Assembly (NCBI GenBank): GCA_949282745.1
Contig: CASDQM010000055.1
Coordinates: 1 to 64,000 of the forward strand
Length of the DNA: 64,000 nt
Reading direction: 5' to 3'
Source of the DNA: an uncultured Sutterella sp.
GTDB lineage: Bacteria; Pseudomonadota; Gammaproteobacteria; Burkholderiales; Burkholderiaceae_F
Numbering within the stretch: position 1 is the stretch's first letter; each line of letters starts with the position of its first letter. Positions 1 through 64,000 of the stretch are shown one piece after another. The notes below the pieces were generated by a model. That model saw only the letters and a program-made list of their open reading frames with translations, did no database searches and was not told the origin of the DNA. The position numbers were made by a program, and so were the translations under genes.

Positions 1-97
1 CAAGGCCGAGCCTTGTGGCGATGGTCCAAGAGCGTGCGCCCTGCTGAAGCAACAACAAAACTTGGTGGCGAATTTCTGCTGAAATCTTCTTGCCCAT
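1..97 (-). CDS. Transposase N-terminus (partial, runs off left edge)
   Basis: Read on the minus strand, an ATG at 97-95 opens a frame that is still open at base 1 (32 codons visible). The peptide begins MGKKISAEIRHQV and continues with LLQQGARSWTIATRLGL, which has the spacing of a helix-turn-helix of the kind found at the N-terminus of IS3/IS481-type transposase OrfA proteins. The frame is too short to be called by length. Support comes from the HTH-like pattern and from the perfect inverted repeat immediately upstream (103-135), as expected near an insertion sequence end. The IS family cannot be fixed from 32 residues, and a non-transposase HTH protein is possible. Codon use (TTG TTG TTG CTT) is less GC-biased than in neighbouring genes, consistent with mobile DNA. 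Confidence 0.55.
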   Translation of the reverse strand, partial: MGKKISAEIRHQVLLLLQQGARSWTIATRLGL

Positions 98-102
98 AAA
101 AG

Positions 103-135
103 TGTCCCCAGAAAGTGTCTCGCTTTCTGGGGACA
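103..135. repeat. Perfect 13-bp inverted repeat next to the transposase start
   Basis: TGTCCCCAGAAAG at 103-115 and CTTTCTGGGGACA at 123-135 are perfect inverted copies separated by 7 bases. The outermost bases are TG...CA, as at the ends of many insertion sequences. Its position just upstream of the transposase start fits an IS terminal region. A hairpin that limits read-through into the element is an alternative. There is no T-run, so it is not a typical intrinsic terminator. Confidence 0.6.
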
Positions 136-193
136 GTTCAACGCACGTTTTCGCGCACCCGGGCTTCAAGGGGAAAAGGAACGGAAGAACCGG

Positions 194-715
194 TCAGGCT
201 TCGGCGTGCTTGGCGCGGACGCGTTCGATCAGCTTCGCGGGACCGAGCGCGTCGTAGCATTCGAAGGGCTGGTGAATCCAGGGATTGTCTTCGAGATATT
301 CAACGTACCAGTCGGGCACGAGGACCGAGTGGGCCTTGTACCAGAGAACCGCGACGCGGATTTCCGTGATGGCGGGATAGCGTTCCTTCAAGTGGCGGAC
401 CACTTCGCGGATGGTCTTGCCGGAGTCGACCATGTCGTCGACGAGGAGCACCTTGCCGCTCAGTTCCGACACGCCCGTGATGCATTCGGCGATGTCGAGG
501 TCGCTCTGAACGGTGCCGGCCTTTTCACGATAGGAGCTCGTCGCGAGGATGGCGAGCGGCATGTCGTAGACACGGCTGAAGAAGTCGCCCGGGCGCATGC
601 CGCCGCGGGAGAGACAAAGAATGCTGTCGAACTGCCAGCCCGACTCGGCGACCTTCGCCACGAGACGTTCGTTGAGATCGATGTAGGCGTCCCAGGAATA
701 ATATCTATCGGCCAT
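194..715 (-). CDS. Phosphoribosyltransferase (hypoxanthine/xanthine type)
   Basis: A 173-residue type I phosphoribosyltransferase that probably transfers ribose-5-phosphate from PRPP to a purine base in salvage. The PRPP-binding loop LLVDDMVDSGKT lies at about residues 90-101. The upstream SRGGMRPG segment (about 36-43) is the pyrophosphate-binding region typical of the family. The ATG at 715 is preferred over a start 15 codons earlier because the family fold begins right after MADRYYSW. The gene follows purA on the same strand with 77 bases between, so AMP synthesis and base salvage are probably co-transcribed. This pairing next to purA is common in Burkholderiales. Substrate preference (hypoxanthine, guanine or xanthine) cannot be read from the sequence. 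Confidence 0.85.
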   Translation of the reverse strand: MADRYYSWDAYIDLNERLVAKVAESGWQFDSILCLSRGGMRPGDFFSRVYDMPLAILATSSYREKAGTVQSDLDIAECITGVSELSGKVLLVDDMVDSGKTIREVVRHLKERYPAITEIRVAVLWYKAHSVLVPDWYVEYLEDNPWIHQPFECYDALGPAKLIERVRAKHAEA

Positions 716-792
716 TTTGCAGGTATGGGTAGAGGGAAGAAAATCGAAGCGGCGGACCAAGCCGCCGCTTCCCTGAAAAGAGATCCGTTATT

Positions 793-2247
<1,455 letters not shown>

Positions 2248-2286
2248 TCAGCGTTTCCCCGTGATCGGAGGGCAACTCGGCGAAAA

Positions 2287-2484
2287 TCAACCGAGAACGT
2301 ACCAGACGAGACAAAGCCCGCAGCAGACGAGCACGCCCCCGAAACCGCGCAGTCCCGACTCGGGCTGTTCGACGAGTTCGCGCACGGCCCTGCGCCACGT
2401 CTCGGGAAAGAGCAGCGGCGAAACGCCTTCGAAAATGGCCATCCATCCGAAGGCGAGGATCAGAACGTCGGTCGTGTCGTACAT
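2287..2484 (-). CDS. DUF2065 small membrane protein (YjeT-like)
   Basis: A 65-residue protein beginning MYDTTDVLILAFGWMAIFEG, with a hydrophobic N-terminal segment, a short amphipathic middle (PETWRRAVREL) and a second hydrophobic segment at the C-terminus ending LCLVWYVLG. This is the two-helix pattern and size of DUF2065, a small inner-membrane family encoded beside hflC in many proteobacteria. The function is unknown. The ATG at 2484 is preferred over a GTG at 2493 because GAG in GTGAGAACG is placed as a ribosome site for the ATG. It is 56 bases downstream of hflC and probably in the same operon. Confidence 0.8.
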   Translation of the reverse strand: MYDTTDVLILAFGWMAIFEGVSPLLFPETWRRAVRELVEQPESGLRGFGGVLVCCGLCLVWYVLG

Positions 2485-2540
2485 CGTTCTCACTCAAAAA
2501 ATTTCGGGCGGCCTCTTTGTCGGGCCGCCCGTTCGGGAGA

Positions 2541-3410
2541 TCAGCGCTTGCTGTCCTTCATGTACCCGAGGAAGTCCGAAGACGGATCCATCACGAGGAC
2601 GTCGGTCTTCTCGGAGAAGCTCTGGCGATAGGCTTCGAGGTTGCGGTAGAAGCGCGCGAACTCCGGATCCTTTCCGAAGGCCTCCGCATAGACGCGGGAA
2701 GCCTCGGCGTCGCCTTCGCCCTTCGTCTTCTGGGCGTCGCGGTACGCTTCGGCGAGGATCACTTCGCTCTGACGGTCGGCCGAGGCGCGGATGCGTTCGG
2801 CCTGCGCGGCGCCCTTGGAGCGCTCTTCGGCGGCCACGCGCTTGCGTTCGGCTTCCATGCGGCGGTACACCGACTCCGAAATTTCGGGCGTGAAGTCGAC
2901 GCGCTTCATGCGCACGTCGACGATGTCGATGCCGACGTCCTGCACGCGGGCCTGCAACATCGTGGAGATTTCACGCATCGCCACGTCGCGCTCGCTCGAG
3001 GTGATCTGATTGACCGTGCGCTTGTTGACGGCCACGTTGAGCACGTCGCGCAGAAGCGCCGAGAGACGGTCGGCCGCCGCCCGTTCGCTTCCTTGGAAGG
3101 ACACCCAGTAGAGGCGCGGATCGCTGATGCGCCACTTCACGAAGGTGTCGATCATGAGGTTCTTCTTTTCGCTCGTCTGCACGAGGTCCGCCGCCCCTTC
3201 GTCGAGCGTCAGTATGCGCTTGTCGAGGTAGACGACGTTCTGCAACGGCGTCGGAAGCTTGAAATGCAGCCCCGGTTCGTCGACGACGGTGCGCAGTTCG
3301 CCGAGCGCGAAGACCATCGCGTATTCGCGCTCCCCGACCGTGTAGATGGAGAGGGGCGCGAGGCCCGCGAGAACGGCGAGGCCAACCAAAATGCCGGTAA
3401 TTTTTTTCAT
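2541..3410 (-). CDS. hflC: HflC, SPFH-domain protease modulator
   Basis: Inner-membrane SPFH/prohibitin protein that assembles with HflK into a large periplasmic complex around the FtsH protease and modulates membrane-protein turnover. The 289-residue protein has one N-terminal signal anchor (MKKITGILVGLAVLAGLAPL), then VGEREYAMVFALGE opening the SPFH domain, and an Ala/Glu-rich coiled region (about 180-230) typical of the family. Its start is 12 bases after the hflK stop, so the two are translated from one message. Length and domain order are normal for HflC. Confidence 0.95.
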   Translation of the reverse strand: MKKITGILVGLAVLAGLAPLSIYTVGEREYAMVFALGELRTVVDEPGLHFKLPTPLQNVVYLDKRILTLDEGAADLVQTSEKKNLMIDTFVKWRISDPRLYWVSFQGSERAAADRLSALLRDVLNVAVNKRTVNQITSSERDVAMREISTMLQARVQDVGIDIVDVRMKRVDFTPEISESVYRRMEAERKRVAAEERSKGAAQAERIRASADRQSEVILAEAYRDAQKTKGEGDAEASRVYAEAFGKDPEFARFYRNLEAYRQSFSEKTDVLVMDPSSDFLGYMKDSKR

Positions 3411-3422
3411 TTTCTTCTCCCC

Positions 3423-4895
3423 TTATCGGCCGCGGTTGCGGATGAGATCGCGCGGGCGCGCATCAGAAGAGGACGTCCCCGACGCGGCGGGCGCGGGTTC
3501 CGTTGCGGCGGGAGCGGGTTCAAGCACCGCGCCCGCGGCTTCGGTCTGCGCCTGCGACTTCGTCTGCGAGACGATCTTGTCGAGCGGCAGATAGAGAAGA
3601 TTGTTTCCGCCCTTGGCGTCGACGACGACCTTCGTGACGTTGCGGTACACGTCGCGCATCGCGTCGATGTAGAGACGGTCGCGCGTCACTTCGGGGGCCT
3701 TGCGGTATTCCTCAAAGACTGAAGCGAAGCGGTCCGCGTCGCCGCGTGCGGTTTCGACGACCCGGGCCTTGTAGGCGGCCGCCTCTTCCTTCAGGCGGGA
3801 GGCCGTGCCCTCGGCCTTCGGAATGACGGCGTTCATGTAGGCTTCGCCGAGGTTGATGGAGCGCTCGCGGTCCTGACCGGCCTTGACGGCGTCGTTGAAG
3901 GCGGCCTGCACGGGTTCGGGCGGCTGAGCGTTCTGAATGGCCACGCTCATCACTTCGATCCCGGTGCCGTAGCGGTCGAGCATCGCCTGCATGAGCTTGC
4001 GCACGTCCTCGGCGATTTCGGCCTTGCTCTCAAAGAGCACGCTGTCCATCGACTTCGCGCCCACGACTTCGCGCATGGCGGATTCGGCCGCCTGCGTGAC
4101 CGAGACGTCGGGATTGCGCGTGTTGAAGAGGTAGTCCTTGGCGCCTTCACCCGACTTGATGCGGTACTGCACGGCGAATTGCACGTCGACGATGTTTTCG
4201 TCGTCGGTGAGCATGAGCGCTTCGCTCGTGCGGTTCGTGCGCTGCGCCACGCCGATGTTGGTCGTGCGAACGCTGCTCACGTCGACGAGCTGCATGTTCT
4301 GCACGGGCGCGGGGAAGCGCCAGTGAAAGCCCGGCATCGTGGCGTCCGAATAGCGGCCGAAGGTCGTGACGATCCCGGTCTGCCCTTCGGGCACGATGTA
4401 AAAGCCCGTGGCGGCCCAGCCGATGAGGGCGACGCCGAGTACGACGGGAAGGCTGAAGTTCATCCCGCGGCGCCCGCCGCGGTTGCCGCCCGAGCCGCCG
4501 GCGCGGCGGGCGAAGGGATCGAGCCCGTCAAAGGGCGAGCGGGGCTTGCGCTCGTCGCGCTTTTCTTCGCGCGGCGTTTCCTGACGCGGGGCCTCCTCAT
4601 CTTCGACGGGGCGGAATTCCGTGAAGTCGTCGCGGTTCTTGAAGGCGTCCGCGCCCGGACGCTTCGTCTCGCCGCGGTCCTTCTTGTCCTTCATGAAGTC
4701 CATGACGGTGCGCCACAGGGCGTCGATGTCCTGGTTGACGCCCTCCACGCGGTCGCGCCGTTCGTCGCGGGCCTTGCCCTCGTCGGCGCGCTCGTCTTCG
4801 CGACGGTCCTCGTTCTCGTCGGACCGCGCGTTTTCCTTCTTTTCTTCTTCCGAATCGCGGGGGTTGCGCCCCCAGCGAGGATCATTGAGCGACAT
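3423..4895 (-). CDS. hflK: HflK, SPFH-domain partner of HflC and FtsH
   Basis: 490-residue inner-membrane partner of HflC. The ATG at 4895 is chosen because MSLNDPRWGRN matches the usual HflK start; the open frame continues upstream but contains nothing family-like. The order is a highly charged cytosolic N-terminal region (about 10-150), a transmembrane segment (NFSLPVVLGVALIGWAATGFY), the SPFH domain starting near VPEGQTGIVTTFGRY, an Ala-rich coiled region, and a Pro/Ala-rich C-terminal tail. The N-terminal region is unusually long and dense in Glu/Arg/Asp. It contains the conserved DIDALWRTVMDF segment that corresponds to the DLDELW motif in relatives. In related genomes hflK directly follows hflX, which here lies about 19 kb away on the same strand. 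Confidence 0.95.
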   Translation of the reverse strand: MSLNDPRWGRNPRDSEEEKKENARSDENEDRREDERADEGKARDERRDRVEGVNQDIDALWRTVMDFMKDKKDRGETKRPGADAFKNRDDFTEFRPVEDEEAPRQETPREEKRDERKPRSPFDGLDPFARRAGGSGGNRGGRRGMNFSLPVVLGVALIGWAATGFYIVPEGQTGIVTTFGRYSDATMPGFHWRFPAPVQNMQLVDVSSVRTTNIGVAQRTNRTSEALMLTDDENIVDVQFAVQYRIKSGEGAKDYLFNTRNPDVSVTQAAESAMREVVGAKSMDSVLFESKAEIAEDVRKLMQAMLDRYGTGIEVMSVAIQNAQPPEPVQAAFNDAVKAGQDRERSINLGEAYMNAVIPKAEGTASRLKEEAAAYKARVVETARGDADRFASVFEEYRKAPEVTRDRLYIDAMRDVYRNVTKVVVDAKGGNNLLYLPLDKIVSQTKSQAQTEAAGAVLEPAPAATEPAPAASGTSSSDARPRDLIRNRGR

Positions 4896-5344
4896 GCGTT
4901 CGTTCACTCCGGTGGTTTTCTGCAATGTATCGCGCATTGTACCCGAGAGGGCGATTTTCCAAGGCGCAGGCGGCGCCCGATTTCTCTTCGAAAAAGGGCG
5001 AATGTTTTGCAAAAGGTTATTTGCCTCTTTAGTTCGATAATAAAACTCTATGTTCGGACCGTTTTTGTGCACGAATCCCTTCCGCGCACCCCCTATCTCC
5101 TCCCCGTCTAAGCAGTTTTCTGCATGCGGCCCCGAGTTGAATCAAGGTATAACTTGCACTGCGACGCGAAGCCGTAAGAGAGGTCACGTTTGCGCGTGAC
5201 ATTCCCTTACAATTCGTATCCAGAAGTCCATTCAACGTCACGCGGCCGCCGATTGCTTCGGACAAGGGGCCCGGCCCCCATAACACTATCCGCCGCGGAC
5301 TCTGGACTCTCTCAACCATCTGCAATTCTTGAAGGACTCCTACC
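4896..5344. other. Intergenic region between divergent hflK and yjiH
   Basis: About 450 bp with no convincing gene; the open frames across it are shadows or upstream extensions. It must hold promoters for hflK leftward and yjiH rightward. On the yjiH side, a dyad (5183-5200) sits just before TACAAT (5208-5213). The stretch 4990-5060 is clearly more AT-rich than its surroundings, as expected for an hflK promoter, but I cannot assign its -35/-10 with confidence. Confidence 0.6.
5183..5213 (+). promoter_or_regulatory. Candidate yjiH promoter -10 with adjacent dyad operator
   Basis: GTCACG (5183-5188) and CGTGAC (5195-5200) form a perfect 6-bp dyad with a 6-base spacer. Eight bases later TACAAT (5208-5213) resembles a sigma-70 -10. 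No good -35 is visible at the right distance, which suits an activator-dependent or tightly repressed promoter. The yjiH start is 132 bases downstream. Assignment is by pattern only. Confidence 0.4.
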
Positions 5345-6052
5345 ATGTCTACGACCACGCAGGAAACCCCGGCCGTCGTCGAGGAGAAAGTGGGCATCGG
5401 CGCCTACCTTTCCCTGATCTTCGCCATCATTTTCTTCTCCGGTCTTTGCGCCTCCTCCCACTGGTGGGGCGTGTTTGACTTCACCACCGTCAACGGCGGC
5501 TTCGGCAAGCTCGTTTCCGGCGTGACCCAGAACGGCGACGCCCTCCAGGTCGCTACGACGAGCTTCCGCGGCAAGGGCGGCTCGGGCGCTATCGACGGCT
5601 TCATGTTCGCCCTCACGCTCGTTCCGACCGTCATGTTCGCCCTCGCCATGATCACGGTCTTCGAATACTACGGCGCCCTGCGCGCCGCCCGTCGTCTCCT
5701 GACGCCGGTTCTTCGTCCGCTCCTCGGCCTTCCGGGTTCGGCCACGCTCGCCCTGATCGCCTCGCTCCAGTCGACCGACGGCGGCGCCGCCCTTACGCGT
5801 CAGTTGAAGGACGCCGGCGACCTGAACGACACCGAAGTCAACATCTTCGCCTCCTTCCAGATGACGGCCGACGCCTGCATCACGAACTTCTTCTCCTCGG
5901 GCGCCGTGCTCTTCACGCTCACGAACGCCGACGGTCAGCTCGCCGTTCCGGTGTCGCTGGGTCTTTGCCTGGGCGTGATGCTCATCGGCAAGGTCTTCGC
6001 CGCCAACCTCATGCGTATCCTCATGATCCGCGGCAGCAAGAAGGCCGCCTGA
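5345..6052 (+). CDS. yjiH: YjiH-like nucleoside-recognition (Gate) membrane protein
   Basis: A 235-residue multi-spanning membrane protein of the SpmA/YjiH nucleoside-recognition (Gate domain) type. Hydrophobic segments are visible at about 22-42, 86-106, 122-145, 175-192 and 197-216. The FASFQMTADACITNFFSSGA region is characteristic of this family. Start at ATG 5345 with AAGGA about 9 bases upstream. In Escherichia coli the pair yjiH-yjiG lies with the isoaspartyl dipeptidase gene iadA. Here the same pair is followed by an M20 peptidase, suggesting a linked transport-and-hydrolysis role for a peptide or amino-acid conjugate. Transport activity has not been established for the family in general. 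Confidence 0.8.
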   Translation: MSTTTQETPAVVEEKVGIGAYLSLIFAIIFFSGLCASSHWWGVFDFTTVNGGFGKLVSGVTQNGDALQVATTSFRGKGGSGAIDGFMFALTLVPTVMFALAMITVFEYYGALRAARRLLTPVLRPLLGLPGSATLALIASLQSTDGGAALTRQLKDAGDLNDTEVNIFASFQMTADACITNFFSSGAVLFTLTNADGQLAVPVSLGLCLGVMLIGKVFAANLMRILMIRGSKKAA

Positions 6053-6098
6053 TCACCAACCCGTACCACACAGCAACGAACAAAAAGGAATATTCAAA

Positions 6099-6575
6099 AT
6101 GTCCGGTCACGCTAATGCCAAGCCCATGGTCACCGACATCTTCGTCAAGGGTGCCGTTCAGGGTTGGAACATCGCCACGTCCTCCACGATTCCGAACGTG
6201 TTGATGGCCTTCGTCATCATCAAGGTCCTCCAGCACTCGGGTCTTCTCGACCTCATCGGTCAGGCCTTCGCCCCGATCATGGGCATCTTCGGTCTTCCCG
6301 GCGAAGCCGCCACCGTCCTTCTCGGCGGTTGGATGTCGATGGGCGGCGGCGTCGGCGTCGCGGTCGCGCTCTTTGACCAGGGCGCCATCAACGGCACGCA
6401 CATCGCCATTCTCGCCCCGTCGATCTACCTCATGGGTTCGCAGGTTCAGTACATGGGCCGCTGCCTCGGTGTCATCGGCATCAAGGGCAAGAGCCTTCTC
6501 ATGATCATGGCCATGCCGCTCATCACGGCCTTCCTGAGCCTCTGGGTCATGAACATTCTCGTTCTCGGTTCCTAA
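6099..6575 (+). CDS. yjiG: YjiG-like nucleoside-recognition (Gate) membrane protein
   Basis: A 158-residue SpmB/YjiG-type integral membrane protein, the usual partner of YjiH. It begins MSGHANAKPMVTDIFVKG, followed by IPNVLMAFVIIKVLQHSGLL and a glycine-rich segment LLGGWMSMGGGVGVAVALF, then further hydrophobic helices. The AAGGA ribosome site lies 9 bases before the ATG and the gap from yjiH is 46 bases, so the two are one transcription unit. The unit ends at the strong terminator at 6593-6618. It probably forms a heteromeric membrane complex with YjiH (inference from constant pairing). Confidence 0.8.
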   Translation: MSGHANAKPMVTDIFVKGAVQGWNIATSSTIPNVLMAFVIIKVLQHSGLLDLIGQAFAPIMGIFGLPGEAATVLLGGWMSMGGGVGVAVALFDQGAINGTHIAILAPSIYLMGSQVQYMGRCLGVIGIKGKSLLMIMAMPLITAFLSLWVMNILVLGS

Positions 6576-6592
6576 ACCGCAACGAGCCGCAG

Positions 6593-6618
6593 AAAAGCCG
6601 CCTTCGGGCGGCTTTTTT
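6593..6618 (+). terminator. Intrinsic terminator after yjiHG
   Basis: AAAAGCCGCC, loop TTCG, GGCGGCTTTTTT: a 9-10 bp GC-rich stem with a stable UUCG tetraloop followed by a T-run. It lies 18 bases after the yjiG stop and separates yjiHG from the peptidase, which therefore needs its own promoter or read-through. Confidence 0.9.
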
Positions 6619-6723
6619 GCATCCCCGCGCCGCGGCGCGCCACACTACAATACTTCCGTCCGGGCCGGTCCTTTTGAGGGGATCGGCCGCCAATCAACCG
6701 TCCGAGCAAAAAGGATTTTTCCC

Positions 6724-7839
6724 ATGACCATGCTTGAAGACTTCCTCAAGGACCTCGCTCCTTTGGTCAACCTCGACTGCGGCACGTCCAACACGGCGGG
6801 CGTCACCCGCGCGGCCGAAATCATGAAGGCCCACTACGAGTCGATCGGCTTCACCTGCGAACTCGTCGACCTCGGCCCCTCCGTCGGCAAGGGCCTTCTC
6901 GCCCGCAACAAGCCCGAAGCGGGCTACTACGACGTCATGATGAACGCCCACCTCGACACGGTCTTCCCCGACGGCACGGCCGCGGCCCGTCCGCTCTCCG
7001 TCGACGGCGACCGCGCCCACGGCCCGGGATGCTCCGACTGCAAGGGCGGCGTTCTTGCCGTCTTCTACGCGCTCAAGAACGCCCGCAAGGAAGACCTCGA
7101 CCGCCTCTCGATCTGCGTCGCCTACAACCCCGACGAAGAAACGGGTTCCGTCGCTTCGACCGAATGGCTCGCCTCGCACGGCAAGCACGCCAAGAACGTC
7201 CTCATCTTCGAAGCCGCCCGCGCGGGCGGTGAACTCGTCCGCTCCCGCAAGGGCGTCGGCAACTTCACGGTCACCTTCAAGGGCAAGTCCGCCCACGCCG
7301 GCAACAACCCCTGGGACGGCCGCAACGCCAACGTCGCCGCAATGAAGTTTGCGCTCGCCGCCTATGAACTCGCCGACGCCGAACTCGGCACCACGGTGAA
7401 CCCGGGCGTCCTCAAGGGCGGTTCCGCTCCGAACGTCATCTCCGACACCTGCGAAGTCCAGATCGACATCCGCTACTGGAAGGACGAGGACGGCCGCGCC
7501 CTCAAGGCCAAGATCGAAGAACTCGTCGGCCAGACCTGGGTCGAAGGCGTCACGCAGACGATGCGCGTCGACTGCTTCGGGCCCGCCATGCCGCTCTCCG
7601 AAGACACGAAGGAACTCGTCGCCAAGATCACCGAGGCCGCGAAGCTCGAAGGCTTTGACGCCCAGTGGGTGGACGCGGGCGGCGGCTCGGACGGCAACCA
7701 CATCGCCAAGGAAGGCGTGCCCGTCATCGACGGCTGCGCCCCGGCGGGCGGCGCCTTCCACAGCGACCGCGAATTCCTGCGTCTCGACACCGTCGAAGAA
7801 CGCATCCGCATGGTGACGCGCTTCCTGACGCTCATCTGA
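6724..7839 (+). CDS. M20 metallopeptidase (glutamate carboxypeptidase-like)
   Basis: A 371-residue zinc-dependent hydrolase of peptidase family M20, nearest in pattern to carboxypeptidase G2-type enzymes that release a C-terminal amino acid from peptides or acyl/pteroyl conjugates. Visible metal and catalytic residues: H76 and D78 in NAHLDTVFPDG, bridging D105 in GCSDCKGG, catalytic E138 with E139 in PDEETGS, E163 in IFEAARAGGE, and H346 in GGAFHSDREF. The dimerisation-domain motif SAHAGNNPWDGRNA is present. AAGGA lies 9-13 bases before the ATG. No signal peptide is seen, so it acts in the cytosol. Its place after yjiHG parallels iadA in E. coli, suggesting it processes an imported peptide. 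The exact substrate is unknown. Confidence 0.85.
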   Translation: MTMLEDFLKDLAPLVNLDCGTSNTAGVTRAAEIMKAHYESIGFTCELVDLGPSVGKGLLARNKPEAGYYDVMMNAHLDTVFPDGTAAARPLSVDGDRAHGPGCSDCKGGVLAVFYALKNARKEDLDRLSICVAYNPDEETGSVASTEWLASHGKHAKNVLIFEAARAGGELVRSRKGVGNFTVTFKGKSAHAGNNPWDGRNANVAAMKFALAAYELADAELGTTVNPGVLKGGSAPNVISDTCEVQIDIRYWKDEDGRALKAKIEELVGQTWVEGVTQTMRVDCFGPAMPLSEDTKELVAKITEAAKLEGFDAQWVDAGGGSDGNHIAKEGVPVIDGCAPAGGAFHSDREFLRLDTVEERIRMVTRFLTLI

Positions 7840-7868
7840 CCGCGCTTTCCTGACAAGTCACAGGATTG

Positions 7869-7907
7869 AGAGACCGGGTCCGCAAGGGCCCGGTCTCTTC
7901 TTTTTTT
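7869..7907 (+). terminator. Intrinsic terminator after the M20 peptidase
   Basis: AGAGACCGGGTCC (7869-7881), GNRA loop GCAA, then GGGCCCGGTCTCT (7886-7898): a 13-bp stem with one G-U pair, followed by TCTTTTTTT. A textbook Rho-independent terminator. Confidence 0.93.
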
Positions 7908-8242
7908 GGAGGGCTGTCAGGGGACACCCCTGAGCGTTCGAAGATCGGAACAAAAAAGGTTTGGTCCCGTCGCGTTTTCCCTGAACCCCCTCTTCTTTCC
8001 TTTCTCTCCCTTGACCTTCTTCATTTGTACGGGATCAGTCGACGCAGAGCGACACCGTACTTATTCGTTTTCCCCTGTACTGCAGGAGGATGCAAAAGGA
8101 CAAATCCACCTCTTTTTGCCGTTTGTCAAAACAATTTTTCGTCTTTCGAAAGGCGTTCCTCCCCTCCCGACAAAATGCCCTCAACCGATCGGGACGCGGT
8201 CCCGGTTCTCAGGCTTCACCTCTTTCTTTCGGGAGAAATCAC
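7908..8242 (+). other. Long leader upstream of the lyase gene
   Basis: About 335 bp (403 bp from the previous stop) without a convincing coding region; the open frames here are N-terminal extensions of the lyase frame or overlaps. TCAGGGG-ACA-CCCCTGA at 7917-7933 is a perfect short hairpin. The stretch 7960-8180 is T/C-rich on the plus strand and AT-richer than the genes. No recognised riboswitch, operator or clear -35/-10 pair was identified. A 5' untranslated regulator is possible. Confidence 0.4.
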
Positions 8243-9592
8243 ATGCCCTCCACCGCCATCGACAGCCAGATCCACGGTTTCCTCTTCAGCACCGACGAAA
8301 TGCGCGAAATCTTCAGCGACCGCTCCTGGGCGCAGAAGTGGCTCGACACCGAAGCGGCCCTCGCCGCCGCGCAGGCCGAACTCGGGATCATTCCGCAGGA
8401 AAAGGCCGACATCATCGTCAAGCACGCCGACGCCGATCTCCTCGACATTCCGTCGATCGGCGAATTCTACAAGTCGTCCATCACGATCGTTCCGCTCCTC
8501 AAGGCCTTCAAGGCCGTGCTCCCCGAGAACGCCGGCGAATTCGTCCACTGGGGCGCCACGAGCCAGGACATCGTCGACACGGGTCTCGTCCTTCTGCAGC
8601 GCGACGCCTACAAAGTGATCCTTCGCGACATGGAACTTTGCCGTGAATACTGCCTGGACCTCGCCGAAAAGTACCGCGACACCGTCATGGCCGGCCGCAC
8701 GCACGTCGTGCACGCCATCCCCATCACCTTCGGCTACAAGGCCGCCGTCTGGGCCGACGAACTCGGCCGCAACGTCGAACGCCTCAAGGCCATGGCGCCC
8801 CGCGTCTTCGTCGGTGAACTCGCCGGCGCCGTCGGCACCCTCGCCTCGATGCCCGAACAGGGTCTCGAAGTGCAGCGCCGCACGATGGAAAAGCTCGGCC
8901 TCGGCGTCCCGACCATCGCCTGGCACGTCGCCCGCGACAATCAGGCGGAATTCGTGACGACGCTCGCCCTCTGCGCGGGCACGCTTGGCCGCATCAACCA
9001 CGAAATCTTCTCGCTGCAGCACACGGAAATCCTGGAACTCGAAGAACCCTTCTTCATGGGCAAGGTCGGCTCCTCGACGATGCCGCACAAGCGCAATCCG
9101 GCCGTGCTCGAAAACGTCCTGGCGCTCTGCCGCAACGTGCGCAGCATCGCGCCCTCGATCGTCGAATCCATGGTGAGCGAAAACGAACGCGACTGGGGCT
9201 GCTTCCTCTCCGAATGGGAAGCCATCCCCCGCGCCTGCCACATGCTCGGCTGCGCGCTCGAGAAGTCCAAGCACATTCTCAAGAACCTCATCGTCTATCC
9301 GAAGCACATGGAACGCAACCTCTTCGCGCAGAAGGGCCTCATGATGTCCGAATGCGTGATGATGCACCTTGCCGCCAAGCTCGGCCGCATGACCGCGCAC
9401 GGCATCGTCTACAAGAGCTGCATGGAAGCCTACGAAAAGGAAATCCCGCTCAAGGACGTGCTCATGAAGACGCCGGAAGTCGTCGAAGCCTTCACGGAAG
9501 ACGAAGTCGACCACATGCTCGACCCGCACACCTACGTGGGCCTCGCCCCCGAATTCGTGGACCGCGTCGTCGCGAAGTGGCGTAACCAGTAA
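8243..9592 (+). CDS. Fumarase/aspartase-superfamily lyase (PurB/PcaB-like)
   Basis: A 449-residue lyase of the superfamily that includes adenylosuccinate lyase, argininosuccinate lyase, aspartase and carboxymuconate cycloisomerase. The signature GSSTMPHKRNP is at about 276-286. The conserved GATSQDIVDT (104-113) and GRTHVVHA (151-158, with H154 and H157) segments are complete. ATG 8243 has GGGAGA about 8 bases upstream; a longer frame back to 8090 has no ribosome site or conserved sequence. Most members release fumarate by beta-elimination. It is followed by a dicarboxylate transporter and a GntR regulator, so it more likely serves catabolism of an imported compound than purine synthesis. This is inference, and it could still be the genome's purB. 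Substrate unknown. Confidence 0.8.
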   Translation: MPSTAIDSQIHGFLFSTDEMREIFSDRSWAQKWLDTEAALAAAQAELGIIPQEKADIIVKHADADLLDIPSIGEFYKSSITIVPLLKAFKAVLPENAGEFVHWGATSQDIVDTGLVLLQRDAYKVILRDMELCREYCLDLAEKYRDTVMAGRTHVVHAIPITFGYKAAVWADELGRNVERLKAMAPRVFVGELAGAVGTLASMPEQGLEVQRRTMEKLGLGVPTIAWHVARDNQAEFVTTLALCAGTLGRINHEIFSLQHTEILELEEPFFMGKVGSSTMPHKRNPAVLENVLALCRNVRSIAPSIVESMVSENERDWGCFLSEWEAIPRACHMLGCALEKSKHILKNLIVYPKHMERNLFAQKGLMMSECVMMHLAAKLGRMTAHGIVYKSCMEAYEKEIPLKDVLMKTPEVVEAFTEDEVDHMLDPHTYVGLAPEFVDRVVAKWRNQ

Positions 9593-9619
9593 TCCATCCT
9601 CCTTCGGGCAATCCGATAC

Positions 9620-9660
9620 GGTCGCCCCGCTCCCCCGGGGCGGGGTGACCGATCTTTTTT
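9620..9660 (+). terminator. Terminator or attenuator between lyase and DASS transporter
   Basis: GGTCGCCCCG (9620-9629) pairs with CGGGGTGACC (9641-9650) with one G-U pair, followed by GATCTTTTTT. It lies in the 80-base gap between lyase and transporter. The transporter start (9673) has no clear Shine-Dalgarno after the T-run, so the hairpin probably sets the relative expression of the two genes. Confidence 0.75.
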
Positions 9661-9672
9661 CGAGCCCTCACC

Positions 9673-11079
9673 ATGCAGAAAGAAAAACTCATTCGCTGGG
9701 CGGTTCCCGCGGCGATTCTCGTCGTCCTCTACTGCCTTCCCGTGCCCTCGGGCCTCAAGCCCGAAGCCTGGCACATGTTCGCCATCTTCGCCGCCACCAT
9801 CGCCGGGATTCTCTCCGCGCCGATCGCCTCGGGCGCCCTGATGTTCATCGGCCTTGCGCTCACCTACTTCACGGGCACGCTCGGTCTCGGAGACGTCCTC
9901 AAGGGCTTCGCCTCGGGCACCGTCTGGATGATCTTCTCGGCCTACGTCCTTTCGCTCGGTTTCGTGCAGTCGGGCCTCGGTCGCCGCATCGCCTACAAGA
10001 TGCTCTCGCTCTTCGGCGGCTCCTCGCTCGGCGTCGCCTACTCGCTCGGCATCGCCGACCTCATCATGGCGCCCGCCATGCCAAGTGTGACGGCCCGCTC
10101 GGGCGGCATCATCCTCCCCGTCGCCAAGTCGATCAACCAGGTCCTCGGTTCGCAGCCCGGCCCCACGGGCAAGAAGATCGGCGACTTCCTCATCATGACG
10201 TGCTTCCAGTTCACGCCGATCACGGGTTCGCTCTTCCTGACGGGCATGGCCGCGAACCCCCTGTGCGCCTCGCTCGCGCGCGACGGTCTCGGCGTGGAGC
10301 TCTCCTGGGGTTCGTGGTTCTACGCTGCGCTCGTGCCGTCGCTTCTGTGCTTCGTCCTCATGCCGCTTCTCACCTACAAGTTCATGAATCCGGACCTGAA
10401 GCGCACGCCGGAAGCCAAGGTTATGGGTCGTGAAGAACTCGCCAAAATGGGCCCGATGACGACGCAGGAAAAGCTCGTCTCCGTCGGCTTCATCCTTGCG
10501 CTCCTCGGCTGGGGCACCTGCCTGATCACGGGCTACAACGCCAACGCCATCGGTCTCGGCCTCGTCGCCTTCCTCTTCATCACGAACGCCGTCGCCTGGA
10601 AGGACGTTCTGAACGACAAGGCGGCCTGGGACACGGTCGTTTGGTTCGGCGCCATCATTTCGCTTGCGGGCGGTCTCACGAAACTCGGATTCATCACGTG
10701 GATGTCGTCGAGCTTCGCCTCTTCGCTCGGCGGTCTCGACTGGGTGACGACCTTCCTTATCCTGGGTCTCGCCTACATCTACCTCCACTACGTGTTCGCC
10801 ACGGCCTCGGGTCACGTCGCCGCCATGTACGTCCCGTTCGCCTCCGTCGCCATCGCCGCGGGCGCGCCCGCCACCATGGTCGCGATCTGCTTTGCGATCT
10901 TCTCGAACTTCATGTGGGGCATCACCGAGTACGCCGGCGGTCCGGGACCGATTTACTTCGGTCAGGGCTACTTTGAACGTCCGCGTTTCTATAAGATCAA
11001 TTTCTGCATCGTCACCTTCTGCGTGGCCGTCGTCTTCTCGACGGGCATGCTCTGGTGGAAGCTGATCGGTCTCTACTGA
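9673..11079 (+). CDS. DASS-family (SLC13-type) dicarboxylate transporter
   Basis: A 468-residue polytopic membrane protein of the divalent anion:sodium symporter family (CitT/YbhI-like), moving di- or tricarboxylates across the inner membrane. About 12 hydrophobic segments alternate with short loops. It begins with RWAVPAAILVVLYCL and carries repeated Ser/Thr-Gly-rich re-entrant motifs such as QFTPITGSLFLTGMAANPL and FATASGHVAAMYVPF typical of the family. It follows the lyase by 80 bases and precedes the GntR gene. With a fumarate-releasing lyase upstream, exchange of C4-dicarboxylates is plausible. The E. coli relatives in this subfamily include citrate/succinate and tartrate/succinate antiporters. 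Substrate inferred only. Confidence 0.85.
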   Translation: MQKEKLIRWAVPAAILVVLYCLPVPSGLKPEAWHMFAIFAATIAGILSAPIASGALMFIGLALTYFTGTLGLGDVLKGFASGTVWMIFSAYVLSLGFVQSGLGRRIAYKMLSLFGGSSLGVAYSLGIADLIMAPAMPSVTARSGGIILPVAKSINQVLGSQPGPTGKKIGDFLIMTCFQFTPITGSLFLTGMAANPLCASLARDGLGVELSWGSWFYAALVPSLLCFVLMPLLTYKFMNPDLKRTPEAKVMGREELAKMGPMTTQEKLVSVGFILALLGWGTCLITGYNANAIGLGLVAFLFITNAVAWKDVLNDKAAWDTVVWFGAIISLAGGLTKLGFITWMSSSFASSLGGLDWVTTFLILGLAYIYLHYVFATASGHVAAMYVPFASVAIAAGAPATMVAICFAIFSNFMWGITEYAGGPGPIYFGQGYFERPRFYKINFCIVTFCVAVVFSTGMLWWKLIGLY

Positions 11080-11100
11080 TCCTCATTGACGTCCTTCTCC

Positions 11101-11130
11101 GTCCGGCGCCGCAGCGCCGGACGGCCTTTT
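11101..11130 (+). terminator. Intrinsic terminator after the DASS transporter
   Basis: GTCCGGCGC, CGCA, GCGCCGGAC: a perfect 9-bp stem followed by GGCCTTTTTCTT. It lies 22 bases after the transporter stop and 20 bases before the GntR start. Confidence 0.88.
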
Positions 11131-11149
11131 TCTTCTTGGGAAACCACGC

Positions 11150-11938
11150 ATGGCCCGTGAACTTCTCTACCGAAAGCTTGCCGAGAAATGGATCCGCGCG
11201 ATTTCCACGGGCGTCCACCCCGTCGGTACGCTCCTGCCGAGCGAGCAGGAACTCATGAAAATCGAAGGCGTCTCGCGCCACACCGTCCGCGCCGCCCTGA
11301 AGATTCTCGAGCAGTACGGCCTCATCCGGCGCACGCCCCACGTCGGCACGACGGTGATCAGCCGGGGAGCGCTCTTGAGCTTCAACCGCCAGCTGAGCAC
11401 GCTCTCGGACCTCGACCGCCTCGCCGAGCGAAATCCGAGAAAGCTCCTCGACATTCGGGAGGCCGTGCTCGAGCGGCCGCTTTCCGACGAACTCGGCCGT
11501 CCCGCGGGCGACGTCTGCATCCGTTTCTCCATGATTCGAACGGGCTCGGCCGACGGCGCACCGCCCATCGCCTGGACGACGGAATACGTGCGGCGCGACT
11601 GGATCGAACTCATCCGCGCCGCCAAGGACTTTCCGCATCTCCTCATGATCGAACTCATCGAAAGGCTTTTTCGAAAGCGCTGCACGGAAGTTCGTCAGGT
11701 GATCGAAGCGAGGGCCCTCCCCGAAGAGGGTGCGCGGCACCTCAACGCCGCCACGGAGTCGCCCGCCCTTCGGATCGTGCGCAACTACGTCGACGAGTCG
11801 GGCGAGATCCTTCTCTCCACCGTTTCCTATCATCCGGGTGACCGCTACGCCTTCAACCTCAACGCCCGCGTCCCCGACCGCAAGCGAAACGAACGCCTCG
11901 ACGAAACGCTCTTCGATCGGTTGCGAAACGGATCTTGA
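11150..11938 (+). CDS. GntR-family (HutC/UTRA) transcriptional regulator
   Basis: A 262-residue regulator. The N-terminal winged helix is clear: LYRKLAEKWIRAISTG, LPSEQELMKIEGVSRHTVRAAL, then LEQYGLIRRTPHVGTTV (about residues 5-70). The remainder (about 90-240) has the length and pattern of a UTRA ligand-binding domain (HutC subfamily), which senses small molecules. The ribosome site is weak (GGGA before the ATG). Located directly after the lyase-DASS pair on the same strand, it most likely controls that pair in response to the transported substrate or a product. No operator was identified with confidence. Confidence 0.88.
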   Translation: MARELLYRKLAEKWIRAISTGVHPVGTLLPSEQELMKIEGVSRHTVRAALKILEQYGLIRRTPHVGTTVISRGALLSFNRQLSTLSDLDRLAERNPRKLLDIREAVLERPLSDELGRPAGDVCIRFSMIRTGSADGAPPIAWTTEYVRRDWIELIRAAKDFPHLLMIELIERLFRKRCTEVRQVIEARALPEEGARHLNAATESPALRIVRNYVDESGEILLSTVSYHPGDRYAFNLNARVPDRKRNERLDETLFDRLRNGS

Positions 11939-11968
11939 GTGAACGGCCACTTCGAAATAAAGTAAGAA

Positions 11969-12003
11969 AAATCCCCGGAGAACGAAATGTCTTCCGGGGA
12001 TTT
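11969..12003. terminator. Bidirectional terminator between GntR and MarR genes
   Basis: AAATCCCCGG (11969-11978) and CCGGGGATTT (11994-12003) form a 10-bp stem with A-rich left and T-rich right flanks, so it can serve both converging genes. Confidence 0.85.
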
Positions 12004-12043
12004 CTTCTTGAAGGCGCCCCCCTTTTGGGAGAACCTCGGTCGA

Positions 12044-12577
12044 TCAACTCAGACCGTGCGGATTGAGAACGCGCGACTGCGAAAGGATGAGCTTCTTGAG
12101 AAGCCCCGAGAGCGCCTCGCGGTCCTGGGCGGTAAGGCCTTCGACCAACTGGCACTCCACCTCGACGTGGCTCGTGACGGCCTTGAGCGTCAATTCACGC
12201 CCCTTTTCCGTCACTTTGAGCACGACGCCGCGGCCGTCCGACTGATCGGGCGTGCGCACGATCAGGCCCTTTTCCTCGAGCTTGCGGATGCGGTTCGAAA
12301 GCCCGCCCGACGTGATGAGGATCTTCGCGTGGATGTCCTTGGGCGTGATCTTCGCGTCGGGATTTCGCGTCAAAACGGCGAGCACTTCGAATTCGCCGCG
12401 CGTGAGACCGAAGCGCGCAAGGTTCGAGTCCACGCGGCGGGCGATGTAGTAGCTCATGCGCACGAGTCGGGCCACCACGGCGAGCCCCGCCGTGTGAAGG
12501 TCCGGCACCTCACGCAGCCATTCTTCTTCGAGACTGTCGACGAAGTCGCGCAGGTCTTCGTGTTGACGGGCTTCCAT
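12044..12577 (-). CDS. MarR-family transcriptional regulator
   Basis: A 177-residue winged-helix regulator. The DNA-binding core reads FGLTRGEFEVLAVLTRNPDAKITPKDIHAK, ITSGGLSNRIRKLEEKGLIVR and SDGRGVVLKVTEKGREL (about 75-140), matching MarR helices and wing. N- and C-terminal helices would form the dimer interface. Its ATG overlaps the stop of the upstream amidohydrolase by one base (TGATG), indicating translational coupling. It is the third gene of the dcuC-amidohydrolase-marR operon and likely senses the cassette's substrate. No ligand can be inferred. Confidence 0.9.
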   Translation of the reverse strand: MEARQHEDLRDFVDSLEEEWLREVPDLHTAGLAVVARLVRMSYYIARRVDSNLARFGLTRGEFEVLAVLTRNPDAKITPKDIHAKILITSGGLSNRIRKLEEKGLIVRTPDQSDGRGVVLKVTEKGRELTLKAVTSHVEVECQLVEGLTAQDREALSGLLKKLILSQSRVLNPHGLS

Positions 12578-13854
12578 CAGTGGGCCCCCAGATGGCGCAG
12601 GATCAGATCGCGGTAGATCGTAAAGAGCGTGAGAAGATGCTTTTCTTCGAAGTCGAAGGCGCTCTGATGGTGGCCGGCAGCAAGGTCGGAACCCACGACG
12701 AGGTAGGCGCCCTGGCCGCCCTTTTCCTGCACGCGCTTGATGAGGACCGTGGCGTCGTCGGAGCCGTTGAAGTTCATCGTCGTCTGGACCTTGTCGACGT
12801 AGGGAGCGTTCTTCGCCACTTCGGCGGCGGCGTCGCGAAGCGGCAGATCGGGCACGAAGTCGACGGCTTCGCCCATCACCTCTTCTTCGACGGAGACGCC
12901 GTACATGGCGGCGGCGCCCTGCACGCGGGCCTTGGCCTCTTCGTACATGTAGGTGTTGATCTTGGCGGTTTCGCCGCGGACTTCCACCTGCATTTCGGCG
13001 GTCGAGGCGATCACGTTGCGGCCTTCGCCGGCGCGCAGATACCCGACGTTCACGCGGGTCATGCCTTCGCCGTGACGGGGAAGCGCCATGAGCGACATCG
13101 CTGCGCCCGCGGCGGCCATGAGGGCGTTGCGGCCCACTTCAGGCTGCATGCCGGCGTGCGAGGGCGTGCCGCGGAAGCGGTAGTCGAGCTTCGTCGTGCA
13201 GAGGAACTTTTCCGGAGCCGTCACGACCGTGCCGCCCGGAATGTCGCAGCCGAGGTGGCCGCAGTAGAGGAAGTCGACGTCGTCGACGATGCCGCTTTCG
13301 GCCATCGGACGCGCACCGCGCACGCCTTCTTCGGCGGGCTGGAAGAGAAGCTTCAGCGTGCCGCAGAGTTCGTCCTTGTGTTCAGCGAACCACTGGGCAA
13401 GCGTGAGACCCACGGCCTGGTGGCCGTCGTGGCCGCAGGCGTGCATGTAGCCCGGACGGCAGGAGGCGAAGCCTTCGCGGTTCGGGATGTGATCGGGGTT
13501 CGACGTTTCCGTAACGGGCACGCAGTCGAGTTCGAAGCGGATCGCCATGACGGGACCGGGACGGCCCGTTTCGAGGATGCCCACCACGCCCGTGACGCCG
13601 TCGAGGCGCGCGAGGATTTCTTCCTTCACGCCCTGGCTCTTCGCGAAGGCGAGACCCTCTTCGATCTGACGGCGGTTGGCGCCGCGGATGAAGTCGGGAT
13701 TGATGACTTCGCGGCCGCACTTGACGGTGAAGCCGAGCGATTCGAGTTTTTCGATCGCGCGGGCGGACGAGACGAACTCGGCCCAGCCCGGTTCGGGCTT
13801 GGAGTGAATTTCACGGCGCAGAGCGGCGATGGATTCTTGCGTAAACGTAGTCAT
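12577..13854 (-). CDS. M20 amidohydrolase (AbgA-like aminobenzoyl-glutamate hydrolase type)
   Basis: A 425-residue M20D-type metallo-amidohydrolase, cytosolic. The metal centre shows C140, H142 and H145 in ACGHDGH, catalytic E175-E176 in FQPAEEGV, and a His in AGHHQSAFDF near the C-terminus. A 30-residue insertion before the TGVVGILET strand resembles the p-aminobenzoyl-glutamate hydrolase subunit AbgA more than ordinary N-acyl-amino-acid hydrolases. The dimerisation motif FRGTPSHAGMQPEVGRNAL is present. It lies 12 bases after the dcuC-type transporter and overlaps the MarR start. Likely role: hydrolysing an imported N-acyl or aminobenzoyl amino acid. AbgA normally works with AbgB, which is not seen here, so the substrate assignment is tentative. 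Confidence 0.8.
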   Translation of the reverse strand: MTTFTQESIAALRREIHSKPEPGWAEFVSSARAIEKLESLGFTVKCGREVINPDFIRGANRRQIEEGLAFAKSQGVKEEILARLDGVTGVVGILETGRPGPVMAIRFELDCVPVTETSNPDHIPNREGFASCRPGYMHACGHDGHQAVGLTLAQWFAEHKDELCGTLKLLFQPAEEGVRGARPMAESGIVDDVDFLYCGHLGCDIPGGTVVTAPEKFLCTTKLDYRFRGTPSHAGMQPEVGRNALMAAAGAAMSLMALPRHGEGMTRVNVGYLRAGEGRNVIASTAEMQVEVRGETAKINTYMYEEAKARVQGAAAMYGVSVEEEVMGEAVDFVPDLPLRDAAAEVAKNAPYVDKVQTTMNFNGSDDATVLIKRVQEKGGQGAYLVVGSDLAAGHHQSAFDFEEKHLLTLFTIYRDLILRHLGAH

Positions 13855-13866
13855 GGCATTTGCCTC

Positions 13867-15225
13867 TTACATGTAACGGATCATCGAAATGGCGAGGACG
13901 GCGACGAAGCCCGTCAGAAGCGGCACGCTCGTGCGCTTCACGACGAGGAGCGGATTGACGCGCACGACGGCCGACACGATGATGACCACGGCCGCCACGG
14001 GCGAGACCGCGCGGATGAGGTTCGACGTGCACTGCATCGGGAGCGCGACCATGATCGGGTCGATCCCGGCCTTTTCGGCGATCTGCGGAATGAGTTCGAT
14101 GAAGCTGTAGAAGACGGCGTTGCCCGACCCGCTAATGAAGGTGATGAGCGCCGTGATGCCCGAGAAGGCGAACATGAGGCCCGTGCCGGCGTTCTGGACG
14201 TCGGAGAGCGAGGACGAGATCATGTCGATCATGCCCATGCTGCTGAGGCCCTTCACCATCGTGGAGGCGGCGACGATCAGAACGACCACCTTCGAGAAGC
14301 CTTCGCCCATGCCCTTGAAGAAGAGGTTGGCGTCCTTGAGCTTCCCGCGGATGTCGCCGCTGCGGATGATTTCCGTGATGAAGGCGAGAAGGAAGGAGAA
14401 GAGCGTGATTTCGACGAGACCCACCTTGGCCTTCTTGAAGAAGAGCCAGAAGAAGATTATGAGCACAAGCGGCAGGACCGGGAAGATCGCGTAGGCGGTC
14501 GGAGCCACCTTGCCCGTGACGAGCTTCGATTCGTCGATTTCGCCCGCGGTGCCGCCGTCCTTCTTGTCCATGTAACGCTGCCAGAAGTAGTGCGCAACGC
14601 CCATGATGATGAGCGCAGGAACGGTGATCGGAGCGTGGTGGTAGAAGACGTAGTCGACGACGTGTTCAAAACCGAGAACGCGGGCCGCCACGACGTTGTC
14701 GCCGCCCAACGGGGTCGGCACGATGGTGGCCGTGGTGGCGATCACGCCCGCGGCCGTCAGGGGCGACATCTTCGCCGCGCGCAGGACCGGATAGAGCGTC
14801 GCCATGAGGATGACGGCGAGAGACGAGGCGCTCGGGATGATGATCGAGAGGAGCGTGCCCATCCAGAAGACGAGCGGCACGAGGATGTAGGGCGAACGGA
14901 TGCGTTCGAGCGGACGGCTCATGACGCGGATCACGGCGTCGTTCGCGCCGATGTGCGACATGTAGGCGGCAAAACCGAAGAGGGTCAGAATGATGAGACC
15001 CGCATTCGAGTATTGCTTCACGAAGATGTCCTTGATCGCCTTGAAGGGATCGACCCAGGAGAGACCCGAGGAGAGCTTGTCGCTCAGAATCGGCATGCCG
15101 AGAATGAGCGCGCAGTACATCAGAACGATGCCAGTGGCGAAGAGCACCACCTTGGCGTCGTAGTTTTTGGCAATGGCCCATCCCGCCAGGATGAGCGCCA
15201 CGAGACAAATCGCCGTAGCGAGCAT
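13867..15225 (-). CDS. DcuC-family C4-dicarboxylate (or anion) transporter
   Basis: A 452-residue polytopic membrane protein, resembling the DcuC family of anaerobic C4-dicarboxylate carriers by its long hydrophobic helices and motifs such as IIPSASSLAVILMATLYPVL, TTATIVPTPLGGDNVVAA and FISGSGNAVFYSFIEL. It begins with a signal-anchor-like helix. It is the first gene of a three-gene unit with an M20 amidohydrolase and a MarR regulator, so its real substrate may be the amidohydrolase's substrate rather than fumarate or succinate. A divergent EamA transporter starts 178 bases away across an AT-rich region with repeated GAAGATA motifs. Confidence 0.8.
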   Translation of the reverse strand: MLATAICLVALILAGWAIAKNYDAKVVLFATGIVLMYCALILGMPILSDKLSSGLSWVDPFKAIKDIFVKQYSNAGLIILTLFGFAAYMSHIGANDAVIRVMSRPLERIRSPYILVPLVFWMGTLLSIIIPSASSLAVILMATLYPVLRAAKMSPLTAAGVIATTATIVPTPLGGDNVVAARVLGFEHVVDYVFYHHAPITVPALIIMGVAHYFWQRYMDKKDGGTAGEIDESKLVTGKVAPTAYAIFPVLPLVLIIFFWLFFKKAKVGLVEITLFSFLLAFITEIIRSGDIRGKLKDANLFFKGMGEGFSKVVVLIVAASTMVKGLSSMGMIDMISSSLSDVQNAGTGLMFAFSGITALITFISGSGNAVFYSFIELIPQIAEKAGIDPIMVALPMQCTSNLIRAVSPVAAVVIIVSAVVRVNPLLVVKRTSVPLLTGFVAVLAISMIRYM

Positions 15226-15310
15226 GTTGAGGACCTAAAGAGAGGGAAATAGGGAAAAACGAGATTGTAACGAAGTTCTTCCGCCGCGACGCACTTTCCT
15301 TTCTCAAAAG

Positions 15311-15366
15311 GAAGATAATTGTCTTTCCGTGAAGATATGTTATTCATTTATCTTCTCGTGAAGATA
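15311..15366. promoter_or_regulatory. Repeated GAAGATA motifs in a divergent promoter region
   Basis: GAAGATA occurs at 15311-15317, 15331-15337 and 15360-15366, with one inverted copy TATCTTC at 15349-15355. The last two direct copies share the longer form CGTGAAGATAT. They sit in an AT-rich patch between the dcuC-type gene (minus) and the EamA gene (plus), where a regulator such as the neighbouring MarR protein could bind. Direct spacing is 20 and 29 bases. The regulator is a guess. Confidence 0.45.
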
Positions 15367-15402
15367 TATTCGCGTTTTACTTTCCTTGTTTTCTTCTTTT
15401 TC

Positions 15403-16287
15403 ATGCGTTCGAGTTTTCTTACCGGCGCCCTGTGCGTTGCGGGCGCCGCCATCCTCTGGGGGACGGCGGGCACCGCCCAAACCTTCCTGAACCCGGGCGA
15501 ACTCTCGCCCCTATGGGTGGCGGCCCTGCGTCTACTCTTCGCCGCCTGTCTCTTCCTGCCGCTTCTCACCTGCCGCGAGGGCTGCCGGGCGCTCGGCATT
15601 CCGAAGGACGGGTCATGGAAGCTCATCCTCGCCTGCGGCGTGGCGATGGCCGCCTACAACCTTCTCTTTTTCGCGGCCATGCGCATGGCGGGGGTCGCCG
15701 TCGGGACGGCGATCGTGATCGGGAGCGCTCCGGTCTGGGCGACGCTCATCGAAACGCTTCGCGGGAGCGTCCGCCCGGGAGCGAAGCGTCTCTTTGGGCT
15801 TGCCGTCGCGATTGCGGGCGGCGTTCTCATGGCGACGGCCGGCCGCGAAGACTTTTCGCTTCCCCTCGCCGCCCTCGGCACGTGCCTTGCGGCGGGCTTC
15901 GCCTACGCGTCCTTCACCGTGATGACGAAGGAGCTCGTGGGTTCTCTCTCGCCCCTTCGCGCGACGGCGCTCTCCTTCACGCTCGCGATGGTCATCGCCT
16001 TTGCGGTCGCCTTCGCGACGGGACCGCTTCCCGTCCTCACCCTCAAGGGTATCGGCGTGACGCTCTACTTGGGGCTCTTCACGACGGGCGCCGCCTATCT
16101 TCTCTTTTCCTCGGGGCTACGCCACGTGAAGGCGTCGACGGGCGTGGCGCTTTCGCTTCTCGAACCCGTCACGGCCTTTTTGCTCGCCGTGACCGTCGCG
16201 GGCGAAGCCGTGACCTTTGCGGCCGTGGCGGCCCTTCTTCTGCTCCTCGGCGGGCTTTTCCTCGTGCTGAAAAGCGAGAGCGAATAA
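15403..16287 (+). CDS. EamA/DMT-family transporter
   Basis: A 294-residue, ten-helix membrane protein of the drug/metabolite transporter superfamily with two EamA repeats. The first opens with AGAAILWGTAGTAQTFLNPGE and the second near GTCLAAGFAYASFTVMTKEL, ending with LLLLLGGLFLVLKS. Such proteins export amino acids or other metabolites, or work as uniporters; the substrate is unknown. The ATG at 15403 places the first family helix directly at the N-terminus. A longer frame from TTG 15319 would add an extra hydrophobic helix but does have AAGGA upstream, so the start is uncertain. It stands alone on the plus strand. Confidence 0.85.
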   Translation: MRSSFLTGALCVAGAAILWGTAGTAQTFLNPGELSPLWVAALRLLFAACLFLPLLTCREGCRALGIPKDGSWKLILACGVAMAAYNLLFFAAMRMAGVAVGTAIVIGSAPVWATLIETLRGSVRPGAKRLFGLAVAIAGGVLMATAGREDFSLPLAALGTCLAAGFAYASFTVMTKELVGSLSPLRATALSFTLAMVIAFAVAFATGPLPVLTLKGIGVTLYLGLFTTGAAYLLFSSGLRHVKASTGVALSLLEPVTAFLLAVTVAGEAVTFAAVAALLLLLGGLFLVLKSESE

Positions 16288-16305
16288 GGCGCGTGCGGCC
16301 TGTCT

Positions 16306-16340
16306 AAAAAAAAAAGAACGGCGGGATGCCGGATCCCGCC
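16306..16340 (-). terminator. Terminator downstream of dsbI
   Basis: Arms 16320-16327 (GGCGGGAT) and 16333-16340 (ATCCCGCC) form a perfect 8-bp stem. On the minus strand it is followed by a long T-run (bases 16315-16306). It lies 92 bases beyond the dsbI stop and may also serve the converging EamA gene. Confidence 0.85.
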
Positions 16341-16431
16341 GAAAAAGTCGAGTTCGCCGCCGACATCAGACACCTCAAATCGACCGGCGAACCCCTTCTC
16401 CAATCAAGAAATCAAACATTGCCCGAGAGCA

Positions 16432-17103
16432 TCAGGCCTTCTTCACGAAGTCGCGCATCACCCAGCCGTAGATCATGGCGGCGAGGAAAACGGCGGCCAC
16501 GATGCAGGCGAGAAGACAGCAGGAAGCCATGTCCATGAACTTCCACTGCGGAATCAGGTACCAACCGTCGTAGGACTGGTAAAACTCAATGAACCATCGC
16601 TGCAGGTCGCCCAGAACCACACCGTCGGGCACGACCGGCGCGTCGTAGCCGCAGTCGCCCGTGGGCTGGAACCAATCCGGCGCCCACTTTTCCAGCGGCA
16701 GACCGAAGGGGAACTTCGGCTCCAGGGAGCAACCCTGCATGCCGAACATCGCCTCGGGGTCGTCCGAATGCACGGCGTCGTGAATGCCGATGAGCTTCCA
16801 GGAACACATGATCGTGTAGAGAAGGCCGTAGATCGAAATGACGTAGCCGACGATCTTGGCCCAGAGCGCCTTCGGGTTGATCATTGCGATGACGCAGCCC
16901 AGGGCCATGACGAGGTTGCCGTAACGGATGTAGACGCACTGCTCGCACGGGAGCATGTGCATCCAGTCCTGAAAAACATAGTGCGCCAACAAAACCATGG
17001 CGACCATGGCGAAGGCGATGATGCCCCAGGGCCAGCGGGAATCCTGCCAGGCAGCGAGCGTGTTGACGGGGTCGGTCTTGAGACCGCGGAAGAATGTTTT
17101 CAT
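16432..17103 (-). CDS. dsbI: DsbI, DsbB-type quinone-linked oxidase for DsbL
   Basis: A 223-residue integral membrane protein of the DsbB/DsbI family that re-oxidises periplasmic DsbL and passes electrons to quinone. The first cysteine pair is C53/C56 in LPCEQCVYIRYG. The second periplasmic pair is C125 and C151 (MQGCSLEP ... TGDCGYD), widely spaced as in DsbI. Four to five hydrophobic helices are visible. It is the third gene of assT-dsbL-dsbI, 130 bases after dsbL, a gap holding an internal hairpin. Placement beside assT identifies it as DsbI rather than the general DsbB. Confidence 0.92.
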   Translation of the reverse strand: MKTFFRGLKTDPVNTLAAWQDSRWPWGIIAFAMVAMVLLAHYVFQDWMHMLPCEQCVYIRYGNLVMALGCVIAMINPKALWAKIVGYVISIYGLLYTIMCSWKLIGIHDAVHSDDPEAMFGMQGCSLEPKFPFGLPLEKWAPDWFQPTGDCGYDAPVVPDGVVLGDLQRWFIEFYQSYDGWYLIPQWKFMDMASCCLLACIVAAVFLAAMIYGWVMRDFVKKA

Positions 17104-17159
17104 GGTGATGTACTCAAATGGGCCGCGCCGGGAATCAGCAGTCGGACAAAAAATGGAAA

Positions 17160-17202
17160 CGGAAGAGGAAACGGCCTTGAAAGACGTCCGCGTCCTCTTC
17201 CG
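17160..17202 (-). other. Hairpin in the dsbL-dsbI gap
   Basis: CGGAAGAGG (17160-17168) and CCTCTTCCG (17194-17202) can form a 9-bp stem in the transcript between dsbL and dsbI. There is no T-run on the minus strand, so it is more likely an mRNA stability or processing element than a terminator. Confidence 0.5.
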
Positions 17203-17233
17203 GAAAGGAGACCTGCGATGAACCGACCGCGGG

Positions 17234-17884
17234 TTACTTCATGGCGGAGAGTTCTTTGACGAGGTTCACCATGCCGTCGAGACCGCGGATGCTCTTCGTC
17301 ATGATGAGGTACTTGCCGTTGACGACGTAGGCCGGAATCCCCTGGATCTTGGCGATGTCGTAGGAAGCCTTCCATTCGTCGCAAAGCTTCTTGACGGCTT
17401 CGTCGCCCTTGGCCTTGTTGAATTCGTCAGCCGAAATGCCCGTGGCGTCGGTGAGGGTCTTCAGGAAGGCGGCTTCGCCCGCGGTCCAGCGTTCGCCCTT
17501 CTTGTGATAGGCCTTGTAGACGGCGTCCTTGGCCTTCTTGAAGAGAGAATCCTTGCTTTCGATCGAAACGCCCGCGGCCTTGTCCTTCAACATGCACATG
17601 GCGAGGAATTCGCTCGCGACGCGGCCGTACTTGCCCTTGGTTTCGAGGTGCACCGGATTGAAGACGAGACCCGTTTCCTTTTCGATGCGCGGCAAGACCT
17701 TCGGGTCGACACCCACGTCGTACTTGAAGCAGAAGGGGCAGTCGTAGCTGAAGACCTTCGTGAGTTTGCCTTCGCCGTAAGCGTAGGGCTTTTCGAGCTT
17801 GACGTAGTCGGTGCCTTCGGTGGCGGCCATGGCGGTCGCGGCAAAGAGGGTGAGACCGAGGGCCATCAGAGTTTTCTTGAACAT
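17234..17884 (-). CDS. dsbL: DsbL, DsbA-type periplasmic thiol oxidase for AssT
   Basis: A 216-residue periplasmic thioredoxin-fold oxidase. A cleavable signal peptide is clear (MFKKTLMALGLTLFAATAMA). The active site is C49-P-F-C52 in SYDCPFCFKYD, the CPFC motif reported for DsbL of uropathogenic E. coli. The cis-proline loop is GIPAYVVNG. DsbL introduces the disulfide of arylsulfotransferase and is re-oxidised by DsbI. It lies between assT and dsbI in the canonical operon order. Intergenic distance to assT is 74 bases and contains a strong GC-rich hairpin. Confidence 0.94.
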   Translation of the reverse strand: MFKKTLMALGLTLFAATAMAATEGTDYVKLEKPYAYGEGKLTKVFSYDCPFCFKYDVGVDPKVLPRIEKETGLVFNPVHLETKGKYGRVASEFLAMCMLKDKAAGVSIESKDSLFKKAKDAVYKAYHKKGERWTAGEAAFLKTLTDATGISADEFNKAKGDEAVKKLCDEWKASYDIAKIQGIPAYVVNGKYLIMTKSIRGLDGMVNLVKELSAMK

Positions 17885-17910
17885 GTCTTTTCGTCCTTGT
17901 GGATCACGCC

Positions 17911-17940
17911 GATCCGGCCGACCGGACGGCCGGCCGGATC
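17911..17940 (-). other. Strong hairpin in the assT-dsbL gap
   Basis: GATCCGGCCG (17911-17920) and CGGCCGGATC (17931-17940) form a perfect 10-bp stem with a GC-rich loop. It lies directly between the dsbL start and the assT stop and lacks a T-run. Likely it protects or separates the assT and dsbL message segments. Confidence 0.55.
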
Positions 17941-17958
17941 CGCGCGCTGCAGAGAGGG

Positions 17959-19776
17959 TTAGTTGCCGAAGGCCTTCTTGAGGTCGACCGGCATGGCCTG
18001 GAAGCCCTGCGTGTTGATGAGCTGGATTTCAAGCGCCGGTTCCTTTTCACCCCAGTTGAATTCTTCGATGAAGGGGTTCGGAGCCGATTCGAAGCCGCCC
18101 GTCTTGAGGTTGAACTGAGCGCCCGCCGTGGCCGAATAGACGAAGACAGAGTCCTTGTCCGCCTGGTATTCGGTAAGCGACGTCACGGGGCTGTACCATT
18201 CGTGGCCGCGTTCCTTGCCGTATTCCCAGATCTGTTCGACGGTGCCCGCCTTCTGGTCGATCTTGTAGACGACCGCACGGCTGTACTTCATTTCCGGAAG
18301 GGCCGGCTGTTCCATGCCGCGGCTGTCGCCGTTGTCGAAGACGGAGAGGTAGAAGACGTCCTTGTTCGACTTGCTGTCGATACGCCAGCCCGTGTGCTGC
18401 GTCCAGCTCCAGTCGAAATCGCCTTCGCAGGTCGAGCCTTCGCAGGCCACCTTCTTGCCGTTCTTCACCGGAACGAGGACCTTCTTGGCGAGTTCGCCCT
18501 TCCAGCCTTCGGGCGAGCCCATGATCCACTTCACCTTCTTGTCGCGGCCGATCTTGATGACGGCGGACTGATGGCGCGAGGAAATGATGATGGAGTCGTC
18601 GCTCGGGTCGTAGTCGACGGAGTTCACGTGCGCCCAGTTGCGGCCCGGGCCCGTGCCGGCGATGTCGCCGAAGTGATCGGACTCGTCCATCTTGGCGAGG
18701 TCTTCGGCCGACAGGGTCTTGCCCGCCTGGCTCGCGTCGATGTTGAGGCACACGGCGCCCTGGTCGAGCACCTTGATGACGTTGTCGCGGTACGGGTCGA
18801 GAATGTCGAAGAGGCGCCATTCGTCCACCACCTTGCCGTTTTCATCCACTTCGATGATCACGTCGCGGACCGTGCGCACGCGCTTGCCGTCGGCTCGCGC
18901 CAGGTCGGACTTCGCGACGCGAAGGAGGTAGTTGCCGTTTTGCATCGGATCCATGGCGTGCGAGAAGTCGCCGTAACCCGTCGGAAGACGGCGGTTGAAG
19001 ATTTCGCGGCCCATCAGGTCGTACTTGACGTAGCGCTGGCCGTAGCCCCAGGTGAAGGCGCCGTCCTTGTTCTGACGGAAGCCCATCATCACGCCCGCCT
19101 TGTAGATGTTTTCGGCGTCGTAGATCGCGGTCGGGTTCATGTACCAGCGGACTTCACCCGTCGTATCCAGAATGGCGTTCAGAGCGGCGAAGTTCCACTC
19201 GAGGGCGCCGCCCATCGGGTTGTTCCACACGACCTGCGAGGTGTGGGCGTAGGGCGCGACGGAAAGGTTGTTGATGAGAATCAGACGGTCCTTGAACTTC
19301 GGATCGACCTTCTTGACCTTGGCCTGGAAGAGCTTGCCTTCCGTCGCATAGCCGCCCTGGTCAAGATTCACGGGGCCGGCGTAGATCTTGTAGATTTCCT
19401 TTTCCACGCGTTCCGACTTGCCCCAGCCGGACTTGGTGTAGGAGACTTCAACCGTGTTCTGGTAGTCGGGGTAGAGACCGAAGACCGGGATGCCGCCGTG
19501 CGTGCGGACCTGAGCGTCGCTCACTTCGTACTTGATTTCCTGACCGCCCTTCTTCGGGACGATACGAACCGTCACGTCGGTGACGACGTGGCCGCCGTCG
19601 CGGATCACGGCCGTCAGGGGCGCGATCTTATAGGGATTCATCAGCACGGTGCCGAGCTTGCCCGTCGTCGGGAAGGTCACCTTGGGGCCCGAAGCGCCGC
19701 CCACGGCCCAGGTAGCACCCGACATCGTCATCATCGCGGCCGCCGCGGCGCAAGCGATCCAAGTCTTCTTGAACAT
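17959..19776 (-). CDS. assT: Arylsulfate sulfotransferase AssT
   Basis: Periplasmic enzyme that moves a sulfuryl group from one phenolic sulfate to another phenol without PAPS. The 605-residue precursor starts at ATG 19776 (AAGGA 8 bases upstream) with a signal peptide ending near SGATWA. Residues matching the known active site by order and spacing are H273 (FSHAMDP), H383 (WAHVNSV), R401 (SSRHQSAV) and the sulfate-accepting H461 (QHTGWRI). C445 and C450 lie 11-16 residues before H461 and correspond to the single disulfide formed by DsbL. The gene heads assT-dsbL-dsbI and is divergent from a LysR regulator. Likely substrates are host, dietary or microbial phenol sulfates in the gut (inference). 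Confidence 0.95.
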   Translation of the reverse strand: MFKKTWIACAAAAAMMTMSGATWAVGGASGPKVTFPTTGKLGTVLMNPYKIAPLTAVIRDGGHVVTDVTVRIVPKKGGQEIKYEVSDAQVRTHGGIPVFGLYPDYQNTVEVSYTKSGWGKSERVEKEIYKIYAGPVNLDQGGYATEGKLFQAKVKKVDPKFKDRLILINNLSVAPYAHTSQVVWNNPMGGALEWNFAALNAILDTTGEVRWYMNPTAIYDAENIYKAGVMMGFRQNKDGAFTWGYGQRYVKYDLMGREIFNRRLPTGYGDFSHAMDPMQNGNYLLRVAKSDLARADGKRVRTVRDVIIEVDENGKVVDEWRLFDILDPYRDNVIKVLDQGAVCLNIDASQAGKTLSAEDLAKMDESDHFGDIAGTGPGRNWAHVNSVDYDPSDDSIIISSRHQSAVIKIGRDKKVKWIMGSPEGWKGELAKKVLVPVKNGKKVACEGSTCEGDFDWSWTQHTGWRIDSKSNKDVFYLSVFDNGDSRGMEQPALPEMKYSRAVVYKIDQKAGTVEQIWEYGKERGHEWYSPVTSLTEYQADKDSVFVYSATAGAQFNLKTGGFESAPNPFIEEFNWGEKEPALEIQLINTQGFQAMPVDLKKAFGN

Positions 19777-19909
19777 CTTTCTTTCCTTCAGTGGAGGGTT
19801 GGAGGCGCCGCCGTCAACGTGGTCGCGGCGCCTTTCAAAAACTGAGGGAAAGTGTAAAAATGAGCGTTCGACCACACCATTCCGACATACATTCACAAAC
19901 TTGAAAATC

Positions 19910-20875
19910 GTGAAAGACGCACTCTCGCAATTTCGAAAAGTCCTCTCGTTGTCCTTTTTCGACCTGAAGTTTTTCAAACTGATTTTTGAAAACCGCTCCA
20001 TGACGGCGGCGGCCAAGTCGCTCGACATCACGGTGTCCGCCGCTTCGCACCGCCTGAGTTCGCTTCGCGAAACCTTCGACGACGTCCTTTTTGTGCGCTC
20101 CCAACCGAACATGGTTCCGACGAGCAAGGCGCACGAGCTCTACCCCGTCGTTTGTGAAATCCTCGGACAGCTCGAACGCCTCACCGCGCCGAAAGAATTC
20201 AATCCGCACTCTCTCCGACGGACCTTCCGCGTGGGTTGCGTCGACAACGCGCTCCTCACGGTGCTACGCCGGTTCGTGGAGAAGTTCTACGAGATGGCAC
20301 CCCATTGCCATCTGGAATTTCAGCCGATCAACAAAAACCTCTTCAAGCGACTTGAAGAAGGAAAGCTCGACGCGGCGATTCTGCCCTCCATCCATGAGCT
20401 TCCTCCGAACATCCGCGAGATGTTCCTCTACGAGAACGCCTTTTGTCTGTGCGTTCGCAAGGGGCACCCGCTCACCGAGACGCATCGTCGAAAGGGAGAA
20501 CTGACGCCGGAGGACCTGCGCCCCTTCAAGCGCGTGGTGATCTCCCACACGCGGCAGACGGCCGAGCAGGTCTACTGCATAGACGAGCGTCGCCTCGCAA
20601 CGGACGCGCCCCTCGAAGCGGCGCTCTCCACGCCCTACTTCCTGACGGTCCCGCCGATTCTCGCCAAGAGCGACTTCATCGCGCTCCTGCCGCGGGACAC
20701 GGCCGAAACCCTTTCCTCCTGGCCGGAATTCCCGATCGAAGCCATTCCGTACACGCCGCCTTCGGGCTACGGAAGCTATTACACACGTCTCATCTGGCAT
20801 GAACGCACGGACCAGGACGTGGAACTGCAGTGGTTCCGGGGACTCTTCTCGCTCCTTGCCCGCAAGGCGCTCTGA
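19910..20875 (+). CDS. LysR-family regulator divergent from assT
   Basis: A LysR-type regulator of about 321 residues. The N-terminal helix-turn-helix reads FDLKFFKLIFENRSMTAAAKSL, DITVSAASHRLSSL and FDDVLFVRSQ. A substrate-binding domain follows (RTFRVGCVDNALLTVL onward). The start is uncertain: GTG 19910 places about 16 residues before the HTH, TTG 19901 is also possible, and neither has a strong ribosome site. It is transcribed away from assT with about 130 bases between starts, the usual arrangement for a LysR protein controlling its neighbour. It likely activates or represses assT-dsbL-dsbI in response to a phenolic or sulfate-related ligand (inference). Confidence 0.88.
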   Translation: MKDALSQFRKVLSLSFFDLKFFKLIFENRSMTAAAKSLDITVSAASHRLSSLRETFDDVLFVRSQPNMVPTSKAHELYPVVCEILGQLERLTAPKEFNPHSLRRTFRVGCVDNALLTVLRRFVEKFYEMAPHCHLEFQPINKNLFKRLEEGKLDAAILPSIHELPPNIREMFLYENAFCLCVRKGHPLTETHRRKGELTPEDLRPFKRVVISHTRQTAEQVYCIDERRLATDAPLEAALSTPYFLTVPPILAKSDFIALLPRDTAETLSSWPEFPIEAIPYTPPSGYGSYYTRLIWHERTDQDVELQWFRGLFSLLARKAL

Positions 20876-20890
20876 GCCGCCGCCAACAAA

Positions 20891-20924
20891 ATCGGGGCGC
20901 CCGAAAGGACGCCCCGATGTGTTT
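20891..20924. terminator. Bidirectional terminator between LysR and NhaC genes
   Basis: ATCGGGGCG (20891-20899) and CGCCCCGAT (20910-20918) form a 9-bp stem flanked by A-rich and T-rich stretches on both sides, between the converging LysR gene and NhaC gene. Confidence 0.8.
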
Positions 20925-20949
20925 TGAAGATGAAGTCGGATCAGACCGC

Positions 20950-22488
20950 TCAGGCGGCCGTCTTCTTGCCGCGCAGGAAGTGGAGCCCCGAGGTAATGAC
21001 GAGGAGCAGCGCAACCGAAGTCCCGAGCGAGAGCCAGAGATTCGCGTCCGAAAGCCCCGCAACGAGGTAGCCCACGAAGGCGCAGAAGGCGACGAGCAGA
21101 CTGTAGGGTAGCTGCGTCGACACGTGCTCCATGTGATTGCACCCCGCCCCGGCCGACGACAGAATCGTCGTGTCCGAAATGGGCGAACAGTGGTCACCGA
21201 AGACCGAACCCGCAAGAGTCGCCGAGAGACCCACGATCGTGAGCGTCGGATCGATCGCCGCCACAACGGGCACGACGATCGGAATCAGAATCCCGAAGGT
21301 GCCCCAGGCCGTCCCCGTCGAGAAGGAGAGGAAGGCGGCGATGAGGAAGATCGCGGCCGGGAGGAAGACCGAGAAGTCGGCGCCGCCCGAGGTCACGAGC
21401 GACTGCACGAAGAGCGGCGTCTGCAGGAGATCGCGGCACACGCCCGAAAGCGTCCAGGCGAGAACCAGAATGATGTTCGCCGGAAGCATGAGCTTCATCC
21501 CTTCGACGAGCCCCGCCATGAAGTCCGAGAACGGCACGAGACCGCGCGGAACGTACATGACGAAGGCGACGACGAGCGCGCCGAACGAGGCCCAGACGAG
21601 CGAAGGCGAAGCCGAGCAGTTGCCGAGCGCAGCCTGGAAGGAGTGGAACTTCGGATCGTCGCCCCAGTAGCCGCCCGTGTACATGAGAGCGAGCACGGCA
21701 AAGACGATGAGCGAGAGAATCGGCACGAGCATGTCGAGGAGCTTCCCGCGGGGATTGGCCTTCGGAGGCTCGGCATGTCCCGCGACGCTGCCCTCTTCGG
21801 CGGCGCCCGAGAGAGCGCGCTCTTCGGACTTCGCCATGGGACCGAAGTCGAAGTTCGTGAGGGCGATGAAGAAAATCATCAGGATCGAGAGGAGCGCGTA
21901 GAAGTTCCACGGAATGGTCGCGATGAAGGCGGCCATGTCGCTCTCGAAGACGCTGTTGTCCTTCAGGGACGAACCCACGGCGGCGGCCCAGGAGGACACC
22001 GGCGCGATGATGCACACCGGCGCCGCGGTCGAGTCGATGATGTAGGCGAGCTTCGCACGCGAGACGCGGTAGTTGTCGCAGACCGGGCGCATGACGGTGC
22101 CCACCGTCAGGCAGTTGAAGTAGTCGTCGATGAAGATGAGGATCCCGAGGCCGCTCGTCGCGAGAAGCGAGCTGCGGCGGCCCTTGATCTTCGAGACGGC
22201 CCACTTGCCGTAGGCCTTCGTGCCGCCCGACATGGCGACCACGTAGACGAGGGCGCCGAGGAGCGAGCAGAAGATCAGGATGTTGAAGTCCACCTTGTTG
22301 CCCATGGTCGTGAACGCGCTCTCGAGCGTTCCCATGAGGACGTTCCCGTCGGTGCCGATCGTGTAGATGAGCGTCCCCGTGAGGATGCCGATCAAGAGCG
22401 ACGAGAGCACCTCCTTCGTCGTGAGCGCAAGCGCAATGGCCACGATCGGAGGAATGATGGAAAGCCAGCCGGCTTCGTAGGGTTGCAT
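20950..22488 (-). CDS. NhaC-family Na+/H+ antiporter or related exchanger
   Basis: A 512-residue polytopic membrane protein of the NhaC/ArsB-like antiporter group. It starts with PPIVAIALALTTKEVLSSLLIGIL and has family-type segments such as ILIFIDDYFNCLTVGTVMRPVCD, STAAPVCIIAPVSSWAAAVG and FGDHCSPISDTTILSSAGAGC. The central loop (about 225-245) is charged and cytosolic. Family members exchange Na+ for H+ or act as amino-acid or organic-acid exchangers, so the substrate is not settled. GGGGA lies 9 bases before the ATG. It is the last protein gene of the accessory block before the RNA repeats. Confidence 0.85.
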   Translation of the reverse strand: MQPYEAGWLSIIPPIVAIALALTTKEVLSSLLIGILTGTLIYTIGTDGNVLMGTLESAFTTMGNKVDFNILIFCSLLGALVYVVAMSGGTKAYGKWAVSKIKGRRSSLLATSGLGILIFIDDYFNCLTVGTVMRPVCDNYRVSRAKLAYIIDSTAAPVCIIAPVSSWAAAVGSSLKDNSVFESDMAAFIATIPWNFYALLSILMIFFIALTNFDFGPMAKSEERALSGAAEEGSVAGHAEPPKANPRGKLLDMLVPILSLIVFAVLALMYTGGYWGDDPKFHSFQAALGNCSASPSLVWASFGALVVAFVMYVPRGLVPFSDFMAGLVEGMKLMLPANIILVLAWTLSGVCRDLLQTPLFVQSLVTSGGADFSVFLPAAIFLIAAFLSFSTGTAWGTFGILIPIVVPVVAAIDPTLTIVGLSATLAGSVFGDHCSPISDTTILSSAGAGCNHMEHVSTQLPYSLLVAFCAFVGYLVAGLSDANLWLSLGTSVALLLVITSGLHFLRGKKTAA

Positions 22489-22691
22489 TGTTGTATTCCC
22501 CTGGTTCGGGAAGGCGCCCGACGCGACGGAGCGCCCTCTTCCGTTGTTCTCTGAGAAGGGTTTGGATTGGAAAGAGGCAACAGTTTAGCAGTAAGAGAGA
22601 AATTTCGTTTTTTGTGCGGCGCGCCAAAGAAAATGAACTCCTTTTACTTGATGCGCGTCAACTGTCGTACGGAATTTCTCGCCCACTTGGT

Positions 22692-22716
22692 TCGACATAA
22701 AAAGGCCATATGTCGA
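22692..22716. promoter_or_regulatory. Palindromic operator upstream of RNA copy 1
   Basis: TCGACATA (22692-22699) and TATGTCGA (22709-22716) are perfect 8-bp inverted repeats with a 9-base spacer. The same arms with a partly different spacer precede RNA copy 2. It lies about 100 bases upstream of the predicted start of transcription, so activation or looping is more likely than simple promoter occlusion. The binding protein is unknown. Confidence 0.7.
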
Positions 22717-22812
22717 CCTTTTTTTTAGCTAACACATTCATTTACATGTGATTTTGAAAAATTTTCCGTCGTTTCCCAACACAAAACTTTTTCAACGTGG
22801 TACAGTACTCCT

Positions 22813-22996
22813 CGTTGTGGTTGCGGTGGTTCTCACGAGGCCTGAGCAAAACTACGACGGTCGCTGTTGGGAGTCCATTTTTCGGTTCAAGAGAACCGGG
22901 AAGCCGAAACGAGTGACTGCTCCGGGTCGCCACGCACCCACAAAGCCCCTTGATCGGGCAGTCAAACGCAGGGATGTCGCAAGACGTCCCTTTTTT
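22813..22996 (+). ncRNA. Structured small RNA, tandem copy 1 (unassigned family)
   Basis: An extended -10 (TGG then TACAGT, 22798-22806) predicts a start near 22813. The RNA can fold into a closing helix P1 (22815-22829 with 22930-22943), P2 (CCTGAGC 22841-22847 with GCTCCGG 22919-22925, one mismatch), P3 (GTCGCT 22860-22865 with AGTGAC 22912-22917) and a P4 hairpin (CGGTTC-AAGA-GAACCG, 22883-22898). A GCCC/GGGC hairpin (22945-22959) and an intrinsic terminator GGGATGTC-GCAA-GACGTCCC plus six T (22971-22996) follow. About 184 nt in all. Between 22797 and 22943 it differs from copy 2 at only 4 of 147 positions, whereas flanks diverge. I do not recognise the family. Size and rod-like shape recall 6S RNA, but its usual landmarks are not convincing. 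No gene follows on the plus strand, so it is probably a trans-acting or regulatory RNA rather than a riboswitch. Confidence 0.75.
22971..22996 (+). terminator. Terminator of RNA copy 1
   Basis: GGGATGTC, GNRA loop GCAA, GACGTCCC (one G-U pair) and TTTTTT. The same stem and loop end copy 2. Confidence 0.9.
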
Positions 22997-23118
22997 ATTC
23001 TCCTTTTTCCTCAGGCGAGACAGAACGCCGTACCACGGCTCGCCTCCAACGGACATAAACGCCGTCCGAATGAAACGCGAAACGGTTCTGAGCCGTTGCG
23101 GAACGAACGGCCTCTCCG

Positions 23119-23217
23119 GATGACGGTCTCGACTTCGAACGTGCGGCACGGACGTTTCACCGTCGCCGCGGTGCTCTACCCCGCGGCCAAGTTCATGGTG
23201 CGCGGGCTGTGTAAGTG
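23119..23217 (+). other. Possible small ORF or gene remnant between the RNA copies
   Basis: An ATG frame of 32 codons starting MTVSTSNVRHGRFT and ending VAAVLYPAAKFMVRGLCK. Nearly every third codon position is G or C, as in real genes of this genome, unlike the surrounding AT-rich sequence. No good ribosome site is visible. It could be the tail of a decayed gene (for example a transposase) or a small amphipathic protein. The reverse strand also has an open frame here, so the evidence is weak. Confidence 0.2.
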
Positions 23218-23362
23218 ATTGGAAAATGCCTGGAGAACGGACGACGAAAAAGAGAGGCTCCTTCGTCCGAGAAACATCATTCTCCATTATACGCCAACCG
23301 CAATAAAAGAATTTGCATCGAAAAAGAATCCCCGAAGACTCCCCCGTCCCCGCACGTCTCGA

Positions 23363-23387
23363 TCGACATAAAAATACGATATGTCGA
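23363..23387. promoter_or_regulatory. Palindromic operator upstream of RNA copy 2
   Basis: TCGACATA (23363-23370) and TATGTCGA (23380-23387), spacer 9 bases. The arms are identical to the operator at copy 1 although most of the spacer and the bases just downstream differ, which argues that the arms are under selection. About 96 bases upstream of the predicted RNA start. Confidence 0.7.
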
Positions 23388-23482
23388 CACGATTTCGGCT
23401 AACACATTCATTTACATGCGTTTTTGAAAAATTTTCACCCCTTTTCCCACACCAATGCTCTTTGGCGTGGTACAGTACTCCT

Positions 23483-23669
23483 CGTTGTGGTTGCGGTGGT
23501 TCTCACGAGGCCTGAGCAAAGCTACGACGGTCGCTGTTGGGAGTCCATTTTTCGGTTCAAGTGAGCCGGGAAGCCGAAACGAGTGACAGCTCCGGGTCGC
23601 CACGCACCCACAAAGCCCCCGTTTGCGGGGGAGTACGTTGCAGGGATGTCGCAAGACGTCCTTTTTTTT
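23483..23669 (+). ncRNA. Structured small RNA, tandem copy 2 (unassigned family)
   Basis: Same architecture as copy 1 at +670: extended -10 TGG-TACAGT (23468-23476), P1 (23485-23499 with 23600-23613), P2, P3, P4 and terminator. Substitutions keep the folding: the P4 arms are CGGTTC/GAGCCG here (an A to G change turning U-A into U-G). The variable hairpin after P1 is CCCCC-GTTTGC-GGGGG instead of GCCC...GGGC, so different sequence forms the same element. The terminator is GGATGTC-GCAA-GACGTCC plus eight T (to 23669). Downstream lies only the 3' end of hflX on the opposite strand, about 100 bases away, so the RNA is free-standing. Function unknown. Confidence 0.75.
23644..23669 (+). terminator. 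Terminator of RNA copy 2
   Basis: GGATGTC, GCAA, GACGTCC and eight T. Stem and loop match those of copy 1 apart from the outermost pair. Confidence 0.88.
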
Positions 23670-23767
23670 ATTGCCCATTTATCCTGTCCCTCAAGGAAGA
23701 AACGGGATAACGCAAAGCGGCCCGAGGAAATTCCTGCGGACCGCTTTTTCGTTTTCACTTCGACGGT

Positions 23768-24982
23768 TCAGGCGTACCAGTCGTGCGTTGTGCCCTGAAG
23801 CGCGATGCGCGGATCGTCCTCGTCGATTTCCCAGTCTTCGAGGGGACGAGGTTCGTTGGGGTTCTCCTCGCGCCAACGGCCGGCGAATTCGCCGATCGCC
23901 GAGCGAAGGAGATCGAGCCCCGCGCCCGTGAGCGCCGAAACCATCACCGCCTTGGGCGTGCCGTCAGGGTTGCGGACGATCTCGGGTTCGAGCGGCGTGG
24001 TGTCGATCTTGTTGTAGACGAGAATCACCGGAATCTTGTCGGCGTGGATTTCTTCGAGAACCTTGTTCACTTCCCGAATCTGATCCTCGCGCACGACGGA
24101 CCCGGCGTCGACCACGTGAAGAAGAAGGTCGGCGTGCACCGTTTCGTCGAGCGTCGACTTGAAGGCTTCGACGAGCTGGTGCGGCAGTCCCCGGATGAAA
24201 CCCACCGTGTCGCTCATCACGACCGTTTCCTCGTCGCTGATCCAACAGCGCCGCGCCGTCGTGTCAAGCGTCGCGAAGAGCTGGTCGGCGGCGTAGGACT
24301 TCGCGCGCGTGAGCTGATTGAAGAGCGTCGACTTCCCGGCGTTCGTGTAGCCCACGAGCGAAACCGTCAGACGATCGCCCCGCTCGCGCGCACGGCGCTG
24401 CGTGCCGCGCTGGCGCTCGAGCTTCTTGAGCTGTTCGCGAAGCTGCTTCATGCGAACGCCGATCATGCGGCGGTCGAGTTCGATCTGCTTTTCGCCCGGG
24501 CCCCCGGTCTTGCCGAGGCCGCCTCTCTGACGCTCCAGGTGCGTCCACCCGCGCACGAGACGGGTCGAGAGGTGTTCGAGCTGCGCGAGCTCCACCTGCA
24601 GACGCCCTTCGCGGCTCTTCGCGCGGGCGCGGAAGATGTCGAGAATGAGCTGCGTGCGGTCGAGCACGGGGAGGTTGACGGCGCGCTCGATGTTGCGCTG
24701 CTGCGCGGCCGAGAGCGCGATGTCGAAGACGAGGCAGTCGGCCTTGGCCTCCTTGGCGAGCTGTCCGAGTTCCTCGATCTTCCCCGCCCCGAGGAAGGTG
24801 GCGGGATCGGGTTTGGCGCGCTTGGCCTGCATGAGTCCGACGGGCTCGAGCCCGCGCGAGGTCACGAGAAGGCGCAGTTCGTCGGCCGAGTCGGGAAAGA
24901 AGGTTCTCCCGAGCACCACGGTCACAAGAAAAGCGCGCGACGATTCCTCGCCGCGCGTTTCGTCAATCTGAAAGACGCTCAG
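23768..24982 (-). CDS. hflX: HflX, ribosome-associated GTPase (apparent CTG start)
   Basis: A 404-residue GTPase that binds and splits stalled or heat-damaged 70S ribosomes. Motifs: the HflX N-terminal domain with FLGAGKIEELG, the linker RGGLGKTGGPGEKQIELDRR, G1 GYTNAGKS, G3 DTVGFI and G4 NKID. The first ATG/GTG/TTG in frame is GTG 24925, but family-like sequence (FQIDETRGEESSRAFLV) continues upstream of it to an in-frame stop inside hfq. The only well-placed start is CTG at 24982-24980. AGGAG lies exactly 7 bases before it and overlaps the end of hfq, whose stop is one base away. The start is therefore inferred to be CUG. It follows hfq as in relatives, but hflK-hflC are missing from the usual downstream position. 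Confidence 0.93.
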   Translation of the reverse strand: MSVFQIDETRGEESSRAFLVTVVLGRTFFPDSADELRLLVTSRGLEPVGLMQAKRAKPDPATFLGAGKIEELGQLAKEAKADCLVFDIALSAAQQRNIERAVNLPVLDRTQLILDIFRARAKSREGRLQVELAQLEHLSTRLVRGWTHLERQRGGLGKTGGPGEKQIELDRRMIGVRMKQLREQLKKLERQRGTQRRARERGDRLTVSLVGYTNAGKSTLFNQLTRAKSYAADQLFATLDTTARRCWISDEETVVMSDTVGFIRGLPHQLVEAFKSTLDETVHADLLLHVVDAGSVVREDQIREVNKVLEEIHADKIPVILVYNKIDTTPLEPEIVRNPDGTPKAVMVSALTGAGLDLLRSAIGEFAGRWREENPNEPRPLEDWEIDEDDPRIALQGTTHDWYA

Positions 24983-24983
24983 C

Positions 24984-25220
24984 TTAGTTCTCCTGAGAAC
25001 CGCTCGTCATGGTGACGGAGCGGGTCGGAACGACGGTGCTGATGGCATGCTTGTAAACCATCTGGGTCACCGTGTTGCGAAGCAAAATCACGTACTGGTC
25101 GTACGATTCGATCTGTCCCTGAAGCTTGATCCCGTTGACGAGGTAAATCGAAACGGGAACGCGTTCCTTACGAAGGATGTTGAGGAAGGGATCCTGAAGA
25201 AGCTGACCTTTGTTAGCCAT
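24984..25220 (-). CDS. hfq: Hfq RNA chaperone
   Basis: 78-residue Sm-like hexameric RNA chaperone that pairs small RNAs with mRNAs. It starts [30 protein letters not shown] and has the Sm2 motif [10 protein letters not shown]. It lacks the long C-terminal tail of E. coli Hfq, as is usual in betaproteobacteria. ATG 25220 has GGAGAG about 8 bases upstream; the longer frame upstream is untranslated leader. A hairpin lies just before the ribosome site (25237-25259). It is the gene before hflX, separated by a single base. A genuine Hfq implies base-pairing sRNAs, relevant to the RNA pair 1.3 kb away. Confidence 0.97.
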
Positions 25221-25610
25221 TATTATTCTCTCCGGTTCGGACACGCATTCTGCGTCCGACCTGTTTATGTTCAATCGGATGGTAGCCTTTCGAGAATCCG
25301 GAGGGTTTTGCAACCCGAAATTCCCGGCAGGTCCCCCGTTCGGATCGCTCCGACGGACGCCTGCTGCGGGCGGCTTTCCGTGCACCCGGCGCTCCGGGAA
25401 TGCGCCGTCACGAAGACGGACGCAGACCTTTCGCGAACTTTCCACTCAATTCTAGTCTTCCTTGCGCACTCCCGTGCTCACTTGGAAAGACTTTCTCTCT
25501 GAGGACTTTCACCTGTCGACAGTTCTTCCCTACCGATTCAGGGCAAGGAAAAGTCCTCGGGGAGCGCGTCCGGTGACGGACGGACGCTCCCGATGCGTTT
25601 TGACGGCGCC
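25221..25610 (-). other. hfq leader and der-hfq intergenic region
   Basis: 390 bp without a gene. It holds a stem just upstream of the hfq ribosome site (TCGGACACGCA 25237-25247 with TGCGTCCGA 25251-25259, two-base bulge) that could modulate hfq translation. At the far end there is a GC-rich hairpin after der (25560-25591). hfq therefore probably has its own promoter here, but no -35/-10 pair stood out. Confidence 0.5.
25560..25591 (-). terminator. Possible terminator after der
   Basis: GGGAGCG (25560-25566) and CGCTCCC (25585-25591), extended inward by GTCCG/CGGAC, give a strong stem. The minus-strand T-run is short (ACTTTTCC), so termination may be partial. Confidence 0.5.
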
Positions 25611-26948
25611 TCAGCGCTTTTCTTCCTTCACGAACGGATTTTCCTTCGTGCGGAATTCGATGCGAAGGGGCGTCCCCGCGAGGTTGAACTTCTCGCGGAA
25701 GAAGCTCTCGAGATAGCGGCGGTAGCTCTCGCCGATGTCTTCGAGGGCGTTGCCGTGAATCACGATCACGGGCGGGTTCGAGCCGCCCTGGTGCGCGAAG
25801 CGGGGCTTCGGACGACCGCCGCGGGCGCGCGGCGGCTGCTGACGCTCGACGGCTTCGAGAAGCGCGCGCGTAAGCTTCGAGGTCGGAATCTTGCGGTAGG
25901 CCGCGGCGTGGGCCTCGTCAACCGCCTTCATGAGGTGGTTGAGGCCGTTTCGCTTCAGGGCCGAAATGCGGATCATGCGCGCCCAACGCAGGAAATGCAG
26001 ACGCCGTTCGAGTTCGCCCGAGAACATCTCGCGCTCGTAGGAGTCGAGCAGGTCCCACTTGTTGACCGCGACGACGAGCGCGCGGCCGCTGTCCAGAACG
26101 TAGCCCGCGATGTGCGCGTCATGATCGGCGATCCCCGACTTGGCGTCGATCACGAGAATCACGACGTTGCTGTCGTCGATCGCCTGCAGGGTCTTGACGA
26201 CGGAGAACTTTTCGATCGCTTCGAAGACCTTCCCCTTCTTGCGCAAACCCGCCGTGTCGACAAGTTCGTAGGGACGGCCTTCGTACTCAAAGTCGACCTT
26301 GATGGCGTCTCGCGTCGTGCCGGGCATGTCAAAGGCGATGAGGCGCTCTTCGCCGATGAGCGCATTGATGAGCGTGGACTTCCCGGCGTTCGGACGGCCG
26401 GCGAGCGTCACCTTGATGCGCTTGGGCGCGTCGGGATCTTCCTCTTCTTCGGGCTCCTCTTCGAAACCTTCGAGAGCGAGTTCGATGAGCGGACGGATGC
26501 CGTGGCCGTGGGCGGCCGAAACAAGGTGGGGTTCGCCCATGCCGAGTTCGTAGAATTCGGCGGCGGCCACGCTCGTGAGGCCTTCGGCCTTGTTGACGAC
26601 GAGGATCGTCTTGCGGCCGGACTGGCGCAGATGCTGCGCGATGCGTTCGTCCTGGGGCGTGAGGCCCGTGCGGGCGTCGCAGATGAAGAGAACGACGTCG
26701 GCCTCCTCGATGGCGAGTTCGGCCTGGCCGGCCATGGCCTTGACGATCCCTTCCGTGCGCACGGGCTCGAAACCGCCCGTGTCGACGACGAGATAGGGAA
26801 TCGGACCCACGCGGCCGGGACCGTACTGGCGATCCCGAGTGAGCCCCGGAAAATCGGCCACGATCGCGTCGCGACTGCGGGTCAGACGATTGAAGAGCGT
26901 GGACTTCCCGACGTTGGGACGTCCGACGAGAGCAATGACGGGCAACAT
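25611..26948 (-). CDS. der: Der (EngA), double-GTPase ribosome assembly factor
   Basis: 445-residue GTPase with two tandem G domains and a C-terminal KH-like domain, needed for maturation of the 50S subunit. G1 motifs are GRPNVGKST near residue 8 and GRPNAGKST near 187. G3 appears as DTGGF and DTAGLR, G4 as NKAEG and NKWD. An acidic linker ([11 protein letters not shown]) separates the domains. ATG 26948 begins directly with [11 protein letters not shown]. It follows bamB by 27 bases in the hisS-yfgM-bamB-der-hfq order. Confidence 0.97.
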
Positions 26949-26975
26949 AGCGTTGTGCGGGTCAAATTCGTTTCG

Positions 26976-28124
26976 TTATTCGGTGAGCGCTTCCTGAACG
27001 ATGTAGGCGACGTCGCCCTCCACCGTCTGGAACACGGCTCCATAATTGAGTTGCGCGGCGGGAGCCTTGATGGCGCCCGAAAGGCTCGTGCGGCCCACGA
27101 CCGTCCCGTTGGCGGGATTGAACATCGTGATGACGCCTTCGAAGTCGCCGACGGCGAGCGTGCCGCCCACGCGGATCGGCGCCGAGACGTCGCGGTATTC
27201 GAGCAGATCGCTCTTCCAGGCTTCACGGCCGGTCTGACGGTTGAAGGCGTGCACGTGCGAGGTGGAGTCCACCACGTAGACGGCGAGGTTGTCGGCGACC
27301 GGGCCCGTCTGCGCGCTCACGGGGGAGGACCAGACGAGGCGGCCGTTGTTGCTGAGCATGCACACGAGATTGCCCTGGAAGGCGGCGGCGCACATGAGCT
27401 CGCGGTCGACCCAGGGACGGCCCACCACGTCGATCAGACGCTCGACTTCGGTGATGCCCTTGGGCTGACCGATGACGGCGTCGAAGACGGGCTTGCCGTC
27501 GGGCGAGAGCGCGAGAAGACGGCCGTTGGCCTGGCCCGAGAGAATCCCGGCGGGCGCCCAGGCGAGACCGTTGAAGGTGTTGAGGGTGAGCGACGGAACC
27601 TGGCCCTGGAAGTGCCAGAGGCGCTCGCCCGTGTTGGCGTCGAAGCCCGAGATGCGCGTGTCGGACGTGCGCACGATGACGCGGCCCATGCCGACCAACG
27701 GCGGAATCGTCACGTCCGAGGAAAGCGTCGTGCGCCAGAGGAACTTCCCTTCGCTGTCGTAAGCTTCGACTTCGCCCTTGGCGGTGCCGACCGCCACGAC
27801 GAGACCGTCGCTGCCGACGCCCGCCGTCACGGGCGCGCCCGTTTCGACGCTCCAGACGACGTCGCCCGTTTCCGGATTGAGGCGCTTCAGACTCGACTCG
27901 CCCGCCGCGTACACGGCGTTTTGCACCACCGCGGGCGTGAGGGTCTTCGAAGCGCCGTCGCCCACGTTCGTGCGCCAGAGGATGCGGGCCTGCACCTGCT
28001 CGTCGAAACTTTCGAGTTCGCGGGGTTCGTGCGGATCGTCAGACGAAAAAAGACCGCAGCCCGTCAGCATGACGGCGCTCGAGAGCAAGGCGGCAAGGGT
28101 ACGAAGAGGCTTCTTTTGGAGCAT
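26976..28124 (-). CDS. bamB: BamB, outer-membrane assembly lipoprotein
   Basis: 382-residue lipoprotein of the BAM complex that inserts beta-barrel proteins in the outer membrane. The N-terminal signal ends in the lipobox LTGC (cysteine near residue 23). The rest is a repeated WD/PQQ-like beta-propeller with recurring segments such as LNPETGDVVWS and FDANTGERLWHFQGQ. It sits between the YfgM-like gene and der. Its client here could include the autotransporter at 44978-47110. Confidence 0.95.
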   Translation of the reverse strand: MLQKKPLRTLAALLSSAVMLTGCGLFSSDDPHEPRELESFDEQVQARILWRTNVGDGASKTLTPAVVQNAVYAAGESSLKRLNPETGDVVWSVETGAPVTAGVGSDGLVVAVGTAKGEVEAYDSEGKFLWRTTLSSDVTIPPLVGMGRVIVRTSDTRISGFDANTGERLWHFQGQVPSLTLNTFNGLAWAPAGILSGQANGRLLALSPDGKPVFDAVIGQPKGITEVERLIDVVGRPWVDRELMCAAAFQGNLVCMLSNNGRLVWSSPVSAQTGPVADNLAVYVVDSTSHVHAFNRQTGREAWKSDLLEYRDVSAPIRVGGTLAVGDFEGVITMFNPANGTVVGRTSLSGAIKAPAAQLNYGAVFQTVEGDVAYIVQEALTE

Positions 28125-28258
28125 GATGAAATCTCACGAATCGAGGGCGGGACCGCGCGGGGTCCGGGTTCTCAAAACTTTAGCAAAACGCGCGCGCCCG
28201 AAACACTTCGAAAGGACTGAAAACGCAAAACCCGGGACGTTTCGCCCGGGTCCGTCGG

Positions 28259-28897
28259 TCAGGCTGCGGGCGGAAGCGCACCGAGCTTGTATTCCACGAT
28301 GCGAAGAATCGGATCGTTGGGATCGGCCGTCTTGAGAAGTTCTTCCCAGAGGGCCCGGGCCTTGGCGACGTCGCCCTTGGCGCGCCAGACGTCGGCGAGT
28401 CGGTCGTTGACGAGCGAGCGTTCGGCGTCGGTGGGCTTGGCGGCCTCGAGCACCTTGAGCGCGTCGTCGAGCTTGCCTTCGTCGAAGTAAACGCCGGCGA
28501 GACGCACGCGCGCGACGGTGTCGTACTCGGGGTGGCCCGACTTGTCGATCACCCAGTTGAGCATCGCGGCGGCTTCGGCGAAGTTGCCGGCTTCAAGGGC
28601 CGTCTGCGCGGCGCCGAAGGCGGCGAGCGGCGCATAGACCGTGCCGCCGTAATTTTCAATGAGCCCCGACGTGAGCGAGGCGACGTTCTTCACGTCCTTA
28701 TGGAAGACGGCGTTTTGCAGCTGCACGTAGGCAACCGAAGCTTCGGACGCCTGATTGCGCTTGTACCAGTTCCAACCGTTCCAGCCGGCAAAGCCCAGAC
28801 AGACCACGCAGACGGCCGCCGTCACGGGCGTGCCCCAGCGGTCCCACCAGGCCTTCATCTGGTCAATGCTCTCTTGTTCCTGCAAGTCATAAGCCAT
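28259..28897 (-). CDS. YfgM-like membrane-anchored TPR protein
   Basis: A 212-residue inner-membrane protein with a short cytosolic N-terminus (MAYDLQEQESIDQMKAWWDRW), one transmembrane helix (TPVTAAVCVVCLGFAGW) and a periplasmic tetratricopeptide-like region. YfgM in E. coli is an ancillary SecYEG-associated chaperone. ATG 28897 has GGAG 8 bases upstream; the longer frame starting at 28933 is not family-like. It follows hisS by about 95 bases and precedes bamB, the usual order. Confidence 0.9.
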   Translation of the reverse strand: MAYDLQEQESIDQMKAWWDRWGTPVTAAVCVVCLGFAGWNGWNWYKRNQASEASVAYVQLQNAVFHKDVKNVASLTSGLIENYGGTVYAPLAAFGAAQTALEAGNFAEAAAMLNWVIDKSGHPEYDTVARVRLAGVYFDEGKLDDALKVLEAAKPTDAERSLVNDRLADVWRAKGDVAKARALWEELLKTADPNDPILRIVEYKLGALPPAA

Positions 28898-28992
28898 GTC
28901 GTCGTCTCCACCGAGTTCAAGTCGGAGTGGCAAAAAGATTGATTAGTGTACTCGTTTGCGGGGCTTTCTTGAAAGAGAAAGCCCCGATTTTC

Positions 28993-30300
28993 TTAAGCGC
29001 CGCGCACTTTTCGAAGCGCCTCGACCAACTGCGCCGGGGCCTCTTCGATTTTCACGGGCGTCTGCGCGGCAAAGGGCATTTCCTCCCCTTCGCGGGAACG
29101 CAGCGCCTTGATGCCGAGAACGCCCTGCGCGCATTCGTCTTCGGTCGCAAAGACCGCAAAGAGCGCGCCCGAGGCGTCGGCCTTCTTCATCTGGCTCTTG
29201 ATCGAGCTCGAGCCCGGGTGCACGACGACGCGCACACCCGCGTCGCGAAGCGCTTCGGCCGCGCGCATGGCGGTGATCTGCGTGTCGCCGCCGTGGTGCA
29301 GAACGTAGACGTCGCACATCGTCGAGACGGGGACGTTCCCGCATTCGCGCATGAGTTCGATTACGCGTTCAAGCCCCATGGCGAAGCCCACGCCCGGCGC
29401 CGGACGGCCGCCCAGCATTTCGATGAGCGGGTCGTAGCGGCCGCCGCCGCAGATCGTGCCCTGAGCGCCCAAACGGTCCGTGATCCATTCGAAGACCGTG
29501 TGGTTGTAGTAGTCGAGCCCGCGAACGAGACGGGGATTGATCGTGTATTCGATCCCGGCCGCTTCGAGAAGCTTTTCGAGACGCGCAAGGAAGGCGCGGC
29601 TTTCTTCGCCGAGGAAGTCGAGAAGACGCGGCGCATTGTTGACGAGATCCTGCATGTCGGGATTCTTCGTGTCGAGAATGCGAAGCGGATTCGTGTAGAG
29701 GCGGCGCAGAGCGTCTTCGTCGAGCTCGCTCTTGTGCTCTTCAAAGTAGCGGATGAGCGCCTCGCGGTGCGCCTGACGTTCGGGGAGCGCGCCGAGCGTG
29801 TTGAGTTCGAGGCGAACGCCGTCGATGCCGAGCGCCTTCCAGAGGCGCGAGAGCATGATGATCATTTCCGCGTCGATGTCGGGGCCTTCCATGCCGAGCG
29901 CTTCGGCGCCGAGCTGATAGAACTGGCGGTAGCGGCCGCGCTGGGGACGTTCGTGACGGAACATCGGCCCGATGTACCAGAGGCGCTGCGTGGTTCCGTA
30001 GAGAAGATTGTGTTCGTTGACGGCGCGCACGACGGCCGACGTGCATTCCGGACGGAGCGTGAGCTGATCGCCGTTCATCGAGTCGACGAAGGAATACATT
30101 TCCTTTTCGACGATGTCGGTCACCTCGCCTACGCCCCGCGTGAAGACCTTGGTGTTTTCAAGGATCGGCGTGCGGATTTCCTGAAAGCCGTAGCGCTCGA
30201 GAACGTCGATCGCGGTCTCTTCGACCTTGTGCCAGATGGCGGCGTCCTGCGGGAGCATGTCGTTCATGCCCTTGACGCCCGTGAATTTTTCCTTGCTCAT
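28993..30300 (-). CDS. hisS: Histidyl-tRNA synthetase
   Basis: 435-residue class II aminoacyl-tRNA synthetase that charges tRNA-His. Motif 2 region: [19 protein letters not shown]. The histidine-specific loop is [15 protein letters not shown], and [14 protein letters not shown] is the histidine-A motif. The C-terminal anticodon-binding domain starts around VYVLHHGG. Normal length. It lies between ispG and the YfgM-like gene. A HisZ paralogue, common next to purA in relatives, is not found in this window. Confidence 0.97.
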
Positions 30301-30322
30301 AGCGTTTGTCTTGTTGTGAGGG

Positions 30323-31573
30323 TCAGTGGGAACCGTAGGTCGTTTCGACGAACCGTTCGATCATTTGCTGAAATTCTTCCTGCATAGCCTCGCCCTTGAG
30401 CGAGGCCGCCTTTTCGCCCCGCACGTAGACGGGGGCGACGGGATTTTCACCCGAGCCCGGAAGGCTGATGCCGATGTCGGCCATGCGGCTTTCGCCCGGG
30501 CCGTTGACGACGCACCCCATGACGGCGACCGTCATGTTTTCGACGCCCGGACAGGTTTTGCGCCACACGGGCATGCGTTCGCGCAGATAGCGCTGCGTCG
30601 AAAGGGCCAGACGCTGGAAGAAGTCCGACGTCGTGCGCCCGCAGCCCGGGCAGCTCGTCACGGTCGGCATGAATTTGCGCAGACCGAGCGACTGCAGGAT
30701 TTCCTGCGCCACGATCACTTCTTCGGTGCGCGACTGACCGGGTTCGGGCGTGAGCGACACGCGGATCGTGTCGCCGATGCCTTCTTCGAGAAGCACGGCA
30801 AGCGCCGCGGTCGAGGCGACGACGCCCTTCGAGCCGATGCCCGCTTCGGTAAGACCGAGGTGAAGCGCATAGTTTCCCCGCGCGGCGAGCGCACGGTAGA
30901 CGGCGATCAGATCGGGCACGGCGCTCACCTTCGCCGAGAGGACGAGGCGGTCGGCGCCGAGTCCGAGGCCCTCGGCCTCGCGGGCGCTCGAAAGAGCGCT
31001 CTCGACCAGGGCTTCGCGAAAGACTTCCTGCGGGGTCTTGGGGAGACCCGCCGCGCGGTTTTCATCCATGAGGCGCGTAAGGAGCGCCTGATCGAGCGAC
31101 CCGGCGTTGACGCCGATGCGCACGGCGGCGCCCGTTTCGCGGGCCTTTTCGATCATGACGGCGAAGTTTTCCGCCGCCTTCGTGCCCTTCCCGACGTTGC
31201 CCGGATTGATGCGGTACTTCGAGAGCGCCCAGGCGCAGTCCGAGACGTCGGTGAGAAGCTTGTGGCCGTTGTAGTGAAAGTCGCCGACGAGCGGCACGTC
31301 GATGCCGCGGGCGTCGAGCGTCTCGCGGATCTTCACGACCGCCCTCGCCGCTTCGGGCGTGTTGACGGTAAGGCGAACGAGCTCGGACCCGGCTTCGGCG
31401 AGCGCCGTCACCTGTTCGACGGTCGCGTCGACCTCCGCCGTGGGCGTGTTCGTCATCGACTGTACGACGACGGGACGGCCGCCGCCGATCGAGACGACGC
31501 GCTCGCCGTGGCGGACGGTCACGAGGTGAGAAACGCGCCCACGCGGGGCGCGATGAAGAATCTGTTGGGACAT
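30323..31573 (-). CDS. ispG: IspG, HMBPP synthase (MEP isoprenoid pathway)
   Basis: 416-residue [4Fe-4S] enzyme converting methylerythritol cyclodiphosphate to HMBPP. Cluster ligands are visible in SCPGCGRTT (two Cys) and GCVVNGPGE (third Cys). The TIM-barrel N-terminus carries [15 protein letters not shown] and [11 protein letters not shown]. Normal betaproteobacterial length. It depends on Fe-S supply, for which the ISC operon lies in the same window. It sits 8 bases from the rodZ stop, hence co-transcribed. Confidence 0.97.
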
Positions 31574-31581
31574 GCCGAAAC

Positions 31582-32574
31582 TCAGTGGATCACGAATCGG
31601 GCGACGCCTCGCTGCGTCACGCCGCCGAGGTCATAGGGATGACCGTCGAGCGTGAGGATGAGGGCCGGAGGATTGCCGACCGTCACGCGCGTGCCCGCGG
31701 GGAGCGCAACGCTCTGCGTTTCGCCCGGCTTCATTTCGCGGGCGATGAGGTTCTGTCCGTCGGGCGCGATCACGTGCACCCAGCAGGAGGCGCTCGTGTG
31801 GAATTCCGCCGCATAGGTTTCGGCGGGGGCCGCCTCGCTCGTCTGGGCGGGCGCTTCCGTCGCCGCGGCGGGCGCATCAACGGGCGCCGCAGGCACGGCG
31901 GGCGCTTCCGTCACGGGAGCGGGCGCCTCGGCGGGCGAGGCCGGAGGAGTCGTCTGCGAAGCGGTTTCCGGAGCCGCCGGCGCGGCTTCGGGAGCCGGAG
32001 CCGTCTGCGCGGCGGGAGCCGCGGGCTTCGAAGCGTCGGCCACTTCCACGGGTTCCGTCGTCTTGGGGGCTTCCGGCGCGGGCGCGACGTTCTTCGTCAC
32101 TTCCGAAACGCCGTTTTCCACCTTGGCGGCTTCGGTGCCGTCGGCCTCCATGAGGCGCGCGAAAGTGCCCGAATAGACGCCCCAGATGCCGAGCGTCACG
32201 ACGACGATGAGGGCGAGCAGGCCCGCGAACTTCCAGCGCGAGGGACGCGGCGACTCGTAGTAGGCCACTTCGCGGAAGGTTTCTTCGGGCGCGTGTTCGG
32301 GAATGCGCACGCCACCGCCGCCGCAGCGCGTCACGTAGTCGTTGACGACGGGTTCGTAGTCGATGTCGATCGCCTTGGCGTAGGCGCGCAGAAAGGCGCG
32401 CACGTAGACGGGTTCGGGGAGGCGCTCGAGGTTTTCCTCTTCGATCGCCCGGATCTGATCAACCGAGAGTCGGGTGCGGGAGCTCACGTCCCCGATGGAA
32501 ATGCCCAAGGATTCGCGTGCTTCGCGAAGCATCGCGCCGAAACCCTTTACTTCCGGGGTCGTTTCTTGCGTCAT
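31582..32574 (-). CDS. rodZ: RodZ-like cell-shape protein
   Basis: 330-residue membrane protein with a cytosolic Xre-type HTH (about 10-75: [22 protein letters not shown]), a transmembrane helix (about 138-158: [21 protein letters not shown]), a long Pro/Ala/Thr/Glu-rich periplasmic linker, and a C-terminal DUF4115-type beta domain ([14 protein letters not shown]). RodZ links MreB to the elongation machinery. The linker is low-complexity and its length varies in the family. It lies between rlmN and ispG as in other Burkholderiales. Confidence 0.92.
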
Positions 32575-32597
32575 AGGAACCTCCCTCCCGCTTGCGT

Positions 32598-33764
32598 TCA
32601 GTTCTGTTTTTTCTGGAAATACACCGCCGCCTCGGCCTTCTGTTCGCGCAGGCGCTCGGCGCGGCGCGTACGATCCTTGACTTCGCCCGCGAGCTGTCCG
32701 CAGGCGGCGTCGATGTCATCCCCTCTCGTCTTTCGGACGGTCGTGACGATGCCCGCGTCGTTGAGGCGGCGGCAGAAGGCGAGCACCGCTTCCCGGTCGG
32801 GCTTCTTGAGATCCGACTCGGTGAAGGGATTGAAGGGAATCAGATTGAATTTGCACGGCACGCGTTCGCGGCGCACGAGCTCGACGAGTTCGTCGGCGTC
32901 GGCGAGCGAATCGTTGATTCCGCCGAGCATTACGTATTCGAAGGTGATGAAGTCGCGCGGCGCCACGTCGAGGTAGCGTCGGCACGCGGCCATCAGGTCC
33001 TTGAGGGGATGCTTGCGGTTGACCGGCATGAGTCGGTCGCGCAGTTCGTCGTTCCCGGCGTGCAGACTCACGGCGAGCGCCACGGGCGCCGCTTCGGCGA
33101 GCTTGTCGATCTGACGCACGAGCCCCGACGTCGAAACCGTCACGCGTCGGCGCGAGAGGCCGTAGCCGTTGTCGTCGAGGAAAAGACGAAGCGCCGGAAT
33201 GACGTTGTCGAGGTTTTGCAACGGTTCGCCCATCCCCATGAGGACGACGTTGCTGATGATTCGGTCGTTGGGATCCGTCACGCCGCGGTCCTGCCGCAGT
33301 TCGCATTCGGCATACCAGAGCTGACCGACGATTTCCGAGGTCGAGAGATTGCGGTTGAATCCCTGTTTCCCGGTGGAACAGAAAAGGCACCCCATAGCGC
33401 AGCCCGCCTGCGTCGAAATGCAGAGGGTGCCGCGGTCGTCCTCGGGGATGAACACCGATTCGACCGCGTTGCCGTTGCCGACATCGAAAAGCCACTTGCG
33501 CGTGCCGTCGGCCGATTTCTTTTCGGCGATCGGCTGCGGCGAGCGCACCTCGGCGAGGTCCTTGAGCTTGGCTCGGAAGACCTTGGCAAGGTTCGTCATC
33601 TTGTCGAAATCGCATTCGACATGACGGTGCAGCCACCGCGAGAGCTGCGTCGCGCGGAAGGGCTTCTCACCGATGGAGGCGCACCACTCGGTCAGCGCCG
33701 CATGATCGAAATCAAGCAGATTGACGCGGGCGGCCGTGGATTCTCGAGTGTCGGTCACGTTCAT
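32598..33764 (-). CDS. rlmN: RlmN, 23S rRNA/tRNA adenine C2-methyltransferase
   Basis: 388-residue radical-SAM enzyme methylating A2503 of 23S rRNA and A37 of some tRNAs. The cluster motif is C122-AMG-C126-LF-C129 in [16 protein letters not shown]. The methyl-carrying cysteine is expected near [17 protein letters not shown] 33764 starts [20 protein letters not shown]. It lies 18 bases after ndk and 23 before rodZ. Confidence 0.96.
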
Positions 33765-33782
33765 GATTCGCCGGCCTTTCGA

Positions 33783-34208
33783 TTAGCGCGAGCAGATCGA
33801 GAGCGTCGGGAAGAAGTAGGCGATTTCGACGGCGGCCGTTTCGGGAGCGTCGGAACCGTGCACGGCGTTGGCGTCGATGCTTTCGGCGAAGTCGGCGCGG
33901 ATCGTGCCCGGGGCGGCCTTCTTCGGATCGGTGGCGCCCATGAGTTCACGGTTCTTGGCGATGGCGCCTTCCCCTTCGAGGACCTGGATCATGACGGGAC
34001 CGGAGGTCATGAACTTGACGAGGTCGGCGAAGAAGGGACGTTCCTTGTGAACGGCGTAGAAGCCTTCGGCTTCAGCCTTGGAGAGCTGACGCATCTGGGC
34101 GGCGACGATCTTGAGGCCGTTGGTTTCGAAACGGGAGTAGATCTTGCCGATCACGTTCTTGGCAACCGCATCGGGCTTGATGATGGAGAGGGTACGCTCA
34201 ATGGCCAT
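33783..34208 (-). CDS. ndk: Nucleoside diphosphate kinase
   Basis: 141-residue enzyme equalising NTP pools by phosphohistidine ping-pong transfer. The active-site His is in [12 protein letters not shown]. It starts [17 protein letters not shown], the standard N-terminus. It heads the minus-strand run ndk-rlmN-rodZ-ispG-hisS. A 245-bp gap separates it from tRNA-Pro and should contain the promoter. Confidence 0.97.
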
Positions 34209-34413
34209 TTTTACACTCTACTGGAGGGATGGTTGATGGAAGACCGCGCCCGACTTTCAGGCGCGGGGATTTTTCAGGGTGAAAATTTTACCACGCAGGC
34301 ATTTTTTCCTCGCGTTTTGAGAAGCCCCTTGCACGCCAAACGGTAAAAAGGCGTTAACGGGCCGCCCGCGGGTTTCGTCGTCCGGGCGACAGAGCCTTCA
34401 AACGACGGGCAAT

Positions 34414-34441
34414 AAAAAAGGAGACGACCGAAGTCATCTCC
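34414..34441 (-). terminator. Terminator downstream of tRNA-Pro
   Basis: Arms 34433-34441 and 34420-34428 (GGAGATGAC / GTCGTCTCC on the minus strand, loop TTCG, one G-U pair) are followed on the minus strand by a six-T run (34419-34414). It ends the ihfA/tRNA-Pro transcript. Confidence 0.88.
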
Positions 34442-34453
34442 TTTTCCTGGATT

Positions 34454-34531
<78 letters not shown>

Positions 34532-34617
34532 GAGGAGATGAAGTATAGCAGATTCCCGAAAAAAGTCAAGGGTCCGCGAAAAAAAATTCGCCCTTCCCTT
34601 TTTCCGACCCGTTTCGG

Positions 34618-34953
34618 TCAGTCGTTGCCTTCGAGCATGGTGGCCGTCACGCGGTCGCGAAGCGTCGGCGCGGGATGAAAGAGGACGACGCGGCGGGCGC
34701 GGATCGTCACTTCTTCCCCGGTGTGGAGGTTGCGGCCGGGGCGTTCGCGCTTCTGACGCACTTCGAAGGTGCCGAGTCCGTTGATGCGCACGGCCTGCCC
34801 CTCGACGAGGCGATCGGCGATCACGTCGAAGAACCCGTCCACGAGCGCCTTGCATTCGCCGAGCGTCAGATCCTTGAGTTCCCCCGCGAGATGCTGCACC
34901 AGGTCGGCTCGGGTGACGTTGCCCGTGTTTTCCGTAATGAAGGGAGAGGTCAT
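34618..34953 (-). CDS. ihfA: IHF alpha subunit
   Basis: 111-residue HU/IHF DNA-bending protein. The family hallmarks are [33 protein letters not shown], the arm motif [24 protein letters not shown], and the DNA-intercalating Pro within RPGRN. Its position after pheT identifies it as the alpha subunit. IHF assists recombination, sigma-54 promoters and looping. Confidence 0.95.
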
Positions 34954-35025
34954 GTTTCCAAAAAGAAAAAAAAAAGAGACCGCCCGCCCCCGAAGGGGCG
35001 GGTGGCCGCAGTCAAGAAGCAGGAA

Positions 35026-37443
35026 TCAGGAGCGAAGCTTCGCGCCGAGTGGTTCGAGCGCCTGAAGGATGGCCGTCATGGCGGCGTCGGCCTCGAGTTC
35101 GCCGAGCGGTTCCTCGCCGCGGGCGACGAGTTCGATCTTGAAGGCGAGCGACTTTTCGTCGGCGCCTTCGGCGCTCTTGGGACGATAGAGGTCAAAGAGC
35201 GAGAAGACTTCGAGCGACGCAAGGCGCGCGTCGGTCTTCTTCGCGGCCCACACGGCGTCCGTCAGCTTTTCGACGGGCACGTCGGCGGCGACCACCACCG
35301 CGAGGTCGCGGTGCATCGGCTGGAACTTGCTCAGGGGCACGTAGCTCGGCACGGGCACGTCGACGAGGTCGGCCACGTCGATTTCAAAGACGATCGGCGC
35401 GTGCACGAGATCGTAGTCGTGCGCGGTGCGCGGATGGAGTTCGCCGATGAAGCCGATGCGCTTCTCGCCGAGGTAGATCCCGGCGGAACGGCCCGGATGC
35501 AGGCCCGGGAAGGTTTCGGGCACGTAGCGCACCTTGAGGGGCGCGACGAGTCGTTCGATGTCGCCCTTGACGTCGTAGAAGTCGACGCGGCGCGTTTCGA
35601 TCCCCCACTGCAGGTCGGCGGCCGTGCCGTAGGCAAGACCCGCGACGTGCTTGGGCTGACGAATGCCCTTCACGGTCCAGGGACCGTCCTGAACCGATTC
35701 GTCGGGACAGAAGACACGGCCGATTTCAAAGACGCGCACGCGTTCGGCCTTGTGGTTGAGGTTGTACTTGAGGATGTCGACCAAACCGCCGATCAGCTGC
35801 GTGCGCATCACGGCGAGGTGGCTCGCGATCGGGTTCAGGAGACGGATGGGCTTGTCGTTCTCGGCAAAGTCCTTTTCCCAGGCTTCGGGAACGAACGAGA
35901 AGTTGATGAGTTCCTGATAGCCGAGCTTGGCCATCTCGATGCGCAGGGCGTGTTCGGAACGCGTCCCTTCAAGCGGGCTCTTCATCGCGGCGGGCGCAAC
36001 GGGCGGACGGTCGGGGAGCTTTTCGTAGCCGTAGAGACGCGCCACCTCTTCGATGAGGTCCTCTTCGATTTCGATGTCGAAGCGGTAGGTGGGCGGCATC
36101 ACCGTGAAGACGTTGCCTTCGCGCGTCCATTCAAAGCCCAGACGCGTGAAGATCGCCTCCATGGCGTCGACGGGGATGTCCATGCCGATCACCTTGAGGC
36201 AGCGGTCCACGCGCATCGTGACGGGCTTGCGTTCGGGAAGCTGCGTGACGACGTCGTCGATCGGGCCCACCTTGGTTTCGGGCGTGCCGCAGATGTCGAG
36301 AACGAGCTGCGTGATGTATTCGAGGTGCGTCGCGTTCGAGCCGAAGTCGACGCCGCGTTCGTAGCGGTAGGAGGCGTCCGTCGAGAAGTTGAGCTTGCGG
36401 GGACGCCCCTGAATGGCGACCTGGTGCCAGAAGGCGGCTTCGATGAAGACGCTCGTCGTGTCGTCCGTGATCGACGTCTTGAAGCCGCCCTTGATGCCGG
36501 CGAGGCATTCGGGTTCGTCGCCGTCGCAGATGACGCCGTAGTAGCCGTCGACGTCGTAGCGGCTGTCGTCGAGGAGGTGCACCGATTCGCCGGCCTTGGC
36601 CCAGCGGACCGTCAGGTGGTCGGATTCGATCTTGTCGAGGTCGTAGAAGTGCGTCGGACGGCCGAGTTCGAGCATCACGTAGTTGGAGATGTCGACGAGC
36701 GCCGAGATCGAACGCTGACCGGCGCGCTCGAGGCGTTCCTTCATCCACGCGGGCGTTTCGGCGCGGGCGTTGATGTTGCGGATGATGCGCGAAGCGAAGC
36801 GGCCGCAGAGATCGGGCGCTTCGACGCGCACGGGAAGCTTGCACTCGCACGTGGGCGCCACGGGCTTCATTTCGGGGAGCGTGAGGGGCGCGCCCGTCAC
36901 GGCGTGCAGATCGCGCGCGATGCCGATCAAGGAGAGCGCGTCGCCGCGGTTCGGCGTCAACTTCACTTCGATGCGGGCGTCGTCGAGCTTCGCATATTCG
37001 CGGATGTCCGTGCCCACGGGCGCGTCTTCGGGAAGAAGCCAAATGCCCGTGTGGTCCTCGGTGATGCCGAGTTCGCGCGCCGAGCAGAGCATCCCCATCG
37101 AGACGACGCCGCGCAGCTTCGACTTCTTGATCTTGAAGCCGCCCGGGAGTTCGGCGCCGACGAGGGCGCAGGGGGCCTTCACGCCCGCCTTGACGTTCGG
37201 AGCGCCGCAGACGATCTGCAGGAGTTCGCCCGTGCCGGCGTCCACTTCGCAGACGTGCAGATGGTCGGAATTCTCATGATCGCGGCAGGTGACGACCTTC
37301 GCCACGACGACGCCCGTAAAGGCGGGCGCCACGCTCGTAACCTCCTCCACTTCGAGGCCCGCCATCGTCAGGGTTTCGGCGAGCGCTTCGGTGGAGAGTT
37401 CGGGATTGCAATACTGGCGCAGCCAGTCTTCGGTAAACAGCAT
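35026..37443 (-). CDS. pheT: Phenylalanyl-tRNA synthetase beta subunit
   Basis: 805-residue beta chain of the (alpha-beta)2 PheRS. Domains in order: N-terminal tRNA-binding/EMAP-like domain (about 40-150), B3/B4 editing domain (about 215-380), B5 and catalytic-like core, and the C-terminal ferredoxin-fold anticodon-binding domain (last 95 residues, starting near PLSKFQPMHRDLAVVVAADV). Normal length. It starts 29 bases after pheS and precedes ihfA. Confidence 0.97.
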   Translation of the reverse strand: MLFTEDWLRQYCNPELSTEALAETLTMAGLEVEEVTSVAPAFTGVVVAKVVTCRDHENSDHLHVCEVDAGTGELLQIVCGAPNVKAGVKAPCALVGAELPGGFKIKKSKLRGVVSMGMLCSARELGITEDHTGIWLLPEDAPVGTDIREYAKLDDARIEVKLTPNRGDALSLIGIARDLHAVTGAPLTLPEMKPVAPTCECKLPVRVEAPDLCGRFASRIIRNINARAETPAWMKERLERAGQRSISALVDISNYVMLELGRPTHFYDLDKIESDHLTVRWAKAGESVHLLDDSRYDVDGYYGVICDGDEPECLAGIKGGFKTSITDDTTSVFIEAAFWHQVAIQGRPRKLNFSTDASYRYERGVDFGSNATHLEYITQLVLDICGTPETKVGPIDDVVTQLPERKPVTMRVDRCLKVIGMDIPVDAMEAIFTRLGFEWTREGNVFTVMPPTYRFDIEIEEDLIEEVARLYGYEKLPDRPPVAPAAMKSPLEGTRSEHALRIEMAKLGYQELINFSFVPEAWEKDFAENDKPIRLLNPIASHLAVMRTQLIGGLVDILKYNLNHKAERVRVFEIGRVFCPDESVQDGPWTVKGIRQPKHVAGLAYGTAADLQWGIETRRVDFYDVKGDIERLVAPLKVRYVPETFPGLHPGRSAGIYLGEKRIGFIGELHPRTAHDYDLVHAPIVFEIDVADLVDVPVPSYVPLSKFQPMHRDLAVVVAADVPVEKLTDAVWAAKKTDARLASLEVFSLFDLYRPKSAEGADEKSLAFKIELVARGEEPLGELEADAAMTAILQALEPLGAKLRS

Positions 37444-37472
37444 CTTCTGAATCCTTTTTCGTCGGGGTACGG

Positions 37473-38489
37473 TTAGTTGAACTGACGCAGGAAGCGCAGG
37501 TCGCCTTCAAAGAAGAGGCGCAGGTCATCAATGCCGTAGCGAAGCATGGTGAGTCGTTCGAGGCCCGACCCGAAGGCGAAGCCGATGTACTTTTCCGGAT
37601 CCAGACCGTAGTTGCGCACGACGTTCGGGTGCACTTCGCCGGCGCCGGAAATTTCCAGCCACTTGCCCTTGCGCGGACCGCTCGTGAACATCATGTCCAC
37701 TTCGACCGACGGTTCGGTGAAGGGGAAGTAGGAGGGACGGAAGCGCACGACGAGGTCTTCGGTTTCAAAGAAGCGGCGCAGGAAGTCGCTGTAGACGCCC
37801 TTGAGGTCCGAGAAGCTCACGTTCGTGTCCATCCAGAGGCCTTCGACCTGATGGAACATGGGCGAGTGCGTCGCGTCGGAGTCGACACGGAAGGTGCGCC
37901 CCGGAGCGATCGTCTTGATGGGAGGCGTGTGCGTGCGGGCGTAGCGCACCTGCATGGGCGAGGTGTGCGGACGCAGCGGCATCTGGCGCCCCTCTTCGTC
38001 GACGCGGTCCACGTAGAAGGTGTCCTGCATCGAGCGGGCCGGATGGTTGGGAGGATTGTTGAGGGCCGTGAAGCTGAACCAGTCGCTTTCGATTTCGGGA
38101 CCGTCCGCCACGTCGAAGCCGATCGAGCGGAAGATTTCCTCGATGCGCATCCAGGTGCGCATCACCGGGTGGATGCCACCCTCGGAACGGAAGCGTCCCG
38201 GCAGCGTCACGTCGATCGATTCGCTCGCGAGCTTGGCGGCGAGTTCCGCCTCGGCCATGGCCGTGCGGCGCTCGTTCAAAAGCGCTTCGATTTCGGCCTT
38301 GGCGCGGTTGATTTCCTGACCGCGGGCCCGACGCTCTTCATGCGGCAGCTTTCCGAGCTCCTTCATGAGCGCGGTCAAAGCTCCGGTCTTGCCGAGAAAG
38401 CGCGCCTTGGCGTCTTCGAGCGCGGCGGGCTGCTCGGCCTGAGCAAAAGCCAGGCGGGCGGATTCGATAAGTTCCGAAAGTTCCTGCAT
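37473..38489 (-). CDS. pheS: Phenylalanyl-tRNA synthetase alpha subunit
   Basis: 338-residue catalytic class II subunit. Motif 2 is [17 protein letters not shown], motif 3 is [19 protein letters not shown], and [14 protein letters not shown] lies in the core. The N-terminal coiled-coil binds tRNA. A stable hairpin (38510-38531) just upstream of the start may form part of a leader control element. It is separated from rplT by a terminator, so it may have its own promoter. Confidence 0.97.
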
Positions 38490-38509
38490 AGCGGTGTCAT
38501 CCTGAAAGC

Positions 38510-38531
38510 GGCGCGCCCTTCGGAGCGCGCC
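38510..38531 (-). promoter_or_regulatory. Leader hairpin upstream of pheS
   Basis: GGCGCGC (38510-38516) and GCGCGCC (38525-38531) form a 7-bp GC stem starting about 20 bases before the pheS ATG in the transcript. No T-run and no Phe-rich leader peptide were seen, so it does not copy the E. coli pheM attenuator. Confidence 0.4.
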
Positions 38532-38678
38532 GACACGGGTTCGTGAGGCCCGTTCTGATACGTTTGAATTCCGTCGGGCGACATGGCCCGAGAAAAACTA
38601 CTTTACTACCTTTTGCGGTGCAACGCCCTTCGCGACAATGCTTAGGAAGACGGCCCTAGCGTCTTCACCGCACGGAAC

Positions 38679-38712
38679 AAAAAAAGAGACTCGGCGCGCG
38701 AGCAACCGAGTC
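38679..38712 (-). terminator. Terminator after rplT
   Basis: Arms GACTCGG (38688-38694) and CCGAGTC (38706-38712), followed on the minus strand by a run of Ts (38685-38679). It separates infC-rpmI-rplT from pheST, although read-through is common at this site in other bacteria. Confidence 0.85.
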
Positions 38713-38785
38713 TTCTTTATGCGTTCCGGATCGGGGCGCCCGCCCGGAAGAGCAAAGCGCCTCGAAACGTTCACCGATCCAAAGA

Positions 38786-39136
38786 TCAGGCGGCCTTGAC
38801 CTGCGCGACGAGGGCGGCGAAGCCTTCCTTGTCGAACACGGCCATGTCGGCGAGGACCTTGCGGTCCAGGGCGATGCCGGCCTTCTTGAGACCGTTCATG
38901 AAACGCGAGTACGTCATGCCGTTGGCACGGGTGCCGGCGTTGATACGGGCAATCCAGAGACGGCGGAACACGCGCTTCTTGTTGCGGCGGTCACGATAGG
39001 CGTACTGACCGGCACGCATGACGGCCTGCTTGGCAACACGATAGACGTTGTTGCGGCGCAGACGGAAACCCTTGGAAAGGGCGAAAATCTTCTTATGACG
39101 GGCACGAGCCGTCACACCACGCTTAACTCGGGGCAT
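38786..39136 (-). CDS. rplT: 50S ribosomal protein L20
   Basis: 116-residue large-subunit protein that binds 23S rRNA early in assembly and represses its own operon in E. coli. It starts [17 protein letters not shown]. The very basic, helical N-terminus ([20 protein letters not shown]) and globular C-terminus are typical. It lies 20 bases after rpmI. Confidence 0.98.
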
Positions 39137-39156
39137 CTTTAATCTCCTCTCACAAA

Positions 39157-39354
39157 TCAGGCGTAAGGCAACATGCGACGCACGGACGCGATATCCGAAT
39201 CATGAACGTTCGTCATGCCGCGGAGCTGACGCTTGTTCTTGGTCGTACGCTTGGTGAGAATGTGACGCTTCGTAGCGTGGGCGCGCTTGATCGAGCCGCT
39301 GGCGCGCGGCTTGAAACGCTTGGCGGCGGCGCGCTTGGTCTTCATCTTCGGCAT
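39157..39354 (-). CDS. rpmI: 50S ribosomal protein L35
   Basis: 65-residue, strongly basic protein starting [15 protein letters not shown], with [12 protein letters not shown] and the C-terminal RRMLPYA. It lies between infC and rplT. The 172-base gap upstream contains a strong hairpin that may be an L20-responsive leader. Confidence 0.98.
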
Positions 39355-39450
39355 TTGCCGGTTACCTCAATTTTTGGATGAATCCGGGGCGGCCTTCCGG
39401 AACGGAAGACGCTTGACAGAGCCTTGGATCCACTTGTTATGAAAACCGAA

Positions 39451-39477
39451 TCATCCGAGCGGAGACCGCTCGGATGA
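39451..39477 (-). promoter_or_regulatory. Hairpin in the infC-rpmI gap (possible L20 leader)
   Basis: TCATCCGAGCGG (39451-39462) and CCGCTCGGATGA (39466-39477) form a perfect 12-bp stem with a 3-base loop. No long T-run follows on the minus strand. In E. coli, L20 represses rpmI-rplT by binding structured leader RNA in this position. The link here is inference. Confidence 0.5.
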
Positions 39478-39526
39478 AATCGGGAAGTGCGGATTGTACC
39501 GCAAAAGAAAAAGAAATGTCAGCGAA

Positions 39527-40048
39527 TCACTTCTTCTTTTTCGGAGCGAGCACCATGATCATCTGCCGGCCCTCGAGCTTGGGCTGATGTTCGACCTGGG
39601 CGATGTCGGCGAGTTCGTTGCGAACCCGGTCCATCAACTCCATGCCGAAGTGCTGGTGCGCCATTTCACGGCCGCGGAAACGCAGGGTCACCTTGGCCTT
39701 GTCGCCGTCCGTCAGGAAGCGCACGAGACTGCGAAGCTTGGTCTGGAAGTCGTTCTCGTCCGTAACGGGTCGGAACTTCACTTCCTTGACCTGAATCGTC
39801 TTCTGCTTGGCCTTGGCTTCCTGCGCCTTCTTCTGCTCCTGATAACGGAACTTGCCGTAATCCATCAGGCGGCAGACGGGCGGCTGGGCGTTGGGCGCGA
39901 TCTCGACGAGATCCACGTCCGCTTCCTCGGCCATGCGCAACGCTTCCGACGTACGAACAATACCGATCTGCTGGCCGTCGACGCCGGTCAGTCGGACTTC
40001 ATGAACTCGGATCTCACCATTGATCCGATGCTTGCGATCTTGAGCTAT
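39527..40048 (-). CDS. infC: Translation initiation factor IF-3 (AUA start)
   Basis: 173-residue IF-3, which prevents premature 70S formation and checks the start codon. Family sequence ([18 protein letters not shown] ... [22 protein letters not shown]) extends upstream of the first ATG/GTG/TTG to an ATA codon at 40048-40046. AGGAG lies 7 bases before it, and the sequence further upstream is not IF-3-like. infC in other bacteria begins with rare AUU or similar codons, which lets IF-3 repress its own translation. Here the codon is AUA. It lies 39 bases after thrS. Confidence 0.95.
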
Positions 40049-40087
40049 GACACTACTCCTGAAAAAGTGATTCGACGGGTCGTCCGA

Positions 40088-42007
40088 TCAGTGCGCAAAA
40101 GGCGCACGGCTGTCGTTTTCGGCACGAACCATGGCGATGAAGTCGTCGAGCGACATCACGCCGAGATCCTTGCCGCCGCGAGCGCGGACGGCCACCGCAC
40201 CGGCCTGCTTTTCCTTGTCGCCGACAACGGCGATGAACGGGATTTTTTGCAGACTGAGTTCGCGAATTTTATAGTTGATTTTTTCGTTGCGCAAATCGGT
40301 TTCAACCCGAATGTTGGCCTCGTGGAGTTTTTGTGCGACTTCTTTGACATAATCCGACTGCGCGTCGGTAATCGAAGCGACCGCAACCTGCACCGGGGCG
40401 AGCCAAACCGGGAAGGCGCCCGCATACTCTTCGATGAGCATGCCGATCCAGCGTTCGAGCGAGCCGAGCATGGCGCGGTGCAACATCACCGGCACCTTGC
40501 GCGTGTTGTCTTCGGCGACGTATTCGGCGCCGAGACGGCCCGGCATCTGGAAGTCGACCTGAATCGTGCCGCACTGCCAGGAACGGCCGAGGCAGTCCTT
40601 CAGGTGGTATTCGATCTTCGGACCGTAGAAGGCGCCTTCGCCTTCAAGGATGTCGTACTTGACGCCGATGTCGTCGAGGCTCTTCATCAGAGCGGCTTCG
40701 GCCTTGTCCCAGGCTTCGTCCTCGCCGATGCGCATTTCCGGACGGGTCGCGACCTTGTAGGCGATTTCCGTGAAGCCGAAGTCCTTGTAGACCTGCTGCA
40801 CGAGACGCGTGTAGTCTTCGCATTCCTTGAGAATCTGATCTTCCGTGCAGAAGATGTGGCCGTCGTCCTGCGTGAAGGCGCGAACGCGCATCATGCCGTG
40901 CAGCGAGCCGGACGGTTCGTTGCGGTGGCACTGACCGAATTCGCCGTAGCGAAGCGGCAGATCGCGGTAGGAGCGAAGCGAAGAGTTGAAGAGCTGGATG
41001 TGGCCCGGGCAGTTCATCGGCTTGAGCGCGTAGTAGCGGTTTTCCGATTCGGTCGTGAACATGTTTTCACGATACTTCGCCCAGTGGCCGGAGCGTTCCC
41101 AAAGCGAGCGGTCGAGAAGCTGCGGCGCCTTCACTTCCTGATAGCCGTTGTCCTGATAGACGCGGCGCATGTACTGTTCGACGACCTGCCAGAGGGCCCA
41201 GCCGCGGGCGTGCCAGAAGATCATGCCCGGCGCTTCGTCCTGGATGTGGAAGAGGTCGAGTTCCTTGCCGAGGCGGCGATGGTCGCGCTTTTCCGCTTCT
41301 TCGAGCATGTGGAGGTAGGCGGCCTGTTCGTCCTTCGTGGCCCAGGCCGTGCCGTAGATGCGCTGCAGCATTTCGTTCTTGCTGTCGCCGCGCCAGTAGG
41401 CGCCCGCCACCTTCATGAGCTTGTGGACCTTGAGCTTGCCCGTCGACGGCACGTGAGGACCGCGGCAGAGGTCGATGAAGTCGCCCTGACGATAAAGCGA
41501 AATCGTTTCGCCTTCGGGAATGGCTTCGATCAGTTCGGCCTTGTACTTTTCACCCATGTCGAGGAAGAACTTCACGGCTTCGTCGCGCGCCATTTCGACG
41601 CGTTCGACCGGAAGGTCGCGCTTGACGATTTCGTCCATGCGGGCTTCGATCTTCTTCAGGTCTTCGGGCGTGAAGGGACGTTCGAACGAGAAGTCGTAGT
41701 AGAAGCCGTTTTCAATGGCCGGCCCGATCGTCACCTGCGCCGACGGGAAGAGTTCCTTGACGGCCTGGGCCATCAGGTGCGCCGTCGAGTGGCGGATGAG
41801 TTCGAGACCTTCGGGATCGCGCCCGGTCACGATGGCGACTTCGGCGTCCTTCTCGACCACGTGCGAGAGGTCGACGAGACGACCGTCCACGCGGCCCGCG
41901 AGAGCGGCCTTCGCAAGGCTCACGCTGATGTTCTTGGCGATGTCCAGTACGCTCGGAGCATTTTCAAATTCACGCTTCGAACCGTCGGGAAGAGTAATCG
42001 AAACCAT
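40088..42007 (-). CDS. thrS: Threonyl-tRNA synthetase
   Basis: 639-residue class II synthetase with an N-terminal TGS domain (about 1-62), a second editing domain (tRNA-SAD, about 70-220), a catalytic core with [12 protein letters not shown] and [21 protein letters not shown], and a C-terminal anticodon-binding domain. The zinc ligands Cys, His and His are expected in MNCPGH, the core loop and near AMLGSLERW. It heads the thrS-infC-rpmI-rplT unit. The terminator at 42049-42077 insulates it from the tRNA-Val cluster. Confidence 0.98.
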
Positions 42008-42048
42008 GATTTTTCCTCGGTGAATGCAATGAGAGAAGGTGTACGGTT

Positions 42049-42077
42049 AAAAAAAAAGTGCGGCATGAGCCGCACTT
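42049..42077 (-). terminator. Terminator downstream of the tRNA-Val cluster
   Basis: AAGTGCGGC (42056-42064) and GCCGCACTT (42069-42077), loop ATGA, followed on the minus strand by a run of about nine Ts (42057-42049). It ends tRNA transcription just before thrS. Confidence 0.92.
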
Positions 42078-42195
42078 CTTTGTCCGATCAACTTTGTTGT
42101 GACAACGATCCGCCCACGCCCTTAACTTGCCGTTGAGGGTGTTGTTGTGCGAAGCGTCGTTTCGATGCACATAGTCAACCGTTCCGTATGAATTC

Positions 42196-42272
42196 TGGTA
42201 GGCACGATTGGATTCGAACCAACGACCCCCACCATGTCAAGGTGATGCTCTAACCAACTGAGCTACGTGCCT
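42196..42272 (-). tRNA. tRNA-Val(GAC), copy A
   Basis: 77-nt cloverleaf. Acceptor AGGCACG/CGTGCCT, D-arm GCTCAGTTGGTTAGAGC, anticodon loop TTGACAT (anticodon GAC), T-arm GGTTCGAATCC, CCA encoded. The sequence of copy B is identical. Confidence 0.97.
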
Positions 42273-42377
42273 GTCAAGGTTTGATTATGTCGGAACCCGA
42301 AACCGTTTGGGGCGAAAAATCGCGCAACCTAGGGTTTTTCCGATGCCGGTCCTTTTCCGGCAGGCTTCAAAGGCGAT

Positions 42378-42454
42378 TGGTAGGCACGATTGGATTCGAA
42401 CCAACGACCCCCACCATGTCAAGGTGATGCTCTAACCAACTGAGCTACGTGCCT
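42378..42454 (-). tRNA. tRNA-Val(GAC), copy B
   Basis: Identical in sequence to copy A, with encoded CCA. The spacer to copy A is 105 bases and shows no further gene. Confidence 0.97.
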
Positions 42455-42513
42455 GAACGTCTTTGAACGTGCTTTGCATTCCCCGGCGCCGCACCGCGCC
42501 GCTCTCACAAGAA

Positions 42514-42534
42514 AGGACCGCCCAGGGCGGTCCT
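42514..42534 (-). terminator. Hairpin between tRNA-Val copies B and C
   Basis: AGGACCGCCC (42514-42523) and GGGCGGTCCT (42525-42534), with a short T-rich tail (TTTCTT) on the minus strand. It is a terminator or processing hairpin after copy C, the first transcribed copy. If it terminates, copies A and B need another promoter. Confidence 0.6.
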
Positions 42535-42548
42535 CCCGACGAGAATTC

Positions 42549-42625
42549 TGGTAGGCACAATTGGATTCGAACCAACGACCCCCACCATGTCAAGGTGATG
42601 CTCTAACCAACTGAGCTATGTGCCT
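42549..42625 (-). tRNA. tRNA-Val(GAC), copy C
   Basis: Same as copies A and B except the last acceptor pair: AGGCACA pairs with TGTGCCT instead of AGGCACG with CGTGCCT. This double change keeps the pairing. CCA is encoded. Confidence 0.97.
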
Positions 42626-42712
42626 GTAAGAGAGAAGTGAAATTATGCACCATCTCGAAGAAAAAAGCAAGTGTCTTCGAGAAAAATTTGCAAGTCCCCT
42701 TCTCCCCTTCCG

Positions 42713-44818
42713 TCAAATGCGCTTGGCCCAAAGGACGCCGGGCACTTCGCGGATGAGCGCGAGGACGCGCTTCAAGCCCTCGGTCGAAGGCGTTTCGATC
42801 TTGAAGCGCATGTGCGTGTCGCCCTTGATCACCTGCGTGTTGAGCCCCGTGACGCGGTGCTTTTCACGCACGAAGATTTCCGAGAGGTCCTTGAGAAGGC
42901 CGAGCCGCTCGTTGGCAACGATGAGGAGTTCCGCGGGATAGACCGAGTCGGCCCGGGCCTTGCCCCAGCTCACTTCGATCAGGCGTTCGTGATCCTCTTC
43001 GGAGAGCTGCTTCAAGTTCGGGCAGTCCGCGCGGTGAATCGTGACGCCGCGCCCGCGGGTGACATAGCCCACGATTTCGTCGGGCGGCACCGGGTGACAG
43101 CAGCGCGCGAGCTGCGTCAAAAGCGAGTCAACGCCGACCACGAGCACCTGTCCCGAGGCCTTCGTGGGCTTCGCGGCGCTCACAAGCGACGGTTCCTCCT
43201 CCTTGGGCGCCTCCTTTTCGGGCATCACGGCCTGCTGCAGCGCCGTGAGCGACAATTCGTCCTTCGCGAAGGAAAGGCAGAGGTTGTCGACCGAATCGAA
43301 GCCCAGACGCTTGGCGAGCGCGTCAAGCTTGACGGCGGTCTTCCCGAGGCGGGCGAGCTCCTTGTCGATGCGTTCGCGCCCTTCGGCGATCTGCCGCTGC
43401 GTGAGCTGCGCGTTGAACCACTGACGCACCTTGTTGCGCGTGCGGGGACTCGCCGCGTAGCCGAGTTCCGGATTAAGCCAGTCGCGGCTCGGCTGTCCGA
43501 CCTTGCCAGCGATGATTTCGACGGTCTGCCCCGTCTGCAATTTGTAGTTGAGGGCCACCATGACGCCGTCGACCTTGGCGCCCTTCATGCGGTGACCGAG
43601 TTCGGTGTGCACGAGATAGGCGAAGTCGACGGGGGTCGCTCCCTGCGGCAGTTCCACGACGCGGCCCTGGGGCGTGAGGCAGTAGACGTGATCGTCCTGC
43701 ACCGCTTCGCCCCCTTCGGGCTTGGTCATGTCGCTTCGCCACGCAAGAAGCTGTCGGAGCCACGCGACGCGCTGTTCGTCCGCGGCCGAGGCGCCGAGGG
43801 AATTCCCCGCCTCCTTGTAGCGCCAGTGGGCGGCCACGCCGAGTTCGGCGAATTCGTGCATCGCGCGCGTGCGGATCTGAATTTCGATGGGGCGGCCCGC
43901 CGCGTCCGTCACGACGGTATGGAGCGACTGATAGCCGTTCGGTTTCGGGTTCGCGATGTAGTCGTCGTATTCCTTCGAGAGGATCGGGAACTCTTCCTGC
44001 ACGATCGAGAGCACCGTGTAGCACTCCTCGACCGTCCCGACGATGATGCGCACGGCCCGGATGTCAAAGAGCTGGTCAAAGCGTAGGTGCTTTCGCTGCA
44101 TCTTCTTCCAGATGGAATAGATGTGCTTCGGGCGCCCCGATACGTCCGCCGTGATGTGGTTTTGGCGCAGAAGCTCCTGAATGCGGGCGACCGCCTTGTT
44201 GATGAGTTCGATGCGCTCGGCGCGGTTTCCTTCGAGTTCGCGCGCGATGGCGTGATACTCCTCGGGACGCGTGAAGCGAAGCGACAGGTCTTCGAGCTCC
44301 CACTTGATCTGCCAGATACCGAGGCGGTTGGCGAGGGGCGCGTAGAGCGCGAGCGTGTCCTCGCCGTAGGCGCGGCTCTGTTCTCCCTTGCTCGACGCGA
44401 ACCAGCGGAGCGTCTGCAGACGGCTCGCAAGCTTCAGGAGCACGACGCGCAGATCCTTGCACATGGCAAGGAGCATGCGGCGCGCCGTTTCCGGATCGGT
44501 GCGGGCGGCGTCTTCGCCGCGCGTGCGGTTCGAGAGATCGTTGATGCGGCCGAGCTCCTGCACGAGACGGTTCACGTTCGCGCCGAAACTCTTTTCAATC
44601 CATTCGCCCGAATTCTGCACGATGGCGGGCACGCAAAAGAGATAGGCCGCGGCCACGAGTTCGGGGTCGTTTCGAAAGCCCCGCAGGATTTCGGCGATGC
44701 CGTCGGCATGCGCCAGGGCGTTTTCGCCCGTGGAAAGCGTTACGTTTTTATAGAGAGGCTCCGCCAGGGTGCGGGCCAGATTCACATCGATCGTCGGCGC
44801 TGCTGCTTCGGTCGTCAC
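42713..44818 (-). CDS. relA: RelA-type (p)ppGpp synthetase
   Basis: 701-residue stringent-response alarmone synthetase. Domains: pseudo-hydrolase HD region (about 30-180), synthetase domain with RFDQLFDIRAVRIIV and NGYQSLHTVV (about 230-350), TGS domain (VYCLTPQGRVVELPQGATPVDFAY), zinc-finger-like region and C-terminal ACT. The HD dyad of active hydrolases (usually LLHD) is replaced by YLFCVPA, so hydrolysis should be lost, as in RelA. Start GTG 44818 has a near-perfect AAGGAGG 5 bases upstream; an in-frame GTG/ATG frame 10 codons earlier lacks this. A separate SpoT should exist elsewhere. Confidence 0.94.
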   Translation of the reverse strand: MTTEAAAPTIDVNLARTLAEPLYKNVTLSTGENALAHADGIAEILRGFRNDPELVAAAYLFCVPAIVQNSGEWIEKSFGANVNRLVQELGRINDLSNRTRGEDAARTDPETARRMLLAMCKDLRVVLLKLASRLQTLRWFASSKGEQSRAYGEDTLALYAPLANRLGIWQIKWELEDLSLRFTRPEEYHAIARELEGNRAERIELINKAVARIQELLRQNHITADVSGRPKHIYSIWKKMQRKHLRFDQLFDIRAVRIIVGTVEECYTVLSIVQEEFPILSKEYDDYIANPKPNGYQSLHTVVTDAAGRPIEIQIRTRAMHEFAELGVAAHWRYKEAGNSLGASAADEQRVAWLRQLLAWRSDMTKPEGGEAVQDDHVYCLTPQGRVVELPQGATPVDFAYLVHTELGHRMKGAKVDGVMVALNYKLQTGQTVEIIAGKVGQPSRDWLNPELGYAASPRTRNKVRQWFNAQLTQRQIAEGRERIDKELARLGKTAVKLDALAKRLGFDSVDNLCLSFAKDELSLTALQQAVMPEKEAPKEEEPSLVSAAKPTKASGQVLVVGVDSLLTQLARCCHPVPPDEIVGYVTRGRGVTIHRADCPNLKQLSEEDHERLIEVSWGKARADSVYPAELLIVANERLGLLKDLSEIFVREKHRVTGLNTQVIKGDTHMRFKIETPSTEGLKRVLALIREVPGVLWAKRI

Positions 44819-44932
44819 AGCTCCCTCCTTCCTTTTTCGGCGATACATTCTTCTTCACCGTGTCCGAAAAGTATAGAGAAGATTCTCTTGGGAAGAGAGA
44901 CGGCGCATTCCACGCTGTTGTTTCAAAGCGTA

Positions 44933-44957
44933 GGGCGGGAAGGAAGTCCTCCCGCCC
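44933..44957 (-). terminator. Possible terminator after the autotransporter gene
   Basis: GGGCGGG (44933-44939) and CCCGCCC (44951-44957) form a 7-bp GC stem 20-45 bases after the stop. The minus-strand tract beyond it is weak (TACGCTTTG). Confidence 0.55.
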
Positions 44958-44977
44958 CGCTCGGGAAAGTCCCAAGC

Positions 44978-47110
44978 TCAGTACTGACGGCCGACCGTGA
45001 TCATCCAGCTTCGGCTTTCATACCCGTCGGCGCCGCCCGCAAAGCGTCCCGACGCCGTAAAGCGGTAGTTGCGCCAGGAACCCCGTACGCCGAAACTTCC
45101 CTCTCCGCGCACGCGGGCCATTTCACTGCCCCGCCACGAGTCGGAGAGTTCTTTTTCGGCCCAGGGCGCTTCAATTCGTCCCTCGCGGCGAAGTTCTCCC
45201 GCATAACCCCAGACGCTCACCTCGGCAAAGCCCGTCCAGCCTTCGAGCCACTTCACGTTCGGAAAAAGGCCGCCCTCCCAGCGAGCGCCCAATCCCAGAC
45301 TCGCGAAGATTCTCGCGTCGGTCTTTTCGCGCACGATCGTGTCGCCCGAAGCCTCCCATTCGTGGGAATAGTCGGACATCCGGTGAAGCGACGCCGCCCC
45401 GAAGACCCGCCAGGCATCGTCCTTCCCCACGGGCAGCGAATAGAGACCGCCGAGCGTGTAGAGCGTCGGGTTCACGTCCCGAGCCGAGAGATAGACGTCG
45501 GAAGAAGGCGAATAGTGCAGGTCTTCCGTCGCCTCGGACCAGTCCGCAAAGAGAAGCGCGTCCCCGCGTCCCACGGGACGCTGCCACCAAAACGCAACGC
45601 CCGTCACGGTCGAATCGGCTTCGGTGCCGTAGTGCGTCCCCACGGTCGTCGTGCGGTCTTCGTAGCGCATCATCGCCCCGAACGCATCGTCGCCCCGAGA
45701 CCAGACGCCCGCGAGGCGAAAGCCCGTGCGGTCGGTTTCACGCCGGTCGGCCGGACGCTTGTGGGCGGACGTCTCCGACTCGGTCGTGCCGTCCGTCACC
45801 TCCACCCAGAGCGAGAGTCCCAGAGGATCCGCGGGATTGTGAAGCTTCTTCCGTTCCTCGGGCGTCGCCTTCTCCCAAGCCTTTTCATAGGCCTTGCGGT
45901 CGGCCTCACTCACCCAAAGCGGCAAAACGGGCTTCGCGGCCTTTCCCACTCGCCAAAGCGCCGGCGCGAGACTCGAGACGTCGTTCGTCATGTCTTCTTC
46001 CAGTCCCGTTCGCAAGTGCGCGGTCGCCATGTATTCCACGGCGGGACCGAGGTCCGCCCCGTAGGCGGCGGTCGCAAAAAGTTCGTCCTCAAGAAAATCT
46101 TTGAGGGCCGCGGGCATCCACTCGTCATCCATCGCATCGACGAGCTTTCCCGCAAAATCCCCGAGTGGTCCCGTATGTCGGGTCTCGTACGTCTCGAAGG
46201 TAACGTCGCCCCCCGAGACGGTAAAGTTGCCCGAAAGATGCCGGTCCGGAAGGAAGACCGTCAGGTTTTCAAGCCCCTCGATCGATAGGCCTTTATCAAA
46301 GAGCACGTTCCAGTTTTTCTCCGCTGCCGTCAGGGTCTCTTCATTGACGAGAAGCAGAGCGCCCTCTTCAAAGGAGACGGTTCCCGAACCGTATAGATGG
46401 GATCCTTCGGACGGGGTTCCGGAAAAGATGAGGCGCGCATCGCCGCCCACAGCGATGTTTGCATCCGACGAGGCATTTCCCAAAGTGAAGACAACGTTGT
46501 CCTTCACCTCAAAGGAGCCGTCGACCCAAAGGGTCGGACGGGAGAATACGCGGCTCCCCGGAGGGTTCCAGTCCCCAAACGGAGGGCTGAATCCCGCATC
46601 CGCCACAATGATCGCCGTGAAGGTGTCGGCGTTAACCAATATGTCACCGCAAAAATCCTTGAATGCAAGCCGATCGAATAACAGTTGCGTCGGCGGCGAG
46701 CCGCCGTCGGCCATCGGCCCCGTCGTCTTCAGTGACACGTTGAGGGATGATCGATTGTCACCCGAAATCTGCAGAATCTCCGCAAAAGTTTCTCTGATGT
46801 CCGTTTCACCATTCTGGGCACCCTGCAGGATCAGCTCGTTCGTTCCGGAGATCTTTACGACAAGGTCTGTCAGGAAGGTTCCTTCCTCCCAGCAATCGTC
46901 GTACCCGGGAAACTCGATGGTCTCGGAAAAAGGGATTTCCCCCTCGACGGAGAAGAGAGACGGGAAGGAGGATGGCGGCAATTCCCGAAGCGGGAAGAGA
47001 GGAGAAGCTTCGGAGGCGGAGGCGGCGAAAACGCCGCAGAAAGTGAGAAGAACGCAGGAAAGCGCCCGGGCGAGCGGATGCCCGGTAAAAGATGGTTGTG
47101 CGGTTGGCAC
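44978..47110 (-). CDS. Autotransporter-type outer-membrane beta-barrel protein
   Basis: 710-residue protein with an N-terminal signal region (hydrophobic LARALSCVLLTFCGVFAASASEA). A beta-rich passenger of about 400 residues follows, with alternating segments such as ISGTNELILQG and VTFETYE. The C-terminal ~270 residues alternate hydrophobic and polar residues as in a 12-strand autotransporter barrel, ending in aromatic residues (ITVGRQY). No protease motif is visible. Start is GTG 47110 with AAGGAG 6 bases upstream. It lies 44 bases downstream of the tatD-like gene and could be co-transcribed. The function (adhesion or other surface role) is unknown. Confidence 0.82.
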   Translation of the reverse strand: MPTAQPSFTGHPLARALSCVLLTFCGVFAASASEASPLFPLRELPPSSFPSLFSVEGEIPFSETIEFPGYDDCWEEGTFLTDLVVKISGTNELILQGAQNGETDIRETFAEILQISGDNRSSLNVSLKTTGPMADGGSPPTQLLFDRLAFKDFCGDILVNADTFTAIIVADAGFSPPFGDWNPPGSRVFSRPTLWVDGSFEVKDNVVFTLGNASSDANIAVGGDARLIFSGTPSEGSHLYGSGTVSFEEGALLLVNEETLTAAEKNWNVLFDKGLSIEGLENLTVFLPDRHLSGNFTVSGGDVTFETYETRHTGPLGDFAGKLVDAMDDEWMPAALKDFLEDELFATAAYGADLGPAVEYMATAHLRTGLEEDMTNDVSSLAPALWRVGKAAKPVLPLWVSEADRKAYEKAWEKATPEERKKLHNPADPLGLSLWVEVTDGTTESETSAHKRPADRRETDRTGFRLAGVWSRGDDAFGAMMRYEDRTTTVGTHYGTEADSTVTGVAFWWQRPVGRGDALLFADWSEATEDLHYSPSSDVYLSARDVNPTLYTLGGLYSLPVGKDDAWRVFGAASLHRMSDYSHEWEASGDTIVREKTDARIFASLGLGARWEGGLFPNVKWLEGWTGFAEVSVWGYAGELRREGRIEAPWAEKELSDSWRGSEMARVRGEGSFGVRGSWRNYRFTASGRFAGGADGYESRSWMITVGRQY

Positions 47111-47154
47111 GACGGTCTCCTTTTCGTTGGAAAAGAGCGGCCGCCTGATTTCGT

Positions 47155-47943
47155 TTATGGTCCGGTCAGCCGCGGAAAAGCAGCTCGTGCATTGTCGGTG
47201 CCCTGCCGTGCGGCCTCCTCAAGACTGATGCCCCGAAGCGCCGCGGCAAGCCGGCCGTATTCGACCAGATCCGCGGGTTCTGTGCGCAGTTCGCCGCGAT
47301 CCCGCCTGGCGGAGGACGGCATGTCGGGCGCATCCGTTTCGAGCACCCAGGCCCAGTCCGGCACCTCGGCGAGATGTCGGCGAATGCGTCGGCTTCCCTC
47401 ATAGGTCGCCGCGCCTCCGAACCCCAGTCGAAAACCGAGCGCGAGGAAGGCCTCGCGCTCGACGTCGGAGCCGTTGAAGGCGTGGATGACGCCCGTGACG
47501 CCTTGGTGCCGCCGCAGATACTTGAGCACCCGGGAGGCGGTCTTTCGCACGTGCACGGACACCGGCAATGCAAGCTTCGCGGCGAAGTCTAGCTGTCGGG
47601 CAAAGAACGCCTCATCCCGTATTTGCGGGTTCTCTTCGAGTCCGATTTCACCGACGCCGACGAAAAGCGGATCACCCAACGCTCGGTTGAGCCTCTCCCA
47701 GAGGAGATCCAAGTCTTCATCCTTCGATCGGTCGACATATAGCGGATGAATGCCCAAGGTGTAGTGAATTTGCAACTTTTGCGCCCGCGACACCACCCGA
47801 TCCCAATCCGCCGCAGAGCCCGCGGTGATGACGGCGTCCGTGACGCCGAGGCTTTTCGCCCGCTCCCACAGCGCCTCGACGTCCTCGTCGAAGATGTCGA
47901 CCTGCAGGTGATTGTGCGTGTCGATCCAACCGACTTCACTCAT
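47155..47943 (-). CDS. TatD-family metal-dependent hydrolase/DNase
   Basis: 262-residue TIM-barrel hydrolase. Metal-site residues: H10 and H12 in IDTHNHLQ, Glu in GEIGLEENP, His in SVHVRKTASR, His in VIHAFNGS, and Asp in ETDAPDMPSS. TatD proteins have 3'-5' nuclease activity in some bacteria. The ATG at 47943 overlaps the end of lolD by 8 bases, implying coupling. An upstream extension to 47991 lies wholly within lolD and is not family-like. Confidence 0.9.
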   Translation of the reverse strand: MSEVGWIDTHNHLQVDIFDEDVEALWERAKSLGVTDAVITAGSAADWDRVVSRAQKLQIHYTLGIHPLYVDRSKDEDLDLLWERLNRALGDPLFVGVGEIGLEENPQIRDEAFFARQLDFAAKLALPVSVHVRKTASRVLKYLRRHQGVTGVIHAFNGSDVEREAFLALGFRLGFGGAATYEGSRRIRRHLAEVPDWAWVLETDAPDMPSSARRDRGELRTEPADLVEYGRLAAALRGISLEEAARQGTDNARAAFPRLTGP

Positions 47944-48619
47944 GAATTCGTCCCGAAAGCAGCGTGACCGTGCGGTCGCAGCGCGCCGCAAGCGAGCGGT
48001 CGTGCGTCACGATCACGATCGCGGTTCCCTTTTCGCGCGCGAGCGACAAAAAGAGGTCGAACACCGCCGAAGCCGTCTCTTCGTCGAGATTCCCCGTCGG
48101 TTCGTCGGCGAGAATGCAGTCGGGATCGGTCACGACCGCGCGGGCGATGGCGACGCGCTGCCGCTCGCCGCCCGAGAGCTGCGAAGGCAGGTGATCCTCG
48201 CGGTGCGAAAGCCCGACGGCGGCGAGAAGCTTTCGGGCGCGCTCCCTCGCCTCCTCCTTCGGGAGACGGCGAATCCAAAGCGGCATCGCCACGTTGTCGA
48301 GCGCCGTGAATTCGGGAAGAAGATGATGAAACTGGTACACGAACCCGAGGTGGGCGTTGCGCAGTCTTCCGCGTGCGTTCGAGGAGAGTCCCGTCATCGA
48401 TTCGCCCGCCACGGTCACTTCGCCCGCGTCGACCGTGTCGAGTCCGCCGAGCGCGTGCAAAAGGGTGGATTTCCCCGACCCCGAAGTGCCGAGAATCGCC
48501 ACGGTTTCACCGCGGTGCACGGCGAGGTTCACGCCGCGGAGCACGGGGACCGCCGTCGCGTCGTCGCGGTAGCTCTTCTCGACGCCCCGCGCCTCCAACA
48601 CCACATCTTTCTCATTCAT
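47936..48619 (-). CDS. lolD: LolD, lipoprotein-release ABC ATPase
   Basis: 227-residue ABC ATPase of the LolCDE complex that extracts lipoproteins from the inner membrane to LolA. Walker A GTSGSGKST, signature LSGGERQRVA, Walker B ILADEPTGNLD, H-loop VTHD. It overlaps lolC by 8 bases and tatD by 8 bases: a tightly packed three-gene unit. Confidence 0.95.
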   Translation of the reverse strand: MNEKDVVLEARGVEKSYRDDATAVPVLRGVNLAVHRGETVAILGTSGSGKSTLLHALGGLDTVDAGEVTVAGESMTGLSSNARGRLRNAHLGFVYQFHHLLPEFTALDNVAMPLWIRRLPKEEARERARKLLAAVGLSHREDHLPSQLSGGERQRVAIARAVVTDPDCILADEPTGNLDEETASAVFDLFLSLAREKGTAIVIVTHDRSLAARCDRTVTLLSGRIHE

Positions 48620-49871
48620 AGCGCAAGGCCTCCGCAGGGTGGGTTTGCGCCGCGCGCCAGCTCGGATAGACCGTGGCGACGAGGCTCAAGAGGAAGGAAA
48701 AGACCGCGATCGGCACGATGTCGCTCATGCGCGGATCGGACGGCATCGACGAGATGAAGTAGATCTCCTTGGGAAGGAATTCGACGCCGAGCAGCGCTTC
48801 GATCGTCTCGACGATGGCGCCCACGTTGTAGGCGACGGCGAGCCCCGCCGCCGTCCCGACGGCGACGCCGAGGAAGCCCACGATCGCTCCCTGCACGACG
48901 AAGATCGTCATGATCGAGCCGCTCGAGGCGCCGAGCGTGCGAAGAATCGCGATGTCGGAGCGCTTTTCCTTCACCGTCATCACGAGGGTCGACACGAGCC
49001 CGAAGGCCCCGACCAGAACGATGAGGAAGAGAATGATCCCCATCATGCGCTTTTCCACCTGCACGGCGGCGAACCACGTGCGGTTCTGCCGCGACCAGTC
49101 GACGGCCCAGAATCCCGAAGGAAGGACCGAGAGAAGGCGCTGCGCGATGACGGGCGCCTCGTTCATGTCGGAGGTCTTCACGCGAAGGCCCTGCGGTCCG
49201 CCCGTTCGAAAGAGCGCGGCCGCGTCGTCGACGTGCACGACGGCCATGCTCGAGTCGTATTCGTAGTGCCCGCTCTGAAAGAGCGCCGCGACGGTGAACT
49301 GCTTCATGCGCGGCACGAGCCCCGTCGGCGTCATGTTGCCTTCGGGCACGAGTAGCGCCACCTTGTCGCCCGGGCGCACCCGAAGCGCGTTGGCGAGATC
49401 CCGCCCGAGAATCACGCGGAAGCTTCCGGGTTCGAGCACCGAGAGTTCGGCGCCGCCCCGCAGCTGCGAAGCGAGGTCGCTCACCGCCCCTTCCGCCGAG
49501 GGATCGATCCCCTTCACGACGGCCCCTCTCACCGTTCGCCCGGAGCTCAGCAGTCCCTGTCCGGTCACGTAAGGCGCGGCCGAGACGACGCCCGGCACCT
49601 GAAGGACGGCGTCCGCAAGGGGATGCCAGTCGTTGAGGGCACCCCTCGGCCCCATCACCTCGATGTGCGGCACGACGCTCAGCATGCGATCGCGCACTTC
49701 CTTTTGAAAGCCGTTCATGACGCTCAGAACGATGATGAGCGCCGCGACGCCGAGCGCGATCGAGGTCACCGACATCGCGGAGATGAAGCTCATGAAGCGG
49801 TCTTTGCGGCGGCCCCGCCGCCCCGCTCTCGTGTAAGTGAGGCTGATGAATAGTTCAAAGGGTGTCTTCAC
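48612..49871 (-). CDS. lolC: LolC/LolE-type lipoprotein-release permease
   Basis: 419-residue inner-membrane permease with one N-terminal helix, a large periplasmic MacB-like domain (about 45-265) and three C-terminal helices (about 275-400), the LolC/E topology. Start MKTPFELFISLTYTRAGRRGRRKDRF. Only one LolC/E-type gene is present, as in many bacteria where one protein serves as a homodimer; I cannot exclude a second elsewhere. First gene of lolC-lolD-tatD. Confidence 0.92.
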   Translation of the reverse strand: MKTPFELFISLTYTRAGRRGRRKDRFMSFISAMSVTSIALGVAALIIVLSVMNGFQKEVRDRMLSVVPHIEVMGPRGALNDWHPLADAVLQVPGVVSAAPYVTGQGLLSSGRTVRGAVVKGIDPSAEGAVSDLASQLRGGAELSVLEPGSFRVILGRDLANALRVRPGDKVALLVPEGNMTPTGLVPRMKQFTVAALFQSGHYEYDSSMAVVHVDDAAALFRTGGPQGLRVKTSDMNEAPVIAQRLLSVLPSGFWAVDWSRQNRTWFAAVQVEKRMMGIILFLIVLVGAFGLVSTLVMTVKEKRSDIAILRTLGASSGSIMTIFVVQGAIVGFLGVAVGTAAGLAVAYNVGAIVETIEALLGVEFLPKEIYFISSMPSDPRMSDIVPIAVFSFLLSLVATVYPSWRAAQTHPAEALRYE

Positions 49872-49972
49872 GGGAAAGATTCCGAGTAATCGTCAGAGCC
49901 GACATTGTACGATGCACGTCGGCGGCAAGATCGCTAAACTTTCCGCCACACACAGCCATCCAAGAAACACGC

Positions 49973-50971
49973 ATGTCCAATTGTTACGTACTCCTGCCCG
50001 GCGCCCGACTCGAGCGCGGGGCCTTCGAGCGTCTCTCGCCCGAGAGCCGCGCCCTCGTCGAACGACTCGGCAAGGGCATCGAAACCGTCAAGTTTCAAAC
50101 GCTTGTCGACGACGTTCACGCGCACGCCGCCCACTACGTCTGGCTCTGGCGCGTGCTCGGTCAGAAGAGCAATTTCCCGCCGATCGCCCCGCTTCTGTGG
50201 CGAAGCTTCGACGCGCCCCATCTGAGCGAAGCGATGGCGCTTCTCACGCCCTTCACGGAAAAGGAAGGCCGCATCGAACCCGTCCGCTTCGAGGAACTCG
50301 AATTCCTGCGCGTCTTCGACGTGCTGCGCGGCGTCGCGCTCACCAAGGGCCTGCGGCTTCAGACCTGGGACGGCCGACTCTTCCTCACGGGCGCCGAAGA
50401 CTTTTCCTTCGAAGCCACGCCCGCTCCCGTTCTCGCGGGCCTGCCGGCTGCGGAGCGACGCATCGCGGGCGAAGGCGCCGAGAAGGCCGCGGCCTTCCTT
50501 TCGGCAGCCGAAGAAGCGCTTCGTCCGATCCGCGACGTTCGTCTGCATCTCTCCGACGCGGGACGCGCCAATTTCCGGCTTCGTCCCTCGACGATCCGCG
50601 CCCTCTGGACGGACGATCCGATCGTGCGCGGCCTCGCCGTCGCGGCGGGTCTTCGTCCCGACACGATCGGGCCGCTTTCGCGCCCGATGCCACCTTCGCC
50701 TCCGGGCGACGCGGTCGTCGTCTTCGACGATCTCTTCGCCCCGGCCCGCACGGGCGACATCAAAGCCTGGGAAGAAGCGCTCCCCAAGGTGCTTTCGCGT
50801 TGGGACGACCTGCTGAAACTTAAGTCGCGCTTTGACCGCTTCCTTCCGATCGCCTTCGGGCGTACGGCGTCGGCCACGCTTCTGCCGCCCGAATCGGGCC
50901 TTCTTTCGCTCTTCAAGCGCCCGAACGTTCAGCCCGAAGCCTGGTGCGTCGACGACGCGGAGGCGGCATGA
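49973..50971 (+). CDS. Conserved protein of unknown function upstream of recJ
   Basis: 332-residue cytosolic protein starting MSNCYVLLPGARLERGAFERL. No transmembrane segment or recognised catalytic motif is visible. The C-terminal part has FDDLFAPARTGDIKAWEEALPKVLSRWDDLL and a Pro-rich tail. It overlaps recJ by ATGA, so the two are translationally coupled. Similar unknown proteins occur beside recJ in some Burkholderiales; this is from memory and untested. The coding signature (GC3, codon regularity) is strong, so it is a real gene. A longer frame from 49862 is unlikely. Confidence 0.75.
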   Translation: MSNCYVLLPGARLERGAFERLSPESRALVERLGKGIETVKFQTLVDDVHAHAAHYVWLWRVLGQKSNFPPIAPLLWRSFDAPHLSEAMALLTPFTEKEGRIEPVRFEELEFLRVFDVLRGVALTKGLRLQTWDGRLFLTGAEDFSFEATPAPVLAGLPAAERRIAGEGAEKAAAFLSAAEEALRPIRDVRLHLSDAGRANFRLRPSTIRALWTDDPIVRGLAVAAGLRPDTIGPLSRPMPPSPPGDAVVVFDDLFAPARTGDIKAWEEALPKVLSRWDDLLKLKSRFDRFLPIAFGRTASATLLPPESGLLSLFKRPNVQPEAWCVDDAEAA

Positions 50972-52662
50972 CGACTTTCGTCACCCGTCCTTACGACCCG
51001 ACCGCCGCAAACGTTTTGACGACGGCGGGTTATCTCCCGCCCGTGGCGCGCGCCCTCTCGGCGCGCGGCATCCGCTCGCCCGAAGACCTCAACGAAGCCT
51101 GGAGCGGGATGCTCCCGCCGAATCTTCTCACGGGGATCGACCGCGCCGCGGAACGTCTGCTCGCGGCTAGAAATCGCGGTGAACACGTCACGATCGTCGC
51201 CGACTACGACTGCGACGGCGCCACGGCCTGTGCCGTCGGGATCCGGGGGCTGAGCGCGCTCGGCCTTTCGGTCGACTACTTCGTCCCCGACCGCGTTCGC
51301 CACGGCTACGGCCTCACAGCCGCGATCGTCGATCTGCTCGCCGCGCGTCCGAATCCCCCGCAGGTCATTCTCACGGTGGACAACGGCATTTCGTCGGCCG
51401 ACGCCGTGCGGCACGCCGCGTCGCTCGGAATCGACGTCGTCATCACCGACCACCACCTCCCCGCGGACGACACGCCGCCCGCCGTCGCGATCGTGAACCC
51501 CAATCAGCGGGGCTGCGGCTTTCCTTCGAAGTCGCTCGCCGGCGTCGGCGTCATCTTCTACGTGCTTCTTGCGCTTCGCGCGAGACTGCGCGACGAAGGC
51601 GCCTTTACGGCGCAGACGCAGCCGCGCCTCAACGAACTCGTCGACCTCGTCGCCCTCGGCACGGTGGCCGACGTCGTGAAGCTCGACAAAAACAACCGCA
51701 TTCTCGTCTCACAGGGGCTCAAGCGCATCCGCGAGGGACGCACGCATCCGGGCATCGCCGCGCTCTTCAACGTGGCGCGCTGCAGCATGGGCAACGCCTC
51801 GGCGCGAGACTTCGGCTTTCGCATCGGACCGCGCATCAACGCGGCCGGCCGTCTCGCGACGATGGAGTACGGCATCGAGTGTCTTCTCACGGACGACCCC
51901 GACCGGGCGCGTCACTACGCCGAAGCGCTCAATCAGATCAATCAGGAACGACGCGAACTCGAAGAGGAAATGCAGCACGCCGCGGACCTTGCGGTCGCGG
52001 CCGCCGACATCGAACACGTGCACGCGCTCTCGCTTCTTGACGACAGCTTCAGCGAGGGCGTCGTCGGTCTCGTCGCCTCGCGCATCAAGGAAAAGGTGCA
52101 CCGCCCGACCGTCGCCTTCGCCCGCACGGCCGATGGCGAACTCAAGGGTTCGGGGCGCTCGATTCCGGGCATTCATCTGCGCGACATGCTCGACCTCGTC
52201 TCGAAGACCGAGCCCGGCCTCATTCTTCGCTTCGGGGGACACGCCATGGCGGCGGGCCTCACCATCCGCGAAAAGGATTACAACCGATTCGCCCGGGCGT
52301 TCGAGGCGGTGGTCGCCGAGCACGCCGATCCGGCCGTCTTCGAGCGCAACGTTCTGATCGACGGCGGACTCGCCCCCGACGAGATTTCCGAGCGCCTCTG
52401 CCAGACGCTCGAGCACGGCATCTGGGGGCAGGGCTTTGAAGCGCCGCTCTTTGCAAACGACTTCCGCGTCGTGCGGCAGACCGTTCTCAAGGACGCGCAC
52501 CTCAAACTTTCGCTTGAACTCGGCGGTCAGCGCTTCGAAGGGATCTTCTTTCGGCACAACGCCCCGCTTCTCACCGCTTCGCGCCTGGCCTACCGTCCCA
52601 CGATCAACGAGTTCAACGGACGTCGACTCATTCAGCTACTCGTCGAAGCAGTGGAATCTTAA
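50968..52662 (+). CDS. recJ: RecJ, single-strand DNA exonuclease
   Basis: 564-residue 5'-3' exonuclease of the DHH family used in recombination and mismatch repair. Motif I VADYDCDGATA (about 77-88), motif II ILTVDNGISS, motif III DVVITDHHLP, then GVGVIFYVL, and the DHHA1 domain with FGGHAMAAGLTI. Start ATG 50968 overlaps the upstream stop. Normal length. Confidence 0.95.
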   Translation: MTTFVTRPYDPTAANVLTTAGYLPPVARALSARGIRSPEDLNEAWSGMLPPNLLTGIDRAAERLLAARNRGEHVTIVADYDCDGATACAVGIRGLSALGLSVDYFVPDRVRHGYGLTAAIVDLLAARPNPPQVILTVDNGISSADAVRHAASLGIDVVITDHHLPADDTPPAVAIVNPNQRGCGFPSKSLAGVGVIFYVLLALRARLRDEGAFTAQTQPRLNELVDLVALGTVADVVKLDKNNRILVSQGLKRIREGRTHPGIAALFNVARCSMGNASARDFGFRIGPRINAAGRLATMEYGIECLLTDDPDRARHYAEALNQINQERRELEEEMQHAADLAVAAADIEHVHALSLLDDSFSEGVVGLVASRIKEKVHRPTVAFARTADGELKGSGRSIPGIHLRDMLDLVSKTEPGLILRFGGHAMAAGLTIREKDYNRFARAFEAVVAEHADPAVFERNVLIDGGLAPDEISERLCQTLEHGIWGQGFEAPLFANDFRVVRQTVLKDAHLKLSLELGGQRFEGIFFRHNAPLLTASRLAYRPTINEFNGRRLIQLLVEAVES

Positions 52663-52683
52663 CTTTCTATCCGCTCGGAAAAA

Positions 52684-52734
52684 TCGGGGGCTCACGGCCC
52701 CCGAAATTTGTCGTACCGTTTTAACCGGTTAAAA
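52684..52734. other. Hairpin and 16-bp palindrome between recJ and the regulator gene
   Basis: TCGGGGGC (52684-52691) and GCCCCCGA (52697-52704) form a stem with a weak tail (AATTTG), likely the recJ terminator. TTTTAACCGGTTAAAA (52719-52734) is a perfect 16-bp palindrome just beyond the 3' end of the opposing gene. It could be a terminator for that gene or a protein site. Confidence 0.5.
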
Positions 52735-52745
52735 CTAGGCGATCC

Positions 52746-53822
52746 TCACACCTCTTGGTCGACGGAAAGCGGTGGAAGTTCGTATCGAAACGAGCGGCCG
52801 TGCTTGACCCTGACGATTTGCCGGCTCGCCAACATCCGGTTCAAGAACAAAATGGCCGCTGTCTGAGAGAGACCGAGGGCTACCTGCACATCCTGACGGG
52901 AAAGTTCTCCCTTTTCCCGGCAGAGCGTCAATACGTCTTCCGACCGCGCGGCATCCGCCGCCGACATCCCAAGACCGTTTGTACGCCGACCTCTCGGCCG
53001 TTGATTGTCCGGACGGAACGACACGGCTTCACGGATGTCTTCTCGAGAGGTATTCGACACGTTTCGGTTCGGAAGGATCAGCTCGAAGCTCTTCGGTGTG
53101 ACGGCGATTTGCGGCTTCGCCGCGCACTCGGCGTAGCCCGCGTTCATCCTGGCGCAGCCCGTGCCGAAGGCATCCACAAGTTTTAACCGCTGAAAGACCG
53201 CGGCGAGCGCCTTGTTGCGCTGTTCGACGACGCCTTTGCGGACTTCTTCCGTCGTCATCTTGGGAAGCAGTCCCCCTTGGTTGAGAATCTCCAATCGATC
53301 GTCGAAAAGGCTGACCAGAATCGGACCGGTGCCTTCGTAGTCGCGGTGCACGATCGCGTTGAGGATGCCCTCCCGCAGGGCGGCGGAAGGGTAGTCCGTC
53401 GTCTGCGGCCGTTCAGAGACCTCCCCCTTGGAAGAGCGGTTTCCGTTGAAGCGCCGGAGGTAACCGAAGACCTCCTCGAATTGCTTGAGAAGCGAGCCGG
53501 TGAAGACGACGCGATCCAGGAATTCGATCTTCTCGGTACCCCGAAAAACGGCCGCGTGAAGGGAATGCCTGCACTGATCCGAGAGAAGGAGCGCGAGGTT
53601 GGTGAAGAGACCGTCCGCATCGATGAGTTTCATCGCCCTCCATTGGGCCTCAAAGGGGGCGCCCCTTGCCTGAAAGTAGGCCGCGGCGTACTCGAAGGTC
53701 AGATTCTGGTCGTCGGAAACCTGCGTTTCGTAGGAAGCGCCGCCGATTTCGTGAAATGCCCGGACGTCGTCAAGGCTGTCGCACCGGCATTGCGTGTCGG
53801 AGTCTTTTCCGGAAAACGTCAT
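52746..53822 (-). CDS. ATPase-type putative regulator (COG2865-like), lacking the AlbA_2 domain
   Basis: 358-residue protein. The centre has GGASYETQ, then an ATP-binding HATPase_c_4-like region with REGILNAIVHRDYEG (N-box) and DRLEILNQGGLLPK. The C-terminal 70 residues form a winged-helix (LTLCREKGELSRQDVQVALGLSQTAAILFLNRML). Full-length relatives begin with an AlbA_2 (Schlafen-like) domain; here the N-terminus starts directly before GGASY, so the protein is short by about 130 residues. The ATG at 53822 has GGGAGAG upstream, so this looks like a genuine start rather than a miscalled one. Codon use is less regular than its neighbours, suggesting acquisition. Function unknown. Confidence 0.75.
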   Translation of the reverse strand: MTFSGKDSDTQCRCDSLDDVRAFHEIGGASYETQVSDDQNLTFEYAAAYFQARGAPFEAQWRAMKLIDADGLFTNLALLLSDQCRHSLHAAVFRGTEKIEFLDRVVFTGSLLKQFEEVFGYLRRFNGNRSSKGEVSERPQTTDYPSAALREGILNAIVHRDYEGTGPILVSLFDDRLEILNQGGLLPKMTTEEVRKGVVEQRNKALAAVFQRLKLVDAFGTGCARMNAGYAECAAKPQIAVTPKSFELILPNRNVSNTSREDIREAVSFRPDNQRPRGRRTNGLGMSAADAARSEDVLTLCREKGELSRQDVQVALGLSQTAAILFLNRMLASRQIVRVKHGRSFRYELPPLSVDQEV

Positions 53823-53880
53823 GAGTCTCTCCCGATGAGAATGAAGACGGCGGTCTCATCCGCTCCGTCCTGACCGTCGA

Positions 53881-53909
53881 TGTTAACACTAACAACCTAT
53901 CTGTTAACA
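53881..53909. promoter_or_regulatory. Paired TGTTAACA sites upstream of the ATPase-type regulator
   Basis: TGTTAACA at 53881-53888 and again at 53902-53909, spaced 21 bases apart (about two helical turns), 60-90 bases upstream of the regulator's start in an AT-rich patch. This arrangement suits a dimer-of-dimers operator, possibly autoregulatory. Confidence 0.5.
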
Positions 53910-54010
53910 TAATTCCGCTTTCACAAAATCCGACGGGGAGCGGTGCGCGACGATCCCCTCTTTCGCGCGGAAAATCGCGGCCAATGCGGACCCGTAAACC
54001 CCCATCCATC

Positions 54011-54062
54011 TATAATGAGGGGTTCCCGCGGCCGCCCGTTCGCCGGGCGGCCTTTCTTTTTT
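54011..54062 (+). promoter_or_regulatory. TATAAT followed at once by a terminator-like hairpin, upstream of prfB
   Basis: A consensus -10 TATAAT (54011-54016) is followed about 14 bases later by GGCCGCCCG (54030-54038), loop TTCGC, CGGGCGGCC (54044-54052) and TTTCTTTTTTTT. A transcript starting near 54023 would meet the terminator within about 40 bases, then prfB begins at 54125. It may be an attenuator, or a terminator for another transcript with prfB's promoter further downstream. No good -35 was found. Confidence 0.5.
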
Positions 54063-54124
54063 TTCATCATTTTTTCCCGAAGGAAGCCGAACGTTTCTTG
54101 TCGGCCCCTTCCAGAGAGTTTTCC

Positions 54125-55241
54125 ATGGAAGTCGAACGCATCAATCAGATTCAGAACATGACGGAAGATCTGCGCCAGCGCCTGATCGAACTTCGGAGGT
54201 ATCTTTGACGTCGATCGCAAAGCGCGCCGACTCGAAGAAGTAAACAGGGAAGTGGAAAATCCGGATCTTTGGAACGATCCGAAACACGCCCAGGAAATCA
54301 GCAAGGAAAAGAAGCTCTTGGACGACATCGTCGGCAGCTTCAACCGCCTCACGGCCGGTGTGAACGACGCGGCCGACCTCTTTGAACTTTCCATGGCCGA
54401 AGAGGACTGGGAAACGCTCGAAGCCGTCGGTCAGGACGTCGAAGCGATCGAACGCGAAGTCGCTCAGCTCGAATTCAAGCGCATGTTCAACCAGCCGATG
54501 GACTCGTCGAACTGCTACCTTGAAATTCAGGCGGGCGCGGGCGGCACCGAAGCCCAGGACTGGGCGAGCATGCTCGAGCGCATGTACATGCGCTACGCCG
54601 AACGCAAGGGCTTCAAGGTCACGCTCGAAGAAGAATCCGCCGGCGACGTCGCCGGGATCAAATCCGCCACGCTCTTTATCGAAGGCGAATGGGCCTACGG
54701 GACACTGCGTACCGAAACGGGGATTCACCGTCTCGTGCGCAAGAGCCCGTTTGATGCGAACGCCCGCCGTCACACGTCGTTCACGTCCGTCTACGTCTAT
54801 CCCGAAGTCGACGATTCGATCGAAATCGAGATCAATCCCGCCGACCTCAAGATCGACGTCTTCCGCGCTTCGGGCGCGGGCGGTCAGCACATTCAGAAGA
54901 CGGAATCGGCCGTTCGAATTCACCACGTTCCTTCGGGCATCATCACGATCTGCCAGGACGACCGCTCGCAGCACCGCAACCGCGAAAAGGCGATGCAGCA
55001 GTTGAAGGCCAAGCTCTACGAGCTCGAAATGCGCAAGCGCATGGAAGAACAGACGAAGCTCGAAGAGTCGAAGTCCGACATCGGTTGGGGTCACCAGATC
55101 CGCAGCTACGTGCTCGACCAGTCGCGCGTCAAGGATTTGCGCACCAACGTGGAAACCGGCAACACCGGAGCCGTTCTCGACGGGGATCTCGATCAGTTCA
55201 TCGAAGCCTCCCTCAAGCTCGGCGTCGGCGCCGCCTCCTGA
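54125..55241 (+). CDS. prfB: Peptide chain release factor 2, with programmed +1 frameshift
   Basis: RF2 releases peptides at UGA and UAA. Translation starts at ATG 54125 ([16 protein letters not shown]). After 27 codons it reaches CTT-TGA at 54203-54208, preceded by the SD-like AGG (in CGGAGGTAT). Slipping one base past the stop resumes at GAC 54207 and continues to 55241, giving about 371 residues. So the coding sequence is 54125-54205 joined to 54207-55241. The catalytic GGQ lies in [16 protein letters not shown]. This is the classic autoregulatory frameshift: low RF2 favours the shift. lysS follows by 27 bases. Confidence 0.97.
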
Positions 55242-55268
55242 TCAATTTAGCCCAAGGATTTGGAAACC

Positions 55269-56795
55269 ATGTCCGAAGAACAAGTTCAGAACGCCGCCCT
55301 TGCGGCGGAAGACGAAAACCACATCATCGCGGAACGCCGCGCCAAGCTTCTTCGCCTGCGCGAAAAGGGCGTCGCCTATCCGAACGACTTTCATCGCGAA
55401 GACCTCTTCGGCGATCTGCGCGCCAAGTACGGCGAAATGACCGCCGAAGAACTCGAAGCGGCCGCTCCCGAAGTCGCCTGCTCGGGCCGCATGATGCTCA
55501 AGCGCGTCATGGGCAAGGCCAGCTTTGCCACCGTGCGCGACTTCACGGGCGAAATGCAGTACTTCATCACGCCCGCCGACGTCGGCGAAGAAACCTACGC
55601 CGACTTCAAAACCTGGGACCTCGGCGACATCGTCGCCATCAAGGGGACGCTCTTTCGCACGAAGCGCGGCGAACTCTCGATCCGCGCGCGCGAACTGCGT
55701 CTGATGACGAAGAACATCCGTCCGCTTCCCGACAAGCACAAGGGCCTCTGCGACACGGAAATGTGCTATCGCCAGCGCTACGTCGACCTCATCATGAACG
55801 AAGAGTCGCGCCAGCGCTTCCTCACGCGCTCGAAGGCCATCGCCTCGATCCGCAACTACATGCTCGCGAACCGCTTCCTCGAAGTCGAAACGCCGATGCT
55901 CCACCCGATCCCGGGCGGCGCCAACGCCAAGCCCTTCGTGACGCATCACAACGCGCTCGACATGGACATGTACCTGCGCATCGCGCCGGAACTCTATCTG
56001 AAGCGCCTCGTCGTCGGCGGCTTCGAACGGGTCTTTGAGATCAACCGCAACTTCCGCAACGAAGGCGTGTCGGTTCGTCACAATCCCGAATTCACGATGA
56101 TGGAGTTCTACTGCACGTACTGGACCTATCTCGATCAGATGGAATTCACGGAAAACCTCCTGCGCACCGTCGCCATCGAGGCCACCGGTTCCGCCGTGAT
56201 CGAATACCAGGGCATGACGATCGACCTCTCGAAGCCTTTTGCCCGTCTGACGCCCTTTGAAGCGATCAAGACCTACGCGCCGCACTACACGGACGAAGAG
56301 CTGCAGGACGAAAACTTCCTGCGCGCCGAACTCGCCCGCCTCGGCGAACCGCAGCCGGAATTTGCCGGCCTCGGCGCCCTGCAGATGGCGCTCTTTGAAG
56401 AAACGGCCGAATCCAAGCTCATCCAGCCAACCTTCATCATCAACTTCCCGATCGAAGTCTCGCCCCTGGCGCGCGCCTCCGACACGGATCCGACGATGAC
56501 GGAACGCTTCGAGCTCTACATCGCCGGCCGCGAAACGGCCAACGGCTTCTCGGAACTCAACGATCCGGAAGACCAGGCCGCCCGCTTCAAGGCCCAGGCC
56601 GACGCGAAGAGCCACGGCGACGACGAAGCCATGTACTACGACGCCGACTACATCCGCGCGCTCGAGTACGGCCTTCCCCCGACGGGCGGCTGCGGCATCG
56701 GCATCGACCGCTTCGTGATGCTCCTCACGAACGCCTCGACGATCCGCGACGTGCTGCTCTTCCCGCACATGCGTCCCGAAACGAACCTCGCCTGA
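55269..56795 (+). CDS. lysS: Lysyl-tRNA synthetase (class II)
   Basis: 508-residue class II synthetase with an N-terminal OB-fold anticodon domain (about 65-170) and a catalytic core. Motif 1 region: [23 protein letters not shown]. Motif 2: [26 protein letters not shown]. Motif 3: [18 protein letters not shown]. Start ATG 55269 follows prfB closely; the pairing prfB-lysS is conserved in proteobacteria. Its stop overlaps the Nudix start by one base. Confidence 0.97.
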
Positions 56796-57526
56796 TGACG
56801 AACTTCGTTTCTTCAGAAACGGCGCTTCCGCCCGACGGGCGGGGCGCCGTTTTGCTCTGGCAAAACCGCATCGCGGGCCGTCCCAGCAACCGGGCGGCCG
56901 AGCGCCTTCAATCCGCAGGACTGCTCACTGACGGCCGCATCGTTCTGCCGGCTACGCGCGCTGAACGGGAAGCGTGGTTTGCGGGACTCCTCGCGCTTTT
57001 CCCGGAACTCACGCCGCTAGGCGAAAAGCTTCCCCTTCGGATGGGAGACGAGACGATCGCGCTCGTCGACCGGCGGCTCTTTCGTCCGCTCGGCCTTCCG
57101 ACCGTCTGCGTGCGTCTCTGGATTCTGGAAGGAGACCGCTTCTGGCTCGGCAAACGAAGCGCACGAAAGCGCATCGGTCCCGGCCTCTGGGATTCGCCCG
57201 TCGGCGGTCTCCTCGCGGGCGAAGAATCCCCGCGCGAGGCCCTTCTTCGCGAAGCGTACGAGGAGGCGGGGCTTGACCTTCAGTCCCTTCCCCTGACGGA
57301 GGGCCCTCGGCTCTCCGAAGACCGTCTCGTCCCCGAAGGGCGCCTTGTCGAGACCACGGTGAACTACGTTCTTCGCACCGAGCGCCCTCCCCGCCTCACC
57401 GCTCGGGACGGCGAAGTGGAGCGTTTCGCCGCCTTTACGCGCGAAGCGCTCTCCGAGCTCGTGCGCACGGGACGGATGCTTCCCGACGCGGCCCGCTCCT
57501 GGCGGGCGCTTTGCGGACCCACCTAA
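56795..57526 (+). CDS. Nudix hydrolase
   Basis: 243-residue protein with a full Nudix box at about 138-160: G138, E144, then REAYEEAGL, matching GX5EX7REUXEEXGU. The N-terminal ~100 residues are a separate domain. The box binds Mg2+ and cleaves nucleoside diphosphates linked to another moiety; the substrate is not predictable. The overall size and N-terminal extension resemble the DUF4743-type Nudix group. Its ATG overlaps the lysS stop (TGATG), so it is translationally coupled. Confidence 0.85.
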   Translation: MTNFVSSETALPPDGRGAVLLWQNRIAGRPSNRAAERLQSAGLLTDGRIVLPATRAEREAWFAGLLALFPELTPLGEKLPLRMGDETIALVDRRLFRPLGLPTVCVRLWILEGDRFWLGKRSARKRIGPGLWDSPVGGLLAGEESPREALLREAYEEAGLDLQSLPLTEGPRLSEDRLVPEGRLVETTVNYVLRTERPPRLTARDGEVERFAAFTREALSELVRTGRMLPDAARSWRALCGPT

Positions 57527-57530
57527 AACA

Positions 57531-57564
57531 AAGGTCTCCGAACCGCCGTTCGGAGACCTTTTTT
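57531..57564. terminator. Bidirectional terminator between the Nudix gene and fdx
   Basis: AAGGTCTCCGAAC (57531-57543) and GTTCGGAGACCTT (57548-57560), a 13-bp stem with a T-run on the plus strand and A/T-rich flank on the other. It serves two converging units. Confidence 0.93.
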
Positions 57565-57582
57565 CCGGTCCGTTCGCTCGCC

Positions 57583-57918
57583 TCAGTGCTCTTTGGCGTG
57601 ATTGCGCGAGTACTTCGGGATTTCGATCGTGATGTCCTCCTCGCCCACCGTCGTCTGGCAGGAGAGACGCGAGTAGAGCCCCGCGCCCCAGGCGGCGTCG
57701 AGATGATCGAGTTCGTTGTCGGAGGGCTCGTTCAGAGAATCGAGCCCTTCGCGCACGTAGACATGGCAGGTCGAGCAGGCGCAGGAGAATTCGCAGGCGT
57801 GTTCGATCGCGACGCCGTGCGCAAGCAGCGCGCGGGCGAGATTGTCGCCCGGGACGGCTTCGAATTCGACGCCCTGCGGGCAAATTTCTTCATGCGGCAA
57901 AACTTTGACGAGAGGCAT
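57583..57918 (-). CDS. fdx: ISC-type [2Fe-2S] ferredoxin
   Basis: 111-residue electron donor to Fe-S assembly. Cluster cysteines are C42, C48, C51 and C87 (ACEFSCACSTC ... LSCQTT), with the same spacing as E. coli Fdx. Last gene of the operon, 3 bases after hscA. Confidence 0.96.
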   Translation of the reverse strand: MPLVKVLPHEEICPQGVEFEAVPGDNLARALLAHGVAIEHACEFSCACSTCHVYVREGLDSLNEPSDNELDHLDAAWGAGLYSRLSCQTTVGEEDITIEIPKYSRNHAKEH

Positions 57919-57921
57919 GGT

Positions 57922-59817
57922 TCACTCCTTCCCTTCGGAAGCAAAATCATCCACGGAATGGCCGGCGAGCGCCGCGAGAATCGAACGGTTCATGCGGCGG
58001 GCGGCAAAGGGTTCAGTTTCTTTGGAAAGCGTTTCGATTGCGTTGCGGATGGCGCCCGTGTCGTCCGACGTGACGAGTCCCGAGAGCGTCTCGACAAGCC
58101 CGTCGATCTTCGCGCGCTCTTCGGGCGAAAGAAGATCGCCGTCGGCCTTGAGGGCGCTGTGGGTCGATTCGAGAAGACGACGCGCTTCGACCTGCTGCTC
58201 GCGCAGTTCGCGGGCGACCATGTCGGCCGCGGCGGAGCCCGTGCCGTCTCGCAGCATCCGAACGATTTCCTCGTCGGAAAGCCCGTAGGAGGGCTTCACC
58301 GTGACGGAGGCTTCGACGCCCGTCTGCTGTTCGCGCGCGGAAACCGAGAGAAGACCGTCCGCGTCCACTTCGAAGGTAACGCGGATGCGGGCCGCACCCG
58401 CCGCCATCGGCGGAATGCCGCGCAGTTCAAAGCGCGCGAGCGAACGGCAGGCGTCCACCACTTCGCGCTCGCCCTGCACGACGTGGATCGCCATCGCGGT
58501 CTGACCGTCGCGGAAGGTCGTGAAGTCCTGAGCGCGCGCGATCGGAATCGGACTGTTGCGCGGAATCACCTTTTCCACGAGCCCGCCCATCGTTTCGAGG
58601 CCGAGCGAGAGCGGCGTCACGTCGAGAAGAAGCCAGTCGTCGCCCGAGGCGTTGCCGACGAGCTTGTTGGCCTGCATCGCGGCCCCGACCGCCACGACCT
58701 GATCGGGGTCGATGTCGTTCAGGGGCTTGAGCCCGAAGGCGCGCTCGACGCACTGCGAGATGACCGGCATGCGCGTGGCGCCGCCCACGAGAACGATCCC
58801 GCGGATGTCGTCCGTCTTGACGTCGGCGTCGTGAAGAACCCGGCCCACGGCGTCGATCGTCTTGCGAACGAGGTGGCAGGTGAGGTCTTCGAAGGTCTTG
58901 CGCGTGAGCGTCAGGGTCGTCGTCTTCCCGTCGGCGAGCGTCACGGTGAGGGGCGCTTCCTCGGCGTCGGTGAGCGCTTCCTTCGCCGCGCGGGCGGCGT
59001 TGAGGAGGCGGCGCTTTTCTTCCTGCGAGAGGATGCCGATCGAACCGAATTCCTTTCGAACCTCTTCGAGCGCCCAGCAAAAGACCCGGTGGTCGAAGTC
59101 GTCGCCGCCCAAGGCCGAGTCGCCGCCCGTCGCGAGCACTTCAAAGACGCCCTTCGTGAGCTTGAGAAGCGAGACGTCGAAGGTACCGCCGCCCAAATCG
59201 TAGATGAGATAGAGCCCTTCGGCGCCGTTGTCGAGCCCGTAGGCGAGCGCCGCGGCGGTGGGTTCGTTCAAAAGGCGCAGCACCGTGAGGTTCGCAAGGC
59301 GCGCGGCGTCCTTCGTCGCCTGGCGCTGCGCGTCGTCGAAGTAGGCCGGCACCGTGATGACGGCGCCCGAGAGGGGTTCGCCCCCGAAGCGCGCTTCAGC
59401 ACGGTCGCGAAGCGTCTTGAGAATCTCGGCGCTCACCTCCACCGGCGTCTTGGGACCCGCCGCCGTGCGGATGCGGAGCATCCCTTCGGCGTCTTCGATT
59501 TCATAGGGAAGATGTTCGACGTGCTCGATGTCGGCAAGACGACGGCCGATCAGACGCTTGGCGGAGGAAATGGTGTTGGCCGGATCGGATTCGGCCGCCG
59601 CCAGAGCTTCCGTTCCCGTCACGACGCTTCCGTCGGCGAGATAGCGGACCACGGAGGGAAGGAGCTTCCTGCCCTTTTCGTCGGCGATCACTTCGGTGCT
59701 CGCGCTGATCACGCTCGCCACGAGCGAATTGGTCGTGCCGAGGTCGATCCCCACGGCCAAACGGTGTTCGTGCGGGGCGGCCGACTCACCGGGCTCCGCG
59801 ATTTGAAAAAGTGCCAT
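57922..59817 (-). CDS. hscA: HscA, Hsp70-type Fe-S chaperone
   Basis: 631-residue specialised Hsp70 that releases clusters from IscU. ATPase domain motifs: [27 protein letters not shown] and VGGATRMP. The substrate-binding domain starts near [17 protein letters not shown]. Start ATG 59817 ([11 protein letters not shown]) follows hscB by 14 bases; an in-frame ATG 6 codons upstream is less likely. Confidence 0.96.
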
Positions 59818-59831
59818 GACAGAAAAAAACC

Positions 59832-60338
59832 TCAAGCCGATGCGCGGCGCGCATCCTGCAAAAACTTGACGATGAAGAGAAGGCGGCGGGCGAGGTCGGC
59901 GCCGCGCACGGGATCGTTCTCCCGGTCAAAAGCCGCTTCGAGCGCGGCTTCGAGCGCCTTTGCCTCGGATTCGACTTCGCCGAGAAGCGCTTCTCGCTCG
60001 GCGTCGTCGGCCTCTTCGAGGCGTTCGCGCCAGTCGAGCTGCTTCATGAGGAAGTCGGCGGGCATGCGCACCTGTCCCTCGGTCTCCACTTCGGCGCCGC
60101 GCTTTTTCGCGAGCCACACGGCGCGCTTGACGGGACTCTTCAGCGTCTCGAAGGCTTCGTTGATGACGGCGCTCCACTGTTCGGCGACGCGCCGCTCGGC
60201 GGCCGAGCGGTCGGCGAAGCGGTCGGGATGAACCTTCTGCATCGCCGCACGGTGGCGCTCGGCGAGAAGCGTCTCGTCGAGCGCGTACGTTTCGGGAAGT
60301 CCGAAGAGTTCGTAGGGACTCATCCGAACGTCAGACAT
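59832..60338 (-). CDS. hscB: HscB, J-type co-chaperone for HscA
   Basis: 168-residue protein with an N-terminal J domain ([19 protein letters not shown] with the HPD motif) and a C-terminal helical domain that binds IscU. The start is uncertain: ATG 60338 ([13 protein letters not shown]) overlaps the end of iscA by 8 bases and has no clear ribosome site, suggesting coupling. ATG 60323 is also possible. Confidence 0.93.
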
Positions 60339-60654
60339 GGAAGGATTCCCCACAGCCGCAATGCGACTTTTCGTTGGGGTTGTGGAAGCGGAAGCCCTCG
60401 TTGAGGCCTTCGCGCGTGTAGTCGAGTTCCGTCCCGTCGAGGTAGGGAAGGCTCTTTTCGTCCACGATCACCTTCACGTTGAAGCTTTCGTAGACCTGGT
60501 CGTCGTCGTGAATTTCGTCGGCGAATTCGAGCTTATAGGCCATGCCCGAGCAGCCCGACGTCTTGACGCCGAGGCGCAGACCGAGGCCCTTGCCGCGGCG
60601 GTCGATGTACTTCTGAACGTGACGGGCGGCGGCTTCCGTAAGCGTAACGGCCAT
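60331..60654 (-). CDS. iscA: IscA, A-type Fe-S carrier
   Basis: 107-residue A-type carrier. The three ligand cysteines are C35 ([12 protein letters not shown]) and C99/C101 ([10 protein letters not shown]). It starts [21 protein letters not shown]. It sits 10 bases after iscU and overlaps hscB. Confidence 0.96.
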
Positions 60655-60664
60655 GTGTGACTCC

Positions 60665-61045
60665 TTACTTCTGCTTGGAACGATAGTCTTCGATCGCGGC
60701 CTTGATCGCGTCTTCGGCGAGGATCGAGCAGTGGATCTTCACGGGCGGAAGCGCGAGCTCTTCGGCGATCTGGCTGTTCGTGAGCTGACCGGCTTCGTCG
60801 AGGGTCTTGCCCTTGACCCATTCGGTCACGAGCGAGGACGAGGCGATCGCCGAGCCGCAGCCGTAGGTCTTGAACTTGGCGTCTTCGATGACGCCTTCGT
60901 CGTTCACCTGAATCTGCAGGCGCATGACGTCGCCGCAGGCGGGGGCGCCCACCATGCCGGTGCCGACGTTGTCGGCGTTCTTGTCGAGCGTTCCGACGTT
61001 GCGCGGGTGCTCGTAGTGATCCATCAATTTTTCGCTGTAAGCCAT
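60665..61045 (-). CDS. iscU: IscU, Fe-S cluster scaffold
   Basis: 126-residue scaffold on which [2Fe-2S] clusters are built. Ligands: C37 (GAPACGDVM), C63 (YGCGSA), H105/C106 ([11 protein letters not shown]). The LPPVK motif for HscA recognition is present at 99-103. It follows iscS by 43 bases. Confidence 0.98.
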
Positions 61046-61088
61046 AGCGGTCTCCGAGGGGCGCCCCGGGGGCGCCCGACATAAGTGA

Positions 61089-62300
61089 TCAGTGTTCAGT
61101 CCATTGGATCTTCGAGAGATCGACCCCTTCCTTGAACATTTCCCAGAGGGGGCTCATTTCGCGCAGCTGCGCCACCTTTTCGGTGAGGGTCTTCACGACG
61201 AAGTCGATGTCCTCTTCGGTCGTGAAGCGGCCGAGCGTAAAGCGGATCGAGCTGTGGGCGAGTTCGTCGTCGCGGCCGAGCGCTCGCAGAACGTAGGAGG
61301 GTTCAAGCGACGCGGACGTGCAGGCCGAGCCCGACGAAACCGCGATGTCCTTGAGCGCAAGCATGAGGCTTTCGCCTTCGATGTAGGCGAAGCTCACGTT
61401 GAGGTTGTGGGGCGAACGGTGTTCCCAGTCGCCGTTGAGGTAGACCTCGGGAATGTTCTTGCGGATGCCGTCCCAGAGACGGTCGCGAAGCGCCTTGATG
61501 CGGGGCACTTCCGTGTCGAACTCTTCCTTGGCGAGGCGATAGGCTTCGCCCATGCCGACGATCTGGTGCGAGGGGAGCGTGCCCGAACGCATGCCGCGTT
61601 CGTGACCGCCGCCGTGCATCTGGCATTCGAGGCGGACGCGGGGCTTGCGGCGCACGTAGAGGGCGCCGATCCCCTTCGGACCGTAGACCTTGTGGCCCGA
61701 AAGGCTCATCAGGTCGACGTTCCATTCGTCGACGTTGATCTTGATGTGGCCCGGGGCCTGCGTGGCGTCGCAGTGGAAGAAGATCTTGTGTTCGCGGCAG
61801 ATGCGGCCGATTTCGACGAGGTCCTGCACGACGCCGATTTCATTGTTCACCGCCATGACGGAGATGAGGATCGTGTCGGGACGGATCGCGGCCTTGAGCT
61901 TTTCGAGGTCGAGAAGCCCGTTTTCCTCCACGTCGAGATAGGTGACTTCAAAGCCTTCCGTCTCGAGGTGGCGCATCGAATCGAGAATCGCCTTGTGTTC
62001 GGTCTTCACCGTGATGAGGTGACGGCCCTTTTCCTTGTAGAAGTGCGCGATCCCCTTGAGGGCGAGGTTGTCGGCCTCGGTCGCGCCCGACGTCCAGACG
62101 ATTTCGCGCGGATCGGCGCCGATCAGGGCGGCGACGTGACCGCGGGCCTCTTCCACGGCCTTTTCGGCTTCCCAGCCGTAGGCATGGCTGTGGGACGCGG
62201 GATTGCCGAAACGTTCATAGAGGTACGGCACCATTTTCTCCACCACGCGCGGATCCACCGGGGTCGTGGCAGAGTAGTCCAAGTACACGGGCTTAGTCAT
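61089..62300 (-). CDS. iscS: IscS, cysteine desulfurase
   Basis: 403-residue PLP enzyme supplying sulfur to IscU. The PLP lysine is in [12 protein letters not shown] and the catalytic cysteine in [14 protein letters not shown] (about residue 327). It starts [19 protein letters not shown]. It lies 77 bases after iscR. Confidence 0.97.
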
Positions 62301-62377
62301 GAGTATCGATGCTCCTTAGGAGGTGACAGCGTCAGCGGGCGCTGTCGAATCAGAAATGATCGGGGTCGAATAAACCT

Positions 62378-62842
62378 TCAGCTGCGGCGCCGGACCGGAA
62401 TGTCGGCGGAAACGTGCGCTTCCTTTCGGGCGGCGCGCTCCTCGTTGCGGCGAACCATGTCGGCGAGCGTCACGCGCGAGAGAAACTCCGACGTGACGCG
62501 GTTGAGATCTTCCCAAAGATGGTGCGTGAGACAGGCGGCGCCGCCCTTGCAGGTGTCGCCTCCGTGACACTGGGTCGCGTCGATGTCCTCGTCGACGGCC
62601 TCGATGATCTGTCCCACGGAAATGTTTTCGGGCAGGTCCCCGAGGCGGTAGCCGCCGCCGGGGCCGCGGGCGCTCGTCACGAGGCCGGCGCGGCGAAGCT
62701 TGCAGAAGATCTGCTCGAGATACGCCACCGAAAGGTTCTGGCGTTCGGCGATGAGCGCGATGCGCACGGGCGCCTCGCTCAAATGCAGCGCCAAATCCAC
62801 CATGGCCGTCACGGCAAAGCGACCTTTCGTCGTCAGTTTCAC
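62378..62842 (-). CDS. iscR: IscR, Fe-S-sensing regulator
   Basis: 154-residue Rrf2-type regulator. Winged HTH: MKLTTKGRFAVTAMVDLAL, RQNLSVAYLEQIFCKLRRAGLVTSARGPGGGYRL. The [2Fe-2S] ligands are three Cys in CHGGDTCKGGAACLTHHLW plus His of the HH pair. It represses its own operon when the cluster is present. It heads iscR-S-U-A-hscB-hscA-fdx, with a matching site over its -10. Confidence 0.97.
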   Translation of the reverse strand: MKLTTKGRFAVTAMVDLALHLSEAPVRIALIAERQNLSVAYLEQIFCKLRRAGLVTSARGPGGGYRLGDLPENISVGQIIEAVDEDIDATQCHGGDTCKGGAACLTHHLWEDLNRVTSEFLSRVTLADMVRRNEERAARKEAHVSADIPVRRRS

Positions 62843-62870
62843 GAACGTCTCCTTCTGCTGATCTTCGGAA

Positions 62871-62920
62871 AAACCCGATTGAATTGCTCGGATATTACGC
62901 TAAAGTTCTTGACCGCGCAA
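62871..62920 (-). promoter_or_regulatory. iscR promoter with an IscR type 1-like site over the -10
   Basis: On the minus strand, TTGCGC (62920-62915), 17 bases, then TAATAT (62897-62892) make a good sigma-70 promoter. A 25-bp segment (62871-62895) resembles the E. coli IscR type 1 site in its half-site orientation: ATAtCCGAGcAATTcAaTC is the conserved part. It overlaps the -10, fitting repression by holo-IscR. Confidence 0.7.
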
Positions 62921-62944
62921 GTAAGGAATTGGATTTTTTGACGT

Positions 62945-62986
62945 AAAAAAGAAGCCGAAACCGATCTTTACAAAGGTTCCGGCTTC
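62945..62986 (-). terminator. Terminator after the tyrosine phosphatase gene
   Basis: GAAGCCGAAACC (62951-62962) and GGTTCCGGCTTC (62975-62986) pair with one mismatch. On the minus strand the stem is followed by a six-T run (62950-62945). It isolates the phosphatase from iscR. Confidence 0.9.
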
Positions 62987-63011
62987 CTTGTCGCGCCGAG
63001 GCGCCAAAAAA

Positions 63012-63509
63012 TCATAGGCCGCGCTGACGCTGCAATTGCTTCGCCTTCTTTTCGAGGGTCTCGAGGAGCCCGCTACAGGCGTCCGTGCAGTACTCGATCA
63101 CGAGGTTGAAGCCCTCGTTGATGCCGTAGTAGGGATCGGGCACCACGGCCGCGTCGTAGTCGTTGGCGTAGCGCATCAGAAGCTGAATCTTGTGGTGGTA
63201 GCAGGCGGGCGAGCGCTGCTGGAGTTCGGTGAGGTTTTCCCAGTCCATCGCGAGGATGAGGTCGAACTCTTCGAAGTCTTCCGGGCGGATCTGGCGCGCA
63301 CGGTGCTGCGAAATGTCGAGCCCGCGCTTGCGGCAGGCGAGCTGGGCGCGCGAATCCGGCGTTTCTCCCTCATGATGAGCCGTCGTCGACGCGCTGTCCG
63401 AGTCAATCACGTCGCTGAAACCCGCTTCACGGACCATCCGACGGAAAATCGCCTCGGCCGTCGGACTGCGGCAAATGTTGCCGGTACACACAAACAAAAT
63501 CTTAATCAC
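63012..63509 (-). CDS. Low-molecular-weight protein-tyrosine phosphatase
   Basis: 165-residue cysteine phosphatase. The P-loop CTGNICRSP is at residues 8-16 (nucleophile C8, R14). The general-acid Asp is in VPDPYYG. Such enzymes dephosphorylate BY-kinases in exopolysaccharide control or other targets. No kinase is nearby. Location between uvrB and iscR is common in betaproteobacteria. Confidence 0.93.
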   Translation of the reverse strand: MIKILFVCTGNICRSPTAEAIFRRMVREAGFSDVIDSDSASTTAHHEGETPDSRAQLACRKRGLDISQHRARQIRPEDFEEFDLILAMDWENLTELQQRSPACYHHKIQLLMRYANDYDAAVVPDPYYGINEGFNLVIEYCTDACSGLLETLEKKAKQLQRQRGL

Positions 63510-63648
63510 TGTAATCTCTTATTCTCTGAGGGAAAATCAGTTCTCAAACCTGGGCAAACGAAAAGTCCCAAAAACATCCCCAATATCCTACCGCACTTGC
63601 CGCATTCTGCCTAGAGCGGGATTCGCGCACACCGCGAAAGAAAAGTCC

Positions 63649-64000
63649 TCAGCTCGGCGCGCTCGCGCCGAAGGCCTCCCGACGAAGCGCCATGAGTTCC
63701 TCGCGAAGGCGCGCGGCCTTCTCGAAGTCGAGGTTCTTGGCGTGCTCCATCATCTGCTCTTCGAGCGCGCGCAGACGGCGTGCGAGTTCCTTTTCGTCGC
63801 GCGGCGCCTCGACCGCGGGCGCGGGCACGTCGGGACCGCGGTAGACGCCGTCGATGATTTCGCGGATCTCCTTCTTGACGCCCCGCGGGACGATCCCGTG
63901 CTCCTCGTTGAAGGCCTGCTGCTTGGCACGGCGCCGATTCGTCTCCTCGAGCGCGCGCTTCATGCTGTCGGTGATCCGGTCGGCATAGAGGATCGCGCGG
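63649..64000 (-). CDS. uvrB: UvrB C-terminal part (partial, runs off right edge)
   Basis: The last 117 residues of excinuclease subunit UvrB. Upstream of the first ATG in the window the frame continues as [23 protein letters not shown], a conserved UvrB segment. The C-terminal UVR domain ([32 protein letters not shown]) binds UvrC. The gene continues beyond base 64000. Confidence 0.95.

Follow-up and report, generated by a model that had tools for sequence, protein, structure and literature searches.

The two near-identical units of about 185 nt found in the window (the whole stretch of 64,000 nt that was analysed, from an uncultured Sutterella sp.) are best explained as tandem paralogues of a small non-coding RNA family of Sutterella, which would act in trans by pairing a conserved module with mRNAs. 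This reading is held tentatively. The regulatory RNA family is probably new and was probably duplicated in the window lineage, and from the sequence comparisons we infer that it is an independent trans-acting regulator working through the module.

The units are spaced by 670-672 nt and are flanked by the antiporter gene on one side and hflX/hfq on the other (Table 1). Repeat search of the window returned a direct repeat of 227 nt with 90% identity at a spacing of 670, a palindrome pair at 671 and a terminator pair at 672, in agreement with the two near-identical units with a period of 670-671 described in a previous sequence-only reading of this DNA. The core (22797-22943 against 23467-23613) contains exactly the 4 mismatches in 147 positions counted in that reading, at 22851, 22892, 22895 and 22918, and the flanks are more diverged, as was also stated there. 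Identity between the copies is 0.97 in the core, 0.93 in the terminator, 0.85 in the palindrome, 0.81 in the AT-rich block, 0.61 at 22761-22796 and 0.46 in the pre-terminator hairpin, and it falls to 0.37-0.42 outside the units. The window genome has two RNA copies. The gap between them (23000-23360) holds a 32-aa ORF (23120-23215) with no Pfam match, the start of which is also present in the Sutterella genome G009. Elsewhere in the window, three tandem tRNA-Val(GAC) genes were observed at 42196-42625.

Table 1. Position, strand and basis of the features at the twin-unit locus (window numbering).
Feature	Position	Strand	Basis
Palindrome TCGACATA-N9-TATGTCGA, upstream of copy 1, operator-like	22692..22716	none	Repeat and exact-pattern search
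AT-rich block, copy 1, kept between copies	22728..22766	+	Sequence comparison
Extended -10 TGG TACAGT, copy 1, without a good -35	22798..22806	+	Promoter reading
RNA copy 1, 183 nt, predicted start (G of GUUGUGG) to end of terminator T-run	22814..22996	+	
P1 5' arm UUGUGG, copy 1	22815..22820	+	
Conserved module GUCGCUGUUGGGAGUCCAUU, copy 1	22860..22879	+	
Hairpin after module, copy 1	22883..22898	+	
P1 3' arm CCACAA, copy 1	22938..22943	+	
Intrinsic terminator, copy 1	22970..22996	+	Terminator scan
Palindrome TCGACATA-N9-TATGTCGA, upstream of copy 2	23363..23387	none	
AT-rich block, copy 2	23398..23436	+	
Extended -10 TGG TACAGT, copy 2	23468..23476	+	
RNA copy 2, 186 nt, predicted start to end of terminator T-run	23484..23669	+	
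Conserved module, copy 2, identical to copy 1	23530..23549	+	
P1 3' arm, copy 2	23608..23613	+	
Intrinsic terminator, copy 2	23642..23669	+	Terminator scan
Na+/H+ antiporter family gene (PF03553), presumably nhaC, divergent from the RNAs	20950..22488	-	Pfam
HflX-type GTPase gene, which we take to be hflX, convergent with copy 2	23768..24925	-	GTP-bdg_N/M domains
hfq	24984..25220	-	PF17209

The units had been credited with their own promoters, operators and terminators. For the promoter, the extended -10 was confirmed, but the sigma70 promoter scan found none and the -35 is poor in the window copies (2-3 of 6 positions), leaving the extended -10 as the sole promoter element visible there. In lineages other than that of the window, a TTGC-type -35 is readable 17-18 nt upstream. 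In all 11 promoters examined (G009 pair excluded), the end of the -10 (TATAGT, TACAGT or CATAAT) lies 6-8 nt ahead of GUUGUGG, so the RNA probably starts at the closing helix. The palindrome is exact in both copies, as described, and among the 12 Sutterella genomes it recurs only upstream of the two G009 copies; its role as an operator stays putative. Considering the weak -35 together with the upstream palindrome and the AT-rich block, both copies in the window lineage are probably driven by a dedicated activator. No CRP site beyond chance was found in the 11 promoters with the consensus used. With an FNR consensus, copy 1 scored 9/10 (P 0.007 in 33 uncorrected tests) and copy 2 scored 8/10 (P 0.07), with no match in the rest of the 11 promoters, and FNR may control the window-lineage copies. 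An FNR-like palindrome, TTGATGCGCGTCAA (TTGACGCGCGTCAA in G009), is located at 22648-22661 between the antiporter gene and copy 1, inside the stretch scoring 9/10. The terminators were recovered in both copies by the terminator scan, which gave 4 sites versus 2.5 expected from shuffles, the remaining two on the minus strand. By reading, 12 of the 13 RNAs end in a stable hairpin that has at least 5 consecutive T at or beside its stem, with G008 doubtful.

In common with sibling sRNAs, the twins are highly alike RNA genes, each with an extended -10 (poor -35) and a terminator. Neisseria gonorrhoeae, also a betaproteobacterium, carries the sibling sRNAs NgncR_162/163. The PrrF1/PrrF2 sRNAs of Pseudomonas are likewise tandem and near-identical (95% in P. 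aeruginosa, with predicted Rho-independent terminators, according to PMC4211561), whereas no Fur box and no Rfam match were seen for the Sutterella twins. OmrA/OmrB of E. coli are tandem siblings too, of 88 and 82 nt with near identity in the first 21 and last 35 nt (PMC4211561), while the twins are about 185 nt long, share 147 nt and differ in a short pre-terminator hairpin.

A covariance model (R1) made from 8 sequences of six genomes matched 11 of the 12 Sutterella genomes at E<=1, six of which had supplied the model sequences and five had not. Independent matches were obtained in G005, G003, G007 and G008 (E 1.3e-8 to 4.8e-4), and G006 gave a weak one (E 0.36) where GUUGUGG, GYCGYUG, the hairpin and the terminator are readable. 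G011 (1.7 Mb, 89% complete) had no R1 match. In 55 genomes from other genera of the family, R1 gave two matches, G017 (E 0.70) and G012 (E 0.96), which were discarded as true relatives on being read, as they are at chance level. A second model (R2, 12 sequences) was run in a shallow search, with seven first-look candidates per genome, on 399 genomes of the order, two of them Sutterella, and had no match beyond this genus. On present data, the RNA family appears limited to Sutterella. In a blastn search of 150 relatives, G009 gave both copies (98% and 88% identity to copy 2), and G010 and G004 gave fragments. Of 67 family genomes, six carry the 20-nt core when up to 2 mismatches are allowed, and each of the six is a Sutterella. 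The exact 20-nt core was present in five genome stretches, four from Sutterella (including S. wadsworthensis 2_1_59BFAA) and one a Pseudomonadales contig; this contig and an IMG/VR contig with the exact core were set aside after reading, as the rest of the RNA is missing from both. A phage or plasmid origin was also rejected, with no match in the phage or plasmid collection.

Tandem copies occur only in the window species, G009 and G004, and a single copy was found elsewhere. In G004 (S. wadsworthensis), about 300 nt separate the two copies, the first of which has diverged (R1 E 0.33, R2 E 0.035). This first copy (L017:1437-1630) has a module with one change (GCCGCTG), other closing arms and no evident T-run. 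Taken alone, the identity of tandem copies could reflect recent duplication, as expected if the units were a non-functional, duplicated repetitive or palindromic intergenic element. This explanation is quite improbable, since the differences at 22851 and 22895 distinguish the two copies in the window species as well as in G009 and so place the duplication before the two species separated, and since promoter, module and usually terminator recur, at 1-2 copies per genome, at different sites where the rest has diverged.

Regarding known families, Rfam 15 at the gathering score found only four tRNAs in the whole window, and at E up to 5 the region 22600-23800 gave only a weak SraG match on the opposite strand. 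With relatives in 11 of 12 Sutterella genomes (one weak) and some pair changes, the earlier proposal of twin sRNAs outside known families is supported. The same reading named 6S RNA as the main alternative, and here it did not stand. The twins are similar to 6S RNA (RF00013) in size and long closing stem; unlike it, they have no RF00013 match and are located elsewhere in the genome, outside the zapA/EVE (or ygfA) site. At E<=0.1, RF00013 matched 32 of 67 family genomes but none of the 12 Sutterella, and it was likewise unsuccessful in three further genera of the family. On the window genome it gave no match at E<=10, and it also misses the Sutterella 6S candidate, indicating that RF00013 misses the 6S RNA of this genus. 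The candidate (L058:2043-2240, contig C47 of the window genome) fills an RNA-sized gap that separates zapA and an EVE-domain gene. The order zapA-6S-EVE is described for beta- and gamma-proteobacteria in PMC7641849, where 6S RNA is said to be often unannotated in these groups, conceivably through divergence. ZapA was found in 11 of 12 Sutterella genomes, and the candidate is conserved in 7 of the 8 zapA loci aligned (of 11) and aligns with 16 family 6S sequences, from 16 of 17 loci drawn from the 32 RF00013 matches. Since another, 6S-alignable RNA occupies the zapA-EVE gap, the twin RNA was rejected as the Sutterella 6S. A second, diverged 6S RNA binding RNA polymerase would agree with the similar size, with the long stem from the predicted start site and with the two 6S copies listed for B. 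subtilis and L. pneumophila in PMC4211561. It is nevertheless the least probable of the readings considered, given the syntenic 6S candidate, the lack of an RF00013 match in the window genome (from a model that misses the true candidate too) and a module with no counterpart seen in the 6S alignment. Among the records listed by literature searches on Sutterella, feoB-sRNA and sibling sRNAs, none reports this RNA or any small RNA of Sutterella, and the family may be among the 3161 microbiome RNA candidates of PMC8040213.

The RNA family is placed at different sites across species. In 7 of 11 genomes, it lies 3' of feoB or feoC on the same strand, with FeoC (PF09012) upstream in G002, G003, G006, G007 and G008 and FeoB upstream in G001 and G004; in the other four, it is away from feo. 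A Na+/H+ antiporter family gene adjoins the RNA in the window and in G005, and by reading also in G009, and in G010 the RNA is found between a cytochrome c3-like gene and a transporter-like gene (no Pfam match at 1e-4). The window copies are close to hfq. The frequent site 3' of feo suggests a link to ferrous iron or anaerobic metabolism. This site and the tandem, near-identical copies of the window would fit a Fur-controlled iron-sparing sRNA pair of the PrrF/RyhB type, which is improbable since the best Fur box match in the 11 promoters was 9-12 of 19 positions, not above shuffles (P 0.12-0.90, with the E. coli consensus).

Folding of the full RNA gave z-scores of -2.7 for copy 1 (0/200 shuffles) and -1.9 for copy 2 (9/200). 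MFE z-scores were negative in all 13 sequences (-1.1 to -3.0), where the G001 sequence ended at the first CCACAA (P2 arm) and thus was without its true P1; the set for MFE folds and unpaired probabilities contained G001 with the correct end. The MFE folds of all 13 sequences contain the closing helix, P1. For the inner part, folding is hardly or not at all better than in shuffles. This agrees with the long closing helix claimed to begin at the predicted transcription start, the remaining fold being uncertain. Helices assigned by hand were counted in 10 lineages (leaving out G004 copy 1, window copy 2 and the G009 pair). P1 (UUGUGG/CCACAA) pairs in all ten with one A to G change, and P2 (UGGU/ACCA) has mainly wobble variation on the 3' side and a single two-sided change, in G006. 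Since the variation in P1 and P2 is mostly off the 5' side, the 5' arms appear to be conserved beyond pairing needs. P3 is paired in all ten by base pairs of differing types, and in the window 2 of its 9 positions are unpaired; the unbiased test of P3 was weak, the observed sum being reached by 45 of 2000 shuffles. A gene coding over the whole RNA was rejected, as no one frame is stop-free across its length in the 13 sequences.

The module is strongly conserved and is formed by GYCGYUG followed by nGG-GARN-CCn, a possible hairpin. The latter reads UUGG-GAGU-CCAU in five lineages (with loop GAAU in G010), AUGG-GAGG-CCAU in G005, GAGG-GAGU-CCUU in G003 and G007, GAGG-GAGC-CCUC in G008 and GCGG-GAGG-CCGC in G006. 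Its closing pair is U-A in 9 and A-U in 3 of the 12 rows of alignment A6, and C-G in G006, a variation that, as aligned, is compensatory change. The core hairpin is part of 7 of the 13 MFE folds, that of copy 1 not among them. The mean unpaired probability of GYCGYUG was 0.08-0.62 over the 13 sequences (0.08 and 0.25 in the window copies), so a mostly unpaired module was not borne out. Between the window copies, the change from U-A to U-G attributed to a P4 stem is seen at 22895, within the hairpin 22883-22898, and the hairpin after P1 is made from different bases, as had been noted, with GCCC/GGGC in one copy and the CCCCC/GGGGG type in the other. Some changes therefore keep pairing, as was claimed, but the window copies alone give little compensatory evidence and their minimum-energy inner folds differ.

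Covariation was evaluated in A6 (12 rows), which was fitted to a model with the structure supplied by hand and with an E cut that excluded G006 and the first G004 copy. The covariation score was reached by 1 of 500 shuffles, percent paired and the number of two-sided-change cells by 4/500 each, and the pair types by 81/500. P1 is invariant in every pair, and one pair is changed on both sides, a number reached by 318/500. A slide of -1 scored 0.099 versus 0.087 in register, and 8 of 12 rows do not form the outer core pair. RNAalifold supported P1 and the core hairpin, and it paired the P2 5' strand GUGG with UCGC of the module and not with the 3' arm. Covariation support for the fold is moderate, and the predicted inner fold varies across species.

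In the preferred account of mRNA pairing, the closed stem would shield the 5' end of the RNA, the inner part would open so that the GYCGYUG strand could pair with target mRNAs, and the adjacent hairpin would be a handle, either structural or for binding a protein. The complement of the module (14 nt, up to 1 mismatch) was found at 20 places in the 12 genomes, 10 of which are the RNA loci themselves, two are in the mutS leader (G000 and G009) and eight are inside long reading frames. Upstream of mutS in the window genome, L112:1501-1514 is complementary to the module in 13 of 14 nt, which occurs in the window species and G009 only. All 12 genomes have a mutS locus, and duplex tests in the 11 RNA-bearing genomes gave shuffle P values of 0.007 (G000), 0.017 (G009), 0.05 (G005) and 0.11-0.89 (others). 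The mutS leader was rejected as a target, since the duplex support is not shared across the 11 genomes, and no conserved target was found through the module complement in the 12 genomes. Against the preferred account count, besides the absence of a conserved target, a module that is not predicted as exposed in every sequence, G011 without a copy found and the four of 11 genomes with the RNA away from feo. As GYCGYUG is not mostly unpaired, mRNA pairing was rated lower, and protein binding and non-function higher.

Protein binding is a possible explanation, in which a protein would recognise the module and the nGG-GARN-CCn hairpin and be sequestered or guided, with no pairing to mRNA. A closing pair that alternates among U-A, A-U and C-G fits the recognition of a structure better than a pairing seed, and the GYCGYUG strand, mostly predicted as paired in the window copies, and the long stem closed at the start site point the same way. 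However, only 7 of the 13 MFE folds contain the hairpin, and there is no candidate for the partner. CsrA, the best-known protein of this type, was not found in any of the 12 Sutterella genomes (PF02599, E<=0.001), and a CsrA decoy of the CsrB/RsmZ type was rejected on this ground. A trans-acting RNA working through the module is rated most likely, with mRNA pairing placed slightly ahead of protein binding.

A genus-specific switching ribonucleoprotein RNA, in which the module would take at least two forms and a protein or a partner RNA would select the form, is rather unlikely. Two forms or more are suggested by the MFE folds, since the hairpin is formed in some species and the module is buried in others. 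For the invariant GUGG of the 5' strand, both the 3' arm and the module UCGC are possible pairing partners. If this switching reading is true, the twins would belong to a new class of regulatory RNA in gut Burkholderiales. If the RNA is expressed, nearly all the Sutterella genomes searched would carry an uncatalogued small-RNA family, and its position beside feo in 7 of 11 genomes is a lead toward iron regulation.
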